64,000 nt of DNA from Methanogenium organophilum (GTDB taxonomy: Archaea > Halobacteriota > Methanomicrobia > Methanomicrobiales > Methanomicrobiaceae), in the NCBI RefSeq assembly GCF_026684035.1, contig NZ_CP113361.1, forward strand, positions 186,001-250,000, written 5' to 3'. Below, one piece after another: positions 1 through 64,000 of this stretch (position 1 is its first letter; the number at the start of each line of letters is the position of its first letter). The position numbers and the translations under genes are program-made. The notes under the pieces were generated by a model, which saw nothing but the letters and a program-made list of their open reading frames with translations, searched no databases and was not told where the DNA came from.

Positions 1-299
1 CCTGCGTCAAGCAGCCAGTTGCCGAAGAACGCCAGGCCTGCAGTGAGCGCAAGAAGCGCCGTCCCGATAAAGAGGAGCAGACCCGCCGTTTCACTGTTTT
101 TGAGAACATGTTTTGAGACGGATGCCCGCACATTCTCATACGAGTAAGCGACCATCAGGAGGACGACTGCGGTTGCAATGACCGCACCGCCCTGGAATCC
201 ACCGCCGGGTGTCAGGTGCCCGTGCACAACGATATAAAAGCCGTATACCAAAATGAACGGCATCAGGATATTCGCCCCTGACCGGACGAGATTACTCAT
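1..299 (-). CDS. MnhB/MbhF-like antiporter subunit (partial, C-terminus beyond window)
   Basis: About 99 N-terminal codons are visible; the gene continues past base 1. Two to three hydrophobic segments surround the motif [14 protein letters not shown], which is characteristic of the MnhB domain of Mrp Na+/H+ antiporters and of MbhF in membrane-bound hydrogenases. The ATG at 299 overlaps the stop of the upstream gene by 8 nt (ATGAGTAA), indicating translational coupling. As sixth gene of an MnhE-F-G-MbhD-MbhE-MnhB series it should form part of an ion-translocating membrane module. Whether a hydrogenase follows is not visible here. Confidence 0.85.
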
Positions 300-579
300 A
301 TTCATATTCATCCTCCTTTTTGCCCAGACGGCGGAAGACAAGCCCCGCGCCTAAGACAACGGTGAAGAGCACTGTTGCCTCACCGAGCGTATCGAACCCA
401 CGGTAGTCGAAGACCACACCGGTCACAATATTGTTGCTGCCGGTCTCCTCCTGCCCGTGGGCAAGCATGTAGTCATCCATGTCCGTGTAGGCAGGTGTTC
501 CAAAGGAGAGGCCAAGGCCTGCCATGAGGAAGGCCACTGCACAGACGATGAGAACACCATACTGCAGAGCGTTCTTCAT
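292..579 (-). CDS. MbhE-like subunit of Mbh/Mrp membrane module
   Basis: 95 aa. An N-terminal transmembrane helix (about residues 7-27), a polar loop ending in the motif [13 protein letters not shown], a second helix and a charged C-terminus. The RGFDTLGE motif is typical of the C-terminal part of MrpA that exists as a separate small protein, MbhE, in Mbh-type complexes. It overlaps the upstream gene by ATGA and is preceded by a G-rich Shine-Dalgarno (GGGGGTG). It is expected to act inside the membrane antiporter module. Assignment to Mbh rather than a free-standing Mrp antiporter rests on gene order only. Confidence 0.8.
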
Positions 580-833
580 TCAGACGCACCCCCGTCTTTT
601 TTGTCCGTGCCGCGGATGGCAATAACAAAGATTGCTGTCGTGAGGCCCGCACCGATACCGGCTTCTGCGATGGCAACATCAGGCGCCTGCAGCATCAGGA
701 ACTCCAGAGAAAGGAGGAAACTGAAGGCACCGAAGGCGATCGCTGCAGAGATCAGGTCGTCCAGATACCAGATCATGCATGCCGATATGACCAGCCCTGC
801 AAGGAGCAGGATGTGAACCGCGAGTTCAATCAT
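576..833 (-). CDS. MbhD-like (DUF4040) subunit
   Basis: 85 aa with three predicted membrane helices and the motif [16 protein letters not shown], typical of the DUF4040/MbhD domain found at the C-terminal part of MrpA. The start is placed at ATG 833, which has GGAG about 9 nt upstream and overlaps the end of the MnhG-like gene by 8 nt; an in-frame TTG lies at 842. It lies between MnhG and MbhE, the order known for mbhC-D-E. Its role is presumably structural or ion translocating within the complex. Confidence 0.82.
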
Positions 834-1188
834 CCATATCAACTCCTTTCAGCCGGTCCACCACGGCAGGATCAGGTCGGACACCGGACCGGTATGCTGC
901 ACGCCCGATGGCATGGGCACCGATTGCATTCGTAAAGATGAGCGCCGCAAGCGCAAGCACGGTGTGCAGCCCGAGGACTGCATACTGCACGTCACCGGTT
1001 GTGAGATACACACCGGCTTCGGTGATGATGACGGCGATACAGATGAATATTGCACCGCAGGTCGTCATCTTCGTCTCCGCATGCAGGCGGGTATACACGT
1101 CAGGGAACCGCAGGATGCCCACCACACCGAGGCCTGCTGCAAGAAGCCCGAGACCTAAGAAGATAGTCACCAGAAGATCTGCTGCCAT
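826..1188 (-). CDS. MnhG/MbhC-like antiporter subunit
   Basis: 120 aa, three predicted transmembrane helices, with the MnhG signature GILRFPDVYTRLHAETK near residue 25. The start was set at ATG 1188 because a strong ribosome binding site (GGAGGTGA) lies 8 nt upstream; it begins 1 nt after the MnhF-like stop. The family is the smallest subunit group of Mrp cation/proton antiporters and is shared with Mbh hydrogenases. The C-terminal 20 residues are polar and likely cytoplasmic. Confidence 0.88.
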   Translation of the reverse strand: MAADLLVTIFLGLGLLAAGLGVVGILRFPDVYTRLHAETKMTTCGAIFICIAVIITEAGVYLTTGDVQYAVLGLHTVLALAALIFTNAIGAHAIGRAAYRSGVRPDPAVVDRLKGVDMDD

Positions 1189-1189
1189 A

Positions 1190-1447
1190 TCAGAGGTCAC
1201 CTCCGATATACTTCGCAAGCCAGAGTGTGCCTACAAAGGAGAGGAGTGCATAAACGATGGCCACATCGACATAGACCGTCTCGTTGAACGCGACACCAAA
1301 GACGATGATCCCGCAGACCGTAATCGTGTTCACCGCATCAAGCGCCACCACACGGTCCGGTGCGGTCGGGCCCAACCAGAGACGCACCATTGCGAGAATG
1401 ACAAAAAGGAGAAGAAGACCTAATGTCACAACCCAGATATCGGTCAT
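1190..1447 (-). CDS. MnhF/MbhB-like antiporter subunit
   Basis: 85 aa, three hydrophobic helices, with the MnhF signature RLWLGPTAPDRVVALDAVNT around residues 22-40. ATG 1447 is preceded by GGAGG and overlaps the stop of the MnhE-like gene (ATGA). Known family role: subunit of the Mrp/Mbh ion-translocating module. Second gene of the transcription unit. Confidence 0.88.
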   Translation of the reverse strand: MTDIWVVTLGLLLLFVILAMVRLWLGPTAPDRVVALDAVNTITVCGIIVFGVAFNETVYVDVAIVYALLSFVGTLWLAKYIGGDL

Positions 1448-1971
1448 TCCGCGATCCTCCGGACCCATTCATGAATCTTAAAGAATGAGAAGAGACCTGC
1501 AGCATCGGCAGTTTTCTGCTTCACCATTTCGCTGGGGACAGCGAGCATGTGAATATAGAAGTCACCGGTCTTCTCATTCGATTCAAGGGTCAGCGTACCC
1601 GGTGTCAGGGTAATGGAATTTGCAAAAAGAAGCTGACCGAACCCGCTCTTGATGCCGGGATTGACCTTTACGATGCCGGGAGAAATTTTCCCGGTAATTA
1701 TCCGTATTGCCACATCGATGTTTGCCCGGATGAGTTCCAGGAAGAAGGGAATACAGAGATACAGACCAAGGAGCACCCACCGGAGTGGATGCGCCATACG
1801 ATAGTCGTCACCGGAACAGAACCATTTTGCCGATGCCGCAGAGACGACGAGCGCAATGATACCGCCCGCGACTATCTCAAATGCTGACCAGAGCCAGATG
1901 TCACCGGACCCGGCTGTCAGCACCAGATACGTGCAGAACGCACAGATAAATGTCAAAATATACCGAATCAT
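1444..1971 (-). CDS. MnhE/MbhA-like antiporter subunit
   Basis: 175 aa, two or three N-terminal membrane helices followed by a soluble domain with the motif ANSITLTPGTLTLE, the hallmark of MnhE proteins, and a typical late HMLAV segment. It is the promoter-proximal gene of the antiporter-like operon. ATG 1971 gives the usual MIRYILTF start; an in-frame TTG at 1989 is less likely. No obvious TATA box was identified upstream with certainty. Confidence 0.88.
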   Translation of the reverse strand: MIRYILTFICAFCTYLVLTAGSGDIWLWSAFEIVAGGIIALVVSAASAKWFCSGDDYRMAHPLRWVLLGLYLCIPFFLELIRANIDVAIRIITGKISPGIVKVNPGIKSGFGQLLFANSITLTPGTLTLESNEKTGDFYIHMLAVPSEMVKQKTADAAGLFSFFKIHEWVRRIAE

Positions 1972-2187
1972 AGAGAACCAACACTCCAAGGCACTGTCAC
2001 CCAGTATGCAGGGGGGGATTTTTCGATCTAAAATTCCCGGAAAGAGAGATATTCATAAAATTACCAGTTAACCACACAGATTCGCAGTACATTTTGCTAT
2101 CCGCTAAGATTAACACTTTTGAATTATGTCAGGCATGGGATGCAGAAACACGCCCTTTTTTTATCACACAGAAGAAATGTTTGAGGA
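1972..2187. other. Divergent intergenic region
   Basis: 216 bases between divergently transcribed genes (MnhE-like on minus, PAPS-reductase-family on plus). It is AT-rich between 2030 and 2140 and should hold both promoters. I do not see a convincing repeat or RNA gene in it. A short ATG frame starting near 2126 is not supported. Confidence 0.4.
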
Positions 2188-3600
2188 ATGCGCCGATCAT
2201 ATCTCGGAAAAAACCACCTGCACTGGTGTGATACCTGTGGGACACCAGTGCTCGGAAAAAAGTGCAGCTGCGGTACGCAGACACGGGAAGTGGCACTCAC
2301 CCCTCCCGGCGACATCCGGCCGGCTTTTGACGACGACATTGCCCATATAAACGCCGTATACCGCGAACATTTTGGTGCAGAACTGATACCAAAAGGGCAT
2401 GTCGCCATCCTTAACAAGGTGCCTGACATCGACCGGATGGAAGAGATCATCATGGGCGGCGCTGTTGTCGGTGCCGTCCGGTTCTACCCGGACGAGGAAC
2501 GCTGGGAAGCGATGCCCAGGGCCGCTGCCGCCAACTATATGACACCCTCGATGCGGTATGTCGTGGTGGACCCCGGTGCAGAACCCTCCATACGGACCAA
2601 AGGGGCATCAGTCCTCGCACCCGGACTCATCTCCATTGAAGAGCATGTTGAAACGGGTGACGAAGTGTTCATCCTGATCCCTGACGGACGCTGTATCGGC
2701 GTCGGGCGGGCAAAAGTCTCCGCAGAGGAGGCACAGACCATGGAACGCGGCACCATCGCGCGCACGCGGAAGAACAAACCGGTCACCTGTGTGCCGTCAG
2801 AAAAGACGTGGGATGATGTGCTCACAGCGAATGAACGGATTCTTGACGGTGTCGAGGATGAGGCGATCACCTTTGTCAAGCGCACGATGGAGAGAAATCC
2901 AATGCCCGCAAATGTCTCCTACTCCGGCGGAAAAGACAGTCTTGCAACACTCCTCGTGGTACTAAAAGCGGCAGGCCCCCTCCCCCTCCTCTTTGCCGAT
3001 ACCGGCCTTGAATTTAAAGAGACCTACGAAAATGTAGAGCAGGTGGCAGACCATTACGGCCTTGAGGTGCTTCGGACGGATATGGCATCAGAGTTCTGGG
3101 ACGAGATGGAGCGGCAGGGCCCGCCCGCAGTCGATGCACGCTGGTGCTGTAAGGTGTGCAAGCTCCAGCCGATAAAGAAACTGATTGAAGAGACATGGGG
3201 TGAATGCCTCTCATTCATCGGCCAGCGGAAATACGAATCATATAAGCGGATGAAGAGTCCGCGTGTCTGGCAAAGCCACAATATTCCTTCCCAGCTGTCG
3301 GCATCACCCATTCAGCACTGGACGGCACTCCATGTATGGCTCTACATCTTCCGCGAGAATGCCCCGTATAATGTCCTGTATTCAAAGCGTATCGACCGGA
3401 TCGGATGTTTCATGTGCCCGTCGTCCGACTGGGCAACGTTCCGGCTGATCATGAAGGACTACCCGGAGGAGTGGCAGCGCTGGGAAGACGCACTGAATCA
3501 ATACAAAGAAGAGCATGCGCTTCCAGACATCTGGGTGGAGAAAGCGCTCTGGCGCAAACGGGGAGACACTGAGGATGACGACGAAAGTAGCTATACTTGA
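2188..3600 (+). CDS. Archaeal zinc-ribbon/PUA/PAPS-reductase-family protein
   Basis: 470 aa. The N-terminus carries a zinc ribbon (WCDTCG ... KCSCG, residues about 13-29), then a PUA-like RNA-binding module (about residues 80-190, including RYVVVDPGAEPSIRTKGASVLAPG), then a PP-loop ATP pyrophosphatase/PAPS reductase domain with P-loop SYSGGKDS near residue 245. Cysteines in WCCKVCK and GCFMCP could bind a metal or Fe-S cluster, as in APS reductases. This architecture is known in methanogens as a PAPS reductase-like protein, but the PUA and zinc ribbon also fit RNA thiolation. An in-frame stop at 2182-2184 makes ATG 2188 the first possible start. The end overlaps hisH by 26 nt. Confidence 0.8.
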   Translation: MRRSYLGKNHLHWCDTCGTPVLGKKCSCGTQTREVALTPPGDIRPAFDDDIAHINAVYREHFGAELIPKGHVAILNKVPDIDRMEEIIMGGAVVGAVRFYPDEERWEAMPRAAAANYMTPSMRYVVVDPGAEPSIRTKGASVLAPGLISIEEHVETGDEVFILIPDGRCIGVGRAKVSAEEAQTMERGTIARTRKNKPVTCVPSEKTWDDVLTANERILDGVEDEAITFVKRTMERNPMPANVSYSGGKDSLATLLVVLKAAGPLPLLFADTGLEFKETYENVEQVADHYGLEVLRTDMASEFWDEMERQGPPAVDARWCCKVCKLQPIKKLIEETWGECLSFIGQRKYESYKRMKSPRVWQSHNIPSQLSASPIQHWTALHVWLYIFRENAPYNVLYSKRIDRIGCFMCPSSDWATFRLIMKDYPEEWQRWEDALNQYKEEHALPDIWVEKALWRKRGDTEDDDESSYT

Positions 3601-4180
3601 TTACGGAATAGGAAACCTCCGGAGCGTCAGCCGCGGGATGGAGAAGGCAGGGGTCACACCGGTCATCACAAAGGATACCACAGTGATGATGGGATGTGAC
3701 GGGGTTGTCCTCCCCGGCGTCGGCGCTTTTTCAGAAGGAATGGACAAACTGGGAATTCTGCGTGAGGCGCTCTGCCGCTATGCGGAAGACCGGCCGGTTC
3801 TGGGCATCTGCCTTGGGATGCAGATGCTTCTCGAAAAGAGCACAGAATTCGGCCTGCACGAAGGGTTGGGACTCGTCCCCGGAGAAGTCCTCCCATTTGT
3901 TAAGACCCCCGGCATGAAGATCCCGCATATGGGATGGAATACGATCCACACCGAACAGCCCTCCCCTCTCTTTGATGGCATTCCGCAGGAGAGTTATGTT
4001 TACTTTGTCCACTCCTTCTATGCAAAAACCGGTGCGGAGCACACCCTCACGACAACCGACTATATCTGCCGATTTGCATCCTCAATATGGAACGGAAATG
4101 TATACGGCGTGCAGTTTCACCCGGAAAAGAGCGGAGATACCGGACTCGCCATCCTGAAGAACTTTATTTCCCTGCTGTGA
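3575..4180 (+). CDS. hisH: Imidazole glycerol phosphate synthase, glutaminase subunit HisH
   Basis: 201 aa, full length for the class I glutamine amidotransferase subunit of histidine biosynthesis; it supplies ammonia to HisF. Visible signatures: N-terminal ILDYGIGNLRSV, nucleophile motif GICLGMQML, and the catalytic His/Glu in VQFHPEKSG. The start was set at ATG 3575 inside the end of the upstream gene, since earlier in-frame residues do not match the family. No hisF is adjacent. A decayed inverted copy of its 3' end lies at 16126-16254. Confidence 0.95.
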   Translation: MTTKVAILDYGIGNLRSVSRGMEKAGVTPVITKDTTVMMGCDGVVLPGVGAFSEGMDKLGILREALCRYAEDRPVLGICLGMQMLLEKSTEFGLHEGLGLVPGEVLPFVKTPGMKIPHMGWNTIHTEQPSPLFDGIPQESYVYFVHSFYAKTGAEHTLTTTDYICRFASSIWNGNVYGVQFHPEKSGDTGLAILKNFISLL

Positions 4181-4421
4181 AGAGCAGGATATATTTCTTT
4201 CAATTTCTTTCAATTTCTTTCAATTTCTTTCAATTTTTCCATAATTTTTTCCGGATTTCTGCTATCCTGCATAACACCACAGGGTTACACATTTGAGACG
4301 ATTTCCAATTCCACACCCAATTCCGTACAGGGCGCTTCCCTAAGGGGGCTCTCGGGGGGAACCCCCTGACTGTGGGGAACCTGAACACCCCATCACCAGG
4401 AACAGGAAACCCCCCCTCTCT
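4181..4421 (-). repeat. Dispersed repeat copy D, inverted relative to 15884-16125
   Basis: Read on the minus strand, this segment aligns along its length with 15884-16125 on the plus strand. Shared blocks include GGGTTTCCTGTT, ACAGTCAGGGGGTT, GCCCCCTTA, GGAATTGGAAATC, TCTCAAATGTGTAACC and GGAAATCCGGAAAAAATTATGG-like sequence. It lacks the GCACGG hairpin present at the start of the three tandem units near 15343-16115. The homology continues into the 3' end of hisH. Confidence 0.8.
4193..4237 (+). repeat. Tandem 10-bp repeat (CAATTTCTTT), about four copies
   Basis: Three exact copies of CAATTTCTTT start at 4201, 4211 and 4221, flanked by one partial copy on each side. It begins about 12 nt after the hisH stop. 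The T-rich plus strand may serve as the hisH transcription terminator. The related inverted copy near 16070-16115 lacks this expansion. Confidence 0.85.
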
Positions 4422-4517
4422 TTGACAACATACGCGGGAAGAGACCATACGTACACCTGCAGATACCTGCAAAAAACTGACCACAAACTGACAAAAAACA
4501 GAAAAAAGCAGAGAATA
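4422..4517. other. Intergenic, repeat-adjacent
   Basis: 96 bases between the dispersed repeat and the convergent regulator gene. A/C-rich, containing several ACAAAAAACTGAC-like stretches. No gene or clear structure seen; it may include the 3' end of the regulator transcript. Confidence 0.3.
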
Positions 4518-5195
4518 TTATTGTCTGCGATACATCGCAACCAGTTCCAGGAGAAGCATGAGGAAGATCACCACAAACCCACCCATGAAGAATGCTATCG
4601 CAAGGACATTCGGAGCCGGACCGGGAGGCAGATAGCCTTCACCAGGCGCCATTGGCGCGGGAACCGGGGCTGCAACACGTAATACACTGGCTTTCTCTGC
4701 GTTTGCGCCGGTGGCGTCCACCTCTTCAGCTGAATAAACCACCATCTGCACATCGTCAGAAGAAGGCACTGCCCCGCTCAACAAACCCCCGTCAGCCTGG
4801 AAACCAAAGGTGGGCGCCATCGCAAGAAGCACAAGCGTTGCACAGATGATCAGTGCGAAGAGGGACGCGTATTTCAGAAGCACCGAGCGGAGGTCCGCTT
4901 TTCCGGGAGACATGATGACAACCTGCTGGCGCACCCCGTAGACCTTCACTACCCGCCCTTTCTCACTGTACCGGGTGCGCACAATCTCAACAAGACCTGC
5001 ATCCAGTAGATTTTCAATCTGGTATTTCAGGGTCGTGATCGGCTGACCAAGCCGTTCGGATAACTCCGATAGCGTGAGCTCATCGTCTGAGAGAGCGGAA
5101 AGGACGTCATTTGCCGTATTGCTGGCCATCGCCTTTCCAATCTTCTTTGCCCGTTCGTCACCGGGCTCAAGGACAAGCACACCATCGTCTGTCAT
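4518..5195 (-). CDS. Membrane-anchored winged-helix transcriptional regulator
   Basis: 225 aa. Residues about 20-95 form an ArsR/MarR-like winged helix (LSALSDDELTLSELSERLGQPITTLKYQIENLLDAGLVEI), followed by a first transmembrane helix (about 108-130), a 65-residue external region rich in Pro/Ala and acidic residues, and a second helix (about 197-219) near the C-terminus. Such one-piece membrane regulators are known in methanogens, but targets are not. It starts 21 nt after the alaS stop, so it is probably co-transcribed. Function inferred from domain only. Confidence 0.75.
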   Translation of the reverse strand: MTDDGVLVLEPGDERAKKIGKAMASNTANDVLSALSDDELTLSELSERLGQPITTLKYQIENLLDAGLVEIVRTRYSEKGRVVKVYGVRQQVVIMSPGKADLRSVLLKYASLFALIICATLVLLAMAPTFGFQADGGLLSGAVPSSDDVQMVVYSAEEVDATGANAEKASVLRVAAPVPAPMAPGEGYLPPGPAPNVLAIAFFMGGFVVIFLMLLLELVAMYRRQ

Positions 5196-5216
5196 TTCAG
5201 CTGCTCACTTATTCAG

Positions 5217-7967
5217 TTATTCATTTTTGTTCAATTGGTCAACAATCATCTGACGCCCGGCAGCCAGTGCCTCGTCAAGAGACTCCGCAGAGGCCCCGCT
5301 GCCCTGTGCAAGAGACGGTTTCCCGCCTCCTTTTCCGCCGAGGATGCCACATACATGACGCACAATCTCACCCGCGTTCACCTGTGCGACACCGGATGCG
5401 ACGGCAACATGCACACGCTCCCCGGTACCCACAAGAAGAGCAACGCCCCCTTCATTTGCGTACGCTGTCGCCATTGAGACAACCTCCTTTGGGGAGGCGG
5501 TAACGGCATGCACAGTGACACTAACACCTGCAATGTCCTCCACCGGAATACTTGCGATCTCCAGTTCAGCGATCTTCTTCTGCAGGCGTTCAATCTCCTT
5601 TCTCTGCTCCTTCCATTCCGTGAAGAACCGGTCAACCGATGTGGGGAGGTTCTCGCGCTGGACACTAAGGGTCGCAACTGAAGAGTCAACGAGCCCCTCC
5701 ACCCACTGGTTGTATGCAACCGCAGCCATACCAGCGGAGAACTCCAGACGTTCAATACCGTCCTGCACATGCTCAAGACGCATGATCCGTACAGACCCAA
5801 TCTGACCAGTACTACGGCAGTGCGTACCGGCGCATGCCTGCACATCACCTGCCACCCGCACCACACGGATGCGTGCACCGGGAGGTACACCCCCCTGATA
5901 GAGGTCAAAGCCGTATTTCTGCTCCGCTGTGGTACGGTCTTCCCAGTCGACATGCACCGGGATATCATTAAGCACCAGACGATTTGCAGCATCCTCAATC
6001 TGTTTCAGTTCAATTCCTGAAATGTGACGGAAATGACGGATGTCAAGACGTGAACTCTCAACCCCTTTCTGGGCACCGGCCTGGTGAATATGCGGGCCAA
6101 GCACCTCTTTTGCGGCATGCAGCAGAACATGGGTTGCGGTGTGGTGCCGCATCATCGTCTTCCTGCGCTCTTCATTAACCGCTCCTTTTACATGTTCGCC
6201 ACGTTTAAAGGAGTCGCCGGTTACATGGTGCAAAATGATGTCACCAATCTTTACCACATGGTCAACCTTGCCGATCCCCTCTTCCGAAACAATTTTGCCG
6301 ACATCTGCGGGCTGACCGCCGCCCTCCGGGTAGAAGAGCGTCTGGTCAAGCACCAGATACTCGTCAATCTGGTCCAGAACAATCGCATCGAAATCATACG
6401 CCTGCGGAAGGTCATAGTAGAGCATCTTTGTTGCAGGCAGCGTCTCAAGTCTCTCACGGATTGCATCATAGGGATCTTCGGCATTCCCGGAGTCTTCAGA
6501 TTCTGAATGAACGTCTGCAATCAGGGAGTAGAAGTTATCCGGCAGGTCCACACCCGCACCCTCTTCCTGTGCAATGTCCCTCACAATCTCAGGAGGGATG
6601 CCATGCGAGTCATAGAGAGTGATCAGTTCATCCAGAGGAATGGGCAGGTCCTTATCTTTATAGAATTTTGCTGCTTTCTGGACAATTCTGCCGCCACGTT
6701 CCATCGTGATCGCATATTTTTCCTCCTCATTTCTGATGATCTCCCGTACGACACTGATGTCCTGTTCAAAGGAGTCAAGGCCGATCTTCTCCATCTGATA
6801 CAAAATGAGGTCGGCAAGGCTCTCCTCCATGCCAATCTCATTCATCATCCGCAGCGTACGCCTGAGCACAAGACGGGCCAGATAGCCCTCCTGTGCATTG
6901 GACGGCACGATACAGTCACCAAGCATATAGGCAAGGCAGCGGGTGTGGTCAGCAATCGCATAGACACGCTCGATAGGAGCGATCATGTCCTGCAGTTTCT
7001 GGTATGGCACACCAATATTCTCTGCTACCGTCTTGCGCATCTCATAGAGGTTGGAACCGGTGATGTCCATCAGACCGGCATACTTCGCGTTGAGAGAGAG
7101 AATGCGCGTAAATTCAGAATTGTCGAGGAGGTAAGCCAGGTCAGAAGACTCCATCAGGCGACTGACCAGTTCGGGGAAAACCGCGTCATAGACCGTAGGA
7201 CTACCCTGTGATGCCCATACCAGCCGTTCCAGACCATATCCGGTATCAACGATCCGCAGGTCCATCGGGTAATAAGGGACGCCTTCCATATCGACCGGTT
7301 CGCGGCCATTGTCGCGCTTCGTCAGGCTCATAAAGACAAGGGTTGCCACTTCAAGCCCGCCGATTAGGACCTCCACACTGGGTCCGGCATTGCCGCCGCC
7401 AATCCACGGGTGTTCCTTGTAGGTCACCCGCTTCAGGTCTGCGCCGATTGATTCGAGGAAACCGTCACAGAGACGAATGGTATCATCTTTCCAGTATTTC
7501 TCGTCCTCGTCTGTATTGAACGCATGATGCGCCATCATCTCAAAGGTAGTCAGATGACGGCCCGATCTCCCCACGGAGTCAAGATCATTGAGCCGGATAC
7601 AGGGCTGGGATATCGTCAGTGGATTTGCAGGCGGCGGCACCTCTCCATTGGTCACAAATGGCTGAAAATCTGCAATGGATGCGATTGTCAGATAGATGTC
7701 GTCACGCCAGCGGGCAGCCACCGGATAACGCTCGATCCGGGTATGACCGTTCTGTTCAAAAAAGCTGAGATATGCTTCACGCATCTCATCAATCGTGTGG
7801 GGAGAGAATATGGGATTGCCAATAAATGAATAGGGTTCACAGGGTGCATCACCACAGTATTCACGCTCAGGGTCCCGTGTCCAGAACGCTGAACCGCAGG
7901 CCTTACATATTTTTCTGACCAGACCGTTCTCTCTGAAATATTCAAGCTGATATTCTTCCTCGAGCAT
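5217..7967 (-). CDS. alaS: Alanyl-tRNA synthetase (archaeal type)
   Basis: 916 aa, standard archaeal length. The N-terminus has the archaeal-specific zinc motif (ICKACGSAFW...CGDAPCEPY), then the class II catalytic core, tRNA-recognition region, an editing domain with the zinc-binding HHTATH (about residue 605) and CAGTHC (about residue 710), and a C-terminal DHHA1 domain ending in GGKGGGKPSLAQG. It charges tRNA-Ala and hydrolyses mischarged Ser/Gly. A TATA-like element at about 7986-7996 sits 20-29 nt before the ATG, so the mRNA is probably leaderless. Confidence 0.97.
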   Translation of the reverse strand: MLEEEYQLEYFRENGLVRKICKACGSAFWTRDPEREYCGDAPCEPYSFIGNPIFSPHTIDEMREAYLSFFEQNGHTRIERYPVAARWRDDIYLTIASIADFQPFVTNGEVPPPANPLTISQPCIRLNDLDSVGRSGRHLTTFEMMAHHAFNTDEDEKYWKDDTIRLCDGFLESIGADLKRVTYKEHPWIGGGNAGPSVEVLIGGLEVATLVFMSLTKRDNGREPVDMEGVPYYPMDLRIVDTGYGLERLVWASQGSPTVYDAVFPELVSRLMESSDLAYLLDNSEFTRILSLNAKYAGLMDITGSNLYEMRKTVAENIGVPYQKLQDMIAPIERVYAIADHTRCLAYMLGDCIVPSNAQEGYLARLVLRRTLRMMNEIGMEESLADLILYQMEKIGLDSFEQDISVVREIIRNEEEKYAITMERGGRIVQKAAKFYKDKDLPIPLDELITLYDSHGIPPEIVRDIAQEEGAGVDLPDNFYSLIADVHSESEDSGNAEDPYDAIRERLETLPATKMLYYDLPQAYDFDAIVLDQIDEYLVLDQTLFYPEGGGQPADVGKIVSEEGIGKVDHVVKIGDIILHHVTGDSFKRGEHVKGAVNEERRKTMMRHHTATHVLLHAAKEVLGPHIHQAGAQKGVESSRLDIRHFRHISGIELKQIEDAANRLVLNDIPVHVDWEDRTTAEQKYGFDLYQGGVPPGARIRVVRVAGDVQACAGTHCRSTGQIGSVRIMRLEHVQDGIERLEFSAGMAAVAYNQWVEGLVDSSVATLSVQRENLPTSVDRFFTEWKEQRKEIERLQKKIAELEIASIPVEDIAGVSVTVHAVTASPKEVVSMATAYANEGGVALLVGTGERVHVAVASGVAQVNAGEIVRHVCGILGGKGGGKPSLAQGSGASAESLDEALAAGRQMIVDQLNKNE

Positions 7968-7985
7968 GGGTAATCACAATATCCT

Positions 7986-7996
7986 GATTATAATAA
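7986..7996 (-). promoter_or_regulatory. TATA box candidate for alaS
   Basis: On the minus strand the sequence reads ATTATTATAAT about 20-29 nt upstream of the alaS ATG, a spacing that predicts transcription starting at or next to the start codon. No Shine-Dalgarno is seen before that ATG, consistent with a leaderless transcript. Confidence 0.5.
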
Positions 7997-8037
7997 TCGC
8001 CATGTGATTTCATATAGTGTTTGTTTCTCCCGGTTTT

Positions 8038-8325
8038 TCAGAGCAGATCCATATACCATTCGTCACGCTGTACAATCATTCCAAGCGCTTTGGCCGTACG
8101 GAATGCAAGAATATGCCAACACTGGGATTCCCGGTACATAAAGTCGCCGCAGGTGCAGAACCCTTCATCAACGACATAGGTGTCTGTCGTGCCAATCACC
8201 ACGCAGAAGTCATGATACTGAATAACGTGCCCGTTTCGTGCGGCACGAACCGCCTTCTCGCCTTTTTCGCCATAGAGACGGCACACCTCCGCGATCACCT
8301 CTTCTGCGTCCCTTTCCCCCATCAA
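8038..8325 (-). CDS. Small SWIM-type zinc-finger protein
   Basis: 95 aa. The C-terminal half carries CTCG followed nine residues later by CWH, i.e. the CxCx(n)CxH pattern of SWIM zinc fingers, which usually bind nucleic acid or partner proteins. A preceding beta-rich segment (VIQYHDFCVVIGTTDTYVVDEGF) fits the SWIM fold. The start overlaps the stop of the Nif3-like gene (ATGA at 8322-8325), so the two are coupled. The exact role is unknown. Confidence 0.75.
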   Translation of the reverse strand: MMGERDAEEVIAEVCRLYGEKGEKAVRAARNGHVIQYHDFCVVIGTTDTYVVDEGFCTCGDFMYRESQCWHILAFRTAKALGMIVQRDEWYMDLL

Positions 8326-9026
8326 TACTGCACCAGTGCAGGAATATCCTCAATAAAGGTCCATCCCATCCGTTCTGCAAACATACGCATCCCCGGTGCT
8401 TCGGTAGCATAATGTGTGGATTCAATAAGGGAGATACCCGAAGAACGCATAACGCTGTGCTTCAGTTCAGCTGAGAGAAATGCTTCTGCACCCTCTCCCT
8501 CTGCCTCACGGATCAGATCTGCAGAAAAACAGGAACCCCCGCCAACAGCAAGGCGGCAGGGCACATGCACATCCCCGTATACACGGAGGGGCGCACCCAG
8601 AATCTCTGCCACTTCATCGAGGGAATGGGTGAGGGTGCCGATAACACCAAGAGAGAGGGGTTTCACTCCGGTGAGATGCAGTGTTTCTGCCAGTGCATCA
8701 TTGATGCCTCCCGGCGCGTGGTCAAAATTGGTGTGCATCACATAGACATTCAGTCCTCCGGCGAGGGCGGTCCCAATTATTCGCCCGGATTCTCCCCCGA
8801 TGCGAGTCAGGGGATCCCAAATGGGAGTGTGATGCACGACAAGCATATCAGCCCCTTCTGCAACCGCAGCCCGAACCACACGGAGTGTCGCATCAAGTGC
8901 ACAGCACACGGTAGTCACGTCCTCATGCCCTTCGATAATATGGCCGATTCTGCCACCATCAAACTCCTCTGCAAGCTCCGGCGGTGCAATCTCTTCAAGC
9001 ATTGCAATAAAATCAGCAATCTGCAT
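8322..9026 (-). CDS. Nif3-like dinuclear metal centre protein (GTP cyclohydrolase I type 2 homologue)
   Basis: 234 aa. Conserved metal-binding motifs are visible: VVHHTPIWDP near residue 65, HTNFDHAPGG near residue 95, and a C-terminal ESTHYATE segment. Nif3/YbgI proteins form hexameric toroids with dinuclear metal sites; their biological role is still not settled. The start was placed at ATG 9026 (MQIADFIAML), the family-typical beginning; the longer in-frame extension is unsupported. Divergent from the homocysteine operon with a perfect palindrome in between. Confidence 0.88.
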   Translation of the reverse strand: MQIADFIAMLEEIAPPELAEEFDGGRIGHIIEGHEDVTTVCCALDATLRVVRAAVAEGADMLVVHHTPIWDPLTRIGGESGRIIGTALAGGLNVYVMHTNFDHAPGGINDALAETLHLTGVKPLSLGVIGTLTHSLDEVAEILGAPLRVYGDVHVPCRLAVGGGSCFSADLIREAEGEGAEAFLSAELKHSVMRSSGISLIESTHYATEAPGMRMFAERMGWTFIEDIPALVQY

Positions 9027-9124
9027 AGCAAATACGTAGAGGAACAACCGGGAATAAATGTATGGATTGCCGGTCGGGTGTTGAGGGAAGAATACCGTTG
9101 AGAAGACACCATAATTACCAACAG

Positions 9125-9146
9125 TAATTAATGCAAGCATTAATTA
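9125..9146. promoter_or_regulatory. Perfect 10+10 palindrome, candidate operator
   Basis: Arms TAATTAATGC and GCATTAATTA are separated by AA. The right end is 23 bases before the ATG of the homocysteine gene at 9170 and the left end 98 bases from the Nif3 start. An ATTAATTA TATA-like element lies inside the right arm, about 24-31 nt upstream of 9170, so a bound repressor would block promoter recognition. The binding protein is unknown. Confidence 0.6.
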
Positions 9147-9169
9147 TGCACGATATCATATAATTGTGC

Positions 9170-10678
9170 ATGCAAAAGACCATTGATCTCATCAACACCC
9201 GCATCCGTGATGGTAATGCCCGTGCAGTCAGGGCAGACCAGATGCCGGACATAGTTGATGAGCTGGGTGTGGAGGGCGCACTCAGGGAAGTTGATGTGGT
9301 GACAACCGGCACGTTCGGTGCCATGTGCTCCTCCGGTGCCTTCTTTAATTTCGGCCATGCAGACCCCCCTATCAGGATGGAGAAGGTGTGGATGAATGAA
9401 GTGGAGGCGTACGCAGGCATTGCTGCGGTGGACGCCTACCTTGGTGCCACCCAAAAATCAGAAACACAGGGAATATCATACGGCGGCGCCCATGTGCTCG
9501 AAGACCTTGTAGCCGGAAATGCCGTCCAGCTGCGTGCACAGTCAAATGGAACCGACTGCTATCCACGCAAGAGACTGGAAATTGATCTGACCCTTGAGGA
9601 TATGAACCAGGCAACTATGGTCAATCCACGCAACTCCTATCAGTCCTATGTGGCAGCAGCAAACACCACTGACCGGATCCTTTACACCTATATGGGCACC
9701 CTGCTCCCAAATACGGGAAATATTTCATACTCCGGTGCGGGATGCCTCTCCCCCATACCCAATGATCCCGGTCTGCGCATCATCGGCAGCGGCGTCCCGA
9801 TATTTCTCTGCGGTGCAGAAGGCATGATCATCGGCGAAGGCACTCAGGCATCGCCAGGCAATGGATTCGGCACCCTGATGACAACCGGAGACATGACCAG
9901 AATGTCCACCGATTTCCTCCGGGCGGCCACATTCAAGGGCTACAACAGCACCCTCTACGTCGGCCTTGGCGTCCCGATACCTGTCCTTGATGAAGAGATC
10001 GTCCGCCGGACGGCAGTGCGGGACGAAGACCTTAAGACCACCATAGCAGACTATGGCGTCCCGAACCGCAACCGGCCCGATCTGTGTGAGGTCACCTACG
10101 CCGAACTGAAAAGCGGCAGCATCGAGTTCAATGGCGAAGAGGTAAAGACCTCATCACTCTCATCATACAAAAAAGCGCTTGAAGTCGCGGATGAACTCAG
10201 GGCATGGATTGAGGGAGGAAAAATGCAGCTCGCTCTTCCCACCCGCAGAATAGATACGCAAAAAACCTCACGTCCGATGCGCGACCGGGCACGTGCACCC
10301 CAGGTTCGCGACATCATGAACACAAGCCTTGTCACCATCAGCGAAGATGAGAAGATCCAGACAGCGGCAAAACGGCTGCTCAGAGGAGAGACCAACCATC
10401 TCCCGGTTCTTGACAAAACGAACAGGCTGGTCGGTATTGTCACCACCTTTGACATCTCAAAGGCGGTTGCATCCAACGGGAAGGGAGAGACGGTGAGTGA
10501 CATAATGACAAAACATGTGGTATACACATCGCCGACAGAAGCAGTGGATGTAGCCACCTACAAACTGGAGAAAAACAATATCAGTGCCCTCCCGGTTGTG
10601 GATGAAAACGGCAAACTGGTAGGAATTCTCTCGGCAATCGATCTGGGCAAACTCTTTGAACGGGGGTGGAAAAAATGA
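9170..10678 (+). CDS. L-aspartate semialdehyde sulfurtransferase, DUF39 (HcyBio) plus two CBS domains
   Basis: 502 aa. Residues about 1-365 are the COG1900/DUF39 homocysteine-biosynthesis domain, including a Cys-containing TFGAMCSSGAFFNFGH and GAGCLSPIPND; residues about 375-500 are two CBS domains, which often sense adenine nucleotides. The Methanosarcina acetivorans homologue MA1821 acts with a NIL-ferredoxin to make homocysteine from aspartate semialdehyde. The following gene is that ferredoxin. ATG 9170 was preferred to TTG 9164. No Shine-Dalgarno is seen, so a leaderless start is likely. Confidence 0.92.
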   Translation: MQKTIDLINTRIRDGNARAVRADQMPDIVDELGVEGALREVDVVTTGTFGAMCSSGAFFNFGHADPPIRMEKVWMNEVEAYAGIAAVDAYLGATQKSETQGISYGGAHVLEDLVAGNAVQLRAQSNGTDCYPRKRLEIDLTLEDMNQATMVNPRNSYQSYVAAANTTDRILYTYMGTLLPNTGNISYSGAGCLSPIPNDPGLRIIGSGVPIFLCGAEGMIIGEGTQASPGNGFGTLMTTGDMTRMSTDFLRAATFKGYNSTLYVGLGVPIPVLDEEIVRRTAVRDEDLKTTIADYGVPNRNRPDLCEVTYAELKSGSIEFNGEEVKTSSLSSYKKALEVADELRAWIEGGKMQLALPTRRIDTQKTSRPMRDRARAPQVRDIMNTSLVTISEDEKIQTAAKRLLRGETNHLPVLDKTNRLVGIVTTFDISKAVASNGKGETVSDIMTKHVVYTSPTEAVDVATYKLEKNNISALPVVDENGKLVGILSAIDLGKLFERGWKK

Positions 10679-11061
10679 AACTACTGGTTACATTCTCCCG
10701 GAAAGGGGGCAAACAGCCCCTCATTGCACAGACCGTAAAAGATACCGGTGTGCTGATCAATGTTGAACGGGCCTTTATCGAATCAAACGAAGGCGAGGTT
10801 TTAATCGACATCCCTGACGAGGATGCGAAGGTCATCTCGGATGCGATGGAGAAGGCAGGCGCACGGGTGAAGGAAATGGAGGATTCTGTTATCCGTGATG
10901 AATCAGAGTGCGTAAACTGCGGTGCATGTATCAGTGTCTGCCCGCAGGATGTTCTCTCCTTTGATGAGACGTGGACGCTTTGTATTGACGGTTCAAAGTG
11001 TGTCCTCTGTGGTAAATGTGTGGATGCCTGCCCACATCAGGCACTCTCACTGCTCCCATGA
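10675..11061 (+). CDS. NIL-domain ferredoxin for homocysteine synthesis
   Basis: 128 aa. Residues 1-70 form a NIL domain and residues about 78-125 carry two [4Fe-4S] motifs (CVNCGACISVC and CVLCGKCVDAC). It is the expected partner of the DUF39 protein (MA1822 type), supplying electrons for sulfur transfer. ATG 10675 has the ribosome binding site GGGGGTGG just upstream and overlaps the previous stop (ATGA); a GTG at 10666 falls inside that site. Confidence 0.92.
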   Translation: MKLLVTFSRKGGKQPLIAQTVKDTGVLINVERAFIESNEGEVLIDIPDEDAKVISDAMEKAGARVKEMEDSVIRDESECVNCGACISVCPQDVLSFDETWTLCIDGSKCVLCGKCVDACPHQALSLLP

Positions 11062-11765
11062 TCCGGGAACATTTCCAGTACCGGACAACCATAACCACCA
11101 TCCTCGCTGATGAAGAGAAATATATCGCCACAGCCAAAGAGGCCATGGTGGACGTTCGGAGTGATCTGGAACGTGAAATACTCCGGGACCCCTTTTTTAA
11201 ATCAACCTATGATCCATACCCGTTCCCGGTATCCTCCCCGATAGCCGCGCGGATGGTTGCTGCATCGGAACCAGCAGGAGTAGGCCCGATGGCGGCAGTC
11301 GCAGGCACAATCGCCTGGTATGGCGTGGAAGCCATGCGGGATGCGGGTGCCACATTTGCCGTGATTGACAATGGTGGCGACATTGCCCTTATTGCAGACC
11401 GGAATGTAACGATCGGCATTCATGCAGGCCACTCGCCCTTCTCCGGAAATTATGCCTTCCGCATTCCGCCACAGGACACCATTCTGGGTATATGCACCTC
11501 GTCAGCCACCGTTGGCCCGTCCGTCTCATTCGGAACTGCCGATGCGGTAACCGTCTTTTCCCGGAATGTATCACTCGCCGACGCCTGGGCGACATCGCTC
11601 TGCAATGACTTTACCGAATGCTCGGATAGTTTTTTTCAGGCGCGTGACCTCAGGGAAGTCTGCGGTATCTGTGTGATTGCAGGTGACACCCTCTGCCAAT
11701 GGGGCACCCTCCCCGACATAACCAGAGCAGAGGTTGATAGCAGCCTGATTACTGCAGGCAGATAA
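11058..11765 (+). CDS. UPF0280 (COG2122, ApbE-like) protein of the homocysteine operon
   Basis: 235 aa. Recognised by MAAVAGTIAW, VIDNGGDIAL and SATVGPSVSFGTADAVTV, core motifs of UPF0280. COG2122 proteins co-occur with COG1900 and NIL-ferredoxin proteins and were reported to be linked to homocysteine biosynthesis in anaerobes. ATG 11058 overlaps the ferredoxin stop (ATGA), so the three genes form one coupled operon. The fold is related to ApbE flavin transferases, but activity is not established. Confidence 0.88.
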   Translation: MIREHFQYRTTITTILADEEKYIATAKEAMVDVRSDLEREILRDPFFKSTYDPYPFPVSSPIAARMVAASEPAGVGPMAAVAGTIAWYGVEAMRDAGATFAVIDNGGDIALIADRNVTIGIHAGHSPFSGNYAFRIPPQDTILGICTSSATVGPSVSFGTADAVTVFSRNVSLADAWATSLCNDFTECSDSFFQARDLREVCGICVIAGDTLCQWGTLPDITRAEVDSSLITAGR

Positions 11766-11770
11766 CGGGA

Positions 11771-12160
11771 TCAGTTGCTATCCGCCCATTCGGCTGCATC
11801 CCGGTACGCGCTCCTGCCCCTGAAGACCATCAGCACATCCTCCCCGTCTGAGACCAGCATCTCAGGAACAGAATCTGTGATACGGAACAGAATCTGGAAG
11901 AGATCGCGTTCCTCAATGAGCACACCACGGGAGAGCGACGATGCAGACGAGAGCATGAGGCGTTCTGCAGCAAGAATCTCAGGTTCGTACCGGTAGAAAT
12001 ACCAGAATACCTGATAGGCATTCAGAAAATCTGATACCAACAGTTCGTTTCTCACATCTTCGTCGACATCATCAAGGATGGCTGCCAGTTCTGCCGCATC
12101 ATCGTCACTAATTGCAAGTATCCTGTCTGCAAGTTTCGCCAGTTCAAAATAATCGGTCAT
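11771..12160 (-). CDS. Unrecognised acidic protein
   Basis: 129 aa, predicted soluble and mostly helical, acidic, beginning MTDYFELAKLADRILAISDD and ending near SAYRDAAEWADSN. I do not recognise the family. ATG 12160 has a strong ribosome binding site (CAGGTGGAAT) directly upstream, which argues that it is a real gene. It is convergent with the UPF0280 gene (5 nt gap) and divergent from the wHTH/aTrm56 operon. Confidence 0.6.
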   Translation of the reverse strand: MTDYFELAKLADRILAISDDDAAELAAILDDVDEDVRNELLVSDFLNAYQVFWYFYRYEPEILAAERLMLSSASSLSRGVLIEERDLFQILFRITDSVPEMLVSDGEDVLMVFRGRSAYRDAAEWADSN

Positions 12161-12218
12161 ATTCCACCTGCCCGGCACATAATAATCACTCTTCTGTTGT
12201 TGTGCACCACGAAATGGT

Positions 12219-12231
12219 AAAAAACTATATG
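12219..12231 (+). promoter_or_regulatory. TATA box candidate for the 12256-15149 operon
   Basis: AAAAACTATATGC lies about 25-37 nt upstream of the GTG start at 12256, predicting transcription start at or next to that codon (leaderless). Confidence 0.45.
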
Positions 12232-12255
12232 CCCGCATCCGGGTAACCTTTCAAT

Positions 12256-12543
12256 GTGCGAGCAGAAGAGAGAGATTGGCAGATATACCATATTATCGCA
12301 GAAAAATCCGAAATAACCGTGGATGAAGTATGCACGATGGCATGCACCGCGAAAGAGGTTGCAGAAGATTCACTGGAACGACTGCAGAAATACAAACTGA
12401 TTTCACGAACGGGAGACACCTGCGCGGTTAAATCCATTCAGGAAATACTCATCGCCGCAGAACTGGAACGGGTAATGAACGACTCGCCCATATACATGGA
12501 AAACGGTGTAATTAAGGTCCATAAGGAGAGTGAAGACGAATAA
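12256..12543 (+). CDS. Small winged-helix/HTH protein
   Basis: 95 aa. Residues about 5-60 form an HTH ([20 protein letters not shown] ... [15 protein letters not shown]). It begins with GTG and a TATA-like element fits a leaderless transcript. It is the first gene of a tightly packed operon with aTrm56, an ATP-grasp protein, TFE and an HD protein. It may be a transcriptional regulator, but no target is evident. Confidence 0.7.
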
Positions 12544-13067
12544 TGGTATCTGATGTACGAGTCCTGCGACTGGGGCACCGGCCGGAGCGGGATCAGCGGG
12601 TAACAACCCATGTGGCCCTCACCGCACGGGCGCTGGGAGCAAAAGGCATGTACCTTGCAGCAAACGACGAAGGCGTGCGCCGGTCGGTAACGGATGTAGC
12701 CAACCGCTGGGGCGGAGACTTCTTTGTCGAGAATAATGCCTCATGGAAGAAGGTTATCCGTGAATGGAAAGACGAAGGCGGGATTGTCGTTCACCTGACA
12801 ATGTACGGTCTGCGGATGACCGATGCGGTCGACGAAATAAAAGAGCATGAAAAGGTGCTTGTGGTCGTCGGTGCAGAAAAGGTTCCCTCAGACATCTATG
12901 ATCTTGCAGACTACAACATCTCGGTTACCACCCAGCCCCACTCGGAGATCTCAAGCCTCGCGCTCATTATGGACCGACTCTTTGACGGAGGCGAGCTGAA
13001 CCGTGAATATCCGGATGCAGAGATGAAGATCATCCCTACAGAACGCGGCAAGAGGTTCGAGAATTGA
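12543..13067 (+). CDS. tRNA (cytidine(56)-2'-O)-methyltransferase aTrm56
   Basis: 174 aa. The signature [20 protein letters not shown] at the N-terminus and the knotted SPOUT C-terminal part ([20 protein letters not shown]) identify aTrm56, which methylates the ribose of C56 in the T-loop of archaeal tRNAs. The start codon overlaps the upstream stop (TAATG). Length is normal for the family. Confidence 0.95.
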
Positions 13068-14149
13068 GGGGCCGGGTCCTCGTTGCGGGATTTGCCACCC
13101 GCCATGTGGTCCGGTCAGCATATGCTGCAGGGTATGAAGTCTGCGCCATTGACCATTTCTGTGATCAGGATCTCACCTGGTATACAAAAGAGCAGCAGAC
13201 CTTTGAGGAACTTGCTGAATTCCCCGACCTCATTGAAGACTTCTGTTCCCGGCATACCTTTGACTGTATTGTCACGACTTCCGGGGCCGAGGATATGGAC
13301 CTCGGAAAAACGTTCTGCGGCACACCTTCAGAGATTGCGGCACGGTTCTGCACAAAGACCGGCATCCAACAGTTCTTTGAAGAACATGAGTTCCCGGTGC
13401 CGTCTTTTCTTCCTGAAGAAGTGTACCCTGCGTTTATCAAACCGGACACCGGTGCGGGTGGCTGGCGCAATACCCTTGCCATGACACCGAACGACGAGGC
13501 GGCATGGAGAGAATGCTGGCCGGATACCCCCTACATCCGCCAGATGCCGGTGGAAGGCATCCCATGCAGTGTCTCCTGCATCGCCGACGGCACGTCTGCA
13601 CGGGCACTCAGCCTCAACCGCCAGTTTAACCGTGGCGGAGTGGGAGAGCGCAGGTTCGGGTTTGCAGGAGCGCTGACTCCCTTCCTGCCGGAAGAGCGTG
13701 ATCAGATCCTTAGCCTTGCAGAGGATATTGCCGCGAAAAGCGGGTGTATCGGATCGCTCGGGATTGACTTCATGCTGACGGACGACGGCATCCGCACCAT
13801 TGAAATCAACCCGCGTTTCCAGGCAACGCTTGATATCGTCGAGATGAGCACCGGCGTAAATATCTTTGAACTGCACCGGAATGCGGCCCGCGGCATCCTT
13901 CCTGCCGAACGGCCGGAACCCGCCATGACTGCCCTGCGCTCCATCATCTTTGCGGATCATGACTGTGTGGTCGCTGACGACCTGAAATCACTCCATCCGG
14001 ATATTGCAGACATACCATGGGTTGGAACAGAGATTGAAGAAGGGAACGCAGTTCTCAGCGTCTACGGGCGTGGAGCAGATGAGGACGAAGCACTCGCTTC
14101 CTTGGATAAGACTATTACCAAAGTACACAGATATATGAGCAGATGGTAG
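13064..14149 (+). CDS. ATP-grasp superfamily protein
   Basis: 361 aa. The N-terminal Rossmann-like part begins [16 protein letters not shown]; residues about 105-300 are an ATP-grasp fold with [11 protein letters not shown] and the metal-binding IDFMLTDDG...[10 protein letters not shown]. Such enzymes make an amide or related bond through an acylphosphate. The substrate cannot be told from sequence. The TTG start at 13064 overlaps the aTrm56 stop (TTGA). It lies between a tRNA methylase and TFE. Confidence 0.8.
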
Positions 14150-14661
14150 AGGAGACAGACATTCTGGAAAATCCAGCGGTTCGTGCATATCTTATCCGTA
14201 TGGTGGGAGAAGAAGGGCTGACCCTTCTGGAAAACTTTGACCGTACTATTGAAAAAACGGACGAGGAACTGGCTGAGGAGACAGAAATTAACCTCAACTC
14301 GGTCAGAAATACATTATATACACTTTACGGAAAACGTCTCGCCCAATACCGGCGGGAGAAAAATCAGGAGACCGGGTGGCTCACCTACAAGTGGAAACTC
14401 AGGCTGGATAACCTGAACGATGCCCTCACCGACGATATGGAGGATGCACTAGAGAAACTATCCTCACGGGAACGGTACGAAGACGAAAATGACTTCTACA
14501 TCTGTAACAATTGCGGTATTGTATATACGTTCAATGACGCCCTTGCACTCGAGTTCAACTGCCGGTGCGGGACCCACATGGAACATTATGACAATGAACT
14601 CCTTCTCAATGTACTCAAAAAGCGCGTTGCTGCGATGAAGACTACACTGGGCAAAGTCTGA
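14143..14661 (+). CDS. tfe: Transcription factor E, alpha subunit (TFE)
   Basis: 172 aa. An N-terminal extended winged helix (residues about 8-95, with ELAEETEINLNSVRNTLYTLY and YKWKLRLDNL) and a C-terminal zinc ribbon (CNNCGIVYTFNDALALEFNCRCG would be split as CxxC and CxC). TFE stabilises open promoter complexes of archaeal RNA polymerase. The start overlaps the upstream stop, and the stop overlaps the next start. Confidence 0.95.
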   Translation: MVEETDILENPAVRAYLIRMVGEEGLTLLENFDRTIEKTDEELAEETEINLNSVRNTLYTLYGKRLAQYRREKNQETGWLTYKWKLRLDNLNDALTDDMEDALEKLSSRERYEDENDFYICNNCGIVYTFNDALALEFNCRCGTHMEHYDNELLLNVLKKRVAAMKTTLGKV

Positions 14662-15149
14662 TGCTTCCGGCAGAAGACCCATTTTTATTTCTCCGCAGGG
14701 CTGGTTGTCCCGATAATGTGATCGCCCATTGCCATGTGGTACATGACCTTGCCTGCCGGTATGCAGAATCACGCCCGGTGGATAGGGAGCTTGTCTCCTG
14801 GGGTGCAGCTCTCCATGACATCGGCAGATCAGAGACCCATTCCCTTGCCCATGGACAGGTGGGTGCAGATATCTGCCGGAGGTATGGCCTTCCTGAGGAG
14901 GTGGCACGCATTGTAGAGTGCCACATTGGCGCAGGACTCACCGCAGAGGAGTGCAGGGCAGAGGGGCTGAAACCGATTGACTGTGTCCCAAAGACACCGG
15001 AAGAGAAGATTGTTGCACATGCGGACAACCGGGTCAGAGGCACAACAGTGATTACGATTGAGGAACGTATTGCATCTGCTTCCGGGAAACTACCGGACAA
15101 TATTCTCAGGCGTATTAAAGCCCTTGCAGACGATGTTGAACAGCTCTGA
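14661..15149 (+). CDS. HD-domain (HDIG family, TIGR00295-like) phosphohydrolase
   Basis: 162 aa. Metal-binding residues appear as HCHVVHDLA near residue 23 and ALHDIGRSE near residue 50, with a third His in VECHIGAG. The family is common in archaea with unknown substrates, probably nucleotides. Last gene of the operon; TGATG overlap with TFE. The operon is followed by more than 1.1 kb of repeat DNA. Confidence 0.85.
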   Translation: MLPAEDPFLFLRRAGCPDNVIAHCHVVHDLACRYAESRPVDRELVSWGAALHDIGRSETHSLAHGQVGADICRRYGLPEEVARIVECHIGAGLTAEECRAEGLKPIDCVPKTPEEKIVAHADNRVRGTTVITIEERIASASGKLPDNILRRIKALADDVEQL

Positions 15150-15342
15150 AGGCTCTTCCCATGATGTTTTATTCGAAAATGACCCTCTCCTGTGTCACAT
15201 TTAACGGCAACCGGGGCAAAGGGCGGAGGGCATTCCATCCCCCTGCACTTCATCACACTCAGAACGCTGTGACCAATATTTTCTGTATGTCTGTTTTGGC
15301 GGTATTAGTTTGATATTTAATTAAGCAGTTACATCTCAGGAA
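15150..15342. other. Intergenic spacer before the tandem repeats
   Basis: 193 bases. The last 60 are AT-rich (GATATTTAATTAAG near 15312-15325). No gene seen. It could hold a terminator for the TFE/HD operon or a promoter reading into the repeats. Confidence 0.3.
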
Positions 15343-15589
15343 CTGCCTCCCCCGGAGGGGGGAGGAGGAGCACGGCCGCGGCCGTGCGGGTGTGAGGGTT
15401 TCCTTTTTTGCTAATGGGTTGCACGTGTTTCTCACAGTTAGGGGTTTCATCCCCGACAACCCCCTTAAGGGATGCGCCCTGTACGGAAAGGGGCGTGGAA
15501 GTGGACATCAGGATTCGCATAATGAGAATGGCTTCGTTTTTGTTCTCATAGGAAATTGTGTACTACCCGTACACCGCATATCCCTTGAA
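15343..15589 (+). repeat. 247-bp structured repeat, unit 1
   Basis: Begins CTGCCTCCCCC and contains the perfect palindrome GCACGGCCGCGGCCGTGC, then TTTCC, CACAGTTAGGGG, CCCCCTTAAGGGATGCGCCC and an ATGAGAA...TTCTCAT hairpin near its end. Followed immediately by unit 2 with the same phase. No open frame is conserved between units. Confidence 0.9.
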
Positions 15590-15836
15590 CTGCCTCCCCC
15601 CGAAGGGGGAAGGATGAGCACGGTCCCGACCGTGCGGGAGAGAGGGGTTTCCTGTTCTTAGGGATGGGTTGTATGGGTTTCCCACATTCAGGAGGTTCCC
15701 TCCGACAGCCCCTTAAGAGATGCGCCCTTTACGGGAAGGTCGCTGAATTTGATATCAGGTTTCGTATAATGAGAATGGCTCCGTTTTTGTTCTCATTGGA
15801 AAACGTGTGCAAGTCGTACACCACTTTTCCCTTGAA
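15590..15836 (+). repeat. 247-bp structured repeat, unit 2
   Basis: Exactly 247 nt, like unit 1. The stem reads GCACGGTC...GACCGTGC, so a C to T change in one arm is matched by G to A in the other. The distal hairpin is AATGAGAA...TTCTCATT, one pair longer than in unit 1. Confidence 0.9.
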
Positions 15837-16125
15837 CTGCCCCCCACGGAGGGGGGAGAAGGAGCACGGCCACAGCCGTGCGGGAGAGGGGGGGTTTCCT
15901 GTTATGTATGCTGAGCTGTATTGGTTCCCTACAGTCAGGGGGTTTCACCCCCGACAGCCCCCTTAAGGGATGCGTCTAATCCGGAATAGGACATGGAATT
16001 GGAAATCATCTCAAATGTGTAACCTTATGGTGTAATGCAGGAGAGCGGAAATCCGGAAAAAATTATGGAAAAATATGAAAAAAAGGTATAATAATTGAAA
16101 AAAATGAAAAACGGTGTCATACTCT
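15837..16125 (+). repeat. 247-bp-type repeat, unit 3 with divergent tail
   Basis: The first half matches units 1 and 2, with stem GCACGGC...GCCGTGC. After the CCCCCTTAAGGGATGCG block the tail differs from units 1-2 and instead matches the hisH-distal copy at 4181-4421 in inverted orientation. Its end runs into a hisH remnant. Confidence 0.85.
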
Positions 16126-16254
16126 TCAAAGTAGGGAAATACCATTATTCAGGATGCCAGGCCCGGTATCGCCGTTCTTCTCCGGGTGAAACTGCACCCG
16201 TATACAGTGCCGATTCCAATCGAGGATGACGTCAAAGAGGGGGGAGGGCCACAG
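16126..16254 (-). pseudogene. hisH 3'-end remnant
   Basis: Read on the minus strand, the sequence encodes VQFHPEKNGDTGPGILNNGISLL followed by TGA in one frame, close to the HisH C-terminus. A one-base deletion just before this breaks the frame after GTATACGG, and an internal deletion joins a CCCTCTTTGA block (matching hisH near 3960-3978) to the region matching hisH from about 4075. The remnant is not translatable as HisH. Confidence 0.8.
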
Positions 16255-16276
16255 AAAAGAGTGAAAAACCATCTTA

Positions 16277-16780
16277 TTATTCAATAATCAGTTTTTTTAC
16301 CTGGGGAAGAGCACGCAGGGCTTCATAGACAAATGGCGGAAGGGTTTCATCCACCACGATAACGAGCTTCGGGTCTTCTGAGAGGTGTGAGTCGGTCACA
16401 AAGATCTGGCGAATGGAAATGCCATTATCCGCGATGACCCTGACAGCATCACCCACAACTCCTTTTTGTTCTGCGTCATCCGGCATTACGGTGATTACCG
16501 TGAGACCGAGAGACTCTGCGATACGGCTGACGTCAGGCGTAGCCCTGAGGTTGAGGAAAATCTCGGATATGGTAGGATTCGAGAGAATTCGTTTCACCGT
16601 CGCATCGACGACCCGCCGATCGGTTCCAATCTTCTTTGAGAGATGGGTCGCGGGGATTTCTATACCATTTACCGTGACACGGCCCCGCTCATTAATCCCA
16701 AGACCGTTTTCCAGAAGAAATCGAACAACCTGCGCCTGGGAAGGCGAATCACTGAATATATCCAGTATCTCTGCCCACAT
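16277..16780 (-). CDS. ACT-domain protein, predicted amino-acid metabolism regulator (COG1707 type)
   Basis: 167 aa. N-terminal HTH-like part (SQAQVVRFLLENGLGI ... ATHLSKKIGTDRRVVDATVKRIL) and a C-terminal ACT domain (DAVRVIADNGISIRQIFVTDS). Proteins of this make-up are predicted ligand-responsive regulators of amino-acid metabolism in archaea. ATG 16780 (MWAEILDIF) is the family-typical start. Ligand and targets unknown. Confidence 0.82.
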   Translation of the reverse strand: MWAEILDIFSDSPSQAQVVRFLLENGLGINERGRVTVNGIEIPATHLSKKIGTDRRVVDATVKRILSNPTISEIFLNLRATPDVSRIAESLGLTVITVMPDDAEQKGVVGDAVRVIADNGISIRQIFVTDSHLSEDPKLVIVVDETLPPFVYEALRALPQVKKLIIE

Positions 16781-16882
16781 TACGATAGAATTTAACCTGC
16801 TCCATAAAAATACCACTTATCTACACCTGCAGTACAGGGATGAAAAATCCCGGAACAAAGCAGGAAAACAAAATCAAATCAA

Positions 16883-16894
16883 AACATATATTTT
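16883..16894 (+). promoter_or_regulatory. TATA box candidate upstream of tRNA-Leu
   Basis: AACATATATTTT predicts transcription starting at about 16910-16920, some 90 nt before the mature tRNA. The leader contains a CGCACA-CTTC-TGTGCG hairpin at its end that overlaps the first bases of the tRNA. Confidence 0.4.
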
Positions 16895-17007
16895 CCAATA
16901 CAGCATTCTATGTAGAGTAACATGGCGCAGTCGCCTGAGACCCCAGTGGTTTCTTTAGACAGCAGAAAGTCATGGAACCGGTCCTGGCTATTATCGCACA
17001 CTTCTGT

Positions 17008-17092
17008 GCGGGGGTTGCCGAGCCAGGTCAAAGGCGCTAGGTTGAGGGCCTAGTCTCGTAGGAGTCCGAGCGTTCGAATCGCTCCCCCCGCA
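17008..17092 (+). tRNA. tRNA-Leu (anticodon GAG)
   Basis: 85 nt. Acceptor GCGGGGG pairs with CCCCCGC, discriminator A. D-stem GCC/GGC, anticodon stem CTAGG/CCTAG with loop TTGAGGG (anticodon GAG), a long variable arm typical of class II leucine tRNAs, and T-arm GAGCG-TTCGAAT-CGCTC. CCA is not encoded. No intron. Confidence 0.95.
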
Positions 17093-17786
17093 TTTTACCA
17101 TTATTACACCAAAGAGCTGAAAGCAACTTTCATTCAAACAGTTTTCTGCAAGCAATTCGACAGGATCTTCACAAATCTGTGTAGCAAATATCTCAGATGG
17201 TTTTCTTTGTCCAGGAACAGAACACAACTGCAGTACACACAGAATCTCAAGAGACATGGTTAAACAGGTGAGCAAAATCCCTTTCAGAGAGTCACATACC
17301 ATTCGGAACAATTCATATTGCTCCTGAAACGGCAACATCCTCCTATAAATGTCACGCCTGCAATACAACCGGAACAGGGGATCATCAGCCCACCCTGCCA
17401 CCAATCGCTGAGGTAGCTGGTCTTGCAGAGGGGAGTAATCTTCCATCCGTCCTTCGATTTGGCCAAAGCAGTACCCCATAGGAACTAGCGGAGCGCCAAA
17501 TGACGGCCAGCTGTGAATATGTGATATATTTTTTCATCCAGACATTCAACAGGAATATATCATCAAAATTGCCTAACGCCACATTTCCCTGATGTATCGA
17601 AAACCTACAGACATCCGGACAGGGGTACTTTCAAAGATGCGCATGGAACAGAAAAGTTCAGACACAGGTAATAAAAATGGATGCCCATTTCCTGTAGAAT
17701 TATGAAGCCGTGAAAAACGGTATCTCTCCACGCAGGATACGAACCGGAATGCAGCAGCATGCCGGATAAAAAATATGATTTATCGC
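17093..17786. other. Gene-poor 0.7-kb region after tRNA-Leu
   Basis: 694 bases with no recognisable gene. Minus-strand frames exist (for example about 17101-17479) but the longest runs through the tRNA and resembles no family I know, with a high Cys/Trp/Ser content typical of non-coding DNA. No duplicated tRNA 3' end or integrase was seen, so an integration event is not supported. Confidence 0.5.
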
Positions 17787-19655
17787 TTAATTCTTAAACA
17801 GATAAAACTCATGGGGCACACGTATCTCAAAGCGCGCCCCGATTCCTTTCTTCCCGCTCTCACGGATGCTCATACCGGTAATGGAGAGAATTTCCCGCAC
17901 CAGAAAGAGCCCATACCCGGTGTTTTTACCGATCTTTTTCCAGAATATCTTATCTTTCATATGGTCCGGCACACCGCTTCCATCGTCCTCAAAGACAAGC
18001 AGACCGCCATCCTCCTCTTCACGGAAAGAAACGGTCATCCGGGTCACCCCTCCCCCATGGCGCACGGCATTGTCAAACAGATTATAGATGACACGTTTCA
18101 GCAGCGGGTCCGCAAACACCTCAAGACTGCCGGTGGTGATCTCAGTTGAAATATGATGGAAATCCGGGACTTCTGCAACTTCTGCCACCAATGACCCGAC
18201 ATTCATCCATTCAGCAGTCTTTGATCCCAGCGCATGATACTCGCGTGTGAAGGTGATCTGGTTCTCCATTGTCGTGATCACATCGTCCATAATTCTCAGG
18301 GGTTGCTCCGCTTTTTTCTCGCACCCAATCTCTTCTTTGAGCAGTGCTGAGATCATCGAAAGCGCACGGATCTGATTCAGAAGGTCATGCCGGGTAATAC
18401 CTGAGAGCAGCCCCAGTTTCCGGTTTGCATTCATCAGTGCTTTCTCCACCTCCTGTGTCCGTTTCAGTTCAGAATCGAGTTCACTGGATGTTTTCTTCAA
18501 CCTCTGAATTTCACACTTCAGGCGTTCGACAAGAATATTTACACTTCGCCTGAGGTTCTCCGTCTCCGCGGACCGTGCCTCCTGTATCGGGTGATCCAGA
18601 TGCCCTTCTGCGATATAGTCAACATCAGCGATAATCGCCTTTACCGGCCGGGTCATGTAATACGAGACATAATATGCAAAAAATACCCCAATTCCCACAC
18701 CAAGGAGACAAAGAATGACCACATAAAAGAGCAGGGAATTTATTGATTCATGAAGGGGCAATGTCGAAAAGACAATCTCACCGACGAGATCCATCTGGGA
18801 AGATGACGGATATTCATCGTTTTCCAGATCAATATAGATATACCGCGTAATGGTTTCGTTCTCCCTATCGACAACATCAAACCCCACCTTGTCGGCATAT
18901 ACCTGTTTTACATGAGTAAGAGTATCCCCCTGTGCAGAGGTACCATGCCCTGCCAGTTGGCGGTAGGTGATGTCAAAGACTGAAACCTCACGAATGGCCG
19001 ATTCATCCCCCATCAGCATTTTTGTGATGGCAGTATAGGGAAAGTCCTTGCGTCCTTCCATAAATTTCTCAGAGGTGAAACTTAATTCAAGCAGATACTT
19101 GTGGTCAGGTGTAGGCATATAGGCATATTTTTTTCCGGTTTCAGGAACAGCGAGACTGGAGCAGACCCGGTCTGCGACAAAAGTGTCTCCCTCTCTGATT
19201 CTGGTGATTGATGAACAAAACGTAGGGAATGTGCTGAAATCGAACCCTTTGTCCGGCTCAAATGTAGTGTATTCAATCACGCCCGCTTCATTGATAATGT
19301 ATAGGTCTATCTCCCAGTCAGAACGCTCCATCTCAGCTTTAAGGGCATCGAGATCTATTGCAGCAGGGTTTCCGCCTGACTGATTGTATGCCGCAAGAAA
19401 CGGAACAAAGGCATCCTCAAGCTGCTGGTCATAGGCTTTTTCATAGAGGATGAGCCCTTTATCTGCAAGAATCGCAGAATGGGTTACGGTGATCGTCGTA
19501 CTGTCCATCTTCTCGTCAAACTGGGAAAATATACTATTCTCGACAGAGGTGAAGAGAATTGCAGAAACAGCGACGGTCAGAACAATAAATACGAGGAAGA
19601 TGACGAGACCAAAACTGGACTGAAGGGAACGGTAATGTCTCTCATCTTTTTCCAT
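17787..19655 (-). CDS. Membrane sensor histidine kinase with extracytoplasmic domain and HAMP
   Basis: 622 aa. TM1 about 14-36, an external sensing domain of about 270 residues (dCache-like by size, not proven), TM2 about 310-333, HAMP about 334-385, coiled coil, then the kinase: phosphoacceptor His in GITRHDLLNQI (about residue 420), N box LFDNAVRHGG (about 528), G1 DDGSGVP (about 560) and G2 GYGLFLVREIL (about 585). No response regulator is adjacent, as is common in methanogens. The signal is unknown. Confidence 0.9.
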   Translation of the reverse strand: MEKDERHYRSLQSSFGLVIFLVFIVLTVAVSAILFTSVENSIFSQFDEKMDSTTITVTHSAILADKGLILYEKAYDQQLEDAFVPFLAAYNQSGGNPAAIDLDALKAEMERSDWEIDLYIINEAGVIEYTTFEPDKGFDFSTFPTFCSSITRIREGDTFVADRVCSSLAVPETGKKYAYMPTPDHKYLLELSFTSEKFMEGRKDFPYTAITKMLMGDESAIREVSVFDITYRQLAGHGTSAQGDTLTHVKQVYADKVGFDVVDRENETITRYIYIDLENDEYPSSSQMDLVGEIVFSTLPLHESINSLLFYVVILCLLGVGIGVFFAYYVSYYMTRPVKAIIADVDYIAEGHLDHPIQEARSAETENLRRSVNILVERLKCEIQRLKKTSSELDSELKRTQEVEKALMNANRKLGLLSGITRHDLLNQIRALSMISALLKEEIGCEKKAEQPLRIMDDVITTMENQITFTREYHALGSKTAEWMNVGSLVAEVAEVPDFHHISTEITTGSLEVFADPLLKRVIYNLFDNAVRHGGGVTRMTVSFREEEDGGLLVFEDDGSGVPDHMKDKIFWKKIGKNTGYGLFLVREILSITGMSIRESGKKGIGARFEIRVPHEFYLFKN

Positions 19656-19850
19656 TAAATAATTTTTTTGGGAATGGAATGGCTTTAATCTATCTTTTAT
19701 TGAAACACATAATTTTTGACGATTTTAGCAGGAATATGCATAGTTTCCATTCACATGCAATCATTCACGACCATAATTTCCCTTTGGCGCGTATACCATT
19801 GTTCTGCAAAATCCGAACATTCATTGATAAAGAGACCAAAAAATCTGTAT
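19656..19850. other. Divergent promoter region
   Basis: 195 bases between the sensor kinase and the radical SAM gene, AT-rich in its first 80 bases. The reading frame upstream of 19851 has no family-like residues. No precursor peptide gene is seen here for the radical SAM enzyme. Confidence 0.35.
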
Positions 19851-21011
19851 ATGAAAAGTCCCTTCCATGTGATGCTGATACCAACCCTTGGCTGTCCGGG
19901 CAACTGCGCCTACTGCTGGAGTTCAGAAGAGGACTCACCGGTGATGAGCATGGAGATCATCAAAGAAGTGGCCGCCTGGATCAGGGATTTTGACGACCGG
20001 CAGGTAACTGTCACATTCCATGGAGGAGAACCACTGCTTGCAGGGGCTGAGTTCTACCGTGAGGCATTTCCGCTTCTCTCAGAGGAACTTGCACACCTGA
20101 AACCGGCATTTGCCATTCAGACCAATCTCTGGCGGATGACACCCGAAATTGCACAGATATTTGCTGAATATCAGGTCCCAATCGGGTCCTCCATTGATGG
20201 CCCAAAAGAGATCAACGATGTACAGCGGGGTGACGGCTATTTTGATAAGACCATGCACGGCTACCAGATTGCACGCGAAAACGGTCTCAATGTGCGGTTT
20301 ATCTGCACCTTCACCTCATATTCTGTTGAATTCCGTGAGGAGATATTCAACTACTTCATGCAGAACGGACTTACGCTCAAACTCCACCCGGCACTCCCGT
20401 CCCTGCGGGGAGACGACCCGGAAAAATGGGCTCTCGCACCGGAAAAATACGGAGACCTCCTCATCTACCTCCTCGACAAATATCTGGAGAACCTGAACAC
20501 TGCAGAAATAATGAATATTAACGATCTCTTCAAATCTGTCTTTACACGAACAGGGACAGTCTGCACCTTCAACGACTGTATGGGAAACACTTTCGCCGTC
20601 GGCCCGGACGGCAGCATTTACCCCTGCTACCGGTTTGTAGGTATGCCCGAGTGGGTAATGGGAAATGTACGTGACCATCCGACAAAAGCGGATCTCGCAG
20701 AATCACGCGCATGGAAACTGATGCATGCATTCAAGGACTTCGTTGATGAAAACTGCAAAGACTGTAAGCATATTCACTACTGCCGCGGCGGCTGCCCCTA
20801 CAATGCCATCACCCCGACGGGAGGGGAAGTAAAAGCGGTTGATCCTCACTGCCCGGCATATAACCAGATATTTGACGAACTTAATGACCGACTGAATAAA
20901 GAACTCTTTGGAACCGACGCAATGGCAATGGGCATGGGCGGATCACGACGCAGACAGCGAAATCGTAAAGCGGGGATTATGGACCTTATGCAGAAGATCG
21001 TGTCGGAATAA
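19851..21011 (+). CDS. Radical SAM/SPASM enzyme, putative peptide-modifying type
   Basis: 386 aa. The radical SAM motif CPGNCAYC uses Cys15, 19 and 22; GGEPLL follows near residue 60. The C-terminal SPASM region has Cys in TVCTFNDCMGNTF, IYPCYRF and CKDCKHIHYCRGGCPYNA, enough for two auxiliary [4Fe-4S] clusters. SPASM proteins usually modify ribosomal peptides or activate enzymes; methanogen families of this type are predicted peptide modifiers. ATG 19851 places the motif at the usual position. No short Cys-rich substrate is adjacent, so the target is unknown. Confidence 0.85.
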   Translation: MKSPFHVMLIPTLGCPGNCAYCWSSEEDSPVMSMEIIKEVAAWIRDFDDRQVTVTFHGGEPLLAGAEFYREAFPLLSEELAHLKPAFAIQTNLWRMTPEIAQIFAEYQVPIGSSIDGPKEINDVQRGDGYFDKTMHGYQIARENGLNVRFICTFTSYSVEFREEIFNYFMQNGLTLKLHPALPSLRGDDPEKWALAPEKYGDLLIYLLDKYLENLNTAEIMNINDLFKSVFTRTGTVCTFNDCMGNTFAVGPDGSIYPCYRFVGMPEWVMGNVRDHPTKADLAESRAWKLMHAFKDFVDENCKDCKHIHYCRGGCPYNAITPTGGEVKAVDPHCPAYNQIFDELNDRLNKELFGTDAMAMGMGGSRRRQRNRKAGIMDLMQKIVSE

Positions 21012-21105
21012 TCAACGTGGCTTAGATCCTGATTTCTGAGTACGGGAAAGGGTGACAGATCTCCGTTCAAATAAAAAAACGCATAACAAAAATAAAATGT
21101 CGTGT

Positions 21106-21687
21106 TCAGCTCATTTTTTCCAGCACAACAGAACGCGAAAACAGGATATGGGGTTTCTCCACCAAAACGAATCCTGCAACATCTGCCAGACGGCAGGTCT
21201 CATCAAACTCACGCTCGGATACATGCATAGTGGGTTCTGCGATAAGCATCCGGGCGCCGGGAAGAAGAGCCTCATAGATCTCATGCAGTGCTGTTTCAAT
21301 ATCCGGTAGTTCGTGCATCACATAGAATGCCAGAGCAAAGTCCGCCTCTACTCTGCACCCGATATTGAGCGTGTCCAACTCTGCCTTACGGGGTTCAATT
21401 ATCGATGAGAGCCCTTCTTTATCTGCCTTTTCCCTGAGGATGGAAAGCATCTCTTCCTGCAGGTCAATGGCAATCACGTTACCACAATGACCGACCATGC
21501 GGACCATCGGACAGGAGAAAAAGCCGGGCCCGCACCCGATGTCAATCACCGTATCACCCTCCCCGATGAAACGGTCGGTAATACGTTTCGGAGATTGAAT
21601 CAGTCGCCGGATAAGCGAATCAAGATGACCGGCATGCGATGCCGGGCAGACCCTGTCATGCTCCATATCTGATGATCTCTCGTTCAT
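21106..21687 (-). CDS. Class I SAM-dependent methyltransferase
   Basis: 193 aa. SAM-binding motif I is VIDIGCGPGFFS, motif II VIAIDLQEEML and post-motif LAFYVMHELPD. Substrate not predictable; the closest general group is UbiE/Methyltransf_11-like. Convergent with the radical SAM gene (95 nt apart). The first Met gives the usual N-terminal extension of about 45 residues before motif I. Confidence 0.85.
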   Translation of the reverse strand: MNERSSDMEHDRVCPASHAGHLDSLIRRLIQSPKRITDRFIGEGDTVIDIGCGPGFFSCPMVRMVGHCGNVIAIDLQEEMLSILREKADKEGLSSIIEPRKAELDTLNIGCRVEADFALAFYVMHELPDIETALHEIYEALLPGARMLIAEPTMHVSEREFDETCRLADVAGFVLVEKPHILFSRSVVLEKMS

Positions 21688-21882
21688 GCCAAAAAAAGTG
21701 TCTGAAATTTATGCGATTATCCTGTCCCGGACATTTGAAACCATATCATCATCAGTCATCAGGGCCCGAACCGATGAGAGAGATACGGTGAAATGAAATT
21801 AAAAGAGCCCCAAAATCACGTAATACAATAAAGAGATACGGCACGATCTGAATGTAAGACCTGCTTTTCAAAAAATGAACAG
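21688..21882. other. Intergenic spacer
   Basis: 195 bases between two minus-strand genes. It must contain the methyltransferase promoter, but I cannot point to a clear TATA box. No gene or repeat seen. Confidence 0.3.
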
Positions 21883-23904
21883 TTACGGCAAAATCTCAGC
21901 ATCATCTTCCGTCTCTTCTACCAGACGAAGCGTGAACCGTATGGAAAGCCCCTTGTCAGGACGCCCCGGTATCCGGTCGTCAGAGCGAATCTTCCCCCCG
22001 TACCTTCTTATCAAAAGGCGGGTGATATGCAGACCAAGACCACGTCCTCCACGGTTGGTGTTTGATTCCTGAAACAGTGAAAACAACTGCATCTTCTTCT
22101 CATCTGAAAGTCCCGGACCGTCATCCTCGACAGAGATGGTCACCTCATGGTCGGTCTCTTCACCGCTAATCCAGATGCGCACACCGGGACCGCCATATTT
22201 GATGCTGTTTCTGATGAGATTGGTAAATACTACTGAGAGGAGACTATCCGCCCATACAGTACACCCCGTTCGCATAAAGGAGATATCAGTATCCGGGTAC
22301 TGGGTGATCTCTGCTGTGATGAGCGCATCAAGGTTGATGGAAGTCATCTCCTGTGACTCATCGGTAATTCTTCGGATTGTCGTCACATTGTTGAGAATAT
22401 CAGTGATATGATGGGTATGCCACTGAACCTTCCCCGCATACCTGATGCCTTCTTTCCGGGTATGGTCCTTCAGACGCTGGGAATATCCCAGGATGGCAGC
22501 ATTCGCATTCTTGATGTCATGGAGCATAATATCCAGATAGAGACTGGCATCGCTATATGCATCCTCAAGACGGTCCTGCAGAATACCACGAAGAATGGTG
22601 CTTCCGATTTCATTACCGATCATCTCCAGTGTCTTCTTCTCAAAGGTGGAGAAGGAATATCGTGCTCTTCTGCCAATATAGAGTGCACCCACTACGACGG
22701 AGTCGGATATCAGCGGTATACCCGCATAGGAGAGTGCATCAATCTCCTCAAGGACCTTTGAATCAATGGGGCCGGGCGGATGATTCGGAAGATTGTCCAC
22801 ATAATGCTGCTGCATCGCAAAAAATACCAGATTGAAAGGATAATCCAGCACATTCTGCTGCATTCGCGTCTCGACAAATCGTTCCGGGACACCGGAGGAT
22901 GCAACGATGGTCGCCCATTTTGCATCCGTATCCCGCAGATAGATCCACCCAAGATCAAACTTCATTTCACGGAGAACGGTCTCAAGAATTTCTTCAAGCA
23001 TCTCATCCAGGGTATCAACAGAGTTTGCCACCTTCATGACCTCATTGATCATCAGAAGCTGACTGTTGCGTTTCAGGAGTTCAGATTCTGCCTGTTTCTT
23101 CCGCGTAATATCACGGATTACCACCATAATATTCCCGGAATTATCGCGGGAGGGGACAAGCAAAATCTCCACATCAATACTTCGTGTTTTGCTGATACGG
23201 AGCTGATCTTCAATCATCCGGGGCTCAGGAGATGACGACTCCCCCTGCAGGGACAACCCTTCAATCAGCTCAGAGAAATCGTTATGTACCAGACGGATTT
23301 TCGGAATTTTATTGGTCCGGAATGCATTTTTCCCGAGCAGTTTGTGGGCAATCGCATTTGAATACCGGCATGCTGCATCGGAAAGGATAATGACAGCGTG
23401 CGGATAGGTCTCTAATAATGCAAAAGGAATACTTTCGGTGTTCCCCGATGGATGAACAGTGCCCTCCTTATGCAGACCTGCCGGGGTCGGACGGACAGGG
23501 GAACCGGGATAAATTGTTGCGGCAGCAAGGGATGAACCGGGAATATCCATAATAGAGACAAGAGACGGGAAATCGCTTCCTTCTGAGTCCAATACAGAGA
23601 CACGAATTAATGTGCCGGGTCTGAACAGGTCACAAACACCCTGTGCCCGACCAGAACCCCCTTGTTGGTCGTCACAGGGTAAGATAATCTCACCAATATC
23701 CAGTGACGCCTGCATGAAGTCCTCCGGATACCGGAAAATTGTATGAAATGCCTTGTTGGCAAAGAATATATTCCCGGTTTCCCCAAAAAGAAGAACAGGA
23801 ATATCAGAAAAGCTAAACACTTCAGAGTACTCCTGAAAATCCATATCATTTTGTTGCGACTGGAATGACAGGGGGATTTCATTCTCTGCTGAATTATGTG
23901 GCAT
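21883..23904 (-). CDS. PAS/GAF cytoplasmic histidine kinase
   Basis: 673 aa, no transmembrane segment. PAS-like domains at about 30-130 and 170-280, a GAF domain about 295-445 (DLGWIYLRDTDAKWATIVASSG ... in two pieces), and a kinase core with His in IMLHDIKNANA (about 461), N box LIRNSIKYGG (about 568), G1 DDGPGLS (about 594) and G2 RGLGLHITRLL (about 620). Soluble kinases of this type are numerous in Methanomicrobiales. ATG 23904 was chosen over GTG 23916 because GGGTG lies upstream. Confidence 0.88.
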   Translation of the reverse strand: MPHNSAENEIPLSFQSQQNDMDFQEYSEVFSFSDIPVLLFGETGNIFFANKAFHTIFRYPEDFMQASLDIGEIILPCDDQQGGSGRAQGVCDLFRPGTLIRVSVLDSEGSDFPSLVSIMDIPGSSLAAATIYPGSPVRPTPAGLHKEGTVHPSGNTESIPFALLETYPHAVIILSDAACRYSNAIAHKLLGKNAFRTNKIPKIRLVHNDFSELIEGLSLQGESSSPEPRMIEDQLRISKTRSIDVEILLVPSRDNSGNIMVVIRDITRKKQAESELLKRNSQLLMINEVMKVANSVDTLDEMLEEILETVLREMKFDLGWIYLRDTDAKWATIVASSGVPERFVETRMQQNVLDYPFNLVFFAMQQHYVDNLPNHPPGPIDSKVLEEIDALSYAGIPLISDSVVVGALYIGRRARYSFSTFEKKTLEMIGNEIGSTILRGILQDRLEDAYSDASLYLDIMLHDIKNANAAILGYSQRLKDHTRKEGIRYAGKVQWHTHHITDILNNVTTIRRITDESQEMTSINLDALITAEITQYPDTDISFMRTGCTVWADSLLSVVFTNLIRNSIKYGGPGVRIWISGEETDHEVTISVEDDGPGLSDEKKMQLFSLFQESNTNRGGRGLGLHITRLLIRRYGGKIRSDDRIPGRPDKGLSIRFTLRLVEETEDDAEILP

Positions 23905-23988
23905 GGATAGCAGCACCCGGGATAGACCAACAGGATGTTGTACTTAATAAGGACTTGAAAGTATGGCTATTTATATGCATCCATCCGA

Positions 23989-24495
23989 CTAATTCAGCAG
24001 ATATATGGTACCATTCAATATGGCAGCAAATGACACCCAGGCAAGATACGGGATAAAAAGATATCCTGCGATTGTATTGATTCGATAGAAACTCACGGTC
24101 ACTGCAAGAATGAATAGCCAGAGTATGAGAATCTCTATGAAACCGAAAAAGGGACTTTGCAGGGTGAAAAACGCATATGACCACAGAATATTGAGAAGGA
24201 GCTGGCAGAGAAAGAGACCCGCTGCAACCTGTACATCCGGCCTTTCGGTACCTTCCATCAGGATAAGATAGAGCGCAATACCCATCAGAATGAAAATGGC
24301 TGTCCATGCGATGGGGAACACCACATCCGGCGGAACAAACCACGGTTTTACCAGCACATCGGCATACCATGACCCTGCACCCGTATCGGTAAAAAACGAC
24401 CCGATAAATCCTGCGAGGTTTGTCAGAACAACACACCCGATAAGGAGCAACGGATTGCGAACAGGAAATACCCCCTGTTTCATATCATTTTCCAT
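23989..24495 (-). CDS. tspO: TspO/MBR family membrane protein
   Basis: 168 aa with five hydrophobic helices. Family motifs: WYADVLVKPWFVPPDVVFPIAW, LNILWSYAFF and FYRINTIAGYLFIPYLAWVSFA (each spanning conserved Trp/Pro positions). TspO proteins bind tetrapyrroles or related ligands and are usually regulatory or transport related. Starts at ATG 24495 or ATG 24483 are both possible. Confidence 0.92.
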   Translation of the reverse strand: MENDMKQGVFPVRNPLLLIGCVVLTNLAGFIGSFFTDTGAGSWYADVLVKPWFVPPDVVFPIAWTAIFILMGIALYLILMEGTERPDVQVAAGLFLCQLLLNILWSYAFFTLQSPFFGFIEILILWLFILAVTVSFYRINTIAGYLFIPYLAWVSFAAILNGTIYLLN

Positions 24496-24611
24496 GGCAT
24501 AACGGAATATGCAAATAATGCATAAACCTTTTTCCCCATTCATTATCACAATACCAAACCAGTTATCTGCCGACCGCAAACCTATTGATATAGGAAAAGG
24601 TGTATTCTGAA

Positions 24612-25298
24612 ATGGTTGAAACAATAACAGAAAATATCCCGGAATATGTCCTCTTTGATATGGATAATACTCTCTATGACTTTCATTTCGCCAAAATGCA
24701 ATCCTGTGAGGCAGTCATCCGTCTCGCGGGCGCGGGAGAGGGATTAGAACTCTTCCGGTACTTTATGCGGGGCACACACGGATTTGAGCACCATGACAAT
24801 ATCCGTGATTTTATGGAAGACAAAGGCATCTTTGAGCAACACCTCTTTGAGGAATCATGCGCGGTCTACGAAGAGGTTAAGATACAGTCATTAGCCCTCT
24901 ACCCCGGTGTGGAAGAAACGCTCCGCCTTCTTGCAGATACCGGAGTGTCTATGGCAATTGTAACAGATGCTGAGAGCAATCAGGCTGAAAAACGTCTGGC
25001 TGCAACCGGCGTACGGGACTTTTTTGAAGGAGTGATGACACCTGACAGGTCAGGAGTCAGAAAACCAAAACCTGAGATATTTCATGCGGCAGCCTCCATA
25101 CTGAAGTGTGATGTCCACGAAGCATGGATTGTGGGCGACAGCCCGAAGAGGGAGATAGAACCCGGAAATATGCTGGGGATGACTACCGCCTATGCGAAAT
25201 ACGGTGACTGGATAGGCATTCCCTACCCACGGATAAAACCCGATTTTACCCTGCAGTCCTTCGGCGATCTGCAGGAGATTATGCACCTGAAAAAATAA
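24612..25298 (+). CDS. HAD-superfamily hydrolase
   Basis: 228 aa. Motif I is LFDMDNTLYD (nucleophile Asp), motif II IVTDAES, motif III Lys in RKPKPEIF and motif IV IVGDSPKRE. This is a HAD phosphatase with a helical cap, of the phosphoglycolate phosphatase-like subgroup; substrate unknown. ATG 24612 was preferred over GTG 24600, with AGGAAAAGG upstream. Confidence 0.88.
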   Translation: MVETITENIPEYVLFDMDNTLYDFHFAKMQSCEAVIRLAGAGEGLELFRYFMRGTHGFEHHDNIRDFMEDKGIFEQHLFEESCAVYEEVKIQSLALYPGVEETLRLLADTGVSMAIVTDAESNQAEKRLAATGVRDFFEGVMTPDRSGVRKPKPEIFHAAASILKCDVHEAWIVGDSPKREIEPGNMLGMTTAYAKYGDWIGIPYPRIKPDFTLQSFGDLQEIMHLKK

Positions 25299-25506
25299 GA
25301 GTCGTTGCTGCATCGTGTAGGCAGACATCTCAATAATTCTCTTTTTCAAAACCAGGACAACACTGTTTCAGTATACAAAAAATATCTCAATATCAGGACG
25401 GGAAAACGGGCTGTACTATCTGAACTGAATATCTGCACCTGTGATTCTCGTTCTCAGTGCGGCATATTCCTTTATTTCTGTTCACCGCCTTCTGGGTGAG
25501 CACGGA
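25299..25506. other. Intergenic region after HAD gene
   Basis: About 200 AT-rich bases. No gene recognised. Confidence 0.3.
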
Positions 25507-26070
25507 TTACAATCTCATGCCAGTCTCTCTATGCAATGAGATGCTGGCATTGCCTGTCTGGTTCATGGACCACGGTGGTTTCGGCATCAGAAAAGAGCCT
25601 GTTGCTCTGTGAATGCCTGTAAGGCAGACTATGTGTCCCACCGGATACGGTGTAGGGATATGTGCCGTTAGCCACTGCCTTGACCTGCGGCACATGCGCC
25701 TTTGCGGATATCCACCATACGAAATATCCCATACGTATCCATTTTTGAAGTACTTCGATACCGTTTCCGGGGCGAGGGTCTTCAGAATAGTGTACCTCAA
25801 AGTATGGCATGACACGCCCGGTACAATCAGCTGCCCGGACAGCCAATGTTGTTTAATCCGTTTGCCGAACAGGCCCCTCCCCATTGGTTCATCTTTGCGG
25901 GCATGTGGAAACCGGGATTTTTCGCTCATATCCACTCTCCGTCAGAGGGTTTTATTCCTAACAGGGGGTACCAGGGGAAATTCCATACATCATCCCAGTA
26001 TTTGGATTCATGTGAAAGATAAATTCGGATCGGTTTTGGAATCCACATGGAATCACGCTGAGCCAAAAAA
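25507..26070 (-). pseudogene. Possible decayed gene
   Basis: The minus strand shows protein-like runs in successive frames: one ending YWDDVWNFPWYPLLGIKPSD near 25930, then a frame with SEKSRFPHARKDEPMGRGLF near 25880-25930, and another with YFEVHYSEDPRPGNGIEVLQ and GYFVWWISAKAHVPQVKAV near 25690-25810. No single frame spans the region. This pattern suggests a frameshifted gene of unknown family, but chance open frames cannot be excluded. Confidence 0.25.
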
Positions 26071-26928
26071 TCAAAGGAGAGGAGAGGGAGTCGTTCCTTC
26101 CAGATGGGGGAGTGTGTACCCTGCAATCACCACTGGTGTCTGTGATGATGCAATCTTTGCAAGCATTACCTCTTTTCCTTTCGCAGTCATGGCAAACACC
26201 GGGACAGATTTTCCCCCCTGCACGAGGGCCCGCATCCCCGCGATCTCATAGAGGGAACGGGACGCACAGGGAAAGATCAGATCACATGACGCAGCGAAGG
26301 TTTCTGCCTCCTCTCGGTTTGTGCCGGTGGTGTGCACCGCCACAATGAATGCATCCGGGTATGCCCTGCGCAGGGAGGCAGCCTCATCAGCTGATGCAGT
26401 CGTCACTGCAGGCGCACGAAAGCCCATTTCCAAAGCCAGATTTACACCGGATTCCGGACTCATTTCTGCATTTTCAGGAGACACCACAGTCCCTCCGTTT
26501 ACACAAATACGGTCAATTACCGCAGGAATCGGTGTCGTTGATACCAGACCGGACATTTTCCCCCCAATACCCTGAATGAGCCGGGGCGATGTCGCAATAA
26601 CCGTCCCGGCACCGTCACAGGCGATCACTGCCGCATCGATGATTCCTGACCTGATGGCGGATGAGAGCAGTTCAGATGCCCCGAAGAGCACATAATCATC
26701 ATCAGACACGACAACACGATCCGGTGTGCACATGCCGAATTCAGCAATACGCCCCTCAATATTGCGCCGGATCTCCTCTTCAGTGAAATGTTTAACCGGT
26801 TTTGCGAACCGTGCCGCAAGCGGGCACGACTGAATCCGGGCCGGGCCAACGGATACCACCTGACCGTCCCTGACAATGACGCGGGCACGTCCTGCGGCCT
26901 CGATAATATGTTCATCTTTCAGAGTCAT
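26071..26928 (-). CDS. Methanogenesis marker protein 8 (DUF2099)
   Basis: 285 aa. Recognised by the opening HIIEAAGRARVIVRDGQVVSVG and by YVLFGASELLSSAI, VIACDGAGTVIAT and IQGIGGKMSGLVST. The protein is found essentially in methanogens and serves as a genomic marker; its function is unknown. ATG 26928 gives the conserved beginning; a longer frame to 27189 overlaps the divergent membrane-protein gene and is not supported. Confidence 0.92.
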   Translation of the reverse strand: MTLKDEHIIEAAGRARVIVRDGQVVSVGPARIQSCPLAARFAKPVKHFTEEEIRRNIEGRIAEFGMCTPDRVVVSDDDYVLFGASELLSSAIRSGIIDAAVIACDGAGTVIATSPRLIQGIGGKMSGLVSTTPIPAVIDRICVNGGTVVSPENAEMSPESGVNLALEMGFRAPAVTTASADEAASLRRAYPDAFIVAVHTTGTNREEAETFAASCDLIFPCASRSLYEIAGMRALVQGGKSVPVFAMTAKGKEVMLAKIASSQTPVVIAGYTLPHLEGTTPSPLL

Positions 26929-26970
26929 CACACTAATGCGTATTGCGCCCCCGTATAATAATGAAGACCA

Positions 26971-27753
26971 ATGGAGCAGGAGAACACGGTGCAGAACATG
27001 CCCACGGCAAGGTTCTGGGAAATTGATGCGGCACGGGGCATTGCCATCCTGATGATGATCACCTACCACCTGCTCTATGATCTGGTGTACTTCGGTGTCG
27101 CAGACATTGCCGTTACCAGTGGATTCTGGCGTGCATTTGCGCTGACCTGCGCCTGCACCTTCGTATTTCTGGTTGGACTCTCCCTTCACATCAGCAGGGA
27201 ACGTGCACTGCAGAAAGGGATGACCGGCTCATCACTCACATGGAAATACCTGATGAGAGGTGCGTTCATTCTCGCGCTGGGCTGTGGGATCACCGTTGTC
27301 ACCTGGTACGTGATTGGCGGGGGATACATTCTCTTCGGCATCCTGCACCTCATCGGCCTTTCCATCTGCCTGTCACCGTTCTTTTTCTCACTACAGAAAA
27401 AAAACCTCATTGCAGGGGTAATTGTCATCGCGCTGTCACTTGTGGTGACGGGAACAGAAGGCCCGCTCTGGCTGGCATGGTTGGGCATTCATCCTGCGGG
27501 ATTCTATTCTGTTGACTATGAACCACTCATCCCGTGGTTTGGCATTGTTCTTCTGGGACTGGGGACTGGCGCATACCTCTACCCTGAAGGACGCTCTCTG
27601 CTGCAGATCAAAGAGCCCTGCCCCCCTGTCACCGGACTCCTTGCAGCGGCGGGCAGGCACTCTCTTTTCATATATATTATCCACCAGCCGGTGATCATAC
27701 TGGTAATGCTTGTGGCGGGAGTAATCCCTCCTGGCACCCTTGGAATATTTTAA
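26971..27753 (+). CDS. DUF1624/heparan-alpha-glucosaminide N-acetyltransferase-like membrane protein
   Basis: 260 aa, about seven or eight membrane helices. The N-terminal WEIDAARGIAILMMITYHLLYD carries the Asp-x-x-Arg and His positions typical of this acyltransferase group. It may transfer an acetyl group to a sugar or lipid-linked molecule at the membrane. It is divergent from the marker-8 gene, 42 nt away. Substrate unknown. Confidence 0.85.
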   Translation: MEQENTVQNMPTARFWEIDAARGIAILMMITYHLLYDLVYFGVADIAVTSGFWRAFALTCACTFVFLVGLSLHISRERALQKGMTGSSLTWKYLMRGAFILALGCGITVVTWYVIGGGYILFGILHLIGLSICLSPFFFSLQKKNLIAGVIVIALSLVVTGTEGPLWLAWLGIHPAGFYSVDYEPLIPWFGIVLLGLGTGAYLYPEGRSLLQIKEPCPPVTGLLAAAGRHSLFIYIIHQPVIILVMLVAGVIPPGTLGIF

Positions 27754-28018
27754 GGCATCTTCTGAATTGTGTAGAGAGATGCTGCCATTTTTCCCATTAA
27801 AATGAAAAATTGGGGGAACGCATAAAAACCCATAACTGATTGGAACAGGAGGATTGCCAGCCCACTCCCCCTTCGACCTATCGCTTGAGGGGGGGTCTGG
27901 CGGGGAGGAGGGCACCCACCTCCCTTGCTCTTCACCAGAGCCGGAATAATTATTTATCAAATAATGGGTCAGTCCATATCACTGCCCACCTGAAACAGCG
28001 ACGACCCCTTTAAAAAAA
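27754..28018. other. Intergenic, GC-rich hairpin-like stretch
   Basis: 265 bases between convergent genes. Positions about 27865-27915 form an imperfect C-rich/G-rich inverted repeat (CTCCCCCTTCGACC versus CTTGAGGGGGGG). It may be a terminator or a small repeat element. I could not align it convincingly with the 247-bp repeats. Confidence 0.35.
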
Positions 28019-29686
28019 TCATTCAACGCGGGAAGAGAAGAGTGGAACATCGGCAAAGGCGCCAACATCAAAGACTCCACGCTCTGTCACCCGGATTTCA
28101 GGGATCACAGTGAGTGCACAGAATGAGAGATACATAAACGGATTTGCAATACACCCGGCAGAATGGATGCATGCCTCAAGGGAACGGAGAGATTCCGCCA
28201 CCTCATCATAGGGCAGGGACGACATCAGCCCGCCGCATTCCAGCGGCAGGAACGCAGACGTGTTTCCGGAGACTGCCGCCATGCCGCCGTCTGATGCAAT
28301 GACCATCTCTGCTGCACGGATGATTGAATCATCGTCACTCCCGACTGCGATGAGGTTATGGGAATCATGGGCCACACTTGCTGCAATCGCACCGTCCCGG
28401 ATACCAAACCCTTTCACGATGCCAACCCCGCAGCCGGCACTGCGATAACGGTCGCAGACAACCAGTTTCAGGAGGTCACGCGAGGGGTCGGGAACGGATG
28501 CGCCGTCAACATATTCTGCTCGTGTACGGGTAAGGATCTGGCCGGGCACCAGACCCACAACACGGGCCGTCCCTGACCCGCGGATGGCAATGGCCTCTTT
28601 CGTGAGAGGAGCACACGAGAATGGCACATGCAGGACATCCGGGCGCCGGTATCCGGGATCTATCCACCGGACACCCTGAATATAGGTATCAGTTACCGTG
28701 CAGGGACCGTTATCATCCAGCACACAGAAATCGGCCCTTCGCCCCGGCGAGAGAGCACCGCGATCGTTCAGGCCAAACCGTTCTGCAGCAGAGAGGGTGG
28801 CCATTCGGTAGGCAGTCTCCGGTTCAATGCCTGTCGCAACCGCACGGCGGATACAGTCGTCGATATGCCCGTCTTCCGCGAGCATATCCGCGTGCCGGTC
28901 ATCGGTTGCAAAGGAACAGCGGGGAGCTGTCGCAGGAGTCACCACTGCGGCCAGTGCACTGAGGTTCTTTTCCGTCGAACCTTCACGCAGCATCAGATAC
29001 ATCCCGCGTCGTAGTTTTTCCGCAGCCTCCTGTGCACCGGTGCATTCGTGCTCGCTCTGGATGCCCGCTGCAATATAGGCACAGAGCGCTTCCCCGGAAA
29101 GCAGGGGGGCATGCCCGTCGACAACGGTGGACAGGCCGATTTTGCAGAGCAGGTCATCATCTTCTGCGAGCACGCCCGGCACATTCATCACTTCACCGAT
29201 GCCAAGGACCCCCTCCTCATCCGTAAATGCCGCAAGGTCACGGCAGGAGAGAACAGCGCCGCCCCGGTCAAGCGGTGTTGCCGGCACACAGGACGGAAGC
29301 ATCAGCCGGATATCAAGCGGAAGTGCAGCACGCTGCCGCAGCATATAACGGAGCCCCTCAATACCGGCGACATTCGCAATCTCATGCGGATCAGCAAAAA
29401 CCGTTGTTGTCCCATGAGGGATCACGGCGCGGGCATACTCTGCAGGAGTCAGAAGAGAACTTTCTATATGCACATGAGCATCAACGAGGCCGGGTATAAC
29501 ACGCTTTCCCCGCAGATCAATGGTCTCTCCTGCAGAATAGTTCCCAAATCCTGCAATACATCCGTCCTTCACACCAAAACGAGCATCTTCTTCCCATTCC
29601 CCCGTAAAAGGACAGAATACTCTGGCATTGATAAAAACCGTGTCGCAGGATACTGTCCCCACAGCAGCCTGAATTAACGAACCCAT
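28019..29686 (-). CDS. ade: Adenine deaminase
   Basis: 555 aa, normal for Ade of the amidohydrolase superfamily, which converts adenine to hypoxanthine in purine salvage. Motifs: metal-binding VDAHVHIESSLLTP, FADPHEIANVAG, VVDGHAPLLSG and SEHECT, ATDDRHADML, and a C-terminal HDSHNLIAVGS domain. Followed after 2 nt on the minus strand by the end of a small lipoprotein-like gene, so both may be co-transcribed. Confidence 0.95.
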   Translation of the reverse strand: MGSLIQAAVGTVSCDTVFINARVFCPFTGEWEEDARFGVKDGCIAGFGNYSAGETIDLRGKRVIPGLVDAHVHIESSLLTPAEYARAVIPHGTTTVFADPHEIANVAGIEGLRYMLRQRAALPLDIRLMLPSCVPATPLDRGGAVLSCRDLAAFTDEEGVLGIGEVMNVPGVLAEDDDLLCKIGLSTVVDGHAPLLSGEALCAYIAAGIQSEHECTGAQEAAEKLRRGMYLMLREGSTEKNLSALAAVVTPATAPRCSFATDDRHADMLAEDGHIDDCIRRAVATGIEPETAYRMATLSAAERFGLNDRGALSPGRRADFCVLDDNGPCTVTDTYIQGVRWIDPGYRRPDVLHVPFSCAPLTKEAIAIRGSGTARVVGLVPGQILTRTRAEYVDGASVPDPSRDLLKLVVCDRYRSAGCGVGIVKGFGIRDGAIAASVAHDSHNLIAVGSDDDSIIRAAEMVIASDGGMAAVSGNTSAFLPLECGGLMSSLPYDEVAESLRSLEACIHSAGCIANPFMYLSFCALTVIPEIRVTERGVFDVGAFADVPLFSSRVE

Positions 29687-29688
29687 CT

Positions 29689-30042
29689 TCAGACCTCAAG
29701 GTCCTCAATCACACAACCAAGCCGTTCTCCGTCCTGCATCATATAGATAAACAGACGATAGGAACCTGGCTCAAGTGCCACATCAAAGGTAACATCATTT
29801 GTTCCCGGACTGAGATGGACGGAATGCACAATTTTATCGACTTCTACCTGTTTGAATCCGGAGAGATCAAAGACTGTGATCTGCATCGCAGCATCCCTTG
29901 CCTCTCCTTTATTATCCACATTTACATGCACTGCATCGCCATCATATAATACCGTACCAATGGAATATGACAAGCAGCCGGCAGAGACAATAATCACTGC
30001 CAGAATAATTAAAAGACCAGTTACAACACCAATCCTGGACAT
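29689..30042 (-). CDS. Small lipoprotein-like protein with beta-sandwich domain
   Basis: 117 aa. The N-terminal hydrophobic stretch ends in a lipobox-like VSAGC, so the mature protein may be lipid anchored outside the cell. The rest (VHVNVDNKGEARDAAMQITV ... GTNDVTFDVALEPGSYRLFI) looks like a CARDB/FxLYD-type immunoglobulin-like fold. Start set at ATG 30042; an extension to 30069 is possible. Function unknown. Confidence 0.7.
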   Translation of the reverse strand: MSRIGVVTGLLIILAVIIVSAGCLSYSIGTVLYDGDAVHVNVDNKGEARDAAMQITVFDLSGFKQVEVDKIVHSVHLSPGTNDVTFDVALEPGSYRLFIYMMQDGERLGCVIEDLEV

Positions 30043-30112
30043 AACTGATGTAACTAAAACCCGGAACAAATTATACTATTTGCTTTGGTCCGGGGATAAA
30101 CAGTATCTGCTT

Positions 30113-30592
30113 CTAGAAATGCAGCGCAACAAATTCCCGCAGTGCTTCTGAAGTATTGGTACCGGTAACAGCCGAAATCTCCGGTGAATAAACAGATTCC
30201 GCAATAGCACCGTATCGTCCCGGACATGATTCAGGATGGTCACATTTGTTCAGAAAAACCGCATATGGACAGCCCGATGAACTGAGCATCCGGCAGATCT
30301 GTCGGGTTAGATCATCCAGCTCACGAGTGGTGTCAGCGACGACTATCGCCCCGTCCATTCCGCGGGAAAGAATGTCCCGGACAAATTCAAACCGATCCTG
30401 GCCCGGTGTCCCGAAAAGGTAGATCTTCTGGTTATCTATAACCGTCCGGCCGAAATCAAGACCAACGGTTGTCGAAATCTCACAGTTATTTGCTTCAATA
30501 TGATGGGATTCCGGATCAATTGCCCGGATAAATGTTGATTTCCCGGCATTATAGGCACCAAAAATCACAATCTTGAGTCTGGAGCGGTCCAT
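30113..30592 (-). CDS. Small Ras-like GTPase (COG2229 type)
   Basis: 159 aa. P-loop GAYNAGKST at residues 12-20, G3 region LFGTPGQDRFEF (the GTPGQ variant is usual in this family) and G4 FLNKCD. Proteins of this group are often linked to roadblock/LC7 or polarity systems. It is divergent from the ParA-chemoreceptor-CheR operon across a 137-nt promoter region, which suggests but does not show a link. Confidence 0.88.
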   Translation of the reverse strand: MDRSRLKIVIFGAYNAGKSTFIRAIDPESHHIEANNCEISTTVGLDFGRTVIDNQKIYLFGTPGQDRFEFVRDILSRGMDGAIVVADTTRELDDLTRQICRMLSSSGCPYAVFLNKCDHPESCPGRYGAIAESVYSPEISAVTGTNTSEALREFVALHF

Positions 30593-30729
30593 CGGTAGTA
30601 TTTGTTGGTTTGCGCCTCATATAACATTTTCAGTCAGAAATACACAGATTTCAGCCGTGAAACAAACAAAGTGTTTTTCACCTGACACTGCGAAATTCCA
30701 GTTAACTAATTCCAGACGGAAGATACCTA
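30593..30729. promoter_or_regulatory. Divergent promoter region, GTPase versus ParA operon
   Basis: 137 AT-rich bases separating divergent starts. It must contain both promoters; CATATAACA near 30619-30627 could be a TATA element for the GTPase gene. No clear palindrome. Confidence 0.35.
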
Positions 30730-31578
30730 ATGCCGGTAATAACATTTACACACCATAAAGGAGGTACCGGAAAAACTACATCCTGCCTAAATTGTGGCGG
30801 TTTTCTTAATACAAAAAGAAAACGCGTCCTAATAATTGACTGCGACCCACAGGCAAATGCAACCACCGGACTTGGATGTGATCCACAGGATGCCGAGAAA
30901 AATATGTATGATATCTTTATGTCAGGCACGGAGGGATTTGAGTCTGTTCAGCTCAAAGATATCATCGTCTCAACAGATTCAGGCATTGATCTCTGTCCCT
31001 CGTCACTCGATCTTGCCGGGTCCGAACCCTATCTCTACGAGCGCGAAGACAGACTTTTTGTTTTGAAAGAGGCAATTAAACCGATTCTCAGACGATATAG
31101 CTATATTCTGGTGGACACTCCGCCCAGCATGGGCCAGTTTGTCATCAACGGGATTGTCGCAGCGGATCATGTGATTGTCACACTGGACAACGGGATGTTT
31201 GCACGTACGGGAGTTGACGCCCTGCAGACCATATTTTCGGATATCGCAGAAATAACAGGAACGCCGGTATCAGCTGATATCGCCGTTATCACCCGCGGGC
31301 GGATGCTGCAGGAAGAGATGACACCGGGAGAAGAAATATCAGACGGATTCCGGCGTCTTTTGGGCATGAAAAAAGAGGAACACCGATCACGTGAGCAATT
31401 TGAAGAGATTGTCGCATTCTGTGAAAAATCCTTCCCGCATGTTTTTACTGTCCCTTATGACATCCATGTTCATGAGGCCCAGAAACAGGGATTGCCCCTC
31501 TCACAGTACGCTCCCGATAGCGAGGCAGCCCATGTGTATGAAAAAATATCCGCTGTGATAAAAAATTGGAACAAGTGA
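30730..31578 (+). CDS. ParA/Soj-type ATPase linked to chemoreceptor
   Basis: 282 aa. Deviant Walker A HKGGTGKTT with the signature Lys10, IDCDPQANAT, and Walker B ILVDTPPSMG define a ParA/MinD-family ATPase. ParA proteins bind DNA or other surfaces and move or space cargo. Next gene, 20 nt downstream, is a soluble chemoreceptor, followed by CheR; no ParB or replication origin is nearby. This context resembles PpfA-type positioning of cytoplasmic chemoreceptor arrays in bacteria. Confidence 0.92.
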   Translation: MPVITFTHHKGGTGKTTSCLNCGGFLNTKRKRVLIIDCDPQANATTGLGCDPQDAEKNMYDIFMSGTEGFESVQLKDIIVSTDSGIDLCPSSLDLAGSEPYLYEREDRLFVLKEAIKPILRRYSYILVDTPPSMGQFVINGIVAADHVIVTLDNGMFARTGVDALQTIFSDIAEITGTPVSADIAVITRGRMLQEEMTPGEEISDGFRRLLGMKKEEHRSREQFEEIVAFCEKSFPHVFTVPYDIHVHEAQKQGLPLSQYAPDSEAAHVYEKISAVIKNWNK

Positions 31579-31598
31579 AACCGAGGAACTGAATTCAT

Positions 31599-34500
31599 AT
31601 GGCAGATGAACGGAAGAGACCGGGACGAAAGGCACTCTTCACCGGAGTGCAGAAAGCAGAAACCAGGCACGAAGACAAAACAGAAAAACTCACAGCTGAG
31701 GATATCAGAGAATCGCTCTCAGTTGCACTTGAAAGTATCATCGTAAATCCAAAATCAGGAAGTATCTCTCCGGAAACACTTGACAATTCACTGGAGGGAG
31801 TTGTCTCCTCAATCAATTCTGCACTCGATGCGGTGCGAAAGGCTGCAGATACAGAACTGCTGGCAGCAGAGACAAAATCCAGAGACCTTTCAGAAATATC
31901 GGCAGAACAGGAACAAAAAATTGCGGCCCTGATGGCAGACCTTGAAAGTCAGCAGAGAATTACCCGCTCTCTGACCGAAGAGCTCAAAGAAATAACGCTC
32001 ACAGAGACAAACCAGTGGGAAGCAGAGAAAGAACGTCTTTTGGCAGAAAACAAAACAAAAGACGATGAAATCCGCCGTCAAGGCGAACTCATTTCCAAAC
32101 TTGGGGAAGAGACAGCAACACTCAGGAAGGAGGCAGCAGAAGCAGCCGTCCCGGATGCCGATGAAGACCTCCTGATGCGGTTTAAAGATCTCGAAACCGC
32201 CTATACGAACCTCAGCAGGCAGTATGAGGAAGAGATTGAGCAGAATGCTCTCGACCTGAAGGTAAAAGAAGATGAGATCATCGGGCAGAGACAGAGGATA
32301 TCTGCAGTCACTGAGGAGGCCGAAGCACTGAATAGGGCATTAGCAGAGGCACGCAGGACACAAAATGATGCTGCACGGGAAAAGCAGCTCGAAGAGCTCA
32401 CAGCACAGTATGCAGACCTGAAATCAGAGTATGTGGCTGTAACAGAACGTCTTGAAGCAGACACCAGAGCAAAAGAGGACGAAATCATCCATCTCAGGGA
32501 TGAGAACAAAGCGCATGCTGAAGAGATACGGGTTCTCAGGGAACGGGCATCAGAGGTGCCTGAGGCGCTGGTGGCAGAGAACGATGCAGACCTTCCCCAG
32601 CGGTTTGAAGAGCTTACCAAACAGCATGCAGACATAACGGCACAATACAACACACACAAAGAGCTAACAGAGGCTGAAAGAGTACGCCTGAAAGAGAAAC
32701 TGGTTGCAGCACAACATGCCAGAGATACGGCAAAATCTGATGCTTCCCGTCTTAATATGAAGATATATACCCTTGATGCCGGGAAAAAGGAACTCGAGAA
32801 AAAAATGGTGGCACAGGCACAGGCTGCAGCCTCGCAATATGATGAAACCGTTCGCGCCCTCAGGCAGAAAGAACAGGAGATGCAGGCACTCATTATGAAT
32901 AATCCAATCCCTGTCCTTATTACTGACAGTTCCTTTGCTATAACCGGTGCCAACCCCGCGTACGAAGAACTCTCCGGGATTCGACTCCCGAAACTGCGGA
33001 AAATGAATCTCCGTGACTTCACCCTCATTGATCAGAAAGGAGAAGGAATTGGGAAAACAGTACAGGAAAATATTCGCAGTTCGTCAGAAATTGAGATTCG
33101 CCTTCCTGCTGGCGTATACACTCTGGAGCAACATGGCATCCCGGTCATGGGAGAAAACGGATCGGTTTCATCCGTATATATTTATTATAATGATATTACC
33201 CAGAAGCGCAGGGAAGCAGAAGAGATTCGGGAACGGATGGCGGAAAATGAAGAACTGCGAAAACGTTCCGAACTCATGATCGAAGAAAATCCAATGCCCA
33301 TCCTCTATATGGACAGTAATTTCACCATTCAGGTTACGAATGAAGCATATGTCACGATGAGCGGCATTCCACGCAAAAAGCTCATCGGAATGAATGCACG
33401 CGATTTCACCATTCAAAATCAGGAAGGGGATGGACTTGGACAGATCATCCGACAAAAGAAAACATGCTACGGCGTTGTGGATGTTGCCCTCCCTACAGGC
33501 ACCCAGACTCTGGAACAGTATGGCATCCCGGTATTCGGGCCTGCGGGTGAGTTATCAAATATTTTTGTCGTATACAACAACATCTCTGATGTCAGGAAAA
33601 AAGAAGCAGAGATCGCCCAGATCATGGCGCAGGTGCGCGAAGAGGCAGAAACCCTTGAAGAAAGCGCAGGCCAGCTAACCGCACGGATGGAGGAGCTGGC
33701 ATCCGGAAACCTGATGGCAGAAACACCAATCTCTGACAGCGATCCCCTCAAAATCCTCAAAGAGCACTACAATACCTCCGTTCGTGCCATACGCTCAATC
33801 ACGGAGAATGTTGCAGAAACGATTGAAACCATACGCCATACCGCAAAAGAGCTCACGGAAAGCAGTGATGAAATCAGTAATGCCAATGTGAAGATGGCGA
33901 CAGACACACAGACCATTACCGATGATATGAGCGTCCTGCAAAGAGAGATAGAGGCGGTAAGCTATGAAGTAGCAAATCTCTCGGCATCAATCCAGGAGAT
34001 CGCAAGCACTTCCCAGGAAGTGATGCGGCAGGCAGAACTCTCCTCAGAAGAAGGGGCAAAAGGGGCAGAGATCGGCAAAGATGCTTCAGAAAAGATGGCA
34101 CTCGTGGGGGAGATCTCGCAGGAGAGTGTGCAGCACATCACTGAACTCAACGACCAGATGCAGAAGATTGGAAAGATTGTCCGCATTATTGCGGGTATCG
34201 CCGATCAGACCAATCTTCTCGCCATCAATGCAGCAATTGAAGCAGCCCGTGCCGGGGAGCACGGTAGAGGGTTCTCGGTCGTTGCAGGAGAGATACGCAA
34301 TTTGGCGGTAGAGTCAAAGGAAGCCTCGGCAAGCATCGAAGAACTGATTCTTTCGATACAAAATGAGAGTGAACAAACCGCTGAGTCGATGCGAACAGCA
34401 GATGTTGAGATTCAAAACGGTATCACCAGTGTGAATGCATCCATTGATGCCATTAACACTATTGTTGAGGTAATTAATCTCTCAGCACAGGGAGTTGTAG

Positions 34501-34724
34501 AAATTACCCATGCCACTGAAGATCAGGCCAATGCCACCAACCGCCTGATGGAAAAGGTCGAGCTTGCGTCCCAGATGGCCAGGAAAACCATGCATAACAA
34601 TGAGGATATGGCAGCGCTGGCAGAGGAACTGAGTGCATCCGCTGAAGAGGTGGGCAGTGTCGTCCATGAACTTGACACAATGGCAAAACAGCTGCATTCT
34701 CAGATCGAACGTTTCAGTATATAA
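31599..34724 (+). CDS. Soluble methyl-accepting chemotaxis protein with long coiled coil and two PAS domains
   Basis: 1041 aa without membrane helices. Basic N-terminus [12 protein letters not shown] (residues 5-16), long coiled coil about 60-425, PAS domains about 430-545 and 560-675 (each with NPIPVL or NPMPIL and EELSGI or VTMSGI style cores), a HAMP-like linker about 690-745 and an MCP signalling domain about 760-1041. The hairpin tip has [20 protein letters not shown]. No CheR-binding pentapeptide at the C-terminus. It is expected to control CheA from the cytoplasm. The N-terminal motif resembles ParB peptides that stimulate ParA. Confidence 0.93.
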
Positions 34725-34747
34725 TAAACGGAGCAGTTGATACAACA

Positions 34748-35554
34748 ATGAATACCAGAGGATTTCGGTCGGTTTTGCGCACAATTGAGTCGAAAATCGG
34801 CATCCAGTGTGCAAACTACAAAGAGGACTACCTGCAGCGAAGAATTCAGTCCAGAATGCGGATGAATAAAATGACTTCCTATAGTGAATATAATTCCTTT
34901 CTTACCACACAGGAAGAAGAACAGGAAGCACTGCGCAATGCCCTTACGATTAATGTAACAAAATTCTGGCGTGATCCAGAGGTGTTTAACATAATCAAAC
35001 GTGACGTTCTCCCGGATATCCGCCGCAGGAAACAAAAAATCAGGATATGGAGTGCAGGATGCGCCACTGGTGAAGAGCCATACACCATCGCACTGATGTG
35101 CCATGAAGCAAAGGTGTTGTACCCGGATGTGGAGGTGACCATCTTTGCCTCAGACATCGACAGGGAAGCCCTGAAAAAAGCAGAAAAAGGCATATATCAC
35201 CAAAAAGCATTGGAGAATCTCTCAGAATCACAGATTCGCAGACATTTTAATGAACAGCAGGATGGAACATTCCAGGTCAAACAGCATCTCAAAGATCTCG
35301 TGAAATTTTCCCGGCATGATCTGATGAGCGGGCGGGGAGTGACGCAGTATCTGGACATCATTCTCTGCAGGAATGTAACCATTTACTTCACTGAAAAACA
35401 AAAGGATGAACTCGCACGTATATTTGCACCGGCACTTTCCGAAGGCGGATATTATGTCATGGGCAAGACGGAGTATATGGGCAGGGATGTTGAACACCTG
35501 TATGAACCATATAATCCGATTCAGAAAATATACCGTAAGAAGAGCAATGGATAA
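34748..35554 (+). CDS. cheR: Chemotaxis protein methyltransferase CheR
   Basis: 268 aa. N-terminal helical domain and a SAM-dependent domain with IWSAGCATGEEPYTIA, the CheR signature, plus ILCRNVTIYF and YYVMGKTEYMG. It methylates glutamates of chemoreceptors. It starts 23 nt after the receptor gene, its likely substrate. cheA, cheW, cheB and cheY are not in this window. ATG 34748 fits family length. Confidence 0.95.
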   Translation: MNTRGFRSVLRTIESKIGIQCANYKEDYLQRRIQSRMRMNKMTSYSEYNSFLTTQEEEQEALRNALTINVTKFWRDPEVFNIIKRDVLPDIRRRKQKIRIWSAGCATGEEPYTIALMCHEAKVLYPDVEVTIFASDIDREALKKAEKGIYHQKALENLSESQIRRHFNEQQDGTFQVKQHLKDLVKFSRHDLMSGRGVTQYLDIILCRNVTIYFTEKQKDELARIFAPALSEGGYYVMGKTEYMGRDVEHLYEPYNPIQKIYRKKSNG

Positions 35555-35560
35555 GCACCT

Positions 35561-35824
35561 TTAGAACGGCAGGTCCTCATCATTCACTTGCTCCTTTTTA
35601 TCATTCCGCTCAATATGGGAAACCTTCTCCATCATTTCTCTCTTTTTCGAGGATTCCTTCACCTGACCTAGCATAAAAATCAGATTAACCCCTATCACCA
35701 CAATGACCATCGTGAGGCCAACTCCCAGGAGGACTCCATTAGCAGTCAGAAAGACAGCGACCAGCAGTAACACAAATGATATCAGATAAAAAATAATCCA
35801 AGTTCGTGATTCCCGCAAATCCAT
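35561..35824 (-). CDS. Small membrane protein
   Basis: 87 aa. Two adjacent hydrophobic helices (about residues 9-32 and 34-56), then a charged tail rich in Lys/Glu ending NDEDLPF. Family not recognised. ATG 35824 was chosen because upstream codons are not membrane-protein like. Convergent with cheR (6 nt). Confidence 0.55.
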   Translation of the reverse strand: MDLRESRTWIIFYLISFVLLLVAVFLTANGVLLGVGLTMVIVVIGVNLIFMLGQVKESSKKREMMEKVSHIERNDKKEQVNDEDLPF

Positions 35825-35887
35825 TGATGAAAGAATGTGCAGCCCGATAATATTTAACACTGTATATTGAAACCGCACCTGTTCACC

Positions 35888-36628
35888 GTGAACTACAGAA
35901 GAAACGTTATCAGAAAGGCTGTTCAAGATTATGATGTGAAACGTGCAGACATCCTCACCTTTGCAGGAGCACTCATCATTGTGACCATTATCGCGATAGC
36001 GTCCCAGGGTTTCGTAAGCATACCCGGTATTGGCAGTATTCACGGATCTGTCCACCCTGCCTCGTCGTCATATGAATACGCTGCGGGGGAAATTCCGACA
36101 TATACTCTGCAGGCAGAACCACAGATTTGGAATATTCCAAAAAATACCGACCTTACCTCCATCTATATGAGCGGTGAAGGGGGATACCCGGTCACTGATT
36201 TCCCGGCTGACATGACACCATTCGGTGCATCAGATCCTGATTATCCTGAGATCTGGGCGCCAGGTGAGATCGTTTTGTTTGCGGCATATACCGGTCCGGG
36301 AAATGGATTTTCAGATATGTTCCAAATCCCGTTTTCTTTCTGGCGAATAAATACCACGATTACTACTACGAGTAAACCGGAAAGTGCCCGGCTGACATGG
36401 GTGCTGGTGGACGGCGAAACGGGTCTAATTGTCACGGGAAACCAGATGCGATATGGAGAGCACATCCAAAAAACCGTTCAGGCATCGGGTGAAAAATTCT
36501 ACTTCATTGTGAGCGAACAGGATGTAAACAAATATTCCTTCAGCCTGGAAACAACAAAAGCGCAGTACGGTAACGCATTAATACAACCGGCAGTCCGGAG
36601 AATCACGGGATTCCTGAATGCAGCATAA
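35888..36628 (+). CDS. Membrane-anchored extracytoplasmic protein of unknown function
   Basis: 246 aa. A basic N-terminus and one transmembrane helix (about residues 22-44) anchor a large outer domain of beta-rich, Pro/Thr/Ser-containing sequence with no cysteine. I do not recognise a domain. The start is uncertain: GTG 35888 or TTG 35867; a TATA-like TATTTAACAC near 35850 favours a short leader. Confidence 0.6.
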   Translation: MNYRRNVIRKAVQDYDVKRADILTFAGALIIVTIIAIASQGFVSIPGIGSIHGSVHPASSSYEYAAGEIPTYTLQAEPQIWNIPKNTDLTSIYMSGEGGYPVTDFPADMTPFGASDPDYPEIWAPGEIVLFAAYTGPGNGFSDMFQIPFSFWRINTTITTTSKPESARLTWVLVDGETGLIVTGNQMRYGEHIQKTVQASGEKFYFIVSEQDVNKYSFSLETTKAQYGNALIQPAVRRITGFLNAA

Positions 36629-36635
36629 AATTATC

Positions 36636-37238
36636 TCATCCTTGAAGAGCTATTTCAACGGACTGTTCCAGCGAAGTGATGAGACGTGCAAAATTGGCAT
36701 TCAGGGCTTGTGTCTCAACAACATCCGAACGCATCTCCACCGGAACAAGAGTCATGTTAATCCCGTCCATACGGCTGTCTGAGAGAGAGAGCTCTGTGCG
36801 GGCAAGATCCAGATTTTCCAAGGCTGCATGCAACTCAAGATACCAGTCAGAATACTGATATAATTCTGCTGCATCCTCCGCGTTCATAATGTGAATTTGG
36901 GCTGTTGCCACTTCACGGGCAGCAGACACATATGATATTTTTGCAAGAACCAGTTCATGCAGTGCATATGCAGTGCTTGGCTTCGCAGACCCGGAATCCG
37001 GCTGAATAGCACCCACAATAATGCGAGCCTCATTCAGGTCTACCTCTGCTCCCTGGAGTTTAGCGTCAGCAAGTTCAGGCGGATCGGCATCCCAGTTTAT
37101 GTCACTGATTCTCATCTCTGCATGTTCATACAACGAGGATGCTCTTTCGCATGCATCATCATCCGTAACACATCCACAGATACTGACAGCTGCAAAAAGG
37201 AGTATGAGAGCACCATATGAAAGCCAGGACGTATGCAT
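36636..37238 (-). CDS. Helical lipoprotein
   Basis: 200 aa. A signal sequence (SWLSYGALILLFAAVSICGC) with lipobox ending at Cys22, followed by a mostly helical acidic domain resembling four-helix-bundle or TPR-like proteins. No known family. It is convergent with the preceding membrane-anchored protein with a 7-nt gap. Likely attached to the outer face of the cytoplasmic membrane. Confidence 0.65.
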   Translation of the reverse strand: MHTSWLSYGALILLFAAVSICGCVTDDDACERASSLYEHAEMRISDINWDADPPELADAKLQGAEVDLNEARIIVGAIQPDSGSAKPSTAYALHELVLAKISYVSAAREVATAQIHIMNAEDAAELYQYSDWYLELHAALENLDLARTELSLSDSRMDGINMTLVPVEMRSDVVETQALNANFARLITSLEQSVEIALQG

Positions 37239-37318
37239 AGGTCGTGTATACCACTATGAAATCTTATTCAGAACCGAAAGAAATCAGGGGAGAACTCTCC
37301 CATTCAAACCAAACAGGA

Positions 37319-37531
37319 CTATACCTTCTCAATAATTATCCGGATTTTATCACCGGCACTCATTCCGTGTCCCTTCGGCACGTCGATATTATACCAAAGA
37401 CCAAGCGGGTTTCCCTCAGTTACCGCTGCTTCGTCAGACTGGGTGCCCTGATTCATAAGACAATCCTTCTTCTCATCAATATTTGCAACAAATTCAATAT
37501 CAGATACAAATTCTATGATTTTATCAGCCAT
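37319..37531 (-). CDS. Small hypothetical protein
   Basis: 70 aa, beta-rich, ending GHGMSAGDKIRIIIEKV, a pattern seen in small beta-barrel or PUA/SH3-like proteins. ATG 37531 is preceded by GGGAAACC. Family not recognised. Confidence 0.5.
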   Translation of the reverse strand: MADKIIEFVSDIEFVANIDEKKDCLMNQGTQSDEAAVTEGNPLGLWYNIDVPKGHGMSAGDKIRIIIEKV

Positions 37532-37650
37532 ATAAAGAGGTTTCCCGTAATCATGTTAATGGTTTGGTTTAATGACCAGAACAAGACGAAACAGAGAAGA
37601 GAATAAGTGGTTTGGATATTCAGGCAAAGAGCCTGAGCATTACTGATAAT

Positions 37651-37902
37651 TTACGCAGAACGTGGGAGAACACGCCATGTAGTGCTATTTGAGTAACTCC
37701 AGCGGGATATATCCAGTTCGTCACAGATATCAGAGAGAATTGCCAGATTTGTCCCGACTTCTTTCGGAGACAAACCGAGATCTTTCGCGATGTACTTGGA
37801 TTTAAAGTAATGTTTTCCCGCTTTGAGGCCCTGTAGCAGATATGACAGGATCTTTCCCTGTGTTGCCGAATACTGCTCAGAAATTCGGTTTTTACGGTTC
37901 AT
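37651..37902 (-). CDS. Conserved euryarchaeal HTH protein (DUF7123-like)
   Basis: 83 aa. The sequence YFKSKYIAKDLGLSPKEVG is a helix-turn-helix and WSYSNSTTWRV a C-terminal wing; similar proteins are widespread in Euryarchaeota. It probably binds DNA. Upstream lies a TATA-like element and a 6-6-6 inverted repeat between it and the start, consistent with autoregulation. Confidence 0.7.
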   Translation of the reverse strand: MNRKNRISEQYSATQGKILSYLLQGLKAGKHYFKSKYIAKDLGLSPKEVGTNLAILSDICDELDISRWSYSNSTTWRVLPRSA

Positions 37903-37919
37903 TCTTACACTCCGGAAGC

Positions 37920-37952
37920 AATTTCCATTTAGAAATTACTATAATATAAATG
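37920..37952 (-). promoter_or_regulatory. TATA box and inverted repeat upstream of HTH gene
   Basis: AATTTC (37920-37925), six-base spacer, GAAATT (37932-37937). Immediately upstream, on the minus strand, CATTTATATTATAG (37939-37952) is a strong TATA candidate. The inverted repeat falls between the TATA box and the ATG at 37902, over the expected transcription start. Confidence 0.5.
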
Positions 37953-38106
37953 TTTCTGGCAAATGTGCCTCTTTTTTCCACATTCAGAGACGATGAATGA
38001 TTTATTCAGGTTAATCCTTTGCAAAGCGATTGGAATGAACGACTATATCATCTACACAAACATATCAGAAATCGAAGGGTAATTATCTAAAATAACCCTC
38101 AAAATA

Positions 38107-39942
38107 TTATTCTACAGGAAACTCCTCAATCTTTGCTATGAGGCTTTCAATTACAGTTTCGCGCATTCCCTCAACGAATTTTATACTTCCAACGACAAGG
38201 TGGCCGCCGCCGTTCACTCCACCGCCGATAACCTCTTCTCTGAGTTCACGTACCATCTTTGGAATGTTCATCAGAACACCACGTGAACGGATGACCACAA
38301 AATCAGGTCCGATACCGAGTGTCACAACCGGTGCGCCCTCATTACGCCTGCAGAGGATGTCATGCACCTCTCCGGAGGTCTTTCCGGGTGGCGGGAAGGT
38401 AAAGCGGTGAGCATATATTTCTACATCCAGCATGAAGAGCTTCGCGGTGTTTCCAAGTTCTTGTTCAACAACATGCGGCATTGATGCACTCAGCTGTTCT
38501 TCAATTGCGAGATTTGCTTCACGTACAAGCAGCGTTACAAGGCGTTCATGACGATCACGGTCCCCGTTGACCCCAAGGATATCCTTTACAATCTCACGCC
38601 CGTCATTGAACCGAAGCCAGAACTGTTCATAATCAAGGGCAAGGGCAATATCTTTGCAGTGGTCTTCACTCCACTCATCACTGACAAGATCCAGATACTG
38701 CTGGCGTTCCGGTGCTTCACTCCGGTCACCCACCGCGGCAACTGCCGGGAAATAGCGGATCTCATCTTCCACACCGGGGAAGATCATGCGGGCAAGTTCT
38801 GCACCAAGCATACCTGCCGTCACACCAAAGTCTCCGCCGACGTGGTATGGGTTCACATGTGCATCGAGATAGGCATCGGTACTCTCATCAGGGTGGTGGT
38901 GGTCAACAACCACAATCGGAATATCATAGATCTTTGCCATCCGGTAGGACGGCTCATCCTCTTCTGTTGAGCCGTTATCCATCATGACAATGAGCGGCAG
39001 TTTCTGTCCGAACCGGACAAAATCCTTCAGCGCAAAGTCAAGATCACGGGTTACATCCTCAATTTCATAGAATGGCGCTTTTGACGGGGCCCGCTTAAAC
39101 ATGTGGCTTTCGGTGTCAAGATCTCCACCATTCTCACGAATAAGGTGCGTAACAGCGCGTTCGACAGCGACTGCAGCAGATATGCCATCCGCATCAGCAT
39201 GGTGGCGCAGCACAATCGGCTGGGCAGTAAAAATTGCCTTCCGGATGATCTTTGCCACCTTCTGCATTTCCGGCTTGAGGCGATTTAAGACGTCACTTTC
39301 AATCATAAACGGAAGGTCTTCCGGTTCCGCACGCAGTTCAAGCGCCTCTGCAATGCGTTTGTCCACATTCTCGCGTTCTTCACCGGAGAGAACACGCATA
39401 TTTGAGACCTCAATCTGAAGACGGTTGTTCCTGAGCATCACCTCACCGGAGACTGAGACCATATCTCCCAGTTCAACCTCAGGATACGCACGCACTCCTG
39501 CCTCGATGAAAGCTGCTGCATCCTCGGCACCAGTTTCATCAACAATAGTGAATATCGTAGGGCCTGAGGTCTGCTTAATCTGCGCAACCTCAGCTTCGAT
39601 GGTGGCGTGTCTGCCGACTTTGTCCGGAAGGTCAGCGAGCCGGAGTGTCGAGAGTTTCTTTGCAACGGTCTCCGTATTGTATCTGGTGGGAACAATCTCC
39701 TCAAGATCAATATTGCCGTTTTTCCGGACCTGCCGTACACGAACGAACAATGTCTCCCCTTCCTGATGATGGGTCTTCACATTTGATTTGTGTATCAGGC
39801 CCTTGATCCGGTCGTTCAGATACACAAAGGTACCAAAATCTGCAAATCCCTGCACCCGTACAACGTATACTTTCCCCTCTTCCACATCACCCACATCACA
39901 TGCCGGGGAGAGGCGATAAACAGTCATTTCTCCATTATTCAT
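38107..39942 (-). CDS. Archaeal DHH-family nuclease/phosphoesterase with S1 and OB domains (RecJ-like)
   Basis: 611 aa. S1 RNA-binding domain about 12-75 (GKVYVVRVQGFADFGTFVYL), an OB-fold about 105-195, then the DHH core with LRHHADADGISAA (about 243) and VVVDHHHPDEST, and a C-terminal DHHA1 domain with GGGVNGGGH. Archaeal RecJ-like proteins act as exonucleases or phosphodiesterases and some associate with the replisome. S1/OB suggests action on RNA or ssDNA. Length fits the family. Confidence 0.88.
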   Translation of the reverse strand: MNNGEMTVYRLSPACDVGDVEEGKVYVVRVQGFADFGTFVYLNDRIKGLIHKSNVKTHHQEGETLFVRVRQVRKNGNIDLEEIVPTRYNTETVAKKLSTLRLADLPDKVGRHATIEAEVAQIKQTSGPTIFTIVDETGAEDAAAFIEAGVRAYPEVELGDMVSVSGEVMLRNNRLQIEVSNMRVLSGEERENVDKRIAEALELRAEPEDLPFMIESDVLNRLKPEMQKVAKIIRKAIFTAQPIVLRHHADADGISAAVAVERAVTHLIRENGGDLDTESHMFKRAPSKAPFYEIEDVTRDLDFALKDFVRFGQKLPLIVMMDNGSTEEDEPSYRMAKIYDIPIVVVDHHHPDESTDAYLDAHVNPYHVGGDFGVTAGMLGAELARMIFPGVEDEIRYFPAVAAVGDRSEAPERQQYLDLVSDEWSEDHCKDIALALDYEQFWLRFNDGREIVKDILGVNGDRDRHERLVTLLVREANLAIEEQLSASMPHVVEQELGNTAKLFMLDVEIYAHRFTFPPPGKTSGEVHDILCRRNEGAPVVTLGIGPDFVVIRSRGVLMNIPKMVRELREEVIGGGVNGGGHLVVGSIKFVEGMRETVIESLIAKIEEFPVE

Positions 39943-39991
39943 TTTGTTTCACACTCGTCTGGTTTATTGTTCTATTATAGTTGAGTCACAT

Positions 39992-41170
39992 TCACCGGGA
40001 GAGATCATAGAGGCGGCATTCGCCGTCCCGCCGTCCTTTGGCTATAATAATATCCCCGGACTGTAATTTTTCATCCTTTCTCGGACGGTATTTCCATTTA
40101 TTCTCATGCCGGATTGCAAGAACCACCATACCGGTCACCGTGCTTAGTGAGGCTTCTTTCAGACTTTTCCCGGCAAGTTCGGAACCTGCCTCTACACGAA
40201 TCCGTGAAATGATTTCATCAGACTCGCGTACAATCTTCCTGAACAACGGTGGAATCTCGATATCCCGCAAAATAACATCGACAATAGAACCTGCCGCATT
40301 TGTGATATTATCCGCAAATGATGACATATAAAGCAGTCCACGCAGATACTCCACATTTGAGATGCGTTTTGCCGCTTCAAGAATCCAGAGATCCAGTTCA
40401 TACCGCATGTCATCCATCCTGGTGCCAAGAGAAACCACCTCATCCGCCACTTCACGATTGTTAAAAAGCAGAGATGTATACGCAAGGCCGACTGCGAGTT
40501 CAGAGGTATCCTTCATCTTGACAATCAGGCGGACAGCCCGGTCAAGATCGGTTACAACACTTCCTTCAGGAGACTCATCTGTTACGGGAACGTCTCTTCC
40601 ACAGAGTTCGTACAACGGCATAATCCCGCTCTCGGGCCCCTTTGCAATGACGATATCACCATCAAGAATCCGTGTTTCGCGTTCGGGATCATAGATCCAC
40701 GACACACCCCGCCTGATTGCAATGACACGCATTCCGGTGCTGCTCTGGAGACTCTGTTCACCCAGTGTCATACCATCAATAACGCTCTCTTTTCCGACCA
40801 CCACACGTTTGGTCACCTCTTCAGCATCCGGCATTGCAAGCCGGAGTTTGGCAGGAAACTTCACATCTTTCAAAATGATGGTCGCAATCTCAGACGCAGA
40901 ATTTGAAATTTTTTCTGCCGCTTCACTGACCTGCAGCATACCGCTCATTGCCTCGGCTTCCTCAACCCTCCGGGACCCAAGGATACTCTGTATCCGTGCC
41001 TGGTAGACCAGCTGATTCATCCGTTCTTCAAGGGTAATAACTTCCTGGGCAATTTCACGACTCTCAAATAGTATCGCAGAATAAGCAAGATCAACCATCA
41101 GTTCTGAGATGTCCTTCATCTCAATCAGTACATCTTTAAAACTGACCGGTTGGTACTCTAAATCACTCAT
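39992..41170 (-). CDS. PhoU/TrkA-C domain regulatory protein with internal duplication (COG3273 type)
   Basis: 392 aa in two similar halves of about 195 residues. Each half has a PhoU-like helical part (KDISELMVDLAYSAILF versus KDTSELAVGLAYTSLLF) and a TrkA-C domain (TGMRVIAIRRGVSWIYDPE versus TGMVVLAIRHENKWKYRPR), each ending DGDIVIAKG or SGDIIIAKG. TrkA-C domains bind ligands such as cyclic di-AMP or nucleotides in transport regulation. It lies 56 nt downstream of an SLC41-like transporter, its likely partner. Confidence 0.85.
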   Translation of the reverse strand: MSDLEYQPVSFKDVLIEMKDISELMVDLAYSAILFESREIAQEVITLEERMNQLVYQARIQSILGSRRVEEAEAMSGMLQVSEAAEKISNSASEIATIILKDVKFPAKLRLAMPDAEEVTKRVVVGKESVIDGMTLGEQSLQSSTGMRVIAIRRGVSWIYDPERETRILDGDIVIAKGPESGIMPLYELCGRDVPVTDESPEGSVVTDLDRAVRLIVKMKDTSELAVGLAYTSLLFNNREVADEVVSLGTRMDDMRYELDLWILEAAKRISNVEYLRGLLYMSSFADNITNAAGSIVDVILRDIEIPPLFRKIVRESDEIISRIRVEAGSELAGKSLKEASLSTVTGMVVLAIRHENKWKYRPRKDEKLQSGDIIIAKGRRDGECRLYDLSR

Positions 41171-41225
41171 GGGCGTATAGTCCTTTCATGATACACTTTG
41201 TCGTATCTACTATTATGGTATCTCA

Positions 41226-42434
41226 TTATACGAGTATATTAATAACGGCGACAAGGATGGCCGCGCCAACCAGATCTATTGTACTGGTTATCACCGGAAT
41301 GCCAAAATTATCAGGATCAAGCCCGTACCGGAATGAGAGACCTGCAGTTGCATAGGCAATGATATTCACAATCGTGATGACGATCATCCCGGATACGGTA
41401 CATATTGTGATCAGTTCAAAAAGGCCGGGGGATGCAATACCCATCAGCCCTGACGCTTCCTGGGCTATCAGGCCGATTAGCGGGAAAACAAACAGTGCAT
41501 AGAGATACGACCCACCAAACTGTTCCAGTACCGGCCGTTCGGGACGGACTTTTGCATCAATTTCACCCATATGCATCCCGGTTGCAAGGCGGGAACAGAG
41601 AATCCCTGCAATCGAACCACAAAGCCCGGTAAACGGCGGAATAATGATCAGGAATACCGCGAATTCAATGAGTTGTTCCAGATCAAGCGTATAGGTCAGT
41701 CCGGCAAGTGTTCCGACAAAGGAAAGGAAAAGGAGCAGGGGCAGGATTTCCCGGTTTATCTCAAAGACAGGCTCATCAAGGTACACCGAATAGACCAGAG
41801 AGGCAGCGGTCAGAAGAATCACAATACCAAAGAGGATATTGAGAACAACAGGAGCCAGTGTGACAAAGAAAAGAGTGGTGACGACGAGGACGGGCAGAGT
41901 CACAATATCTCCCGCTGTTGTAACCGTTGGCGCTGCGATCATATCAAGATCCAGACCAAAGCGGTAACTGATAAGGACCACAATAAGCGTGATCCCCATA
42001 ACAATGAGCCCGGAAACAATCCCGGATACAACGGAAATTACCACGTAGTCGATGACACTAAGACCCTCAATACCAAAGACAGCACAGATACCTGCGACAA
42101 TCAGACCCAGCCAGAATCCAATGATCACCGTTGTCAGAAATGATGCCCGCAGATTTGAGCCCAGCACAGACTCGCGGGAAAATTCAACATCAAATGCCCC
42201 CAGATGCATCGATGAAGAGAGACGGGACGCGAGCACACCCGAGATACTCCCCCGCATGTTAATAGACGGAGGCACCATGACCATCAGTCCCGGCAAAAGG
42301 GCAATCACGTCACGTGCTGAACCAAGATAAATGCCTGCTGCACTAGCAGCAAACGCACAGATTAAAAGAGCAGCGAATCCGGTTAAAAAGAGACGGATCT
42401 GGCTGGATATCTGCAGCTGCAACATCATCACCAT
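41226..42434 (-). CDS. SLC41/MgtE-like divalent cation transporter, two-repeat form
   Basis: 402 aa, about ten membrane helices in two MgtE-like repeats: PSINMRGSISGVLASRLSSS near residue 57 and PPFTGLCGSIAGILCSRLAT near residue 270, each followed by a short acidic HMG-x-D/E segment. No cytosolic CBS domain is present, unlike bacterial MgtE, so regulation probably comes from the adjacent COG3273-type protein. Start ATG 42434 or ATG 42428 (better spacing to AGGGG). Confidence 0.85.
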   Translation of the reverse strand: MVMMLQLQISSQIRLFLTGFAALLICAFAASAAGIYLGSARDVIALLPGLMVMVPPSINMRGSISGVLASRLSSSMHLGAFDVEFSRESVLGSNLRASFLTTVIIGFWLGLIVAGICAVFGIEGLSVIDYVVISVVSGIVSGLIVMGITLIVVLISYRFGLDLDMIAAPTVTTAGDIVTLPVLVVTTLFFVTLAPVVLNILFGIVILLTAASLVYSVYLDEPVFEINREILPLLLFLSFVGTLAGLTYTLDLEQLIEFAVFLIIIPPFTGLCGSIAGILCSRLATGMHMGEIDAKVRPERPVLEQFGGSYLYALFVFPLIGLIAQEASGLMGIASPGLFELITICTVSGMIVITIVNIIAYATAGLSFRYGLDPDNFGIPVITSTIDLVGAAILVAVINILV

Positions 42435-42445
42435 CCCCTGTCATT

Positions 42446-43387
42446 TTATTCACTCCGGTACGGAATCTCAAATACTTCAAGATCATCAGGTGCAAACACC
42501 TGTCCTGAATAGTGTTTCCCTGCATCTTCTATATGAGTTGCTGTATTGACGTATCGTGAACTGATATGAACAAGGGCAAGACGGGCAGCGTCAATCTGGG
42601 CTGCAACCATCCCTGCCTCCGCTGCAGTTGAGTGAAACACTTCGGGCGCACGTTCCGCCTCACTTTCATCAAAGGTGGCATCATGAATCAAAAGGTCCGC
42701 ATCCATGCCCCATCCCAGCCACGAACGCACATTCGGACGCGTGTCACCCGTGTAGACAACTTTTCGGCCGGAACGCGAAGGGCCGACCACCTGGTCTGCT
42801 TTCACAACGGTCTCCTGTCCGTCGATATCCACGGTAACATCCTCTCCGCGCTGGAGTTTCCCAAAGAGGCGCCCCTCAGGCACACCCAGACGAATGGCCT
42901 CTTCACGGTTAAACCGGCCGGGACGCGCATCTTCTTCAAGGATATAACCCAGTCCCGGAATCCCGTGTTGTGCAGAGAACGCACGAACATGGTATCCATC
43001 AAAGGGCACCACATCGCCGGGATTCAGTACCCGTGGTTCCAAATGGAATCCGGGGGGTTTCTTTGCAAGTGCAAGGATGCCATCGACAAATCCATCCACC
43101 CATCTGGGCCCGTATATGGGGAGAGGTTCTGTGCGCCCCATAAATGAGAGAGTATGAATCAGACCGGGAACACCCAGATAATGATCCGCATGCCAGTGAG
43201 TGATAAATATGGCATCAACGGTAAAGCCGGTTCGTGCCCGCATCATCTGCTGCTGTGCTCCTTCACCGCAGTCAAAGAGCAGGGTATCCGCACCGCGTCG
43301 CATCATGATGCATGCCGGATTGCGGTTCGGCGTGGGGAGGGCACCAGCCGTTCCAAGGAAATAAACATGGAGCGTCTCTCCTGCCAT
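42446..43387 (-). CDS. rnz: Ribonuclease Z
   Basis: 313 aa. Metallo-beta-lactamase fold: FLGTAGALPTPNRNP at the N-terminus, THWHADHYLG as metal site, GDTRPN and LIHDATF, then HISSRY. RNase Z removes the 3' trailer of pre-tRNAs, needed here since the tRNA lacks an encoded CCA. ATG 43387 is preceded by GGAGGTG at good spacing and overlaps the upstream stop. Confidence 0.95.
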   Translation of the reverse strand: MAGETLHVYFLGTAGALPTPNRNPACIMMRRGADTLLFDCGEGAQQQMMRARTGFTVDAIFITHWHADHYLGVPGLIHTLSFMGRTEPLPIYGPRWVDGFVDGILALAKKPPGFHLEPRVLNPGDVVPFDGYHVRAFSAQHGIPGLGYILEEDARPGRFNREEAIRLGVPEGRLFGKLQRGEDVTVDIDGQETVVKADQVVGPSRSGRKVVYTGDTRPNVRSWLGWGMDADLLIHDATFDESEAERAPEVFHSTAAEAGMVAAQIDAARLALVHISSRYVNTATHIEDAGKHYSGQVFAPDDLEVFEIPYRSE

Positions 43388-44157
43388 CAGAAACACCTCC
43401 GGAATACATCCCTGCTTATCGCGGCTTCGTCCAGATTCCGCCCTTCAACGACACAGATACCATGGTAGGCGGCGCTGATACGGCGGCCGGCATCATCCCA
43501 GTCAATGGTGCCTGCCCCAAGAGCAAGATGCTCGTCAGAACTGCCATGGTTGTCATGAATATGCATATGCGTCGCTGTTCCAATGCGGCCAAGGTACGTC
43601 TTAACCTGACCGGTAGTGTTCGCGTGGCCAAGATCCACGGTTGCATATATTCCCTCTACCCCCTCAATCATCCCAAAGTGTTCCTCTGCTTCCATACAGA
43701 GGAAATCTGGGATTTTGGGCATATTTTCGAGACATACCTGCACGCCGGTATCAATACCCGTTGCTCCGATTTCCCGGAGCGCCTCCTTGTGAAGATTCCA
43801 GACCTTCTGCGGCACAAGACGTCCGTGGGGAGATACATAGCCGGGATGAATCGTCACAACATCTGTGATATCTGCAGCCTTTGTCACACAGAGCTGCATC
43901 TGGCGGATGGATTCCCGGTAGATGGGATCATTCAGCGACCCGATATTGAGATCAGTAAATGGTGCATGCACGCTGATGCCAAGGCTCGTGGTTTCAATAA
44001 TCTCAGTTATTTTCGCAAACGCTTCAGGATTATCCAGCCGGTAATTGCCGTCAGCGGAAATTTCCCAGCCATCATACCCGCACTCTTCGATACCGTATAC
44101 CCATTCAGGAGAGGACCACACCTTGGATGATGAGGCAAAATAGAGCGGAAGTGTCAT
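43387..44157 (-). CDS. TIM-barrel sugar phosphate isomerase/epimerase-like protein
   Basis: 256 aa. AP endonuclease family 2/xylose isomerase-like barrel: SVHAPFTDLN, VTIHPGY, VCLENMP, VDLGHANT, HIHDNHGSSDEHLALG and CVVEGRN hold the expected metal-binding His/Glu/Asp. It could be an isomerase or an endonuclease IV-type enzyme; substrate unknown. ATG 44157 follows GGAGGAAGG and overlaps the UPF0200 stop (ATGA). Confidence 0.85.
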   Translation of the reverse strand: MTLPLYFASSSKVWSSPEWVYGIEECGYDGWEISADGNYRLDNPEAFAKITEIIETTSLGISVHAPFTDLNIGSLNDPIYRESIRQMQLCVTKAADITDVVTIHPGYVSPHGRLVPQKVWNLHKEALREIGATGIDTGVQVCLENMPKIPDFLCMEAEEHFGMIEGVEGIYATVDLGHANTTGQVKTYLGRIGTATHMHIHDNHGSSDEHLALGAGTIDWDDAGRRISAAYHGICVVEGRNLDEAAISRDVFRRCF

Positions 44158-44705
44158 GCACCTTCCTCCAGACACTTGCGAAGCAGTGCCCGGACCGCAT
44201 TCTCGTACTCCACCATACTTCCATCATTTGTGACCGTCACATCCGCCATCGCAAGCGCTGCATCCAGTCCCCAGCCGCGTTCACGCTCGTCACGGGCGTT
44301 TAATTCATCGGCAGAGGAAACATCATCCTCACGCCCACGCCCGAATATCCGTTCCAGCCGTATTGCAGACGGGCATGCAACACCCACGAGGAAAAAATCC
44401 GAGAAATGATTTCTGAAAAGGACAACCTCTGCCTCACTGCGGATTCCGTCAATAACGGCAACCTCTGCCTCACACGCCTCAACTCGTGGAATAGTAAGCT
44501 GTGCAATTGCATCGCGACCCATCTTTGCTCTCAGCTGCGCAGACGCCTCACCCATCGAAAGGTCTGACAGGGTTTTCCCTGACGTACGTACATACTCACG
44601 TATTGAATCACCCATCACAAAAACCGGGATATCCATTTCTTCTGCGATGCGTGAAAATTCGCCTTTCCCACTTCCGGGAAGGCCGACAACTCCGATAACT
44701 CTCAT
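44154..44705 (-). CDS. UPF0200 nucleotide kinase-like P-loop protein
   Basis: 183 aa. P-loop GLPGSGKGEF near residue 8, then FVMGDSIREYV and VIDGIRSEAEV, as in adenylate or dephospho-CoA kinase-like proteins of UPF0200. Archaeal members are annotated as AAA/nucleoside monophosphate kinases of unknown substrate. First gene of an operon with the TIM-barrel protein and RNase Z. Confidence 0.85.
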   Translation of the reverse strand: MRVIGVVGLPGSGKGEFSRIAEEMDIPVFVMGDSIREYVRTSGKTLSDLSMGEASAQLRAKMGRDAIAQLTIPRVEACEAEVAVIDGIRSEAEVVLFRNHFSDFFLVGVACPSAIRLERIFGRGREDDVSSADELNARDERERGWGLDAALAMADVTVTNDGSMVEYENAVRALLRKCLEEGA

Positions 44706-44722
44706 CTATATGTATCCTTATT

Positions 44723-45523
44723 TCAGTAATTACGCCGGGCCTGAAGAATGTCTGTTAAGACAATGGAATCAGCAATGATGATCTGCCCGTTTTTATAGGT
44801 GACTTCACCATCATCGCGCGTGCGTATCCGGACAGGGCGCTGTATTTTATCTGCAAGGCCTTTCAGTTCATTGAATGACAGGGGGGTCATGTTCCCGGAA
44901 ACACCCTGATTTAAGACGAAGTCAACATCAGGTGCTTCCCGCGAGATGTAAGCCACATCATCCTCACGTCCCGGGAAGAGGGTAACCACTACCTGAAACT
45001 CAGAGAGTGTACCCGACTGGTATGCTTCTGTGCAAAGGGCAAGCGAGCGCTGCACCTTTTTGGTCACCTCTGGTTTCACCTTCAGCAGTTTGGGATAATG
45101 TTCCCACCGGGTTTTGATATCCAGATGGACAAGGTCTATGAGAGACTGATCAATGAGCGCCTCCAGCGTTTCAGGAAACACGCCATTTGTCTGAACACCG
45201 ACTTTCAGGTTCATAGCACGGCATCCTTTTGCGAGCGCAATCAGTGCATCCTTTTGCATCGTCGGCTCTCCGCCGGAGAGGATAACTCCGGAGATAAGCA
45301 TCCTCGATGAGTGAATCAGGTCAAGAATCTCTTCAACGGGACGGGGATCAGACCCCTTCTGAAGTTCAGGATTATGACAGTAATGGCAATGAACCGGGCA
45401 CCCTCGCAGAAACACGGTGCAGACCGAACGTCCCCTCCAGTCAACAGTACTAAGCGGAACAAATCCTCCAAAATTTGCGTTCAACAGACCACCAGATATC
45501 TTATATGTACGGGCGGAACTCAT
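44723..45523 (-). CDS. nrdG: Radical SAM activating protein, anaerobic ribonucleotide reductase type
   Basis: 266 aa. Motif CPVHCHYC uses Cys42, 46 and 49; GGEPTMQ follows. The short [4Fe-4S] radical SAM fold without extra ferredoxin domain fits NrdG-like activases that generate the glycyl radical of anaerobic ribonucleotide reductase; other glycyl-radical targets cannot be ruled out as no nrdD is in the window. ATG 45523 gives the conserved GGLLNANFGGFVPLSTVDW region. Confidence 0.85.
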   Translation of the reverse strand: MSSARTYKISGGLLNANFGGFVPLSTVDWRGRSVCTVFLRGCPVHCHYCHNPELQKGSDPRPVEEILDLIHSSRMLISGVILSGGEPTMQKDALIALAKGCRAMNLKVGVQTNGVFPETLEALIDQSLIDLVHLDIKTRWEHYPKLLKVKPEVTKKVQRSLALCTEAYQSGTLSEFQVVVTLFPGREDDVAYISREAPDVDFVLNQGVSGNMTPLSFNELKGLADKIQRPVRIRTRDDGEVTYKNGQIIIADSIVLTDILQARRNY

Positions 45524-45620
45524 TTGAAGGTTTCAATTCTCTCAATTGTTGCTTTCACCTGCCGGATGTTGCGCGAGACTTAATGCCCCCGGACACATAC
45601 CTGTAATTATTGGAACAGTC

Positions 45621-46238
45621 ATGAAGACGGTTGTAGCCCTGACGGATCCGGAAGATATAGATGCAGCGGCCGATTCCGGAGCAGATTATATTGAACTGCG
45701 CATCGATCTCTTTTGCGCAGAACCGGCGGCACTCTGCGAAAGGGATGATGTGCCGTTTATTGTAACACTGAGGAGTAGTGCCGAGGGCGGAAAATTCTCC
45801 GGAACCCCGACAGAATGGTGGGAAATTATTGAACCGTGGTGTTCATATGCCACATATATCGACATCGAACAGCAGTTCTCAGAATATGCACACGAGGTCA
45901 GAGAACGCGGGCCGCGTGTCATCGCATCCCTTCATCTGCCGGACACACCCGATACCCCCACCCTGCGTTCCCATGAGCAGGCACTCAGAGCATACGGGGA
46001 CATCCCAAAGATCATCACCACACCCCATTCCAAAGAGGAGCTCCTGCGCCTTCTGAGTTTCACCGCCGCTGCTTCAGGCCCTCTCTGTGCCGGGACAATG
46101 GGCCCGGAACTAAGGTTTGGCAGGGTTCTGGCAGGCCTCTTTGGGTCTGAAATGGTATACTGCCACTTTGGGACGCCAACAGCAGAGGGGCAATACCATA
46201 TCAAAGAAATGCGAGAGATCATGCATCTCCTTGAATAA
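45621..46238 (+). CDS. aroD: 3-dehydroquinate dehydratase, type I
   Basis: 205 aa. Conserved YIELRIDLF, TLRSSAEGGKFSG, ASLHLPDTP and IPKIITTPHS (Schiff-base Lys), with C-terminal HFGTPTAEGQY. It performs the third step of the shikimate pathway. ATG 45621 with TTGGAA upstream. Next gene on the same strand is 73 nt downstream. Confidence 0.95.
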   Translation: MKTVVALTDPEDIDAAADSGADYIELRIDLFCAEPAALCERDDVPFIVTLRSSAEGGKFSGTPTEWWEIIEPWCSYATYIDIEQQFSEYAHEVRERGPRVIASLHLPDTPDTPTLRSHEQALRAYGDIPKIITTPHSKEELLRLLSFTAAASGPLCAGTMGPELRFGRVLAGLFGSEMVYCHFGTPTAEGQYHIKEMREIMHLLE

Positions 46239-46311
46239 AAACAGAAATCGCCTCCCCCTAAACCAATCCGGAACATACCTGAAACAGAGACATACACAGG
46301 ACATCCAGAAT

Positions 46312-46902
46312 ATGAATCCAACAGTATCCAGTAAAGAAGCGCTGCGCCAGACACTCCGTCAAAAGAGGCAGGAAATACCACCAGAACAGTATGCAGCACG
46401 CAGCAGAGAAATAACAACATCTCTCCTGAAAACCCTGAAGCCCTTTGAGACGATTCTGGTCTACTCCTCAAAACCCCCTGAAGTTGACACCCGGCCCCTC
46501 ATCAGATCTCTGCTGAATGAAGGGAAAAATATCATTGTCCCAATTATCCAGCGCGAAGACTGCAGCCTCAGGCTCTCATATATCAGAACAGCGGATGTGC
46601 TGGTTCCAAGCACATTCAATGTACCGGAGCCCATAGGAAACGAAATCCCCGCAGATCCAGCAGATATTGACGTGGCATTGATCCCGCTTCTCGGATTTGA
46701 TGATGCCGGAAACCGCATTGGATACGGTGCCGGATACTATGATCGGTTTCTTTCAAAACACACTCAGTTCCCAACCGTGGGCGTCGCCTTCGCTGTACAA
46801 AGATGTGTTCAGATTCCCCATGAAGCGACAGACCAGACTCTTGACGCAGTCGTGACAGAAGCGGGGATTACCATCATCTCAAAAACCAAATTTGGCAAAT
46901 AA
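46312..46902 (+). CDS. 5-formyltetrahydrofolate cyclo-ligase family protein
   Basis: 196 aa. LRQTLRQKRQEI at the N-terminus, IPLLGFDDAGNRIGYGAGYYDRFL motif (given here in part: GYGAGYYDRFL) and VGVAFAVQ are family signatures. The enzyme converts 5-formyl-THF to 5,10-methenyl-THF; a role with methanopterin-type cofactors is possible in methanogens. ATG 46312. Confidence 0.9.
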   Translation: MNPTVSSKEALRQTLRQKRQEIPPEQYAARSREITTSLLKTLKPFETILVYSSKPPEVDTRPLIRSLLNEGKNIIVPIIQREDCSLRLSYIRTADVLVPSTFNVPEPIGNEIPADPADIDVALIPLLGFDDAGNRIGYGAGYYDRFLSKHTQFPTVGVAFAVQRCVQIPHEATDQTLDAVVTEAGITIISKTKFGK

Positions 46903-47001
46903 TCTGCCAGAATCATCAGAACAGTGATATAAGATACTCTTTTTGGTCTTCTCTTTGACCGCGGTGCCGGGCCCCGAGACCTCACCCCGATGGCAAAATT
47001 A

Positions 47002-47010
47002 TTTATATTA
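47002..47010 (+). promoter_or_regulatory. TATA box for cdc48
   Basis: TTTATATTA, with purine-rich AAAAT just upstream. Predicted transcription start around 47030, leaving a leader of about 25 nt that includes the GAGGAG ribosome binding site at 47039-47045. Confidence 0.6.
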
Positions 47011-47054
47011 TCGTACCTTTACTATTGGTAAATATACATGAGGAGAAGACAGAA

Positions 47055-49529
47055 ATGACATCATATTCACCTATAGAAGTTACCGTAAAAGAGGCCGCAC
47101 ATGAGGATGCAGGACGTGGCATTGCCCGTATCAGTACAGACATAATGAACACCCTCGGGTTGCGAAGCGGTGATGTGATTGAAATTTGCGGACGCGAGAA
47201 GGCAGCAGCCATCATATGGCCGGGATATCCTGAAGACCGGGGAAGGGCGATTATCCGCGTCGATGGCAATATCCGGACCAACGCCCGGATAGGCATTGAT
47301 GAGAAGGTTACCATCCGGAAGGCCGAGGTGAACGAGGCAAAGAAGGTGGTCATTCAGCCGACACATCCGGTTCGTCTCAGCGGATTCGAACAGTCGTTTG
47401 CCCGGATGATTGCAGGGCGCCCGGTTGTTGAAGGGCAGCAGTTCCGTGTCGCTCTTCTGGGCACAACGCTCACCTTTGTCATCACAAAACTCTCCCCGAA
47501 GGGCGTGGGCATTGTCACCCAGAACACAGAAGTAGAACTTAAAGAAGAGCCATACAGCCCAAAGGAAGGAAAAAAGGCACAGGATTTGCCTGATATCCAC
47601 TACGAGGACATCGGTGGTCTCGGGCGGGAGCTCGATCAGGTCCGTGAGATGATTGAGCTTCCGCTTCGTCACCCTGAGATCTTTGACCGTCTGGGAATTG
47701 AGCCGCCCAAGGGAGTGCTCCTGTACGGCCCGCCGGGCACCGGTAAGACACTGATTGCAAAGGCGGTTGCAAACGAGGTGGATGCACACTTCATCACCCT
47801 CTCAGGCCCGGAGATCATGAGCAAGTACTACGGGGAGTCCGAGGGAAAACTCCGGGAGGTCTTTGAGGAGGCACAGGAGAATGCACCGACCATCATCTTC
47901 ATCGATGAAATCGATTCCATTGCCCCAAAGCGCGCAGAGACAAAGGGTGAGGTAGAACAGCGGATCGTTGCCCAGCTCCTCGCACTCATGGACGGGCTGA
48001 AGGGACGCGGCGAGGTCATTGTGATTGCCGCGACAAACCTGCCGGACAATATTGACCCTGCACTCAGGCGCGGAGGCCGGTTTGACCGCGAGATTGAGAT
48101 CGGAATCCCCGATAGAAAGGGACGTCTGGAGATCTTTCAGGTTCACAGCCGGGGTGTTCCCCTTGACCTGGAGTCAGTCTCCCTGACGACGGATGAGGAA
48201 CATGTCACAGAAGGTGAAGGTGTAACGGATGAGGAACGCCGAAGGAAGAAGTTCCTTGAGCCCTATGCGGCAGCCACCCACGGATTTGTCGGTGCAGACA
48301 TCGCACTGCTTGTGAAGGAGGCCGCCATGCATGCACTGCGCAAGACAATGGAAGGCATCCAGATGGATAAGGAAATCCCGCTTGAGATCCTCGAAACACT
48401 GCGGGTAACTGAAGACGACTTTAAGGCAGCCCTCACCAATGTCGAACCGTCTGCCATGCGTGAAGTCATGGTAGAAATTCCGGAGGTCACATGGGATGAT
48501 GTGGGCGGCCTTGAGGATATCAAGACCGAACTGACTGAAGCGGTAGAATGGCCACTGAAGTACCCGGAGATATTTGAACGCCTCGACACACGACCGCCAT
48601 CCGGCATCCTCCTCTTCGGTCCGCCGGGCACTGGCAAGACACTGCTCGCCAAGGCAGTCGCAAATGAGAGTGAATGCAACTTCATCTCCATAAAAGGCCC
48701 AGAGCTCCTCTCAAAGTGGGTCGGTGAATCAGAAAAGGGAATACGTGACATCTTCCGGAAGGCACGCCAGGCAGCGCCATCAATCATCTTCTTCGATGAG
48801 ATTGATTCCCTGCTCCCAAAGCGCGGCAGCTACGAAGGTTCGTCCCATGTTACCGAGGGTGTGGTCAGCCAGATCCTGACCGAACTTGACGGACTCGAAG
48901 AGCTCAACAACGTCACCATCCTCGGCGCGACAAACCGACCGGATATGCTTGACGACGCGATGATGCGCCCCGGAAGGTTTGACCGTGTCGTCTATGTCCC
49001 CCCGCCCGACAGGGAATCACGCAGGAAGATCTTTGCCGTGTACCTCAACGATGATGAATCAGTCCTTGCAGGGGATGTTGACATCGGGGCATTGGTCGAT
49101 GCAACAGAAGGGTATGTCGGTGCAGATATCGAAGCGCTGATCAGGGAGGCAAAACTCGGTGCAATGCGGGAGTTCATTACTGCCATGGCAGGAAAGGCCG
49201 ACCATGAACGCAGCGATGCTCTCGCGAATGTCCGGGTGACAAAGAAGCATTTCGATACGGCGATGAAGAAAGTCAAGGCAACCCTTGACAGGGAAGCTAT
49301 CGAAAAGAACGAACGGCTTGCATGGGGCTTCCTCTACAATGAGGAGGAACGCTCTCTCCTTGAGAAGGCAGGATCTGTCCTCACCCGGGCAGGGTTCGGC
49401 CATCAGGACAATAAAGCTGTGCAGAATGCCCGAAAAGCGCTCAGAGAATCAACATTTGGGAAGAAGAAAAAGGATTTCCCGGCAATAAAGGAACAAACAG
49501 AGGGCCTTGAGGCCCTTCTGGAATCCTGA
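47055..49529 (+). CDS. Cdc48/VCP/p97-type AAA ATPase
   Basis: 824 aa. N-terminal double-psi barrel domain (about 1-180), D1 with GPPGTGKT (about 226) and IIFIDEID (about 281), D2 with GPPGTGKT (about 522) and IIFFDEID (about 579). Archaeal Cdc48 unfolds proteins, often for the proteasome. D1 has an acidic insert around residues 375-395 ([15 protein letters not shown]). ATG 47055 follows GAGGAG; an in-frame GTG/TTG start at 47025 is unlikely. Confidence 0.96.
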
Positions 49530-49551
49530 AGATACCAAAACACGTAGTAAC

Positions 49552-50019
49552 ATGACAAAAAAACAGGACAGGCAAACCATTCCATTCATTGAACTCATGT
49601 ACTGCCTCTTCGAAGATGCGGTGAACAGGGGTGAGATACCTCCCGGAGAATATTCTGTCATTATCTCCAAAGATATCCCCCCGACAGATGAGGAAGACGG
49701 GTGCCTATCACGTGAGGAGATCCCCGACATCTGTGAACCGGTTTCGGAATGCCATGAACACGATGGCATTGTGACAATCACTGCAGATCTCTATGGCGCA
49801 TCCCCGGAAGAAATCCGGTACACTCTTCACCATGGAGTGCTCTACCTCGCCGCACATGCGGAAAGCGTCATCTACCGCGCGGCATACCCGGTAGAAGAGG
49901 GAGCCGCAGAAACACTCACCAGAACATTCAAAAACGGCGTAATCGAGTTTACTTACAAAAAAGAAGAACGTAGATCAGGAAACGTAGTGCCCGATACAAA
50001 AAACACCAATACGGACTGA
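49552..50019 (+). CDS. Hsp20/alpha-crystallin-like small heat shock protein
   Basis: 155 aa. A central alpha-crystallin-like domain (DGIVTITADLYGASPEEI ... YRAAYPVEEGAAETLTRTF ... VIEFTYKKEE). The N-terminal 65 residues are variable. It starts 22 nt after cdc48, suggesting a shared protein-quality-control operon. The C-terminal IXI motif is not evident. Confidence 0.75.
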   Translation: MTKKQDRQTIPFIELMYCLFEDAVNRGEIPPGEYSVIISKDIPPTDEEDGCLSREEIPDICEPVSECHEHDGIVTITADLYGASPEEIRYTLHHGVLYLAAHAESVIYRAAYPVEEGAAETLTRTFKNGVIEFTYKKEERRSGNVVPDTKNTNTD

Positions 50020-50070
50020 CCTCTGAAAAGAAGGGAATGGATAATTACCACTGCGTATATATCACGATGC

Positions 50071-50967
50071 ATGAAGACCCTGCGGCACTATCTCGATGAA
50101 ACAGCATGTGAAGAACCGCTCAAAGACCTCATTGAGCTCATCGCATACCAGTCCATTCCTATCCGGGATGCATTCATTGACAACCAGACATATGCCGATA
50201 CAGAGAATGTCTATGGAGAAGAGCAGGCAGCCCTTGACAAATGGGCAGACCAGCATATCATCTCTGTTCTTGGGGAATCCGGATTTGTAAAAGCAATCGC
50301 TTCAGAAGAACAGGCAGACATTGTCCGGTTTCCCGATGCATATGGCGATTACTCAGTGGTGATGGACCCGCTTGACGGATCATCCCTGATTCAGGTCAAT
50401 CTCGCAGTTGGCACCATAATCGGCATATACCGCGGCGGGGACCCCCTGCAGAAGGGAGAGGATCTTGCCGTTGCTATGTATATGCTCTACGGGCCAATGA
50501 CAGTGCTGGCACTCACGGTCGGAGATGGCGTATTCACCTTTGCCATGAATTCCGAAGGGATTTTTGTACTCCTGAAAGAGGACATTCAGATGCCTGAGGG
50601 AAAGCTCTTCGGAAGCGGCGGCCTCCGGAATGAATGGCTTCCGGGACATCAGGATTTCATCAGCCTCTGCGAACAAAGCGGCGGGAAACTGAGATATTCC
50701 GGATCCTTTGTCGCTGATTTCCACCAGATACTGACATACGGCGGAGTATACTGCTACCCGGCAGTCGTAGGGAAACCCGAAGGAAAACTGAGACTGGTCT
50801 TTGAAGGGAACCCGATCGGCTTCATTGCAAAACAGGCAGGTGGGGCAATCAGCGATGGCACGCAGGACCTCCTTACGATTTTGCCGGAAAAACCGGATCA
50901 CCGTACACCGATTTATGTCGGAAGCAGAAAAATCATTGAATCAGCAGAATCATGTATGAAACAATAA
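50071..50967 (+). CDS. fbp: Fructose-1,6-bisphosphatase class I
   Basis: 298 aa. MDPLDGSSLIQVNL is the metal/substrate signature; TIIGIYR, GSFVADFHQIL and the C-terminal GFIAKQAGGAISDG are also typical. It makes fructose-6-phosphate for gluconeogenesis. Most methanogens rely on a bifunctional class V enzyme, so a plant/bacterial-type class I FBPase is notable but known in some Methanomicrobiales. ATG 50071. Confidence 0.92.
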   Translation: MKTLRHYLDETACEEPLKDLIELIAYQSIPIRDAFIDNQTYADTENVYGEEQAALDKWADQHIISVLGESGFVKAIASEEQADIVRFPDAYGDYSVVMDPLDGSSLIQVNLAVGTIIGIYRGGDPLQKGEDLAVAMYMLYGPMTVLALTVGDGVFTFAMNSEGIFVLLKEDIQMPEGKLFGSGGLRNEWLPGHQDFISLCEQSGGKLRYSGSFVADFHQILTYGGVYCYPAVVGKPEGKLRLVFEGNPIGFIAKQAGGAISDGTQDLLTILPEKPDHRTPIYVGSRKIIESAESCMKQ

Positions 50968-51030
50968 AACTGTTTCAAATCAATATCCAGTGACTATGTA
51001 GGGCGGATATGATCCTCACATACTTGGCAG

Positions 51031-51048
51031 ATGGGAGATATCTCCCAT
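51031..51048. promoter_or_regulatory. Perfect 18-bp palindrome upstream of LSm operon
   Basis: ATGGGAGATATCTCCCAT, with no loop. It lies 50-67 nt upstream of the ATG at 51098. A TATA-like TTTAACTATTTTATAA (about 51073-51088) follows it. The position suits an operator or activator site; it is less like a terminator since no T tract follows. Confidence 0.55.
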
Positions 51049-51097
51049 TATGCCCATGGTTCAAAGAAAAGTTTAACTATTTTATAACACCACTTAA

Positions 51098-51340
51098 ATG
51101 GAGATGGTAAACAGTATTGTCCTCCCGATCAAAAAAGTATTCGCTCTGGTAGATTCTCAGATTTCTGTGGAAATTAAAGACGATGAGCGGGTGCTTCAGG
51201 GGCGGCTTGTCGCAGTTGACGAGCACCTCAATATCCAGATGGATCAGACAAGCGAATTTACAAATGGCCAGAGAGGACGGACACTTGGAACTGTTGTAAT
51301 CAGGGGAAGCAACATCCTGACAATCGCACCAATTCTCTGA
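51098..51340 (+). CDS. LSm/Sm-like RNA-binding protein
   Basis: 80 aa. Sm1 (VSVEIKDDERVLQGRLVAVDEHLNIQM in part: LQGRLVAVDEHLNIQM) and Sm2 (GTVVIRGSNILTI) motifs define an archaeal Sm-like protein that forms a ring and binds U-rich RNA. It precedes a winged-helix gene by 14 nt. ATG 51098 or 51104. Confidence 0.93.
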   Translation: MEMVNSIVLPIKKVFALVDSQISVEIKDDERVLQGRLVAVDEHLNIQMDQTSEFTNGQRGRTLGTVVIRGSNILTIAPIL

Positions 51341-51353
51341 AAAGGCTAATACT

Positions 51354-51698
51354 ATGAAAGACCTTGCCGAAAGAGCACTCAGGGAAATACAATCGCATCC
51401 AGAGGGGGTTCTTCAGAGTGAACTCTGGAAACTGCTTGACATTGACAGCAGAAAATGCTCACGTGTCGTAAAAGGACTCCTTGACGACGATAAAGTTGAA
51501 CGAATTGAGTATCGAAGGGAGGGACAAAGAACCTACCTCCTGAAGGCAAAGAAACCTGCAGTAGACCCGGCGCTTCTGCTTGCCGGAGGAGAACTTCTCC
51601 CCTGTATCTGCTGTGAAGAAGAGTGCGAAGTGCTGACGTGCCCCCTGCTCCTCGACTGGATGTATCAACTTGCCATCGAAGAGTATGAGGAAAAATAG
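51354..51698 (+). CDS. Winged-helix protein with C-terminal Cys cluster (TFE-beta-like?)
   Basis: 114 aa. Residues 1-65 form a winged helix (PEGVLQSELWKLLDIDSRKC ... GLLDDDKVERIEY). The C-terminal 35 residues have Cys at 84, 86, 87, 91 and 96 (PCICCEEECEVLTCPLLLDW), enough to bind an Fe-S cluster or zinc. One winged helix plus a C-terminal Cys4 cluster is the layout of archaeal TFE-beta/RPC39; a generic MarR-like regulator is the alternative. Downstream of LSm. Confidence 0.75.
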   Translation: MKDLAERALREIQSHPEGVLQSELWKLLDIDSRKCSRVVKGLLDDDKVERIEYRREGQRTYLLKAKKPAVDPALLLAGGELLPCICCEEECEVLTCPLLLDWMYQLAIEEYEEK

Positions 51699-51733
51699 AA
51701 ACGTTTTTCACCAACATTTTCCTTTTTTTCAGT

Positions 51734-52231
51734 GTGAAAGAGGAGAATGAACGAGCGACATCACAGGTGACTGCAACCCTTTTGCTTGTGGCAATCACCG
51801 TAATTATCGCGATAATTCTCCTGCAGTCTTTTTCCATCCCCGACTTTAACTGGGGATACTCAGAACCGCCGGTTATATTCAAAATCACCTCAATCAGCTC
51901 CTCATCACCGACATATGAAAGTCAGGTATTCCTGAGGAATATTGCAAAACAGGATTATCAAAATCAGGAACTCTCAGCAGATATCTATTGCAATGACAAA
52001 CTGCTCCCCTGCACCATTGAAACCCTGAATACCCATGATTTCATCTCTACTGCCCATTATGGAGTGAAAAATCTTAAAGGGACGGGAGGGTCCAGTGAAA
52101 CATGGAATTATAATCAATTGCTTCGAATCGACCTTTCAGATGGTTTCATTCACCCAGGGGATACCATAACAGTCGACATTATTGAAATCGCAACAGACAC
52201 CGTAATATCACGGGATTCCATGGAAGCATAA
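51734..52231 (+). CDS. Archaeal type IV pilin-like protein
   Basis: 165 aa. The N-terminus ERATSQVTATLLLVAITVII is the Pilin_N (DUF1628) class III signal: a charged leader, cleavage near Ser/Gln, then a hydrophobic helix. The rest is a beta-rich outer domain with two Cys (about residues 86 and 92). It would be processed by a prepilin peptidase and assembled into pili or a pseudopilus. GTG start at 51734. Single gene with no pilus ATPase nearby. Confidence 0.85.
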   Translation: MKEENERATSQVTATLLLVAITVIIAIILLQSFSIPDFNWGYSEPPVIFKITSISSSSPTYESQVFLRNIAKQDYQNQELSADIYCNDKLLPCTIETLNTHDFISTAHYGVKNLKGTGGSSETWNYNQLLRIDLSDGFIHPGDTITVDIIEIATDTVISRDSMEA

Positions 52232-52282
52232 CCTTTCCTCAAAAAAGAGTTTCATATATATATAAATCAAAAATTTCCGGTA

Positions 52283-52651
52283 ATGAAGGTAAACCTCAAA
52301 CGGTATGGCTTATACCTTGTCAGATGGCAGTTATCCACGCCAATTCTCGCAGGGGTTGGCATAATACTTGCATCGATGGGCGCCCTTACGGCAGCAATTG
52401 TCGCAAACCTGATCGGTGGTCTCATCTTCTTCTGGGTTGACCGCTTCATCTTTACCTCAGAAACGCTGGATGCACAGTGGGAAGTAAAAGAGAATATATG
52501 CTGTGTGGACTGCGGAAAAATAACACGTGGATACCGGCTGGTTAAAACGCAGACCTACGACCGGTCAGATGATCCTGAACCTGAATTCCGGTGTGAGGAC
52601 TGTTCCATTAAAAAATCAGAGGTACTGAAACAGCAGGGACATAACCACTAA
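52283..52651 (+). CDS. Membrane protein with C-terminal zinc ribbon
   Basis: 122 aa. Two hydrophobic helices (about 18-37 and 39-58, LSTPILAGVGIILASMGALT...LIGGLIFFWVDRFIF), then CCVDCG and CEDC cysteine pairs about 35 residues apart forming a likely zinc ribbon. A conserved methanogen family without known function; the first part recalls GtrA-like membrane proteins, and a glycosyltransferase follows 67 nt downstream. Confidence 0.65.
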   Translation: MKVNLKRYGLYLVRWQLSTPILAGVGIILASMGALTAAIVANLIGGLIFFWVDRFIFTSETLDAQWEVKENICCVDCGKITRGYRLVKTQTYDRSDDPEPEFRCEDCSIKKSEVLKQQGHNH

Positions 52652-52718
52652 CAATATACAAATAACAATCGCAGAAACCTCCAAGAATATTATAGAGTGG
52701 CGACACAAACCTTATACA

Positions 52719-53642
52719 ATGGTTATCGACCGCAGTCAGGTCTGTATCTTTATTCCGACCCTTAACGAGGAACCGACAATCGGAGAACTCATTTCCCGGT
52801 TCAGGGAACAGGGATATTCAGATATTTTTGTCATGGATGGCAACAGTACTGACAGGACTGCAGAGATTGCAGAAAAAGCCGGTGCTGAGGTAGTGCTGCA
52901 GCAGTCACGCGGCAAGGGTAACGCCATCATCGAGAGCATAGGATACTTCCGGAGGCCCTATATCCTGATGCTGGACGGGGATATGACCTATCTTCCTGAG
53001 GATGCGGAACAGATGATCGAACCCCTCTTTTCAGGATGTGATCATGTCATCGGAAACCGGCTGGAGTTTCCGGAAAAAGGTGCACTGTCACGCCTCAATC
53101 TCTTCGGGAATAAGGTAATCAATGATCTCTTCCGGATGGCCCATGGGCGCTACCTGGCAGATATTCTCTCAGGATATCGGGCATTCACCCTTGAAAGTAT
53201 CCGCCAGATGAACCTCCGGGAAGAGGGATTTGGCATTGAGACCGAAATATCGTCCGAGTCAATCCGCAACCAGCAGAAAATAACGGTAGTCCCGGTTCAT
53301 TATGTTAAACGGCCGGGCACAGCGACAAAACTCCGGCCGTTCCATGACGGGGCAAAGATCATCTCCACCCTATACCGCCTTGCAAAACGCAGCAACCCGA
53401 TGTTTTATTTCGGGATGATCGGCGGCGTCATCACCATTCTGGGTGCTCTCACAGGCATCTATGTAGTCTTTGAATGGCTCAACGACATTGAACACCTGCC
53501 GTTAACCATCCTTACCGCCCTTCTCATAATGGGAGGAATTCAGGTCTTTATGTTCGGCATCCTGAGTGACATCATGCTTGCAAACCAGCAGGAGCTCAGG
53601 AGGGAGATCCAGAGCCTCAAAAATCAGAGGCCGCCGCAATAG
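52719..53642 (+). CDS. aglJ: Glycosyltransferase family 2, AglJ-like (N-glycosylation)
   Basis: 307 aa. FIPTLNEEPTIGELI, MDGNSTDRTAE and the DxD-type MLDGDMTYLPEDA fix the GT2 fold; two C-terminal membrane helices (about 228-250 and 262-284) anchor it. AglJ transfers the first hexose to dolichyl phosphate for S-layer and archaellin/pilin N-glycosylation, which fits the pilin nearby. The 3' end overlaps the convergent aldolase gene by 26 nt. Confidence 0.88.
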   Translation: MVIDRSQVCIFIPTLNEEPTIGELISRFREQGYSDIFVMDGNSTDRTAEIAEKAGAEVVLQQSRGKGNAIIESIGYFRRPYILMLDGDMTYLPEDAEQMIEPLFSGCDHVIGNRLEFPEKGALSRLNLFGNKVINDLFRMAHGRYLADILSGYRAFTLESIRQMNLREEGFGIETEISSESIRNQQKITVVPVHYVKRPGTATKLRPFHDGAKIISTLYRLAKRSNPMFYFGMIGGVITILGALTGIYVVFEWLNDIEHLPLTILTALLIMGGIQVFMFGILSDIMLANQQELRREIQSLKNQRPPQ

Positions 53643-54153
53643 ACAGTATTCGGGCGGCATGCTCAGCTGCAGCAGTCAGTATATATCCTTTCACAAGGGT
53701 ATCCGCACGCGCAAAGGTTCCGTGACCCCGTGCGACAACAAGGGGTGCGGAGACAAGAGCGGCCCCGATATTTTCTGCAAGAAGATCCGTACCCGGCTCC
53801 CCATCTACAACAGGAATGGTAGGTAAGAGCATCTTTCCTTCACTGTCTGCGGGAATGATAGTATCACGGGAGAGGGAAAGCGCAACAGAATACGGGGGGT
53901 GTGCATGTACAATGGCTGCTGCATCCGTTCGCCTGTACACCTGCAGGTGGACACGATATTCACTGGATGCGCCTGTACCTGCAATTCCCTCATCCGAGAC
54001 AAATACCGACCGGGCAGGTACATCCAGAAACGAACCTGTCGGCGTAATTTCAAACCCACCCTCCACGCGCCGGGAGAGATTGCCAAATACCGACGACACC
54101 AGTCCTTCCTGATGAAGTCGCGTCCCAATATTCAGAAATTCGATATCATGCAT
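53617..54153 (-). CDS. Class II aldolase/adducin family protein
   Basis: 178 aa. GNLSRR near residue 25, ITPTGSFLDV, and metal-binding VHAHPPYS and ARGHGTFARA are class II aldolase motifs. Archaeal relatives include L-fuculose-1-phosphate aldolase, proposed to supply lactaldehyde for coenzyme F420 synthesis; that role is possible but not shown here. ATG 54153 is within the end of the next gene upstream (22-nt overlap). Confidence 0.85.
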   Translation of the reverse strand: MHDIEFLNIGTRLHQEGLVSSVFGNLSRRVEGGFEITPTGSFLDVPARSVFVSDEGIAGTGASSEYRVHLQVYRRTDAAAIVHAHPPYSVALSLSRDTIIPADSEGKMLLPTIPVVDGEPGTDLLAENIGAALVSAPLVVARGHGTFARADTLVKGYILTAAAEHAARILSIAAASDF

Positions 54154-54755
54154 TCATTACACCTCTTTTTGATACAGTATTTTTTTGCATACTCAACAAA
54201 CCAGGCATGGCACTGCCGGTGTGCCCGGTAGTCCTCAGGCAACATACGCTGGAAAAGCGCCTGCAGGTCTTCACCCCTCAGAGATATTCCTGCACAGGCA
54301 CAGATACGGTGTGTATAAGCGTCAATAACAAAGACAGGCCGATTAAACCCGTAGCAAAGAATACTGTCCGCAGTTTCCGGCCCAATGCCTTTTATTGCAA
54401 GAAAAAAGGCGCGCAGACGCGGTGTGGAGTATTCCCGTAATTGTTCTATTCCACCGTTGGATAATACCGTACGTGCAAGACATTTCAGCCGATCGCGCTT
54501 TATCCGGTAGAACCCGGTACAAAAAATCGCGTGCTCAAGAGCACAGTCAGAAGCCTCATCTATTCCCCTGAGAGAACAGACACCAGCTTCACGGAGACGC
54601 CTCAGTGCGATCTCAACATTTTCCCAGCGTGTCTGCTGAGTCAGTATAGCGCCGATCATCACTTCTTCAGGATCGCCCGGCCACCACTCAATGGTACCAT
54701 ATGACCTCTTTAAATGGGTTATAATCTGTTCAGCCTTCTGTTCCTCCGGAGTCAT
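54132..54755 (-). CDS. HhH-GPD DNA glycosylase/endonuclease III-like (COG2231)
   Basis: 207 aa. The helix-hairpin-helix IKGIGPETADSILCYGF, catalytic Asp in VFVIDAYTHRI and a lysine-free first half fit a COG2231 base-excision protein. Cysteines CIKKRC and NEC near the C-terminus suggest an [4Fe-4S] cluster, though spacing is not the classical Cx6Cx2Cx5C. It is presumably involved in base-excision repair. Confidence 0.85.
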   Translation of the reverse strand: MTPEEQKAEQIITHLKRSYGTIEWWPGDPEEVMIGAILTQQTRWENVEIALRRLREAGVCSLRGIDEASDCALEHAIFCTGFYRIKRDRLKCLARTVLSNGGIEQLREYSTPRLRAFFLAIKGIGPETADSILCYGFNRPVFVIDAYTHRICACAGISLRGEDLQALFQRMLPEDYRAHRQCHAWFVEYAKKYCIKKRCNECMISNF

Positions 54756-54761
54756 GCCGGT

Positions 54762-55034
54762 CTATTCTGTCAGGGGTTCGAGCATGCGTTTAAGCGTATC
54801 GGCCGGAGTAACTCCTTCCAGACGCTCCTTAATCTCCCCGTCCTTCTCAATCACCAGCGTCGGCACAACCATAATACCATACTTCTGTGCAAGTTCGAGA
54901 TTGTCGTCCACATCGATTTTTTTTATTTCGACTGCATCTCCCATCATCTCTTTGAGTTTTTCAAGTTCGGGAGTCTGAAGCTTACAGGGTCCGCACCATA
55001 CTGCGAAAAAGTCCATCAATACTGGTTTTGCCAT
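54762..55034 (-). CDS. Thioredoxin
   Basis: 90 aa. Active site WCGPCK at residues 13-18, then KKIDVDDNLELAQKYGIMVVPTLV with cis-Pro. A short archaeal thioredoxin/glutaredoxin-like redox protein. It lies 6 nt upstream of the glycosylase gene and may be co-transcribed with it and the aldolase gene. Confidence 0.93.
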   Translation of the reverse strand: MAKPVLMDFFAVWCGPCKLQTPELEKLKEMMGDAVEIKKIDVDDNLELAQKYGIMVVPTLVIEKDGEIKERLEGVTPADTLKRMLEPLTE

Positions 55035-55098
55035 AATAGATCCTCATGCAAATGTGAGAAAAAGAGAGATATAAGTATTGTGATGGGTGACGGCAGGT

Positions 55099-56583
55099 TC
55101 AGCGGTCACCCGGTTTTTTGGAAAGGATTGCCATAATGATCTTTCCATAGGCAGGACGGGTGATGAGCACACCAATCAGCACACCGAGGATAGTGATAAT
55201 GGCAAATCCGCGCAGATTTGCAAGGTCCATCACAGCAAGCGGCAGCATCGCGATGACCGTTGTACACGCAGCCACCATAATGATGCCCAACGCACGGTTA
55301 AACCGTTTCAGATAGAGATTCTCCGACGGAACCCGGCCTTCATAGATGACTTCATCGGTGATCACCACAAGCTGGTCAATACCCGTTCCCAGGACAGCAA
55401 TCAGACCGGCAATACTTGCAAGGTCCAGCTGCTGAAGATAGGTCGCGATACCCAGCAGAATAATGATCTCTGCGATGTTCGTTCCAATCATCGGAAGCAC
55501 AATCGCCGGTTCGCGGTACCAGTAGTATACCGTTGCAGCGACAGCCATGAGAGCCAGAAGACCCGCAATTACTGACATTACCTTGAAATGTTCACCAAGA
55601 CTTGCAGAGACAGTACCTGATCCGGCAATCTCCACATCAACCGGCAGTGCACCGGCGCGCAGGTGAATTTCAAGCGTTTTTGCGTCTTCCAGACCTTCTT
55701 CGCCAGACCCGGTCGTTGCACGAAGTTCACGTACAGGAGCCGTCTTCAGCTCTGTTGCCAGTGTGGGGTTCAGGCTCGCGCTGTAGACCATCTCATCATC
55801 GAGGAGCATCATGATCTCATGGGCTTCCGGATTGGTCGTGGCACCATAGGTAATGGCAGCGTCCCGGAAGGCAGCGGCACCACCTTCAGTGAGGGTAAAA
55901 CCGACTCCCCAGACGTCGCTGCCGGGCGGATCCTGTGTCGGTGTTGACACACTCTTGATGGCATCCCCATAGAGCACATGCTCAGTCTCATTCCCGGTTG
56001 TCTCAATCCGAATTTCAAACTTACCCTGCGAACCAACGATCTCCTGTGCCGTTGCGATGTCAACGCCGGCAAGTTCAAGCCTGATGTACTGGGTCACACC
56101 ATTCAGACCGGTGATAGTATTGATACGGGCATCCTTTGTCCCGAGATTATTGACCTTATTCTCTAAAATCAGCTTAATCTGGTCAGCCGTATCCGGTGAG
56201 ACCCCATCTTCATAGGTGACGATTGTTGCTCCGTTCTCCTCAAAGACCGTTTCCAGTTCTTCGCGGCTAAACGGCGCCCGTATCTCCAGCCGGTCTTCTT
56301 CAAAGAGGAATACCTCAGCGTCCAGTGCTTCTCCAATGCGTGCCGCAAAGATCTCCGGATCTTCATCAGTATCAAACCGGACAACTTCGGACTGGAATGA
56401 CAGCTGAATCCATGAACCACCTTCAAGATCCAGTCCCAGCTGAAGGTTTCCGGTCATCCCGTTGGATACACCCGGGGGAATGACATAGATACTCACAATC
56501 GAGAAAACCACCAAAAGGAGCATCAGAGCAACACGCCAGTCTTTCAGTGTCTTAATTAATCCACCGGAATTATCATCACTCAT
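55099..56583 (-). CDS. secD: Protein translocase subunit SecD
   Basis: 494 aa. N-terminal TM helix, LGLDLEGGSWIQL, a large extracytoplasmic domain and five more helices with GTGIDQLVVITDEV, the archaeal form of the RND motif. With SecF it assists Sec export using the proton gradient. ATG 56583 overlaps the SecF stop (ATGA). Confidence 0.95.
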   Translation of the reverse strand: MSDDNSGGLIKTLKDWRVALMLLLVVFSIVSIYVIPPGVSNGMTGNLQLGLDLEGGSWIQLSFQSEVVRFDTDEDPEIFAARIGEALDAEVFLFEEDRLEIRAPFSREELETVFEENGATIVTYEDGVSPDTADQIKLILENKVNNLGTKDARINTITGLNGVTQYIRLELAGVDIATAQEIVGSQGKFEIRIETTGNETEHVLYGDAIKSVSTPTQDPPGSDVWGVGFTLTEGGAAAFRDAAITYGATTNPEAHEIMMLLDDEMVYSASLNPTLATELKTAPVRELRATTGSGEEGLEDAKTLEIHLRAGALPVDVEIAGSGTVSASLGEHFKVMSVIAGLLALMAVAATVYYWYREPAIVLPMIGTNIAEIIILLGIATYLQQLDLASIAGLIAVLGTGIDQLVVITDEVIYEGRVPSENLYLKRFNRALGIIMVAACTTVIAMLPLAVMDLANLRGFAIITILGVLIGVLITRPAYGKIIMAILSKKPGDR

Positions 56584-57434
56584 CGTTTGTCACCCCCTAC
56601 ATACGCTGTTAATATCCCTGCATTCAGCATCCAGGTATTCATCAGGTCAACAAAGAGTCCTATCAACAGGACTGCGGAAATATCCCGAATAACGTCAATC
56701 TGTCCGATCCATGAGACAACAAACATGAGCGCAACTGCACTGATAGTGGTTGAGGTCATGGTAAACCCGGTACGAAATGCACCCTGCATCTTCTCGGAAA
56801 ACTTGCCTTTCCGTTTCAGAACACGGGTCGTCAGCAGAATGTCACTGTCCACCGAATAACCGATCAGCATCAGGAGGGCGGCAGTTGTCCCCAGTGTAAG
56901 GGTAATGCCAACGATATCCATAAGTGCCGCTGTGATGACAATATCAGATAGTGCTGAGATTACCACTGCAACGGACGGAACAAAGTTTTTAAAGACAATG
57001 AAGACGACAATGGCCATTCCGATGAATGAGAAGAGGAGTGCCCAGAGCGCCTGTGCCTGCAGCGTTTTCCCAAATGTCTCTCCAATCTGATCGACCTTCG
57101 CATCAGGATACCGATCATTGATCAGCTCAGACAACGTGAGGAAATCCTCATCCGGCATATATTCAAAGACCACATAATAACCGCCATTTACCCCCTCTCC
57201 GACACTCTTCAGAGGATAGCCGGAGAAATATGCCTCAAGATCTGCAGGAGTGTCTGCTGACTGTGGTATCGTAACAGCAACACCACCCGCAAAGTCAATT
57301 CCCGGGTCAACAGGCATACCTGTCGTAAGGGTATTGAACCCCAGGAAAAGAAATGAGATTACCAGTAACGCAACCGGAAGGGCAACAAGTTGCCTGACCG
57401 TGTATTTACTGATATCATAGGTGAAAAATTTCAT
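56580..57434 (-). CDS. secF: Protein translocase subunit SecF
   Basis: 284 aa. N-terminal helix, DFAGGVAVTI, then LLMLIGYSVDSDILLTTRVLKR, the SecF RND motif, within six helices. Partner of SecD; secF precedes secD, the usual archaeal order. No regulatory site recognised upstream, other than AT-rich DNA. Confidence 0.95.
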   Translation of the reverse strand: MKFFTYDISKYTVRQLVALPVALLVISFLFLGFNTLTTGMPVDPGIDFAGGVAVTIPQSADTPADLEAYFSGYPLKSVGEGVNGGYYVVFEYMPDEDFLTLSELINDRYPDAKVDQIGETFGKTLQAQALWALLFSFIGMAIVVFIVFKNFVPSVAVVISALSDIVITAALMDIVGITLTLGTTAALLMLIGYSVDSDILLTTRVLKRKGKFSEKMQGAFRTGFTMTSTTISAVALMFVVSWIGQIDVIRDISAVLLIGLFVDLMNTWMLNAGILTAYVGGDKR

Positions 57435-57639
57435 ACATTAGAATATTTGAAATAAAGAGATTAAATATAATGCCTAATACACGGAAGGCATGCCGGATTC
57501 CTCACCTATTACAGGCAATATGAAAAGTATGACGCGGATTTGCGCCAGAATATTTTGTTTACGTTCGAGACAGACATTTATCATGATTAATCAATATCGA
57601 TTCGATAAAATTAAATACAATTCGTTCAAATGAGCGTGT
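57435..57639. other. Divergent intergenic region
   Basis: 205 bases. TATCG-ATT-CGATA (about 57596-57608) is a short palindrome next to an AAATTAAATACAA TATA-like element upstream of the DUF2551 gene. Weak evidence for an operator. Confidence 0.35.
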
Positions 57640-57954
57640 ATGCGATCTGCGTCTGATCTGAAGCATGAGATAGAGCGCCGTTTAAAGGGGTATCTAAAAC
57701 GGGACACATCGGGGATTCGGCATGAACTTCTGAGCATCTTTATAAAAACCAGATCTGTTACTATTCCAGAAGCATTTGAACAACTGAAAACAAAGTTTAC
57801 CATTACTCTTCAGTCCGTTGCATCGATGATTGGGACGGTAGCATCACGAATCGGGATTCTCAGCGTGCAGAAGAAAAATGACAATTCCACCAGTGTCTAT
57901 ACACTCAGGGACAAGTATACCGACATGGTCAGCACTCTCGTACAAGCAGTATAA
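57640..57954 (+). CDS. DUF2551 protein
   Basis: 104 aa. RHELLSIFIKTRSVTIPEAF and ASMIGTVASRIGIL are the recognisable parts of DUF2551, a methanogen-enriched family with a winged-helix-like fold. Probably a DNA-binding regulator of unknown target. ATG 57640. Confidence 0.8.
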   Translation: MRSASDLKHEIERRLKGYLKRDTSGIRHELLSIFIKTRSVTIPEAFEQLKTKFTITLQSVASMIGTVASRIGILSVQKKNDNSTSVYTLRDKYTDMVSTLVQAV

Positions 57955-58007
57955 GCCGATGTCCCAACAAAACCTATTTTTACCCAGATAATCAACCACT
58001 TAGAGAT

Positions 58008-58277
58008 ATGGAACGCTGCGAGGGCAATTGTGCTGCAGGGCATGATATCATTGTCTCTGATGACGTCAAATCCTATATTATTCAGAAAAATATTGATTTT
58101 AGGGTATGTACTTCCTGTGGAGGACCAGTACTTCTGTCCACTACGGTGAAATCCCCTAAACCATCGGATTATGAAATATATGTTGGCGATAATATTATTT
58201 ACGTCTCCATGTACCAGGCACGGTACCTTGACCGGATAGAGATGGACATGGTTCCTGCATACTGTAATTATCTCTAA
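58008..58277 (+). CDS. Small Cys-rich hypothetical protein
   Basis: 89 aa. CEGNC at the N-terminus and CTSCG in the middle could form a zinc site; the C-terminal half is rich in Tyr and acidic residues. Family not recognised. It precedes archease by 18 nt and may belong to the RtcB operon. Confidence 0.6.
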   Translation: MERCEGNCAAGHDIIVSDDVKSYIIQKNIDFRVCTSCGGPVLLSTTVKSPKPSDYEIYVGDNIIYVSMYQARYLDRIEMDMVPAYCNYL

Positions 58278-58295
58278 AATTCAAAGGAAGCGTAG

Positions 58296-58703
58296 ATGCC
58301 ATTTTCTGAACAAGAACACACGGCTGACGTTCTGATGCATGTTTGCGGTGCAACTGAGAAGGCACTCTTTGAAGAATCAGCACGGGCGTTGTTTTCAATT
58401 ATGTTTCCATCCTCTGGCGAAGGAAATGTCAGTATCCGTTTTTCTCTCACTGAAAATGACAAAAACCATATGCTTCATGAATTTCTCTCAGAAATCCTTT
58501 TTTATGCGGAGGTCGAATGTGTGGCACTCTGCCGGGCAGAAGTTATCTTTACTTCGTCCGGTCTTACAGCAGAACTCTTCGGGGAACCCTTCAACAGGGA
58601 AAAACACGCAGGGGGGACCGAAGTGAAAGGGGTATCGCTCTCCGGAATGGAGATTACAAGGACTGACGAAGGATGGTGTACGTTGGTTCTCTTTGACGTA
58701 TAG
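58296..58703 (+). CDS. Archease (RtcB cofactor)
   Basis: 135 aa. EHTADVLMHVCGATEKALFEESARALF and the C-terminal LVLFDV with metal-binding Asp define archease, which promotes RtcB guanylylation and multiple turnover. It is followed 16 nt later by rtcB, the classical arrangement. ATG 58296. Confidence 0.93.
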   Translation: MPFSEQEHTADVLMHVCGATEKALFEESARALFSIMFPSSGEGNVSIRFSLTENDKNHMLHEFLSEILFYAEVECVALCRAEVIFTSSGLTAELFGEPFNREKHAGGTEVKGVSLSGMEITRTDEGWCTLVLFDV

Positions 58704-58719
58704 TGGAGTATAGCAGACA

Positions 58720-60153
58720 ATGATGGAAAAAATAATTCAGAGGGGAGAATATGAATGGGAGGTTCCCATCGACACCGTTCCGGGCATGCGGGTGCCGGGC
58801 CGGTTTTATCTCTCTCAACAACTGATGGGGACGCTGGAAGAAGGTGCGGTGCGTCAGCTTGCAAATATCGCAACCCTTCCCGGCATCTGCAGGAACTCGC
58901 TCGCCATGCCGGATATTCATTGGGGATACGGCTTTCCCATCGGCGGCGTCGGGGCCTTCACCATGGATGAAGGCATAATCTCGCCCGGCGGCGTCGGATT
59001 TGACATCAACTGCGGTGTCCGCCTGATAACAACCCCACTTCAGCGCAGTGACCTCGGTCAGTTGAAAAAGGTACTGCAGGAACTCTATAACACTATCCCA
59101 ACTGGTGTCGGAACGAAAAGCTGTGTGACAGTGTCAGACCATGAACTCAACCGGATAATGACAGAAGGCGCCAGATGGACAATAGAGGAAGGTTATGGTA
59201 CAGAACGCGACCTCCTCTGGTGTGAGGAACAGGGGTGTATTGAAGGAGCCGACATATCCCACGTCAGCCAGAAGGCACGCAAACGCGGCAGACCACAGTG
59301 CGGGACCCTCGGTTCCGGAAATCACTTCCTTGAAGTCCAGTGTGTGGAAGAGATCTTTGATCCAGAGGCTGCGCGGACATTCGGTATTGAGACAGGGCAG
59401 ATATGTATCATGATTCACTGTGGATCACGGGGGCTTGGCCACCAGATCTGCACAGACCACCTGAAGGTTCTGGAGGGTGCGGCAAAGAAATACCGCATTC
59501 CTCTCGCAGACAAACAGCTCGCCTGTGCACCCCTCACAAGCCCTGAAGGAGAGGCATATCTTTCCGCAATGGCATGCGCCGCAAACTATGCATGGGCCAA
59601 CCGGCAGATGATTACCCACCTGACTCGGGAGGTTCTCTCACGCGCATTTTCTCTCTCAACGGAGGATATGCCACTTGTCTACGATGTGACCCACAATGTG
59701 GCAAAGATTGAGGAGCACGTGGTGGACGGGACACGCACAACACTCTGCGTACACCGGAAGGGCGCCACACGCGCATTTGGTCCGGGGAGCCATGATCTGC
59801 CGCCGGGCTGTGATGCAATCGGCCAGCCGGTGATTATTCCCGGAAGCATGGGCAGTTCGTCATATCTCCTGAGAGGGACAGACGGAGCAATGGAGAAGAC
59901 ATTCGGCAGCACCTGCCATGGTGCAGGCCGTGTCCTTTCCCGATCACAGGCAAAGAAGACAATATCAGGTGACAGTCTCCAGGAATCGCTTGGCAGAAGC
60001 GGCATTACCGTTCTTGCCCCATCGGCAGGCTCTATCGCAGAGGAGGCACCGGATGCCTACAAACCATCAGCTGAAGTGGTAAAAGTTGTCCATGAAGCGG
60101 GTATATCAGCAAAAGTTGCCCGCCTCAACCCCATAGGAGTAATCAAAGGATGA
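58720..60153 (+). CDS. rtcB: tRNA-splicing ligase RtcB
   Basis: 477 aa, no intein. Key motifs: PDIHWGYGFPIGG, GGVGFDINCGVRL, GTLGSGNHFLE, HCGSRGLGHQ, CVHRKGATRAFGPG and SQAKKT near the end. It joins tRNA halves and RNA with 2',3'-cyclic phosphate ends, using GTP and Mn. ATG 58720; the next gene overlaps by 4 nt. Confidence 0.97.
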   Translation: MMEKIIQRGEYEWEVPIDTVPGMRVPGRFYLSQQLMGTLEEGAVRQLANIATLPGICRNSLAMPDIHWGYGFPIGGVGAFTMDEGIISPGGVGFDINCGVRLITTPLQRSDLGQLKKVLQELYNTIPTGVGTKSCVTVSDHELNRIMTEGARWTIEEGYGTERDLLWCEEQGCIEGADISHVSQKARKRGRPQCGTLGSGNHFLEVQCVEEIFDPEAARTFGIETGQICIMIHCGSRGLGHQICTDHLKVLEGAAKKYRIPLADKQLACAPLTSPEGEAYLSAMACAANYAWANRQMITHLTREVLSRAFSLSTEDMPLVYDVTHNVAKIEEHVVDGTRTTLCVHRKGATRAFGPGSHDLPPGCDAIGQPVIIPGSMGSSSYLLRGTDGAMEKTFGSTCHGAGRVLSRSQAKKTISGDSLQESLGRSGITVLAPSAGSIAEEAPDAYKPSAEVVKVVHEAGISAKVARLNPIGVIKG

Positions 60154-60728
60154 AACAAAAAGCAGGGCTGGCATGGGAATGTTCCGTGCCGTTTGTCAGG
60201 TACATCGAAGACACCGGGATCACCTGTGAGCTGATAACGCCACAGATGATGGGGGCACCGTATTATCGTGGAAATATGGTATCCCTTATTATCCCGACAG
60301 GATTCGGAAACCCCGCATATTCAGGTCTCCTCCCGGCACTCAGGGCATCATCCGGGAGAATTAATAAATTTCTGAAAAAAGGAGGACGGGTCATTGTCTT
60401 CGGCGCGATGTCAACAGAACATGATCGTTATGACTGGCTTCCGGTCCCGGTCACCTATGTGAGTGAATACTTCGCGAGTCCCGTAACAGTTGACGAACAA
60501 AACCCCCTTGCAACCATCCTTGAAGATTTTGATACCAGTGAAATCGATTGTGACGGCTACATACAGGATCCGGAAGGTGAGGTGCTGGCACAAACAGATG
60601 ACGGGAAGGCAATCATGGTCGCCTATCCGGTGGGAAAGGGGACACTCATTGTAACAACCATCCATGAATATCCATCACGCGGGTTTTTGCGCCATATTTG
60701 CACCTGTGAAAGCGAAACATTATTTTAA
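60150..60728 (+). CDS. Hypothetical protein, possibly glutamine-amidotransferase-like fold
   Basis: 192 aa. VSLIIPTGFGNPAYSGLLPA, KKGGRVIVFGAM and VGKGTLIVTTIHEYPSRGFL resemble the ThuA/class I amidotransferase-like fold, but no catalytic Cys motif is evident. It overlaps rtcB by ATGA, so may function with RNA ligation. Family not certain. Confidence 0.6.
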   Translation: MKQKAGLAWECSVPFVRYIEDTGITCELITPQMMGAPYYRGNMVSLIIPTGFGNPAYSGLLPALRASSGRINKFLKKGGRVIVFGAMSTEHDRYDWLPVPVTYVSEYFASPVTVDEQNPLATILEDFDTSEIDCDGYIQDPEGEVLAQTDDGKAIMVAYPVGKGTLIVTTIHEYPSRGFLRHICTCESETLF

Positions 60729-60775
60729 CATTCAGCCATTCTATCTTTTTAGTACGGAACTTTCAGGTGTTTTCT

Positions 60776-61198
60776 ATGAGTGAATATATCATCTCCGCAG
60801 ATTCAGACGCAGGTGACCTTGTCGGGATTGCTCTCACAATCCATGACATTATAAACCGCCTCCCGGTAACAGCACGGTCCCTGAACAATCCCGGAGTAAG
60901 GATTGAGAACGGGATGGTGATTGATGATGCATATACCGGACCGGTTCTTGAAATTGCAATGAGGAAAAACCATCTGATCAAAACCGTTCCAAAAAGCGGA
61001 CCATATGCAAATGTGCCGGTTGTTGTTGCCCCGGTACATGACAAAGACGGAGAGGTTATCGCCGCCATCGGGCTGGTGGATATCACCGGCATCTTTGACC
61101 TTGCGACTCTTATGGAACACCAGTCGACTATCTTAAAACAGGTCTGCGGCAAAGACCCATGTCCCCTTCCCACTGAAGCCGTGGCCGCAAAGAAGTGA
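60776..61198 (+). CDS. DUF2111 protein
   Basis: 140 aa. A profilin/PAS-like sensor: VRIENGMVIDDAYTGPVLE, VPVVVAPVHDKDGEVIAAIG, then a helical C-terminus. DUF2111 is a methanogen-specific family of unknown function. GGTG upstream of ATG 60776. birA follows within 6 nt. Confidence 0.85.
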   Translation: MSEYIISADSDAGDLVGIALTIHDIINRLPVTARSLNNPGVRIENGMVIDDAYTGPVLEIAMRKNHLIKTVPKSGPYANVPVVVAPVHDKDGEVIAAIGLVDITGIFDLATLMEHQSTILKQVCGKDPCPLPTEAVAAKK

Positions 61199-61203
61199 TA
61201 TAC

Positions 61204-62184
61204 ATGAACACGACCGCAGACCAAATACTCAGTATTCTGGAAGAGGCAGGAGAACCTGTCTCCGGTGAAGAGATCAGTAAAAAGACAGGCGTAACTAGGT
61301 CAGCAATCTGGAAAAACATTAAAGAGCTCCGGGAACTGGGATATCAGATCGAAGCATCCCGACCTGCAGGCTACCAGTTAATTAGTCGTACGGACAGGCT
61401 TCTTCCATATGAAGTTAAACGACACCTGAAGACAGACGTCATTGGACAGAAGCTTGAATATTTTGATTCCATTCCGTCCACTATCGCTGTTGCAAAGGAA
61501 TTGTGCGCGAAGAAACCGATAGCAGAACTGAACGGAACGGTGGTCATCGCCGAAGAGCAGTCGGGTGGCGTCGGGCGTCTCGGACGACCATGGGCATCCC
61601 CAAAGGGGGGCATCTGGACAACGGTCATCCTGAAACCGGAGATTCCTATTGACCATGTATTTATGGTGACAATGGCAAGTTCCATCGCCCTTGTCCGGAC
61701 CATTCGGAAACTCTACGGGATAGGGGCCCTCATCAAATGGCCCAATGACATCTATATTGGCGACCGAAAGGTCGCGGGTATCCTGCTCGAAATATCAGCA
61801 GAAGCAGAAGACGTAAAGCACTGCATTCTGGGAATAGGCATTGATGCAAACGTTCCGCCCCAGGCCCTTCCCGCCAACCTGAATACCCCTGTAACTTCAC
61901 TCCAGGCAGAATATGGCGAACCCATTGACCGGCCGAAATTCCTCGCATACCTGCTGCGTGAATTTGAACGACGTTTCCGCCTGATTGAAGCAGGAGAATA
62001 CGATTCGATTGTGCGTGAATGGAAAAGTCTCTCCCTGACACTGGATAAACGCGTAAAGATTAAAACTCCCCGGAAATCCTTTGAGGGAGTGGCTATTGAC
62101 ATTGATGAATATGGCGCCCTGATTGTGCGGCGCGATAACGGCAGGGTCGAGCGAATATTCTCCGGGGACTGTACCCCGGCCTGA
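61204..62184 (+). CDS. birA: BirA, biotin ligase and biotin operon repressor
   Basis: 326 aa. N-terminal winged helix (EEISKKTGVTRSAIWKNIKEL, about residues 18-38) and a biotin ligase domain with GGVGRLGRPWASPKGG (about 117-132) and KWPNDIYIGDRKVAGIL. It biotinylates the carrier of pyruvate carboxylase and, with biotinyl-AMP, represses biotin genes. ATG 61204 was chosen over GTG 61195. A consensus-like operator follows 9 nt after the stop. Confidence 0.95.
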   Translation: MNTTADQILSILEEAGEPVSGEEISKKTGVTRSAIWKNIKELRELGYQIEASRPAGYQLISRTDRLLPYEVKRHLKTDVIGQKLEYFDSIPSTIAVAKELCAKKPIAELNGTVVIAEEQSGGVGRLGRPWASPKGGIWTTVILKPEIPIDHVFMVTMASSIALVRTIRKLYGIGALIKWPNDIYIGDRKVAGILLEISAEAEDVKHCILGIGIDANVPPQALPANLNTPVTSLQAEYGEPIDRPKFLAYLLREFERRFRLIEAGEYDSIVREWKSLSLTLDKRVKIKTPRKSFEGVAIDIDEYGALIVRRDNGRVERIFSGDCTPA

Positions 62185-62193
62185 ATCCTTTTC

Positions 62194-62225
62194 TTGTCAA
62201 CCACCCTACAATATTGGGTTGACAT
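62194..62225. promoter_or_regulatory. BirA operator
   Basis: TTGTCAACC, 14-nt spacer (62203-62216), GGTTGACAT. This matches the known BirA operator form TTGTaAACC-N14/15-GGTTtACAA with one change in each arm that keeps the symmetry. The right arm covers the first two bases of the bioY ATG. Confidence 0.85.
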
Positions 62226-62730
62226 GTACGGTAACGAAAAGAGAAGCCACCTCATATCACTGACAGCCGCATTTGTGGCCCTGATTGCCGTGGGCGGATG
62301 GGTATCCCTGCCCATTCCCCCGGTACCGGTAACCCTGCAGACGTTTTTTGTTCTGCTCGCCGCAGTTGTGATGGGCCGGTATGCTGTTCTGCCGGTTTTT
62401 GTATACCTGCTTCTGGGCATTCTGAATATGCCGGTCTTCCATAACGGACTTGCGGGAATCGGTGTCCTCATGGGGGCAACAGGAGGATACCTGATTGGAT
62501 TTCTCCCTGCAGTTCTTGTGGCGGGTTTTGCATATGAACAGGAGAACAGAATTATCCGTGCAGGTGGAATTACTGCTGCAACGCTCATTATATACCTCTT
62601 TGGCATCACTTGGATGTCATACTCCACCGGTATGGCATTGACACAGGCAGTGCTTCTCGGCGTGGTGCCATTCATTGCAGGCGATGCACTCAAAGGAATT
62701 GCTACGTATATTATCGGAGAACGTATCTGA
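62224..62730 (+). CDS. bioY: Biotin transporter substrate-binding subunit BioY
   Basis: 168 aa, six membrane helices. GGWVSLPIPPVPVTLQTFFV and YLIGFLPA, then PFIAGDALKGI are BioY signatures. It is the S component of an ECF transporter for biotin, together with the ATPases that follow. ATG 62224 was used; TTG 62194 would put the operator inside the gene. The stop overlaps the next start (TGATG). Confidence 0.95.
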   Translation: MYGNEKRSHLISLTAAFVALIAVGGWVSLPIPPVPVTLQTFFVLLAAVVMGRYAVLPVFVYLLLGILNMPVFHNGLAGIGVLMGATGGYLIGFLPAVLVAGFAYEQENRIIRAGGITAATLIIYLFGITWMSYSTGMALTQAVLLGVVPFIAGDALKGIATYIIGERI

Positions 62731-63407
62731 TGATTCAGGTGGAGAATCTGCACCACAGATTTCTGGAGATTGAGTACCTCCGTATCGGAGAGGGACACAC
62801 TGCAATCATCGGCCCCAATGGGAGCGGGAAGACTACATTCCTGAAACTATGTGCAGGCATCGAACTTCCGGAGAGAGGAACTGTCACCATATCAGGCAAA
62901 GAACCACGTGCGGTCAATACCGGATGGGTGGGTGAGGTTCCGGACAACAATCTCGTATTTCGGACCGTCGCCGATGAAGTGGCATCGGCCCTCCGGTTTG
63001 GAAGAGTTCGTGCAGACGAGATCAAACCGGCTGCCTGTGCCGTGCTCTCAGAAATGGGGATTTCCCACCTCAGCTCCCGCGCAACCCATACCCTCTCCGG
63101 CGGGGAGAAGGTTCTCGTAGCATGTGCAGCAGCCCTTGCACTCCCTCCTGAGATACTCATCCTTGACGAGACTGATACTCACCTGGACCGAAAAGCAGCA
63201 GAAAACCTTGAAACTATGATTCAGCGTCGGCCCGCTCCCTGTGTACTTCAGTGCACGCAGGATATGGATACCGCATCCCGTGCTGACCGTGTGATATACT
63301 TTGAGCATGGCCACCCCCGATACATCGGCACCCCGGAAGAGACGTTCAGTCACCTGTATAATACAGAGATGTACCCATCATTATGGAGGATCGCAGGATG
63401 CATCTGA
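62730..63407 (+). CDS. ABC/ECF transporter ATPase, first
   Basis: 225 aa. Walker A GPNGSGKTT, Q-loop replaced by GEVPDNNLVF, signature LSGGEKVL and Walker B ILILDETDTH, D-loop HLDRK. With BioY it should drive biotin uptake as an EcfA ATPase (BioM-like). A second ATPase overlaps its end. The usual Glu after Walker B is present (DE). Confidence 0.9.
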   Translation: MIQVENLHHRFLEIEYLRIGEGHTAIIGPNGSGKTTFLKLCAGIELPERGTVTISGKEPRAVNTGWVGEVPDNNLVFRTVADEVASALRFGRVRADEIKPAACAVLSEMGISHLSSRATHTLSGGEKVLVACAAALALPPEILILDETDTHLDRKAAENLETMIQRRPAPCVLQCTQDMDTASRADRVIYFEHGHPRYIGTPEETFSHLYNTEMYPSLWRIAGCI

Positions 63408-64000
63408 CGGCAGAGCATCTCTCTGTCTCTCGTGGCAAATGGACACTCACAGCGAATGGTGTGTTTAATACAGGCGTACACTTAGTTACCGGGCCGGTAG
63501 GAAGCGGGAAGACAACACTCGCATCTGCCCTTGCAGGCATTCTTAAACCCGCATCCGGAAGAATAATTCGAGACGGCAGAACACATCTCACCCTTTCTAT
63601 GCAGTTCCCGGAATACCACGTGACAGGATTCCTTGTTAAAGACGAAATCCATTCCTGGCATCTTCCGGAAAGCGAGATTCTCTTAAAGGCAGGACTTGCT
63701 GGCAGGCAAAATACAAAGACACTCACTCTGTCCCGGGGTGAACTCAAGCGTCTGCACCTGACCTGCCTCCTCAGCGGATCATGGGATGTGGTAATACTGG
63801 ACGAACCCTTTGCGGGACTTGACTGCAGGGAGAAGACCCGAATCTGCACCACTATTGAAGAACGGAAACACCCCCTCACCATCATTTTCACCCATGAACA
63901 GGCAGTACTCCCGGCTGCGGATTTCATCTGGGAGATAGAAAATAATACACTGGTCTACCGGGGGAGAGTCCCTGATGCCATCCCGGCATGGAAAGGTGCA
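63398..64000 (+). CDS. ABC/ECF transporter ATPase, second (partial)
   Basis: 201 codons to the window edge; a little of the C-terminus is missing. Walker A GPVGSGKTT, signature LSRGELKRL (degenerate, LSRGE in place of LSGGE) and Walker B VVILDEPFAG. It has GGAGG upstream of ATG 63398 and overlaps the previous gene by 10 nt. Two ATPases suggest a heterodimeric EcfA/EcfA' pair; the T component presumably lies beyond the window. Confidence 0.88.
   Translation, partial: MHLTAEHLSVSRGKWTLTANGVFNTGVHLVTGPVGSGKTTLASALAGILKPASGRIIRDGRTHLTLSMQFPEYHVTGFLVKDEIHSWHLPESEILLKAGLAGRQNTKTLTLSRGELKRLHLTCLLSGSWDVVILDEPFAGLDCREKTRICTTIEERKHPLTIIFTHEQAVLPAADFIWEIENNTLVYRGRVPDAIPAWKGA

Follow-up and report, generated by a model that had tools for sequence, protein, structure and literature searches.

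There are precedents for the ParA-dependent inheritance of cytoplasmic chemosensory arrays (PMC3964821, PMC10924463). Among the closest described systems is PpfA-TlpT of Rhodobacter sphaeroides, in which a che operon that lacks a ParB encodes a ParA homologue next to a soluble receptor, and the N-terminus of that receptor is the partner of the ATPase in soluble arrays (PMC3964821, PMC10924463). ParAs encoded with soluble receptors in che operons are a known bacterial type, and one survey reports ppfA in the che operons of 77 species (PMC2829493). Basic-hydrophobic N-terminal peptides activate ParA/MinD ATPases in the case of ParB and PomX, and TlpT is thought to act in the same way (PMC7993993, PMC10241942, PMC12462528). 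The ParB motif, LGRGLxxLI, is a short disordered peptide of this type that docks on ParA (PMC12462528).

Two other systems are comparable. In ParC-ParP of Vibrio, an array component with a CheW-like domain has an N-terminal ATPase-binding part, and arrays are still localized when the ParC-binding domain of ParP is transplanted to the P5 domain of CheA (PMC5706961). In Haloferax volcanii, the ParA/MinD-family ATPases MinD2 and MinD4 affect the position of arrays and archaella (PMC11588486). These haloarchaeal MinD homologues are the archaeal array-placement factors in the literature searched; they are of the MinD type and are described with no linked tagged receptor.

The locus described here is part of a 64,000-nt stretch (the window) of the complete 2.65 Mb genome of Methanogenium organophilum. 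It is likely to encode a system, built on a ParA-type ATPase, that is dedicated to positioning cytoplasmic chemosensory arrays and in which a tag on an array protein would dock on ParA and stimulate its ATPase so that arrays are placed and inherited. Compared with PpfA-TlpT as that system is described, this one differs in its archaeal host, a near-invariant GRKALF motif, MCP or PAS-CheW carriers, replacement of a basic residue pair and an insert in ParA. A sequence-only reading of this DNA had held that no close archaeal equivalent was described, and the open literature searched contains no paper on an archaeal ParA-soluble MCP pair, on the tag, on its swapping between carriers or on the changes in ParA. 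The claim is qualified by the 77-species survey, published in 2010, the dataset of which includes a Methanoregula (PMC2829493).

Organization and conservation of the operon

The open reading frames, strands, lengths and gaps given by the sequence-only reading for the ParA, receptor, CheR and GTPase genes all match the sequence (Table 1). The parA and receptor genes are separated by 20 nt, and the receptor and cheR genes by 23 nt. NCBIfam and Pfam agree on the products: the ATPase is of the ParA type, the receptor is an MCP that contains two PAS domains, and the others are a CheR and a small Ras-like GTPase. The receptor consists of an N-terminal tag, a long coiled-coil-like region, two PAS domains (residues 427-525 and 565-666) and an MCP signalling domain (residues 824-990; Pfam). 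Because its hydropathy peaks at only 1.2 (19-residue average), it has no membrane segment, in agreement with the earlier description of it as soluble.

Table 1. Features of the ParA-receptor-CheR locus (coordinates are positions in the window)
Feature	Coordinates	Strand	Details
ParA-type ATPase	30730..31578	+	282 aa, ATG start; Pfam AAA_31 8.3e-44
Deviant Walker A HHKGGTGKTT	30751..30780	+	signature K10, catalytic K15; invariant in 26-row family alignment
ParA family-specific insert, ~residues 190-213	31297..31368	+	amphipathic helix residues 202-210; candidate matrix-/membrane-binding element
ParA codons Y243 to H246	31456..31467	+	site of two invariant basic residues in bacterial chromosomal ParA
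Soluble methyl-accepting chemoreceptor	31599..34724	+	1041 aa; Pfam MCPsignal 7e-39 plus PAS domains
GRKALF, core of receptor N-terminal putative ParA-docking tag	31623..31640	+	residues 9-14
CheR methyltransferase	34748..35554	+	268 aa; Pfam CheR 6.3e-55, CheR_N 1.3e-12
Small Ras-like GTPase, divergent	30113..30592	-	159 aa; Pfam small GTPase

As in PpfA-TlpT, the ParA shares its che operon with a soluble chemoreceptor and has no cognate ParB: ParB_N had no match in the complete M. organophilum genome, and the positive control gave matches in 10 of 14 named genomes. This genome has only two ParA orthologues, both of which precede tagged MCPs. The second tagged MCP (METIGRKALF...), at ~1.07 Mb, lies after the second ParA and before a CheW. 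The third and last MCP, at 1.27 Mb, is soluble and untagged and lies beside a CheW. Three CheW-type domains are present, one of them within the sole CheA found; the gene for this CheA is clustered with those for CheB, CheC, CheD, archaeal CheF and the archaellum ATPase.

Of 150 genomes from the order Methanomicrobiales, 78 have a ParA orthologue (E-value ≤ 1e-20); public relatives matched include Methanolinea, Methanoculleus, Methanospirillum and Methanoregula. For 63 of 81 ParA matches, the same strand carries a CheR gene 2.3-7 kb further downstream, so the pairing is not due to chance. Nearly all of the remaining matches are close to contig ends, and the true exceptions are one relative (G025) and the second ParA copy of M. 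organophilum. In the 60 loci that were read, the usual gene order is ParA-MCP-(CheW)-CheR, with CheR conserved at the operon end, and four Methanomicrobiales families (f1, f3, f4 and f5) keep this arrangement. Synteny within a single order partly reflects common descent.

The module is found outside this order as well. The best external matches are ParAs of Methanophagales (ANME-1), where the next protein starts with (I)RKPGRKALFEDV; where this ParA-linked product is long enough to classify, it is an MCP and is followed by a CheW. Family f10 is taken to be Methanophagales because one locus (L112) clusters with it. In genome G342, the sequence RRAGRKVLF is found on an MCP immediately after ParA. 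Two genomes of the phylum Omnitrophota encode ParA with a tagged partner, one with the variant RQAAKKALF. The module is therefore restricted neither to one order nor to archaea. In the ParA tree, the archaeal family forms a supported clade (97/88) and the chromosomal ParAs another (100/100), with bacterial che-linked ParAs between them.

The sequence-only reading had also proposed that the Ras-like GTPase could add a polarity cue to the system. As stated, this suggestion is not supported. The gene is a divergent neighbour in only 8 of 60 relatives' loci, which belong to the same genus as the window or to a few other members of its family, and when the protein was compared for MglA-type specificity, its matches were generic ones to small GTPases, Ras and Rab. 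The GTPase was rejected as a general member of the module.

The N-terminal tag and its carriers

The alignment of receptor N-termini proposed in the sequence-only reading reveals a conserved basic motif with the consensus (R/K)PGRKALF(T)G, located within ~25 residues of the start of the carrier regardless of the sequence downstream. A tagged operon product is encoded in 78 of 80 ParA loci (Methanomicrobiales, ANME-1 and G342), and the other two (L040 and L082) are truncated where their contigs stop. A scripted count gave 74 of 80, to which were added four loci with ParAs outside the script's pattern (L076, L078, L079 and L089). Carriers range from ~500 to 1669 aa, with the tag at the extreme N-terminus throughout. 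Among 47 diverse carriers, the tag is invariant at G, R and L and nearly so at K, A and F. Its information content is 3.4-4.3 bits per position and falls to ~1, the background, from position +9. The sequence-only reading had tied its proposal to the conservation of both the pairing and the motif in relatives; both are conserved, and the proposal stands on these points.

Two other origins of the tag were considered and rejected. The 150 genomes contain 113 instances of GRKALF codons (a pattern that also accepts GRKAFF and GSKALF); 67 of these are within 6 kb of ParA, including 60 that sit 29-84 nt past the ParA match. The 46 unlinked occurrences represent a background of ~0.3 per genome, whether or not the genome has ParA. 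As the codons are enriched next to ParA only, the tag is not a chance motif. Nor is it a general archaeal MCP N-terminus, as both the third M. organophilum MCP and the ParA-less operons are untagged.

The carrier is an MCP in most genomes, including that of the window, and a PAS-CheW protein in others. Tagged non-MCP carriers ending in a CheW domain were identified at six loci (L065, L070, L073, L080, L088 and L094; Pfam CheW E-values: 4e-26 to 1e-29), and most of these also have PAS domains. CheW query matches lie at the same operon place in three more (L105, L110 and L113). At L065, L068, L072, L077, L085 and L093, the first MCP is untagged and a second array protein of the operon is tagged. 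Carrier type switches at least three times on the ParA tree. As MCP and CheW share only membership of the array core, the tag should have a partner common to both and the array as its cargo. The transplanted ParC-binding domain in Vibrio is an engineered counterpart of this swapping. The PAS-CheW carriers resemble ParP in joining a CheW-like (AIF) domain to a putative N-terminal ATPase-binding part; this domain is present on carriers only in relatives and is absent from the carrier in the window. The Vibrio system differs in that its arrays are polar and the ParC-binding part of ParP is a domain on a proline-rich linker, whereas here a short tag is found on soluble proteins.

The tag and ParA are also absent together. 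Five equivalent operons without ParA could be read, four of them MCP-CheW-CheR (G005, G029, G136 and G099) and one PAS-CheW-CheR (G047), and none has a tag. In a congener of G099 (G103), ParA is present with tag codons adjoining. In two congeners of ParA-bearing genomes (G059 and G097), CheW and CheR are kept, the tagged MCP is gone and transmembrane MCPs are encoded nearby. Because few lineages are involved, this joint absence supports rather than proves that the tag depends on ParA.

The sequence-only reading had likened the receptor N-terminus to the ParB motif. The likeness holds in character and fails in spacing, with R-x-A-L-F here and R-G-L-x-x-L-I in ParB, a difference of two positions. 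The ParA pocket also differs: the loop PPSxGL of bacterial ParA is PPSMGQ here, with Q136 in 62 of 63 archaeal sequences and L in most bacterial rows. Judged from the alignment, this change is in keeping with a ligand other than the ParB motif. As both the tag spacing and the pocket differ, the ParB docking mode is only analogous.

Proposed model and candidate matrices

The proposed model is as follows. The short disordered tag (R/K)PGRKALF of an array protein would dock on the ATP-bound ParA dimer, by which the array would be held on a cellular matrix. The docked tag would stimulate the ParA ATPase, and hydrolysis would release the arrays, which would then spread, be placed and be inherited by daughter cells. 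Any core array component may carry the tag, such as the receptor here or a CheW adaptor in relatives. The co-encoded CheR, joined by CheW in many relatives, would serve in array assembly and adaptation. We infer tag-ParA binding, ATPase stimulation and array positioning largely by analogy with the systems above. Docking of arrays on ParA through the carrier tag is very likely because of the genetic linkage, the near-invariant tag, the carrier switches, the joint absence and the lack of ParB. Against this, the tag could bind CheA or some other partner and merely co-vary with ParA. The earlier proposal of a ParA that serves soluble arrays through the receptor N-terminus is thus strongly supported at the level of linkage and conserved sequence, and methanogens, ANME-1 and one bacterial lineage probably use such a machine to place their arrays and divide them between daughter cells.

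As the matrix, the membrane and the nucleoid are about equally probable; we regard each as a possibility falling somewhat short of an even chance. If the nucleoid is the matrix, the system would be a true functional equivalent of PpfA-TlpT, in which ParA-ATP covers the nucleoid and arrays are spaced over its length. PpfA, with its soluble TlpT and no ParB, provides a precedent (PMC3964821, PMC10924463, PMC9178275). The fold is consistent with this possibility. In the AlphaFold2 model (pLDDT 92), the nearest solved structures are Soj (VIA Z 35.5), M. xanthus ParA (34.9) and McdA (30), with MinD at or below 28, and by this ranking the modelled ATPase is of the Soj/ParA type rather than the MinD type. 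Its C-terminal region aligns with ParA and has no C-terminal MinD-type tail.

The residues expected to contact DNA are, however, replaced. Position 243 is R in 17 of 17 bacterial chromosomal ParAs and in 0 of 63 members of the archaeal family, while position 246 is R/K in 17 of 17 and basic in 8%, so that the conserved DNA-binding basic residues of the ParA branch are not retained at these two positions in the 63 archaeal sequences. Other DNA contacts are possible. Positions 243 and 246 presumably correspond to the lysines that contact DNA in H. pylori Soj. If residues are counted back from the C-terminus in the alignments, position 246 would be R238 of M. xanthus ParA, where the R238E substitution abolishes DNA binding (PMC12462528).

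If the membrane is the matrix, a dimer with the ParA fold would sit on the inner membrane face through an internal helix, in the manner of MinD, and arrays would be drawn over the membrane surface or towards the poles close to the archaella. The membrane is at least as likely a matrix as the nucleoid because the DNA-binding basic residues have been lost and a MinD-like amphipathic helix has been gained. The helix, predicted by the AlphaFold2 model, falls within an insert that is a gap in bacterial chromosomal ParA rows and has a median length of 27 residues in the family. Almost all rows contain an amphipathic segment of high hydrophobic moment, with patterns that closely resemble the MinD tail of E. 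coli (e.g. KGFFSSFFHRLF, PKGFLSWMKRRF and GLALFLKRIF); the median 12-residue moment of the insert is 0.57, compared with 0.48 by the same measure for the MinD tail. Whole-protein median charge is -11 in the archaeal family and -3 in bacterial ParA. An influence of MinD2 and MinD4 on array position in Haloferax also favours the membrane (PMC11588486). On the other hand, the MinD helix is C-terminal whereas the insert is internal, only ~12 residues of insert are present in ANME-1 and ~10 in bacterial relatives, the net charge of the insert in the window protein is 0 and the fold is nearer to ParA than to MinD. The insert could instead be a protein-protein or DNA-binding element.

The close equivalence to PpfA acting on the nucleoid that the sequence-only reading had drawn is unsupported, because ParA has other residues at the DNA-binding positions and contains an amphipathic insert like that of MinD. 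A broader interpretation is a cross-domain, tag-based system in which ParA lacks the DNA-binding arginines and uses its internal amphipathic helix to move arrays on the membrane, the tag hops between carriers, and parA starts at AUU, AUC or AUA in most Methanomicrobiales; taken as a whole, this is somewhat less likely than not.

ParA might alternatively govern array assembly, stoichiometry or signalling, or act as a ParC-like polar anchor, instead of spacing or segregating arrays. The pairing with CheW-type carriers resembles ParP-ParC, the carrier of which also promotes array formation (PMC5706961), and the apparent near-cognate starts described below suggest a low level of ParA. Such a role is unlikely, as the known ParA/MinD partners with N-terminal peptides of this sort chiefly serve positioning (PMC10241942). 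An ordinary ParA for chromosome or plasmid partition that happens to neighbour chemotaxis genes would share the ParA fold but is highly improbable. It is disfavoured by the missing ParB_N and by a linkage to array genes that persists between families and classes and extends to bacteria, and in the tree the archaeal che-linked ParAs are also separate from the chromosomal ones.

For the preferred model, a ParA that positions arrays through the tag, the locus offers a probable docking tag defined to the residue, natural knock-outs in which ParA and tag are absent together, and natural receptor-to-CheW swaps. ParA-dependent array segregation in archaea, and the matrix involved, are therefore now directly testable. 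If the six-residue recruiter works on unrelated carriers, it would be a useful general tag.

Initiation codons of parA

Where the window parA has its ATG start, 75 parA genes show ATT in 36 cases, ATC in 11, ATA in 8 and ATG in 9. Most of the remaining genes are from ANME-1 and have an ATG two codons upstream. In 30 parA genes, no in-frame ATG, GTG or TTG is found anywhere before the Walker A motif. A GGTG-type element lies mostly 4-8 nt upstream of the Ile codon; in Methanoculleus-type genes, an in-frame GTG three codons upstream overlaps this element. This pattern suggests that parA translation may initiate at near-cognate codons in most Methanomicrobiales relatives, perhaps keeping ParA low. 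Conserved Ile-codon starts would be an unusual case of translation in archaea.

Start codons of parA

In most Methanomicrobiales relatives, the che-operon parA appears to start with ATT, ATC or ATA, judging from sequence alignment. ATG, GTG and TTG are absent in frame ahead of Walker A in 30 of the 75 parA genes, and a GGTG-type element lies mostly 4-8 nt upstream of the isoleucine codon in the relatives. The start codon of the window parA is ATG.

Other chemosensory loci of M. organophilum

The complete genome (G000) contains a second locus encoding ParA, a tagged MCP and CheW (L104; METIGRKALFEAYPS), where the tag is the (R/K)PGRKALF-type N-terminal peptide proposed to dock on ParA. The MCP of this locus has five HAMP_2 repeats. 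The sole CheA found in the genome is encoded in a separate cluster, L103. This cluster contains no MCP or CheW gene, and all array receptors of G000 are encoded outside it.

Loci and features discussed in this section
Feature	Location	Remarks
L104:8149-13621	G000, about 1.068-1.074 Mb	not part of the window
L103	G000, 2.351-2.369 Mb	CheA with CheB, CheC, CheD, archaeal CheF and archaellum ATPase genes
parA with apparent Ile-codon start	L041-L053, L068-L094, others	aligned to window position 30730

Tandem and bacterial occurrences

Units of ParA and tagged receptor are repeated in tandem in L081 (G131 contig 2), with three tag copies in about 14 kb, one of them carried by a 1669-aa MCP. The pair also occurs in bacterial genomes, at L238 (G505, phylum Omnitrophota) and L115; one carries the tag and the other a KKALF variant. 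This occurrence suggests either inter-domain transfer or an old shared module. The che-linked ParAs of two cyanobacterial loci (L118 and L114) lack the conserved arginine at the position equivalent to Y243 of the window ParA. The product encoded after ParA in L118 begins MTIPKKRNSGLQVFFEDTE, possibly a divergent tag.
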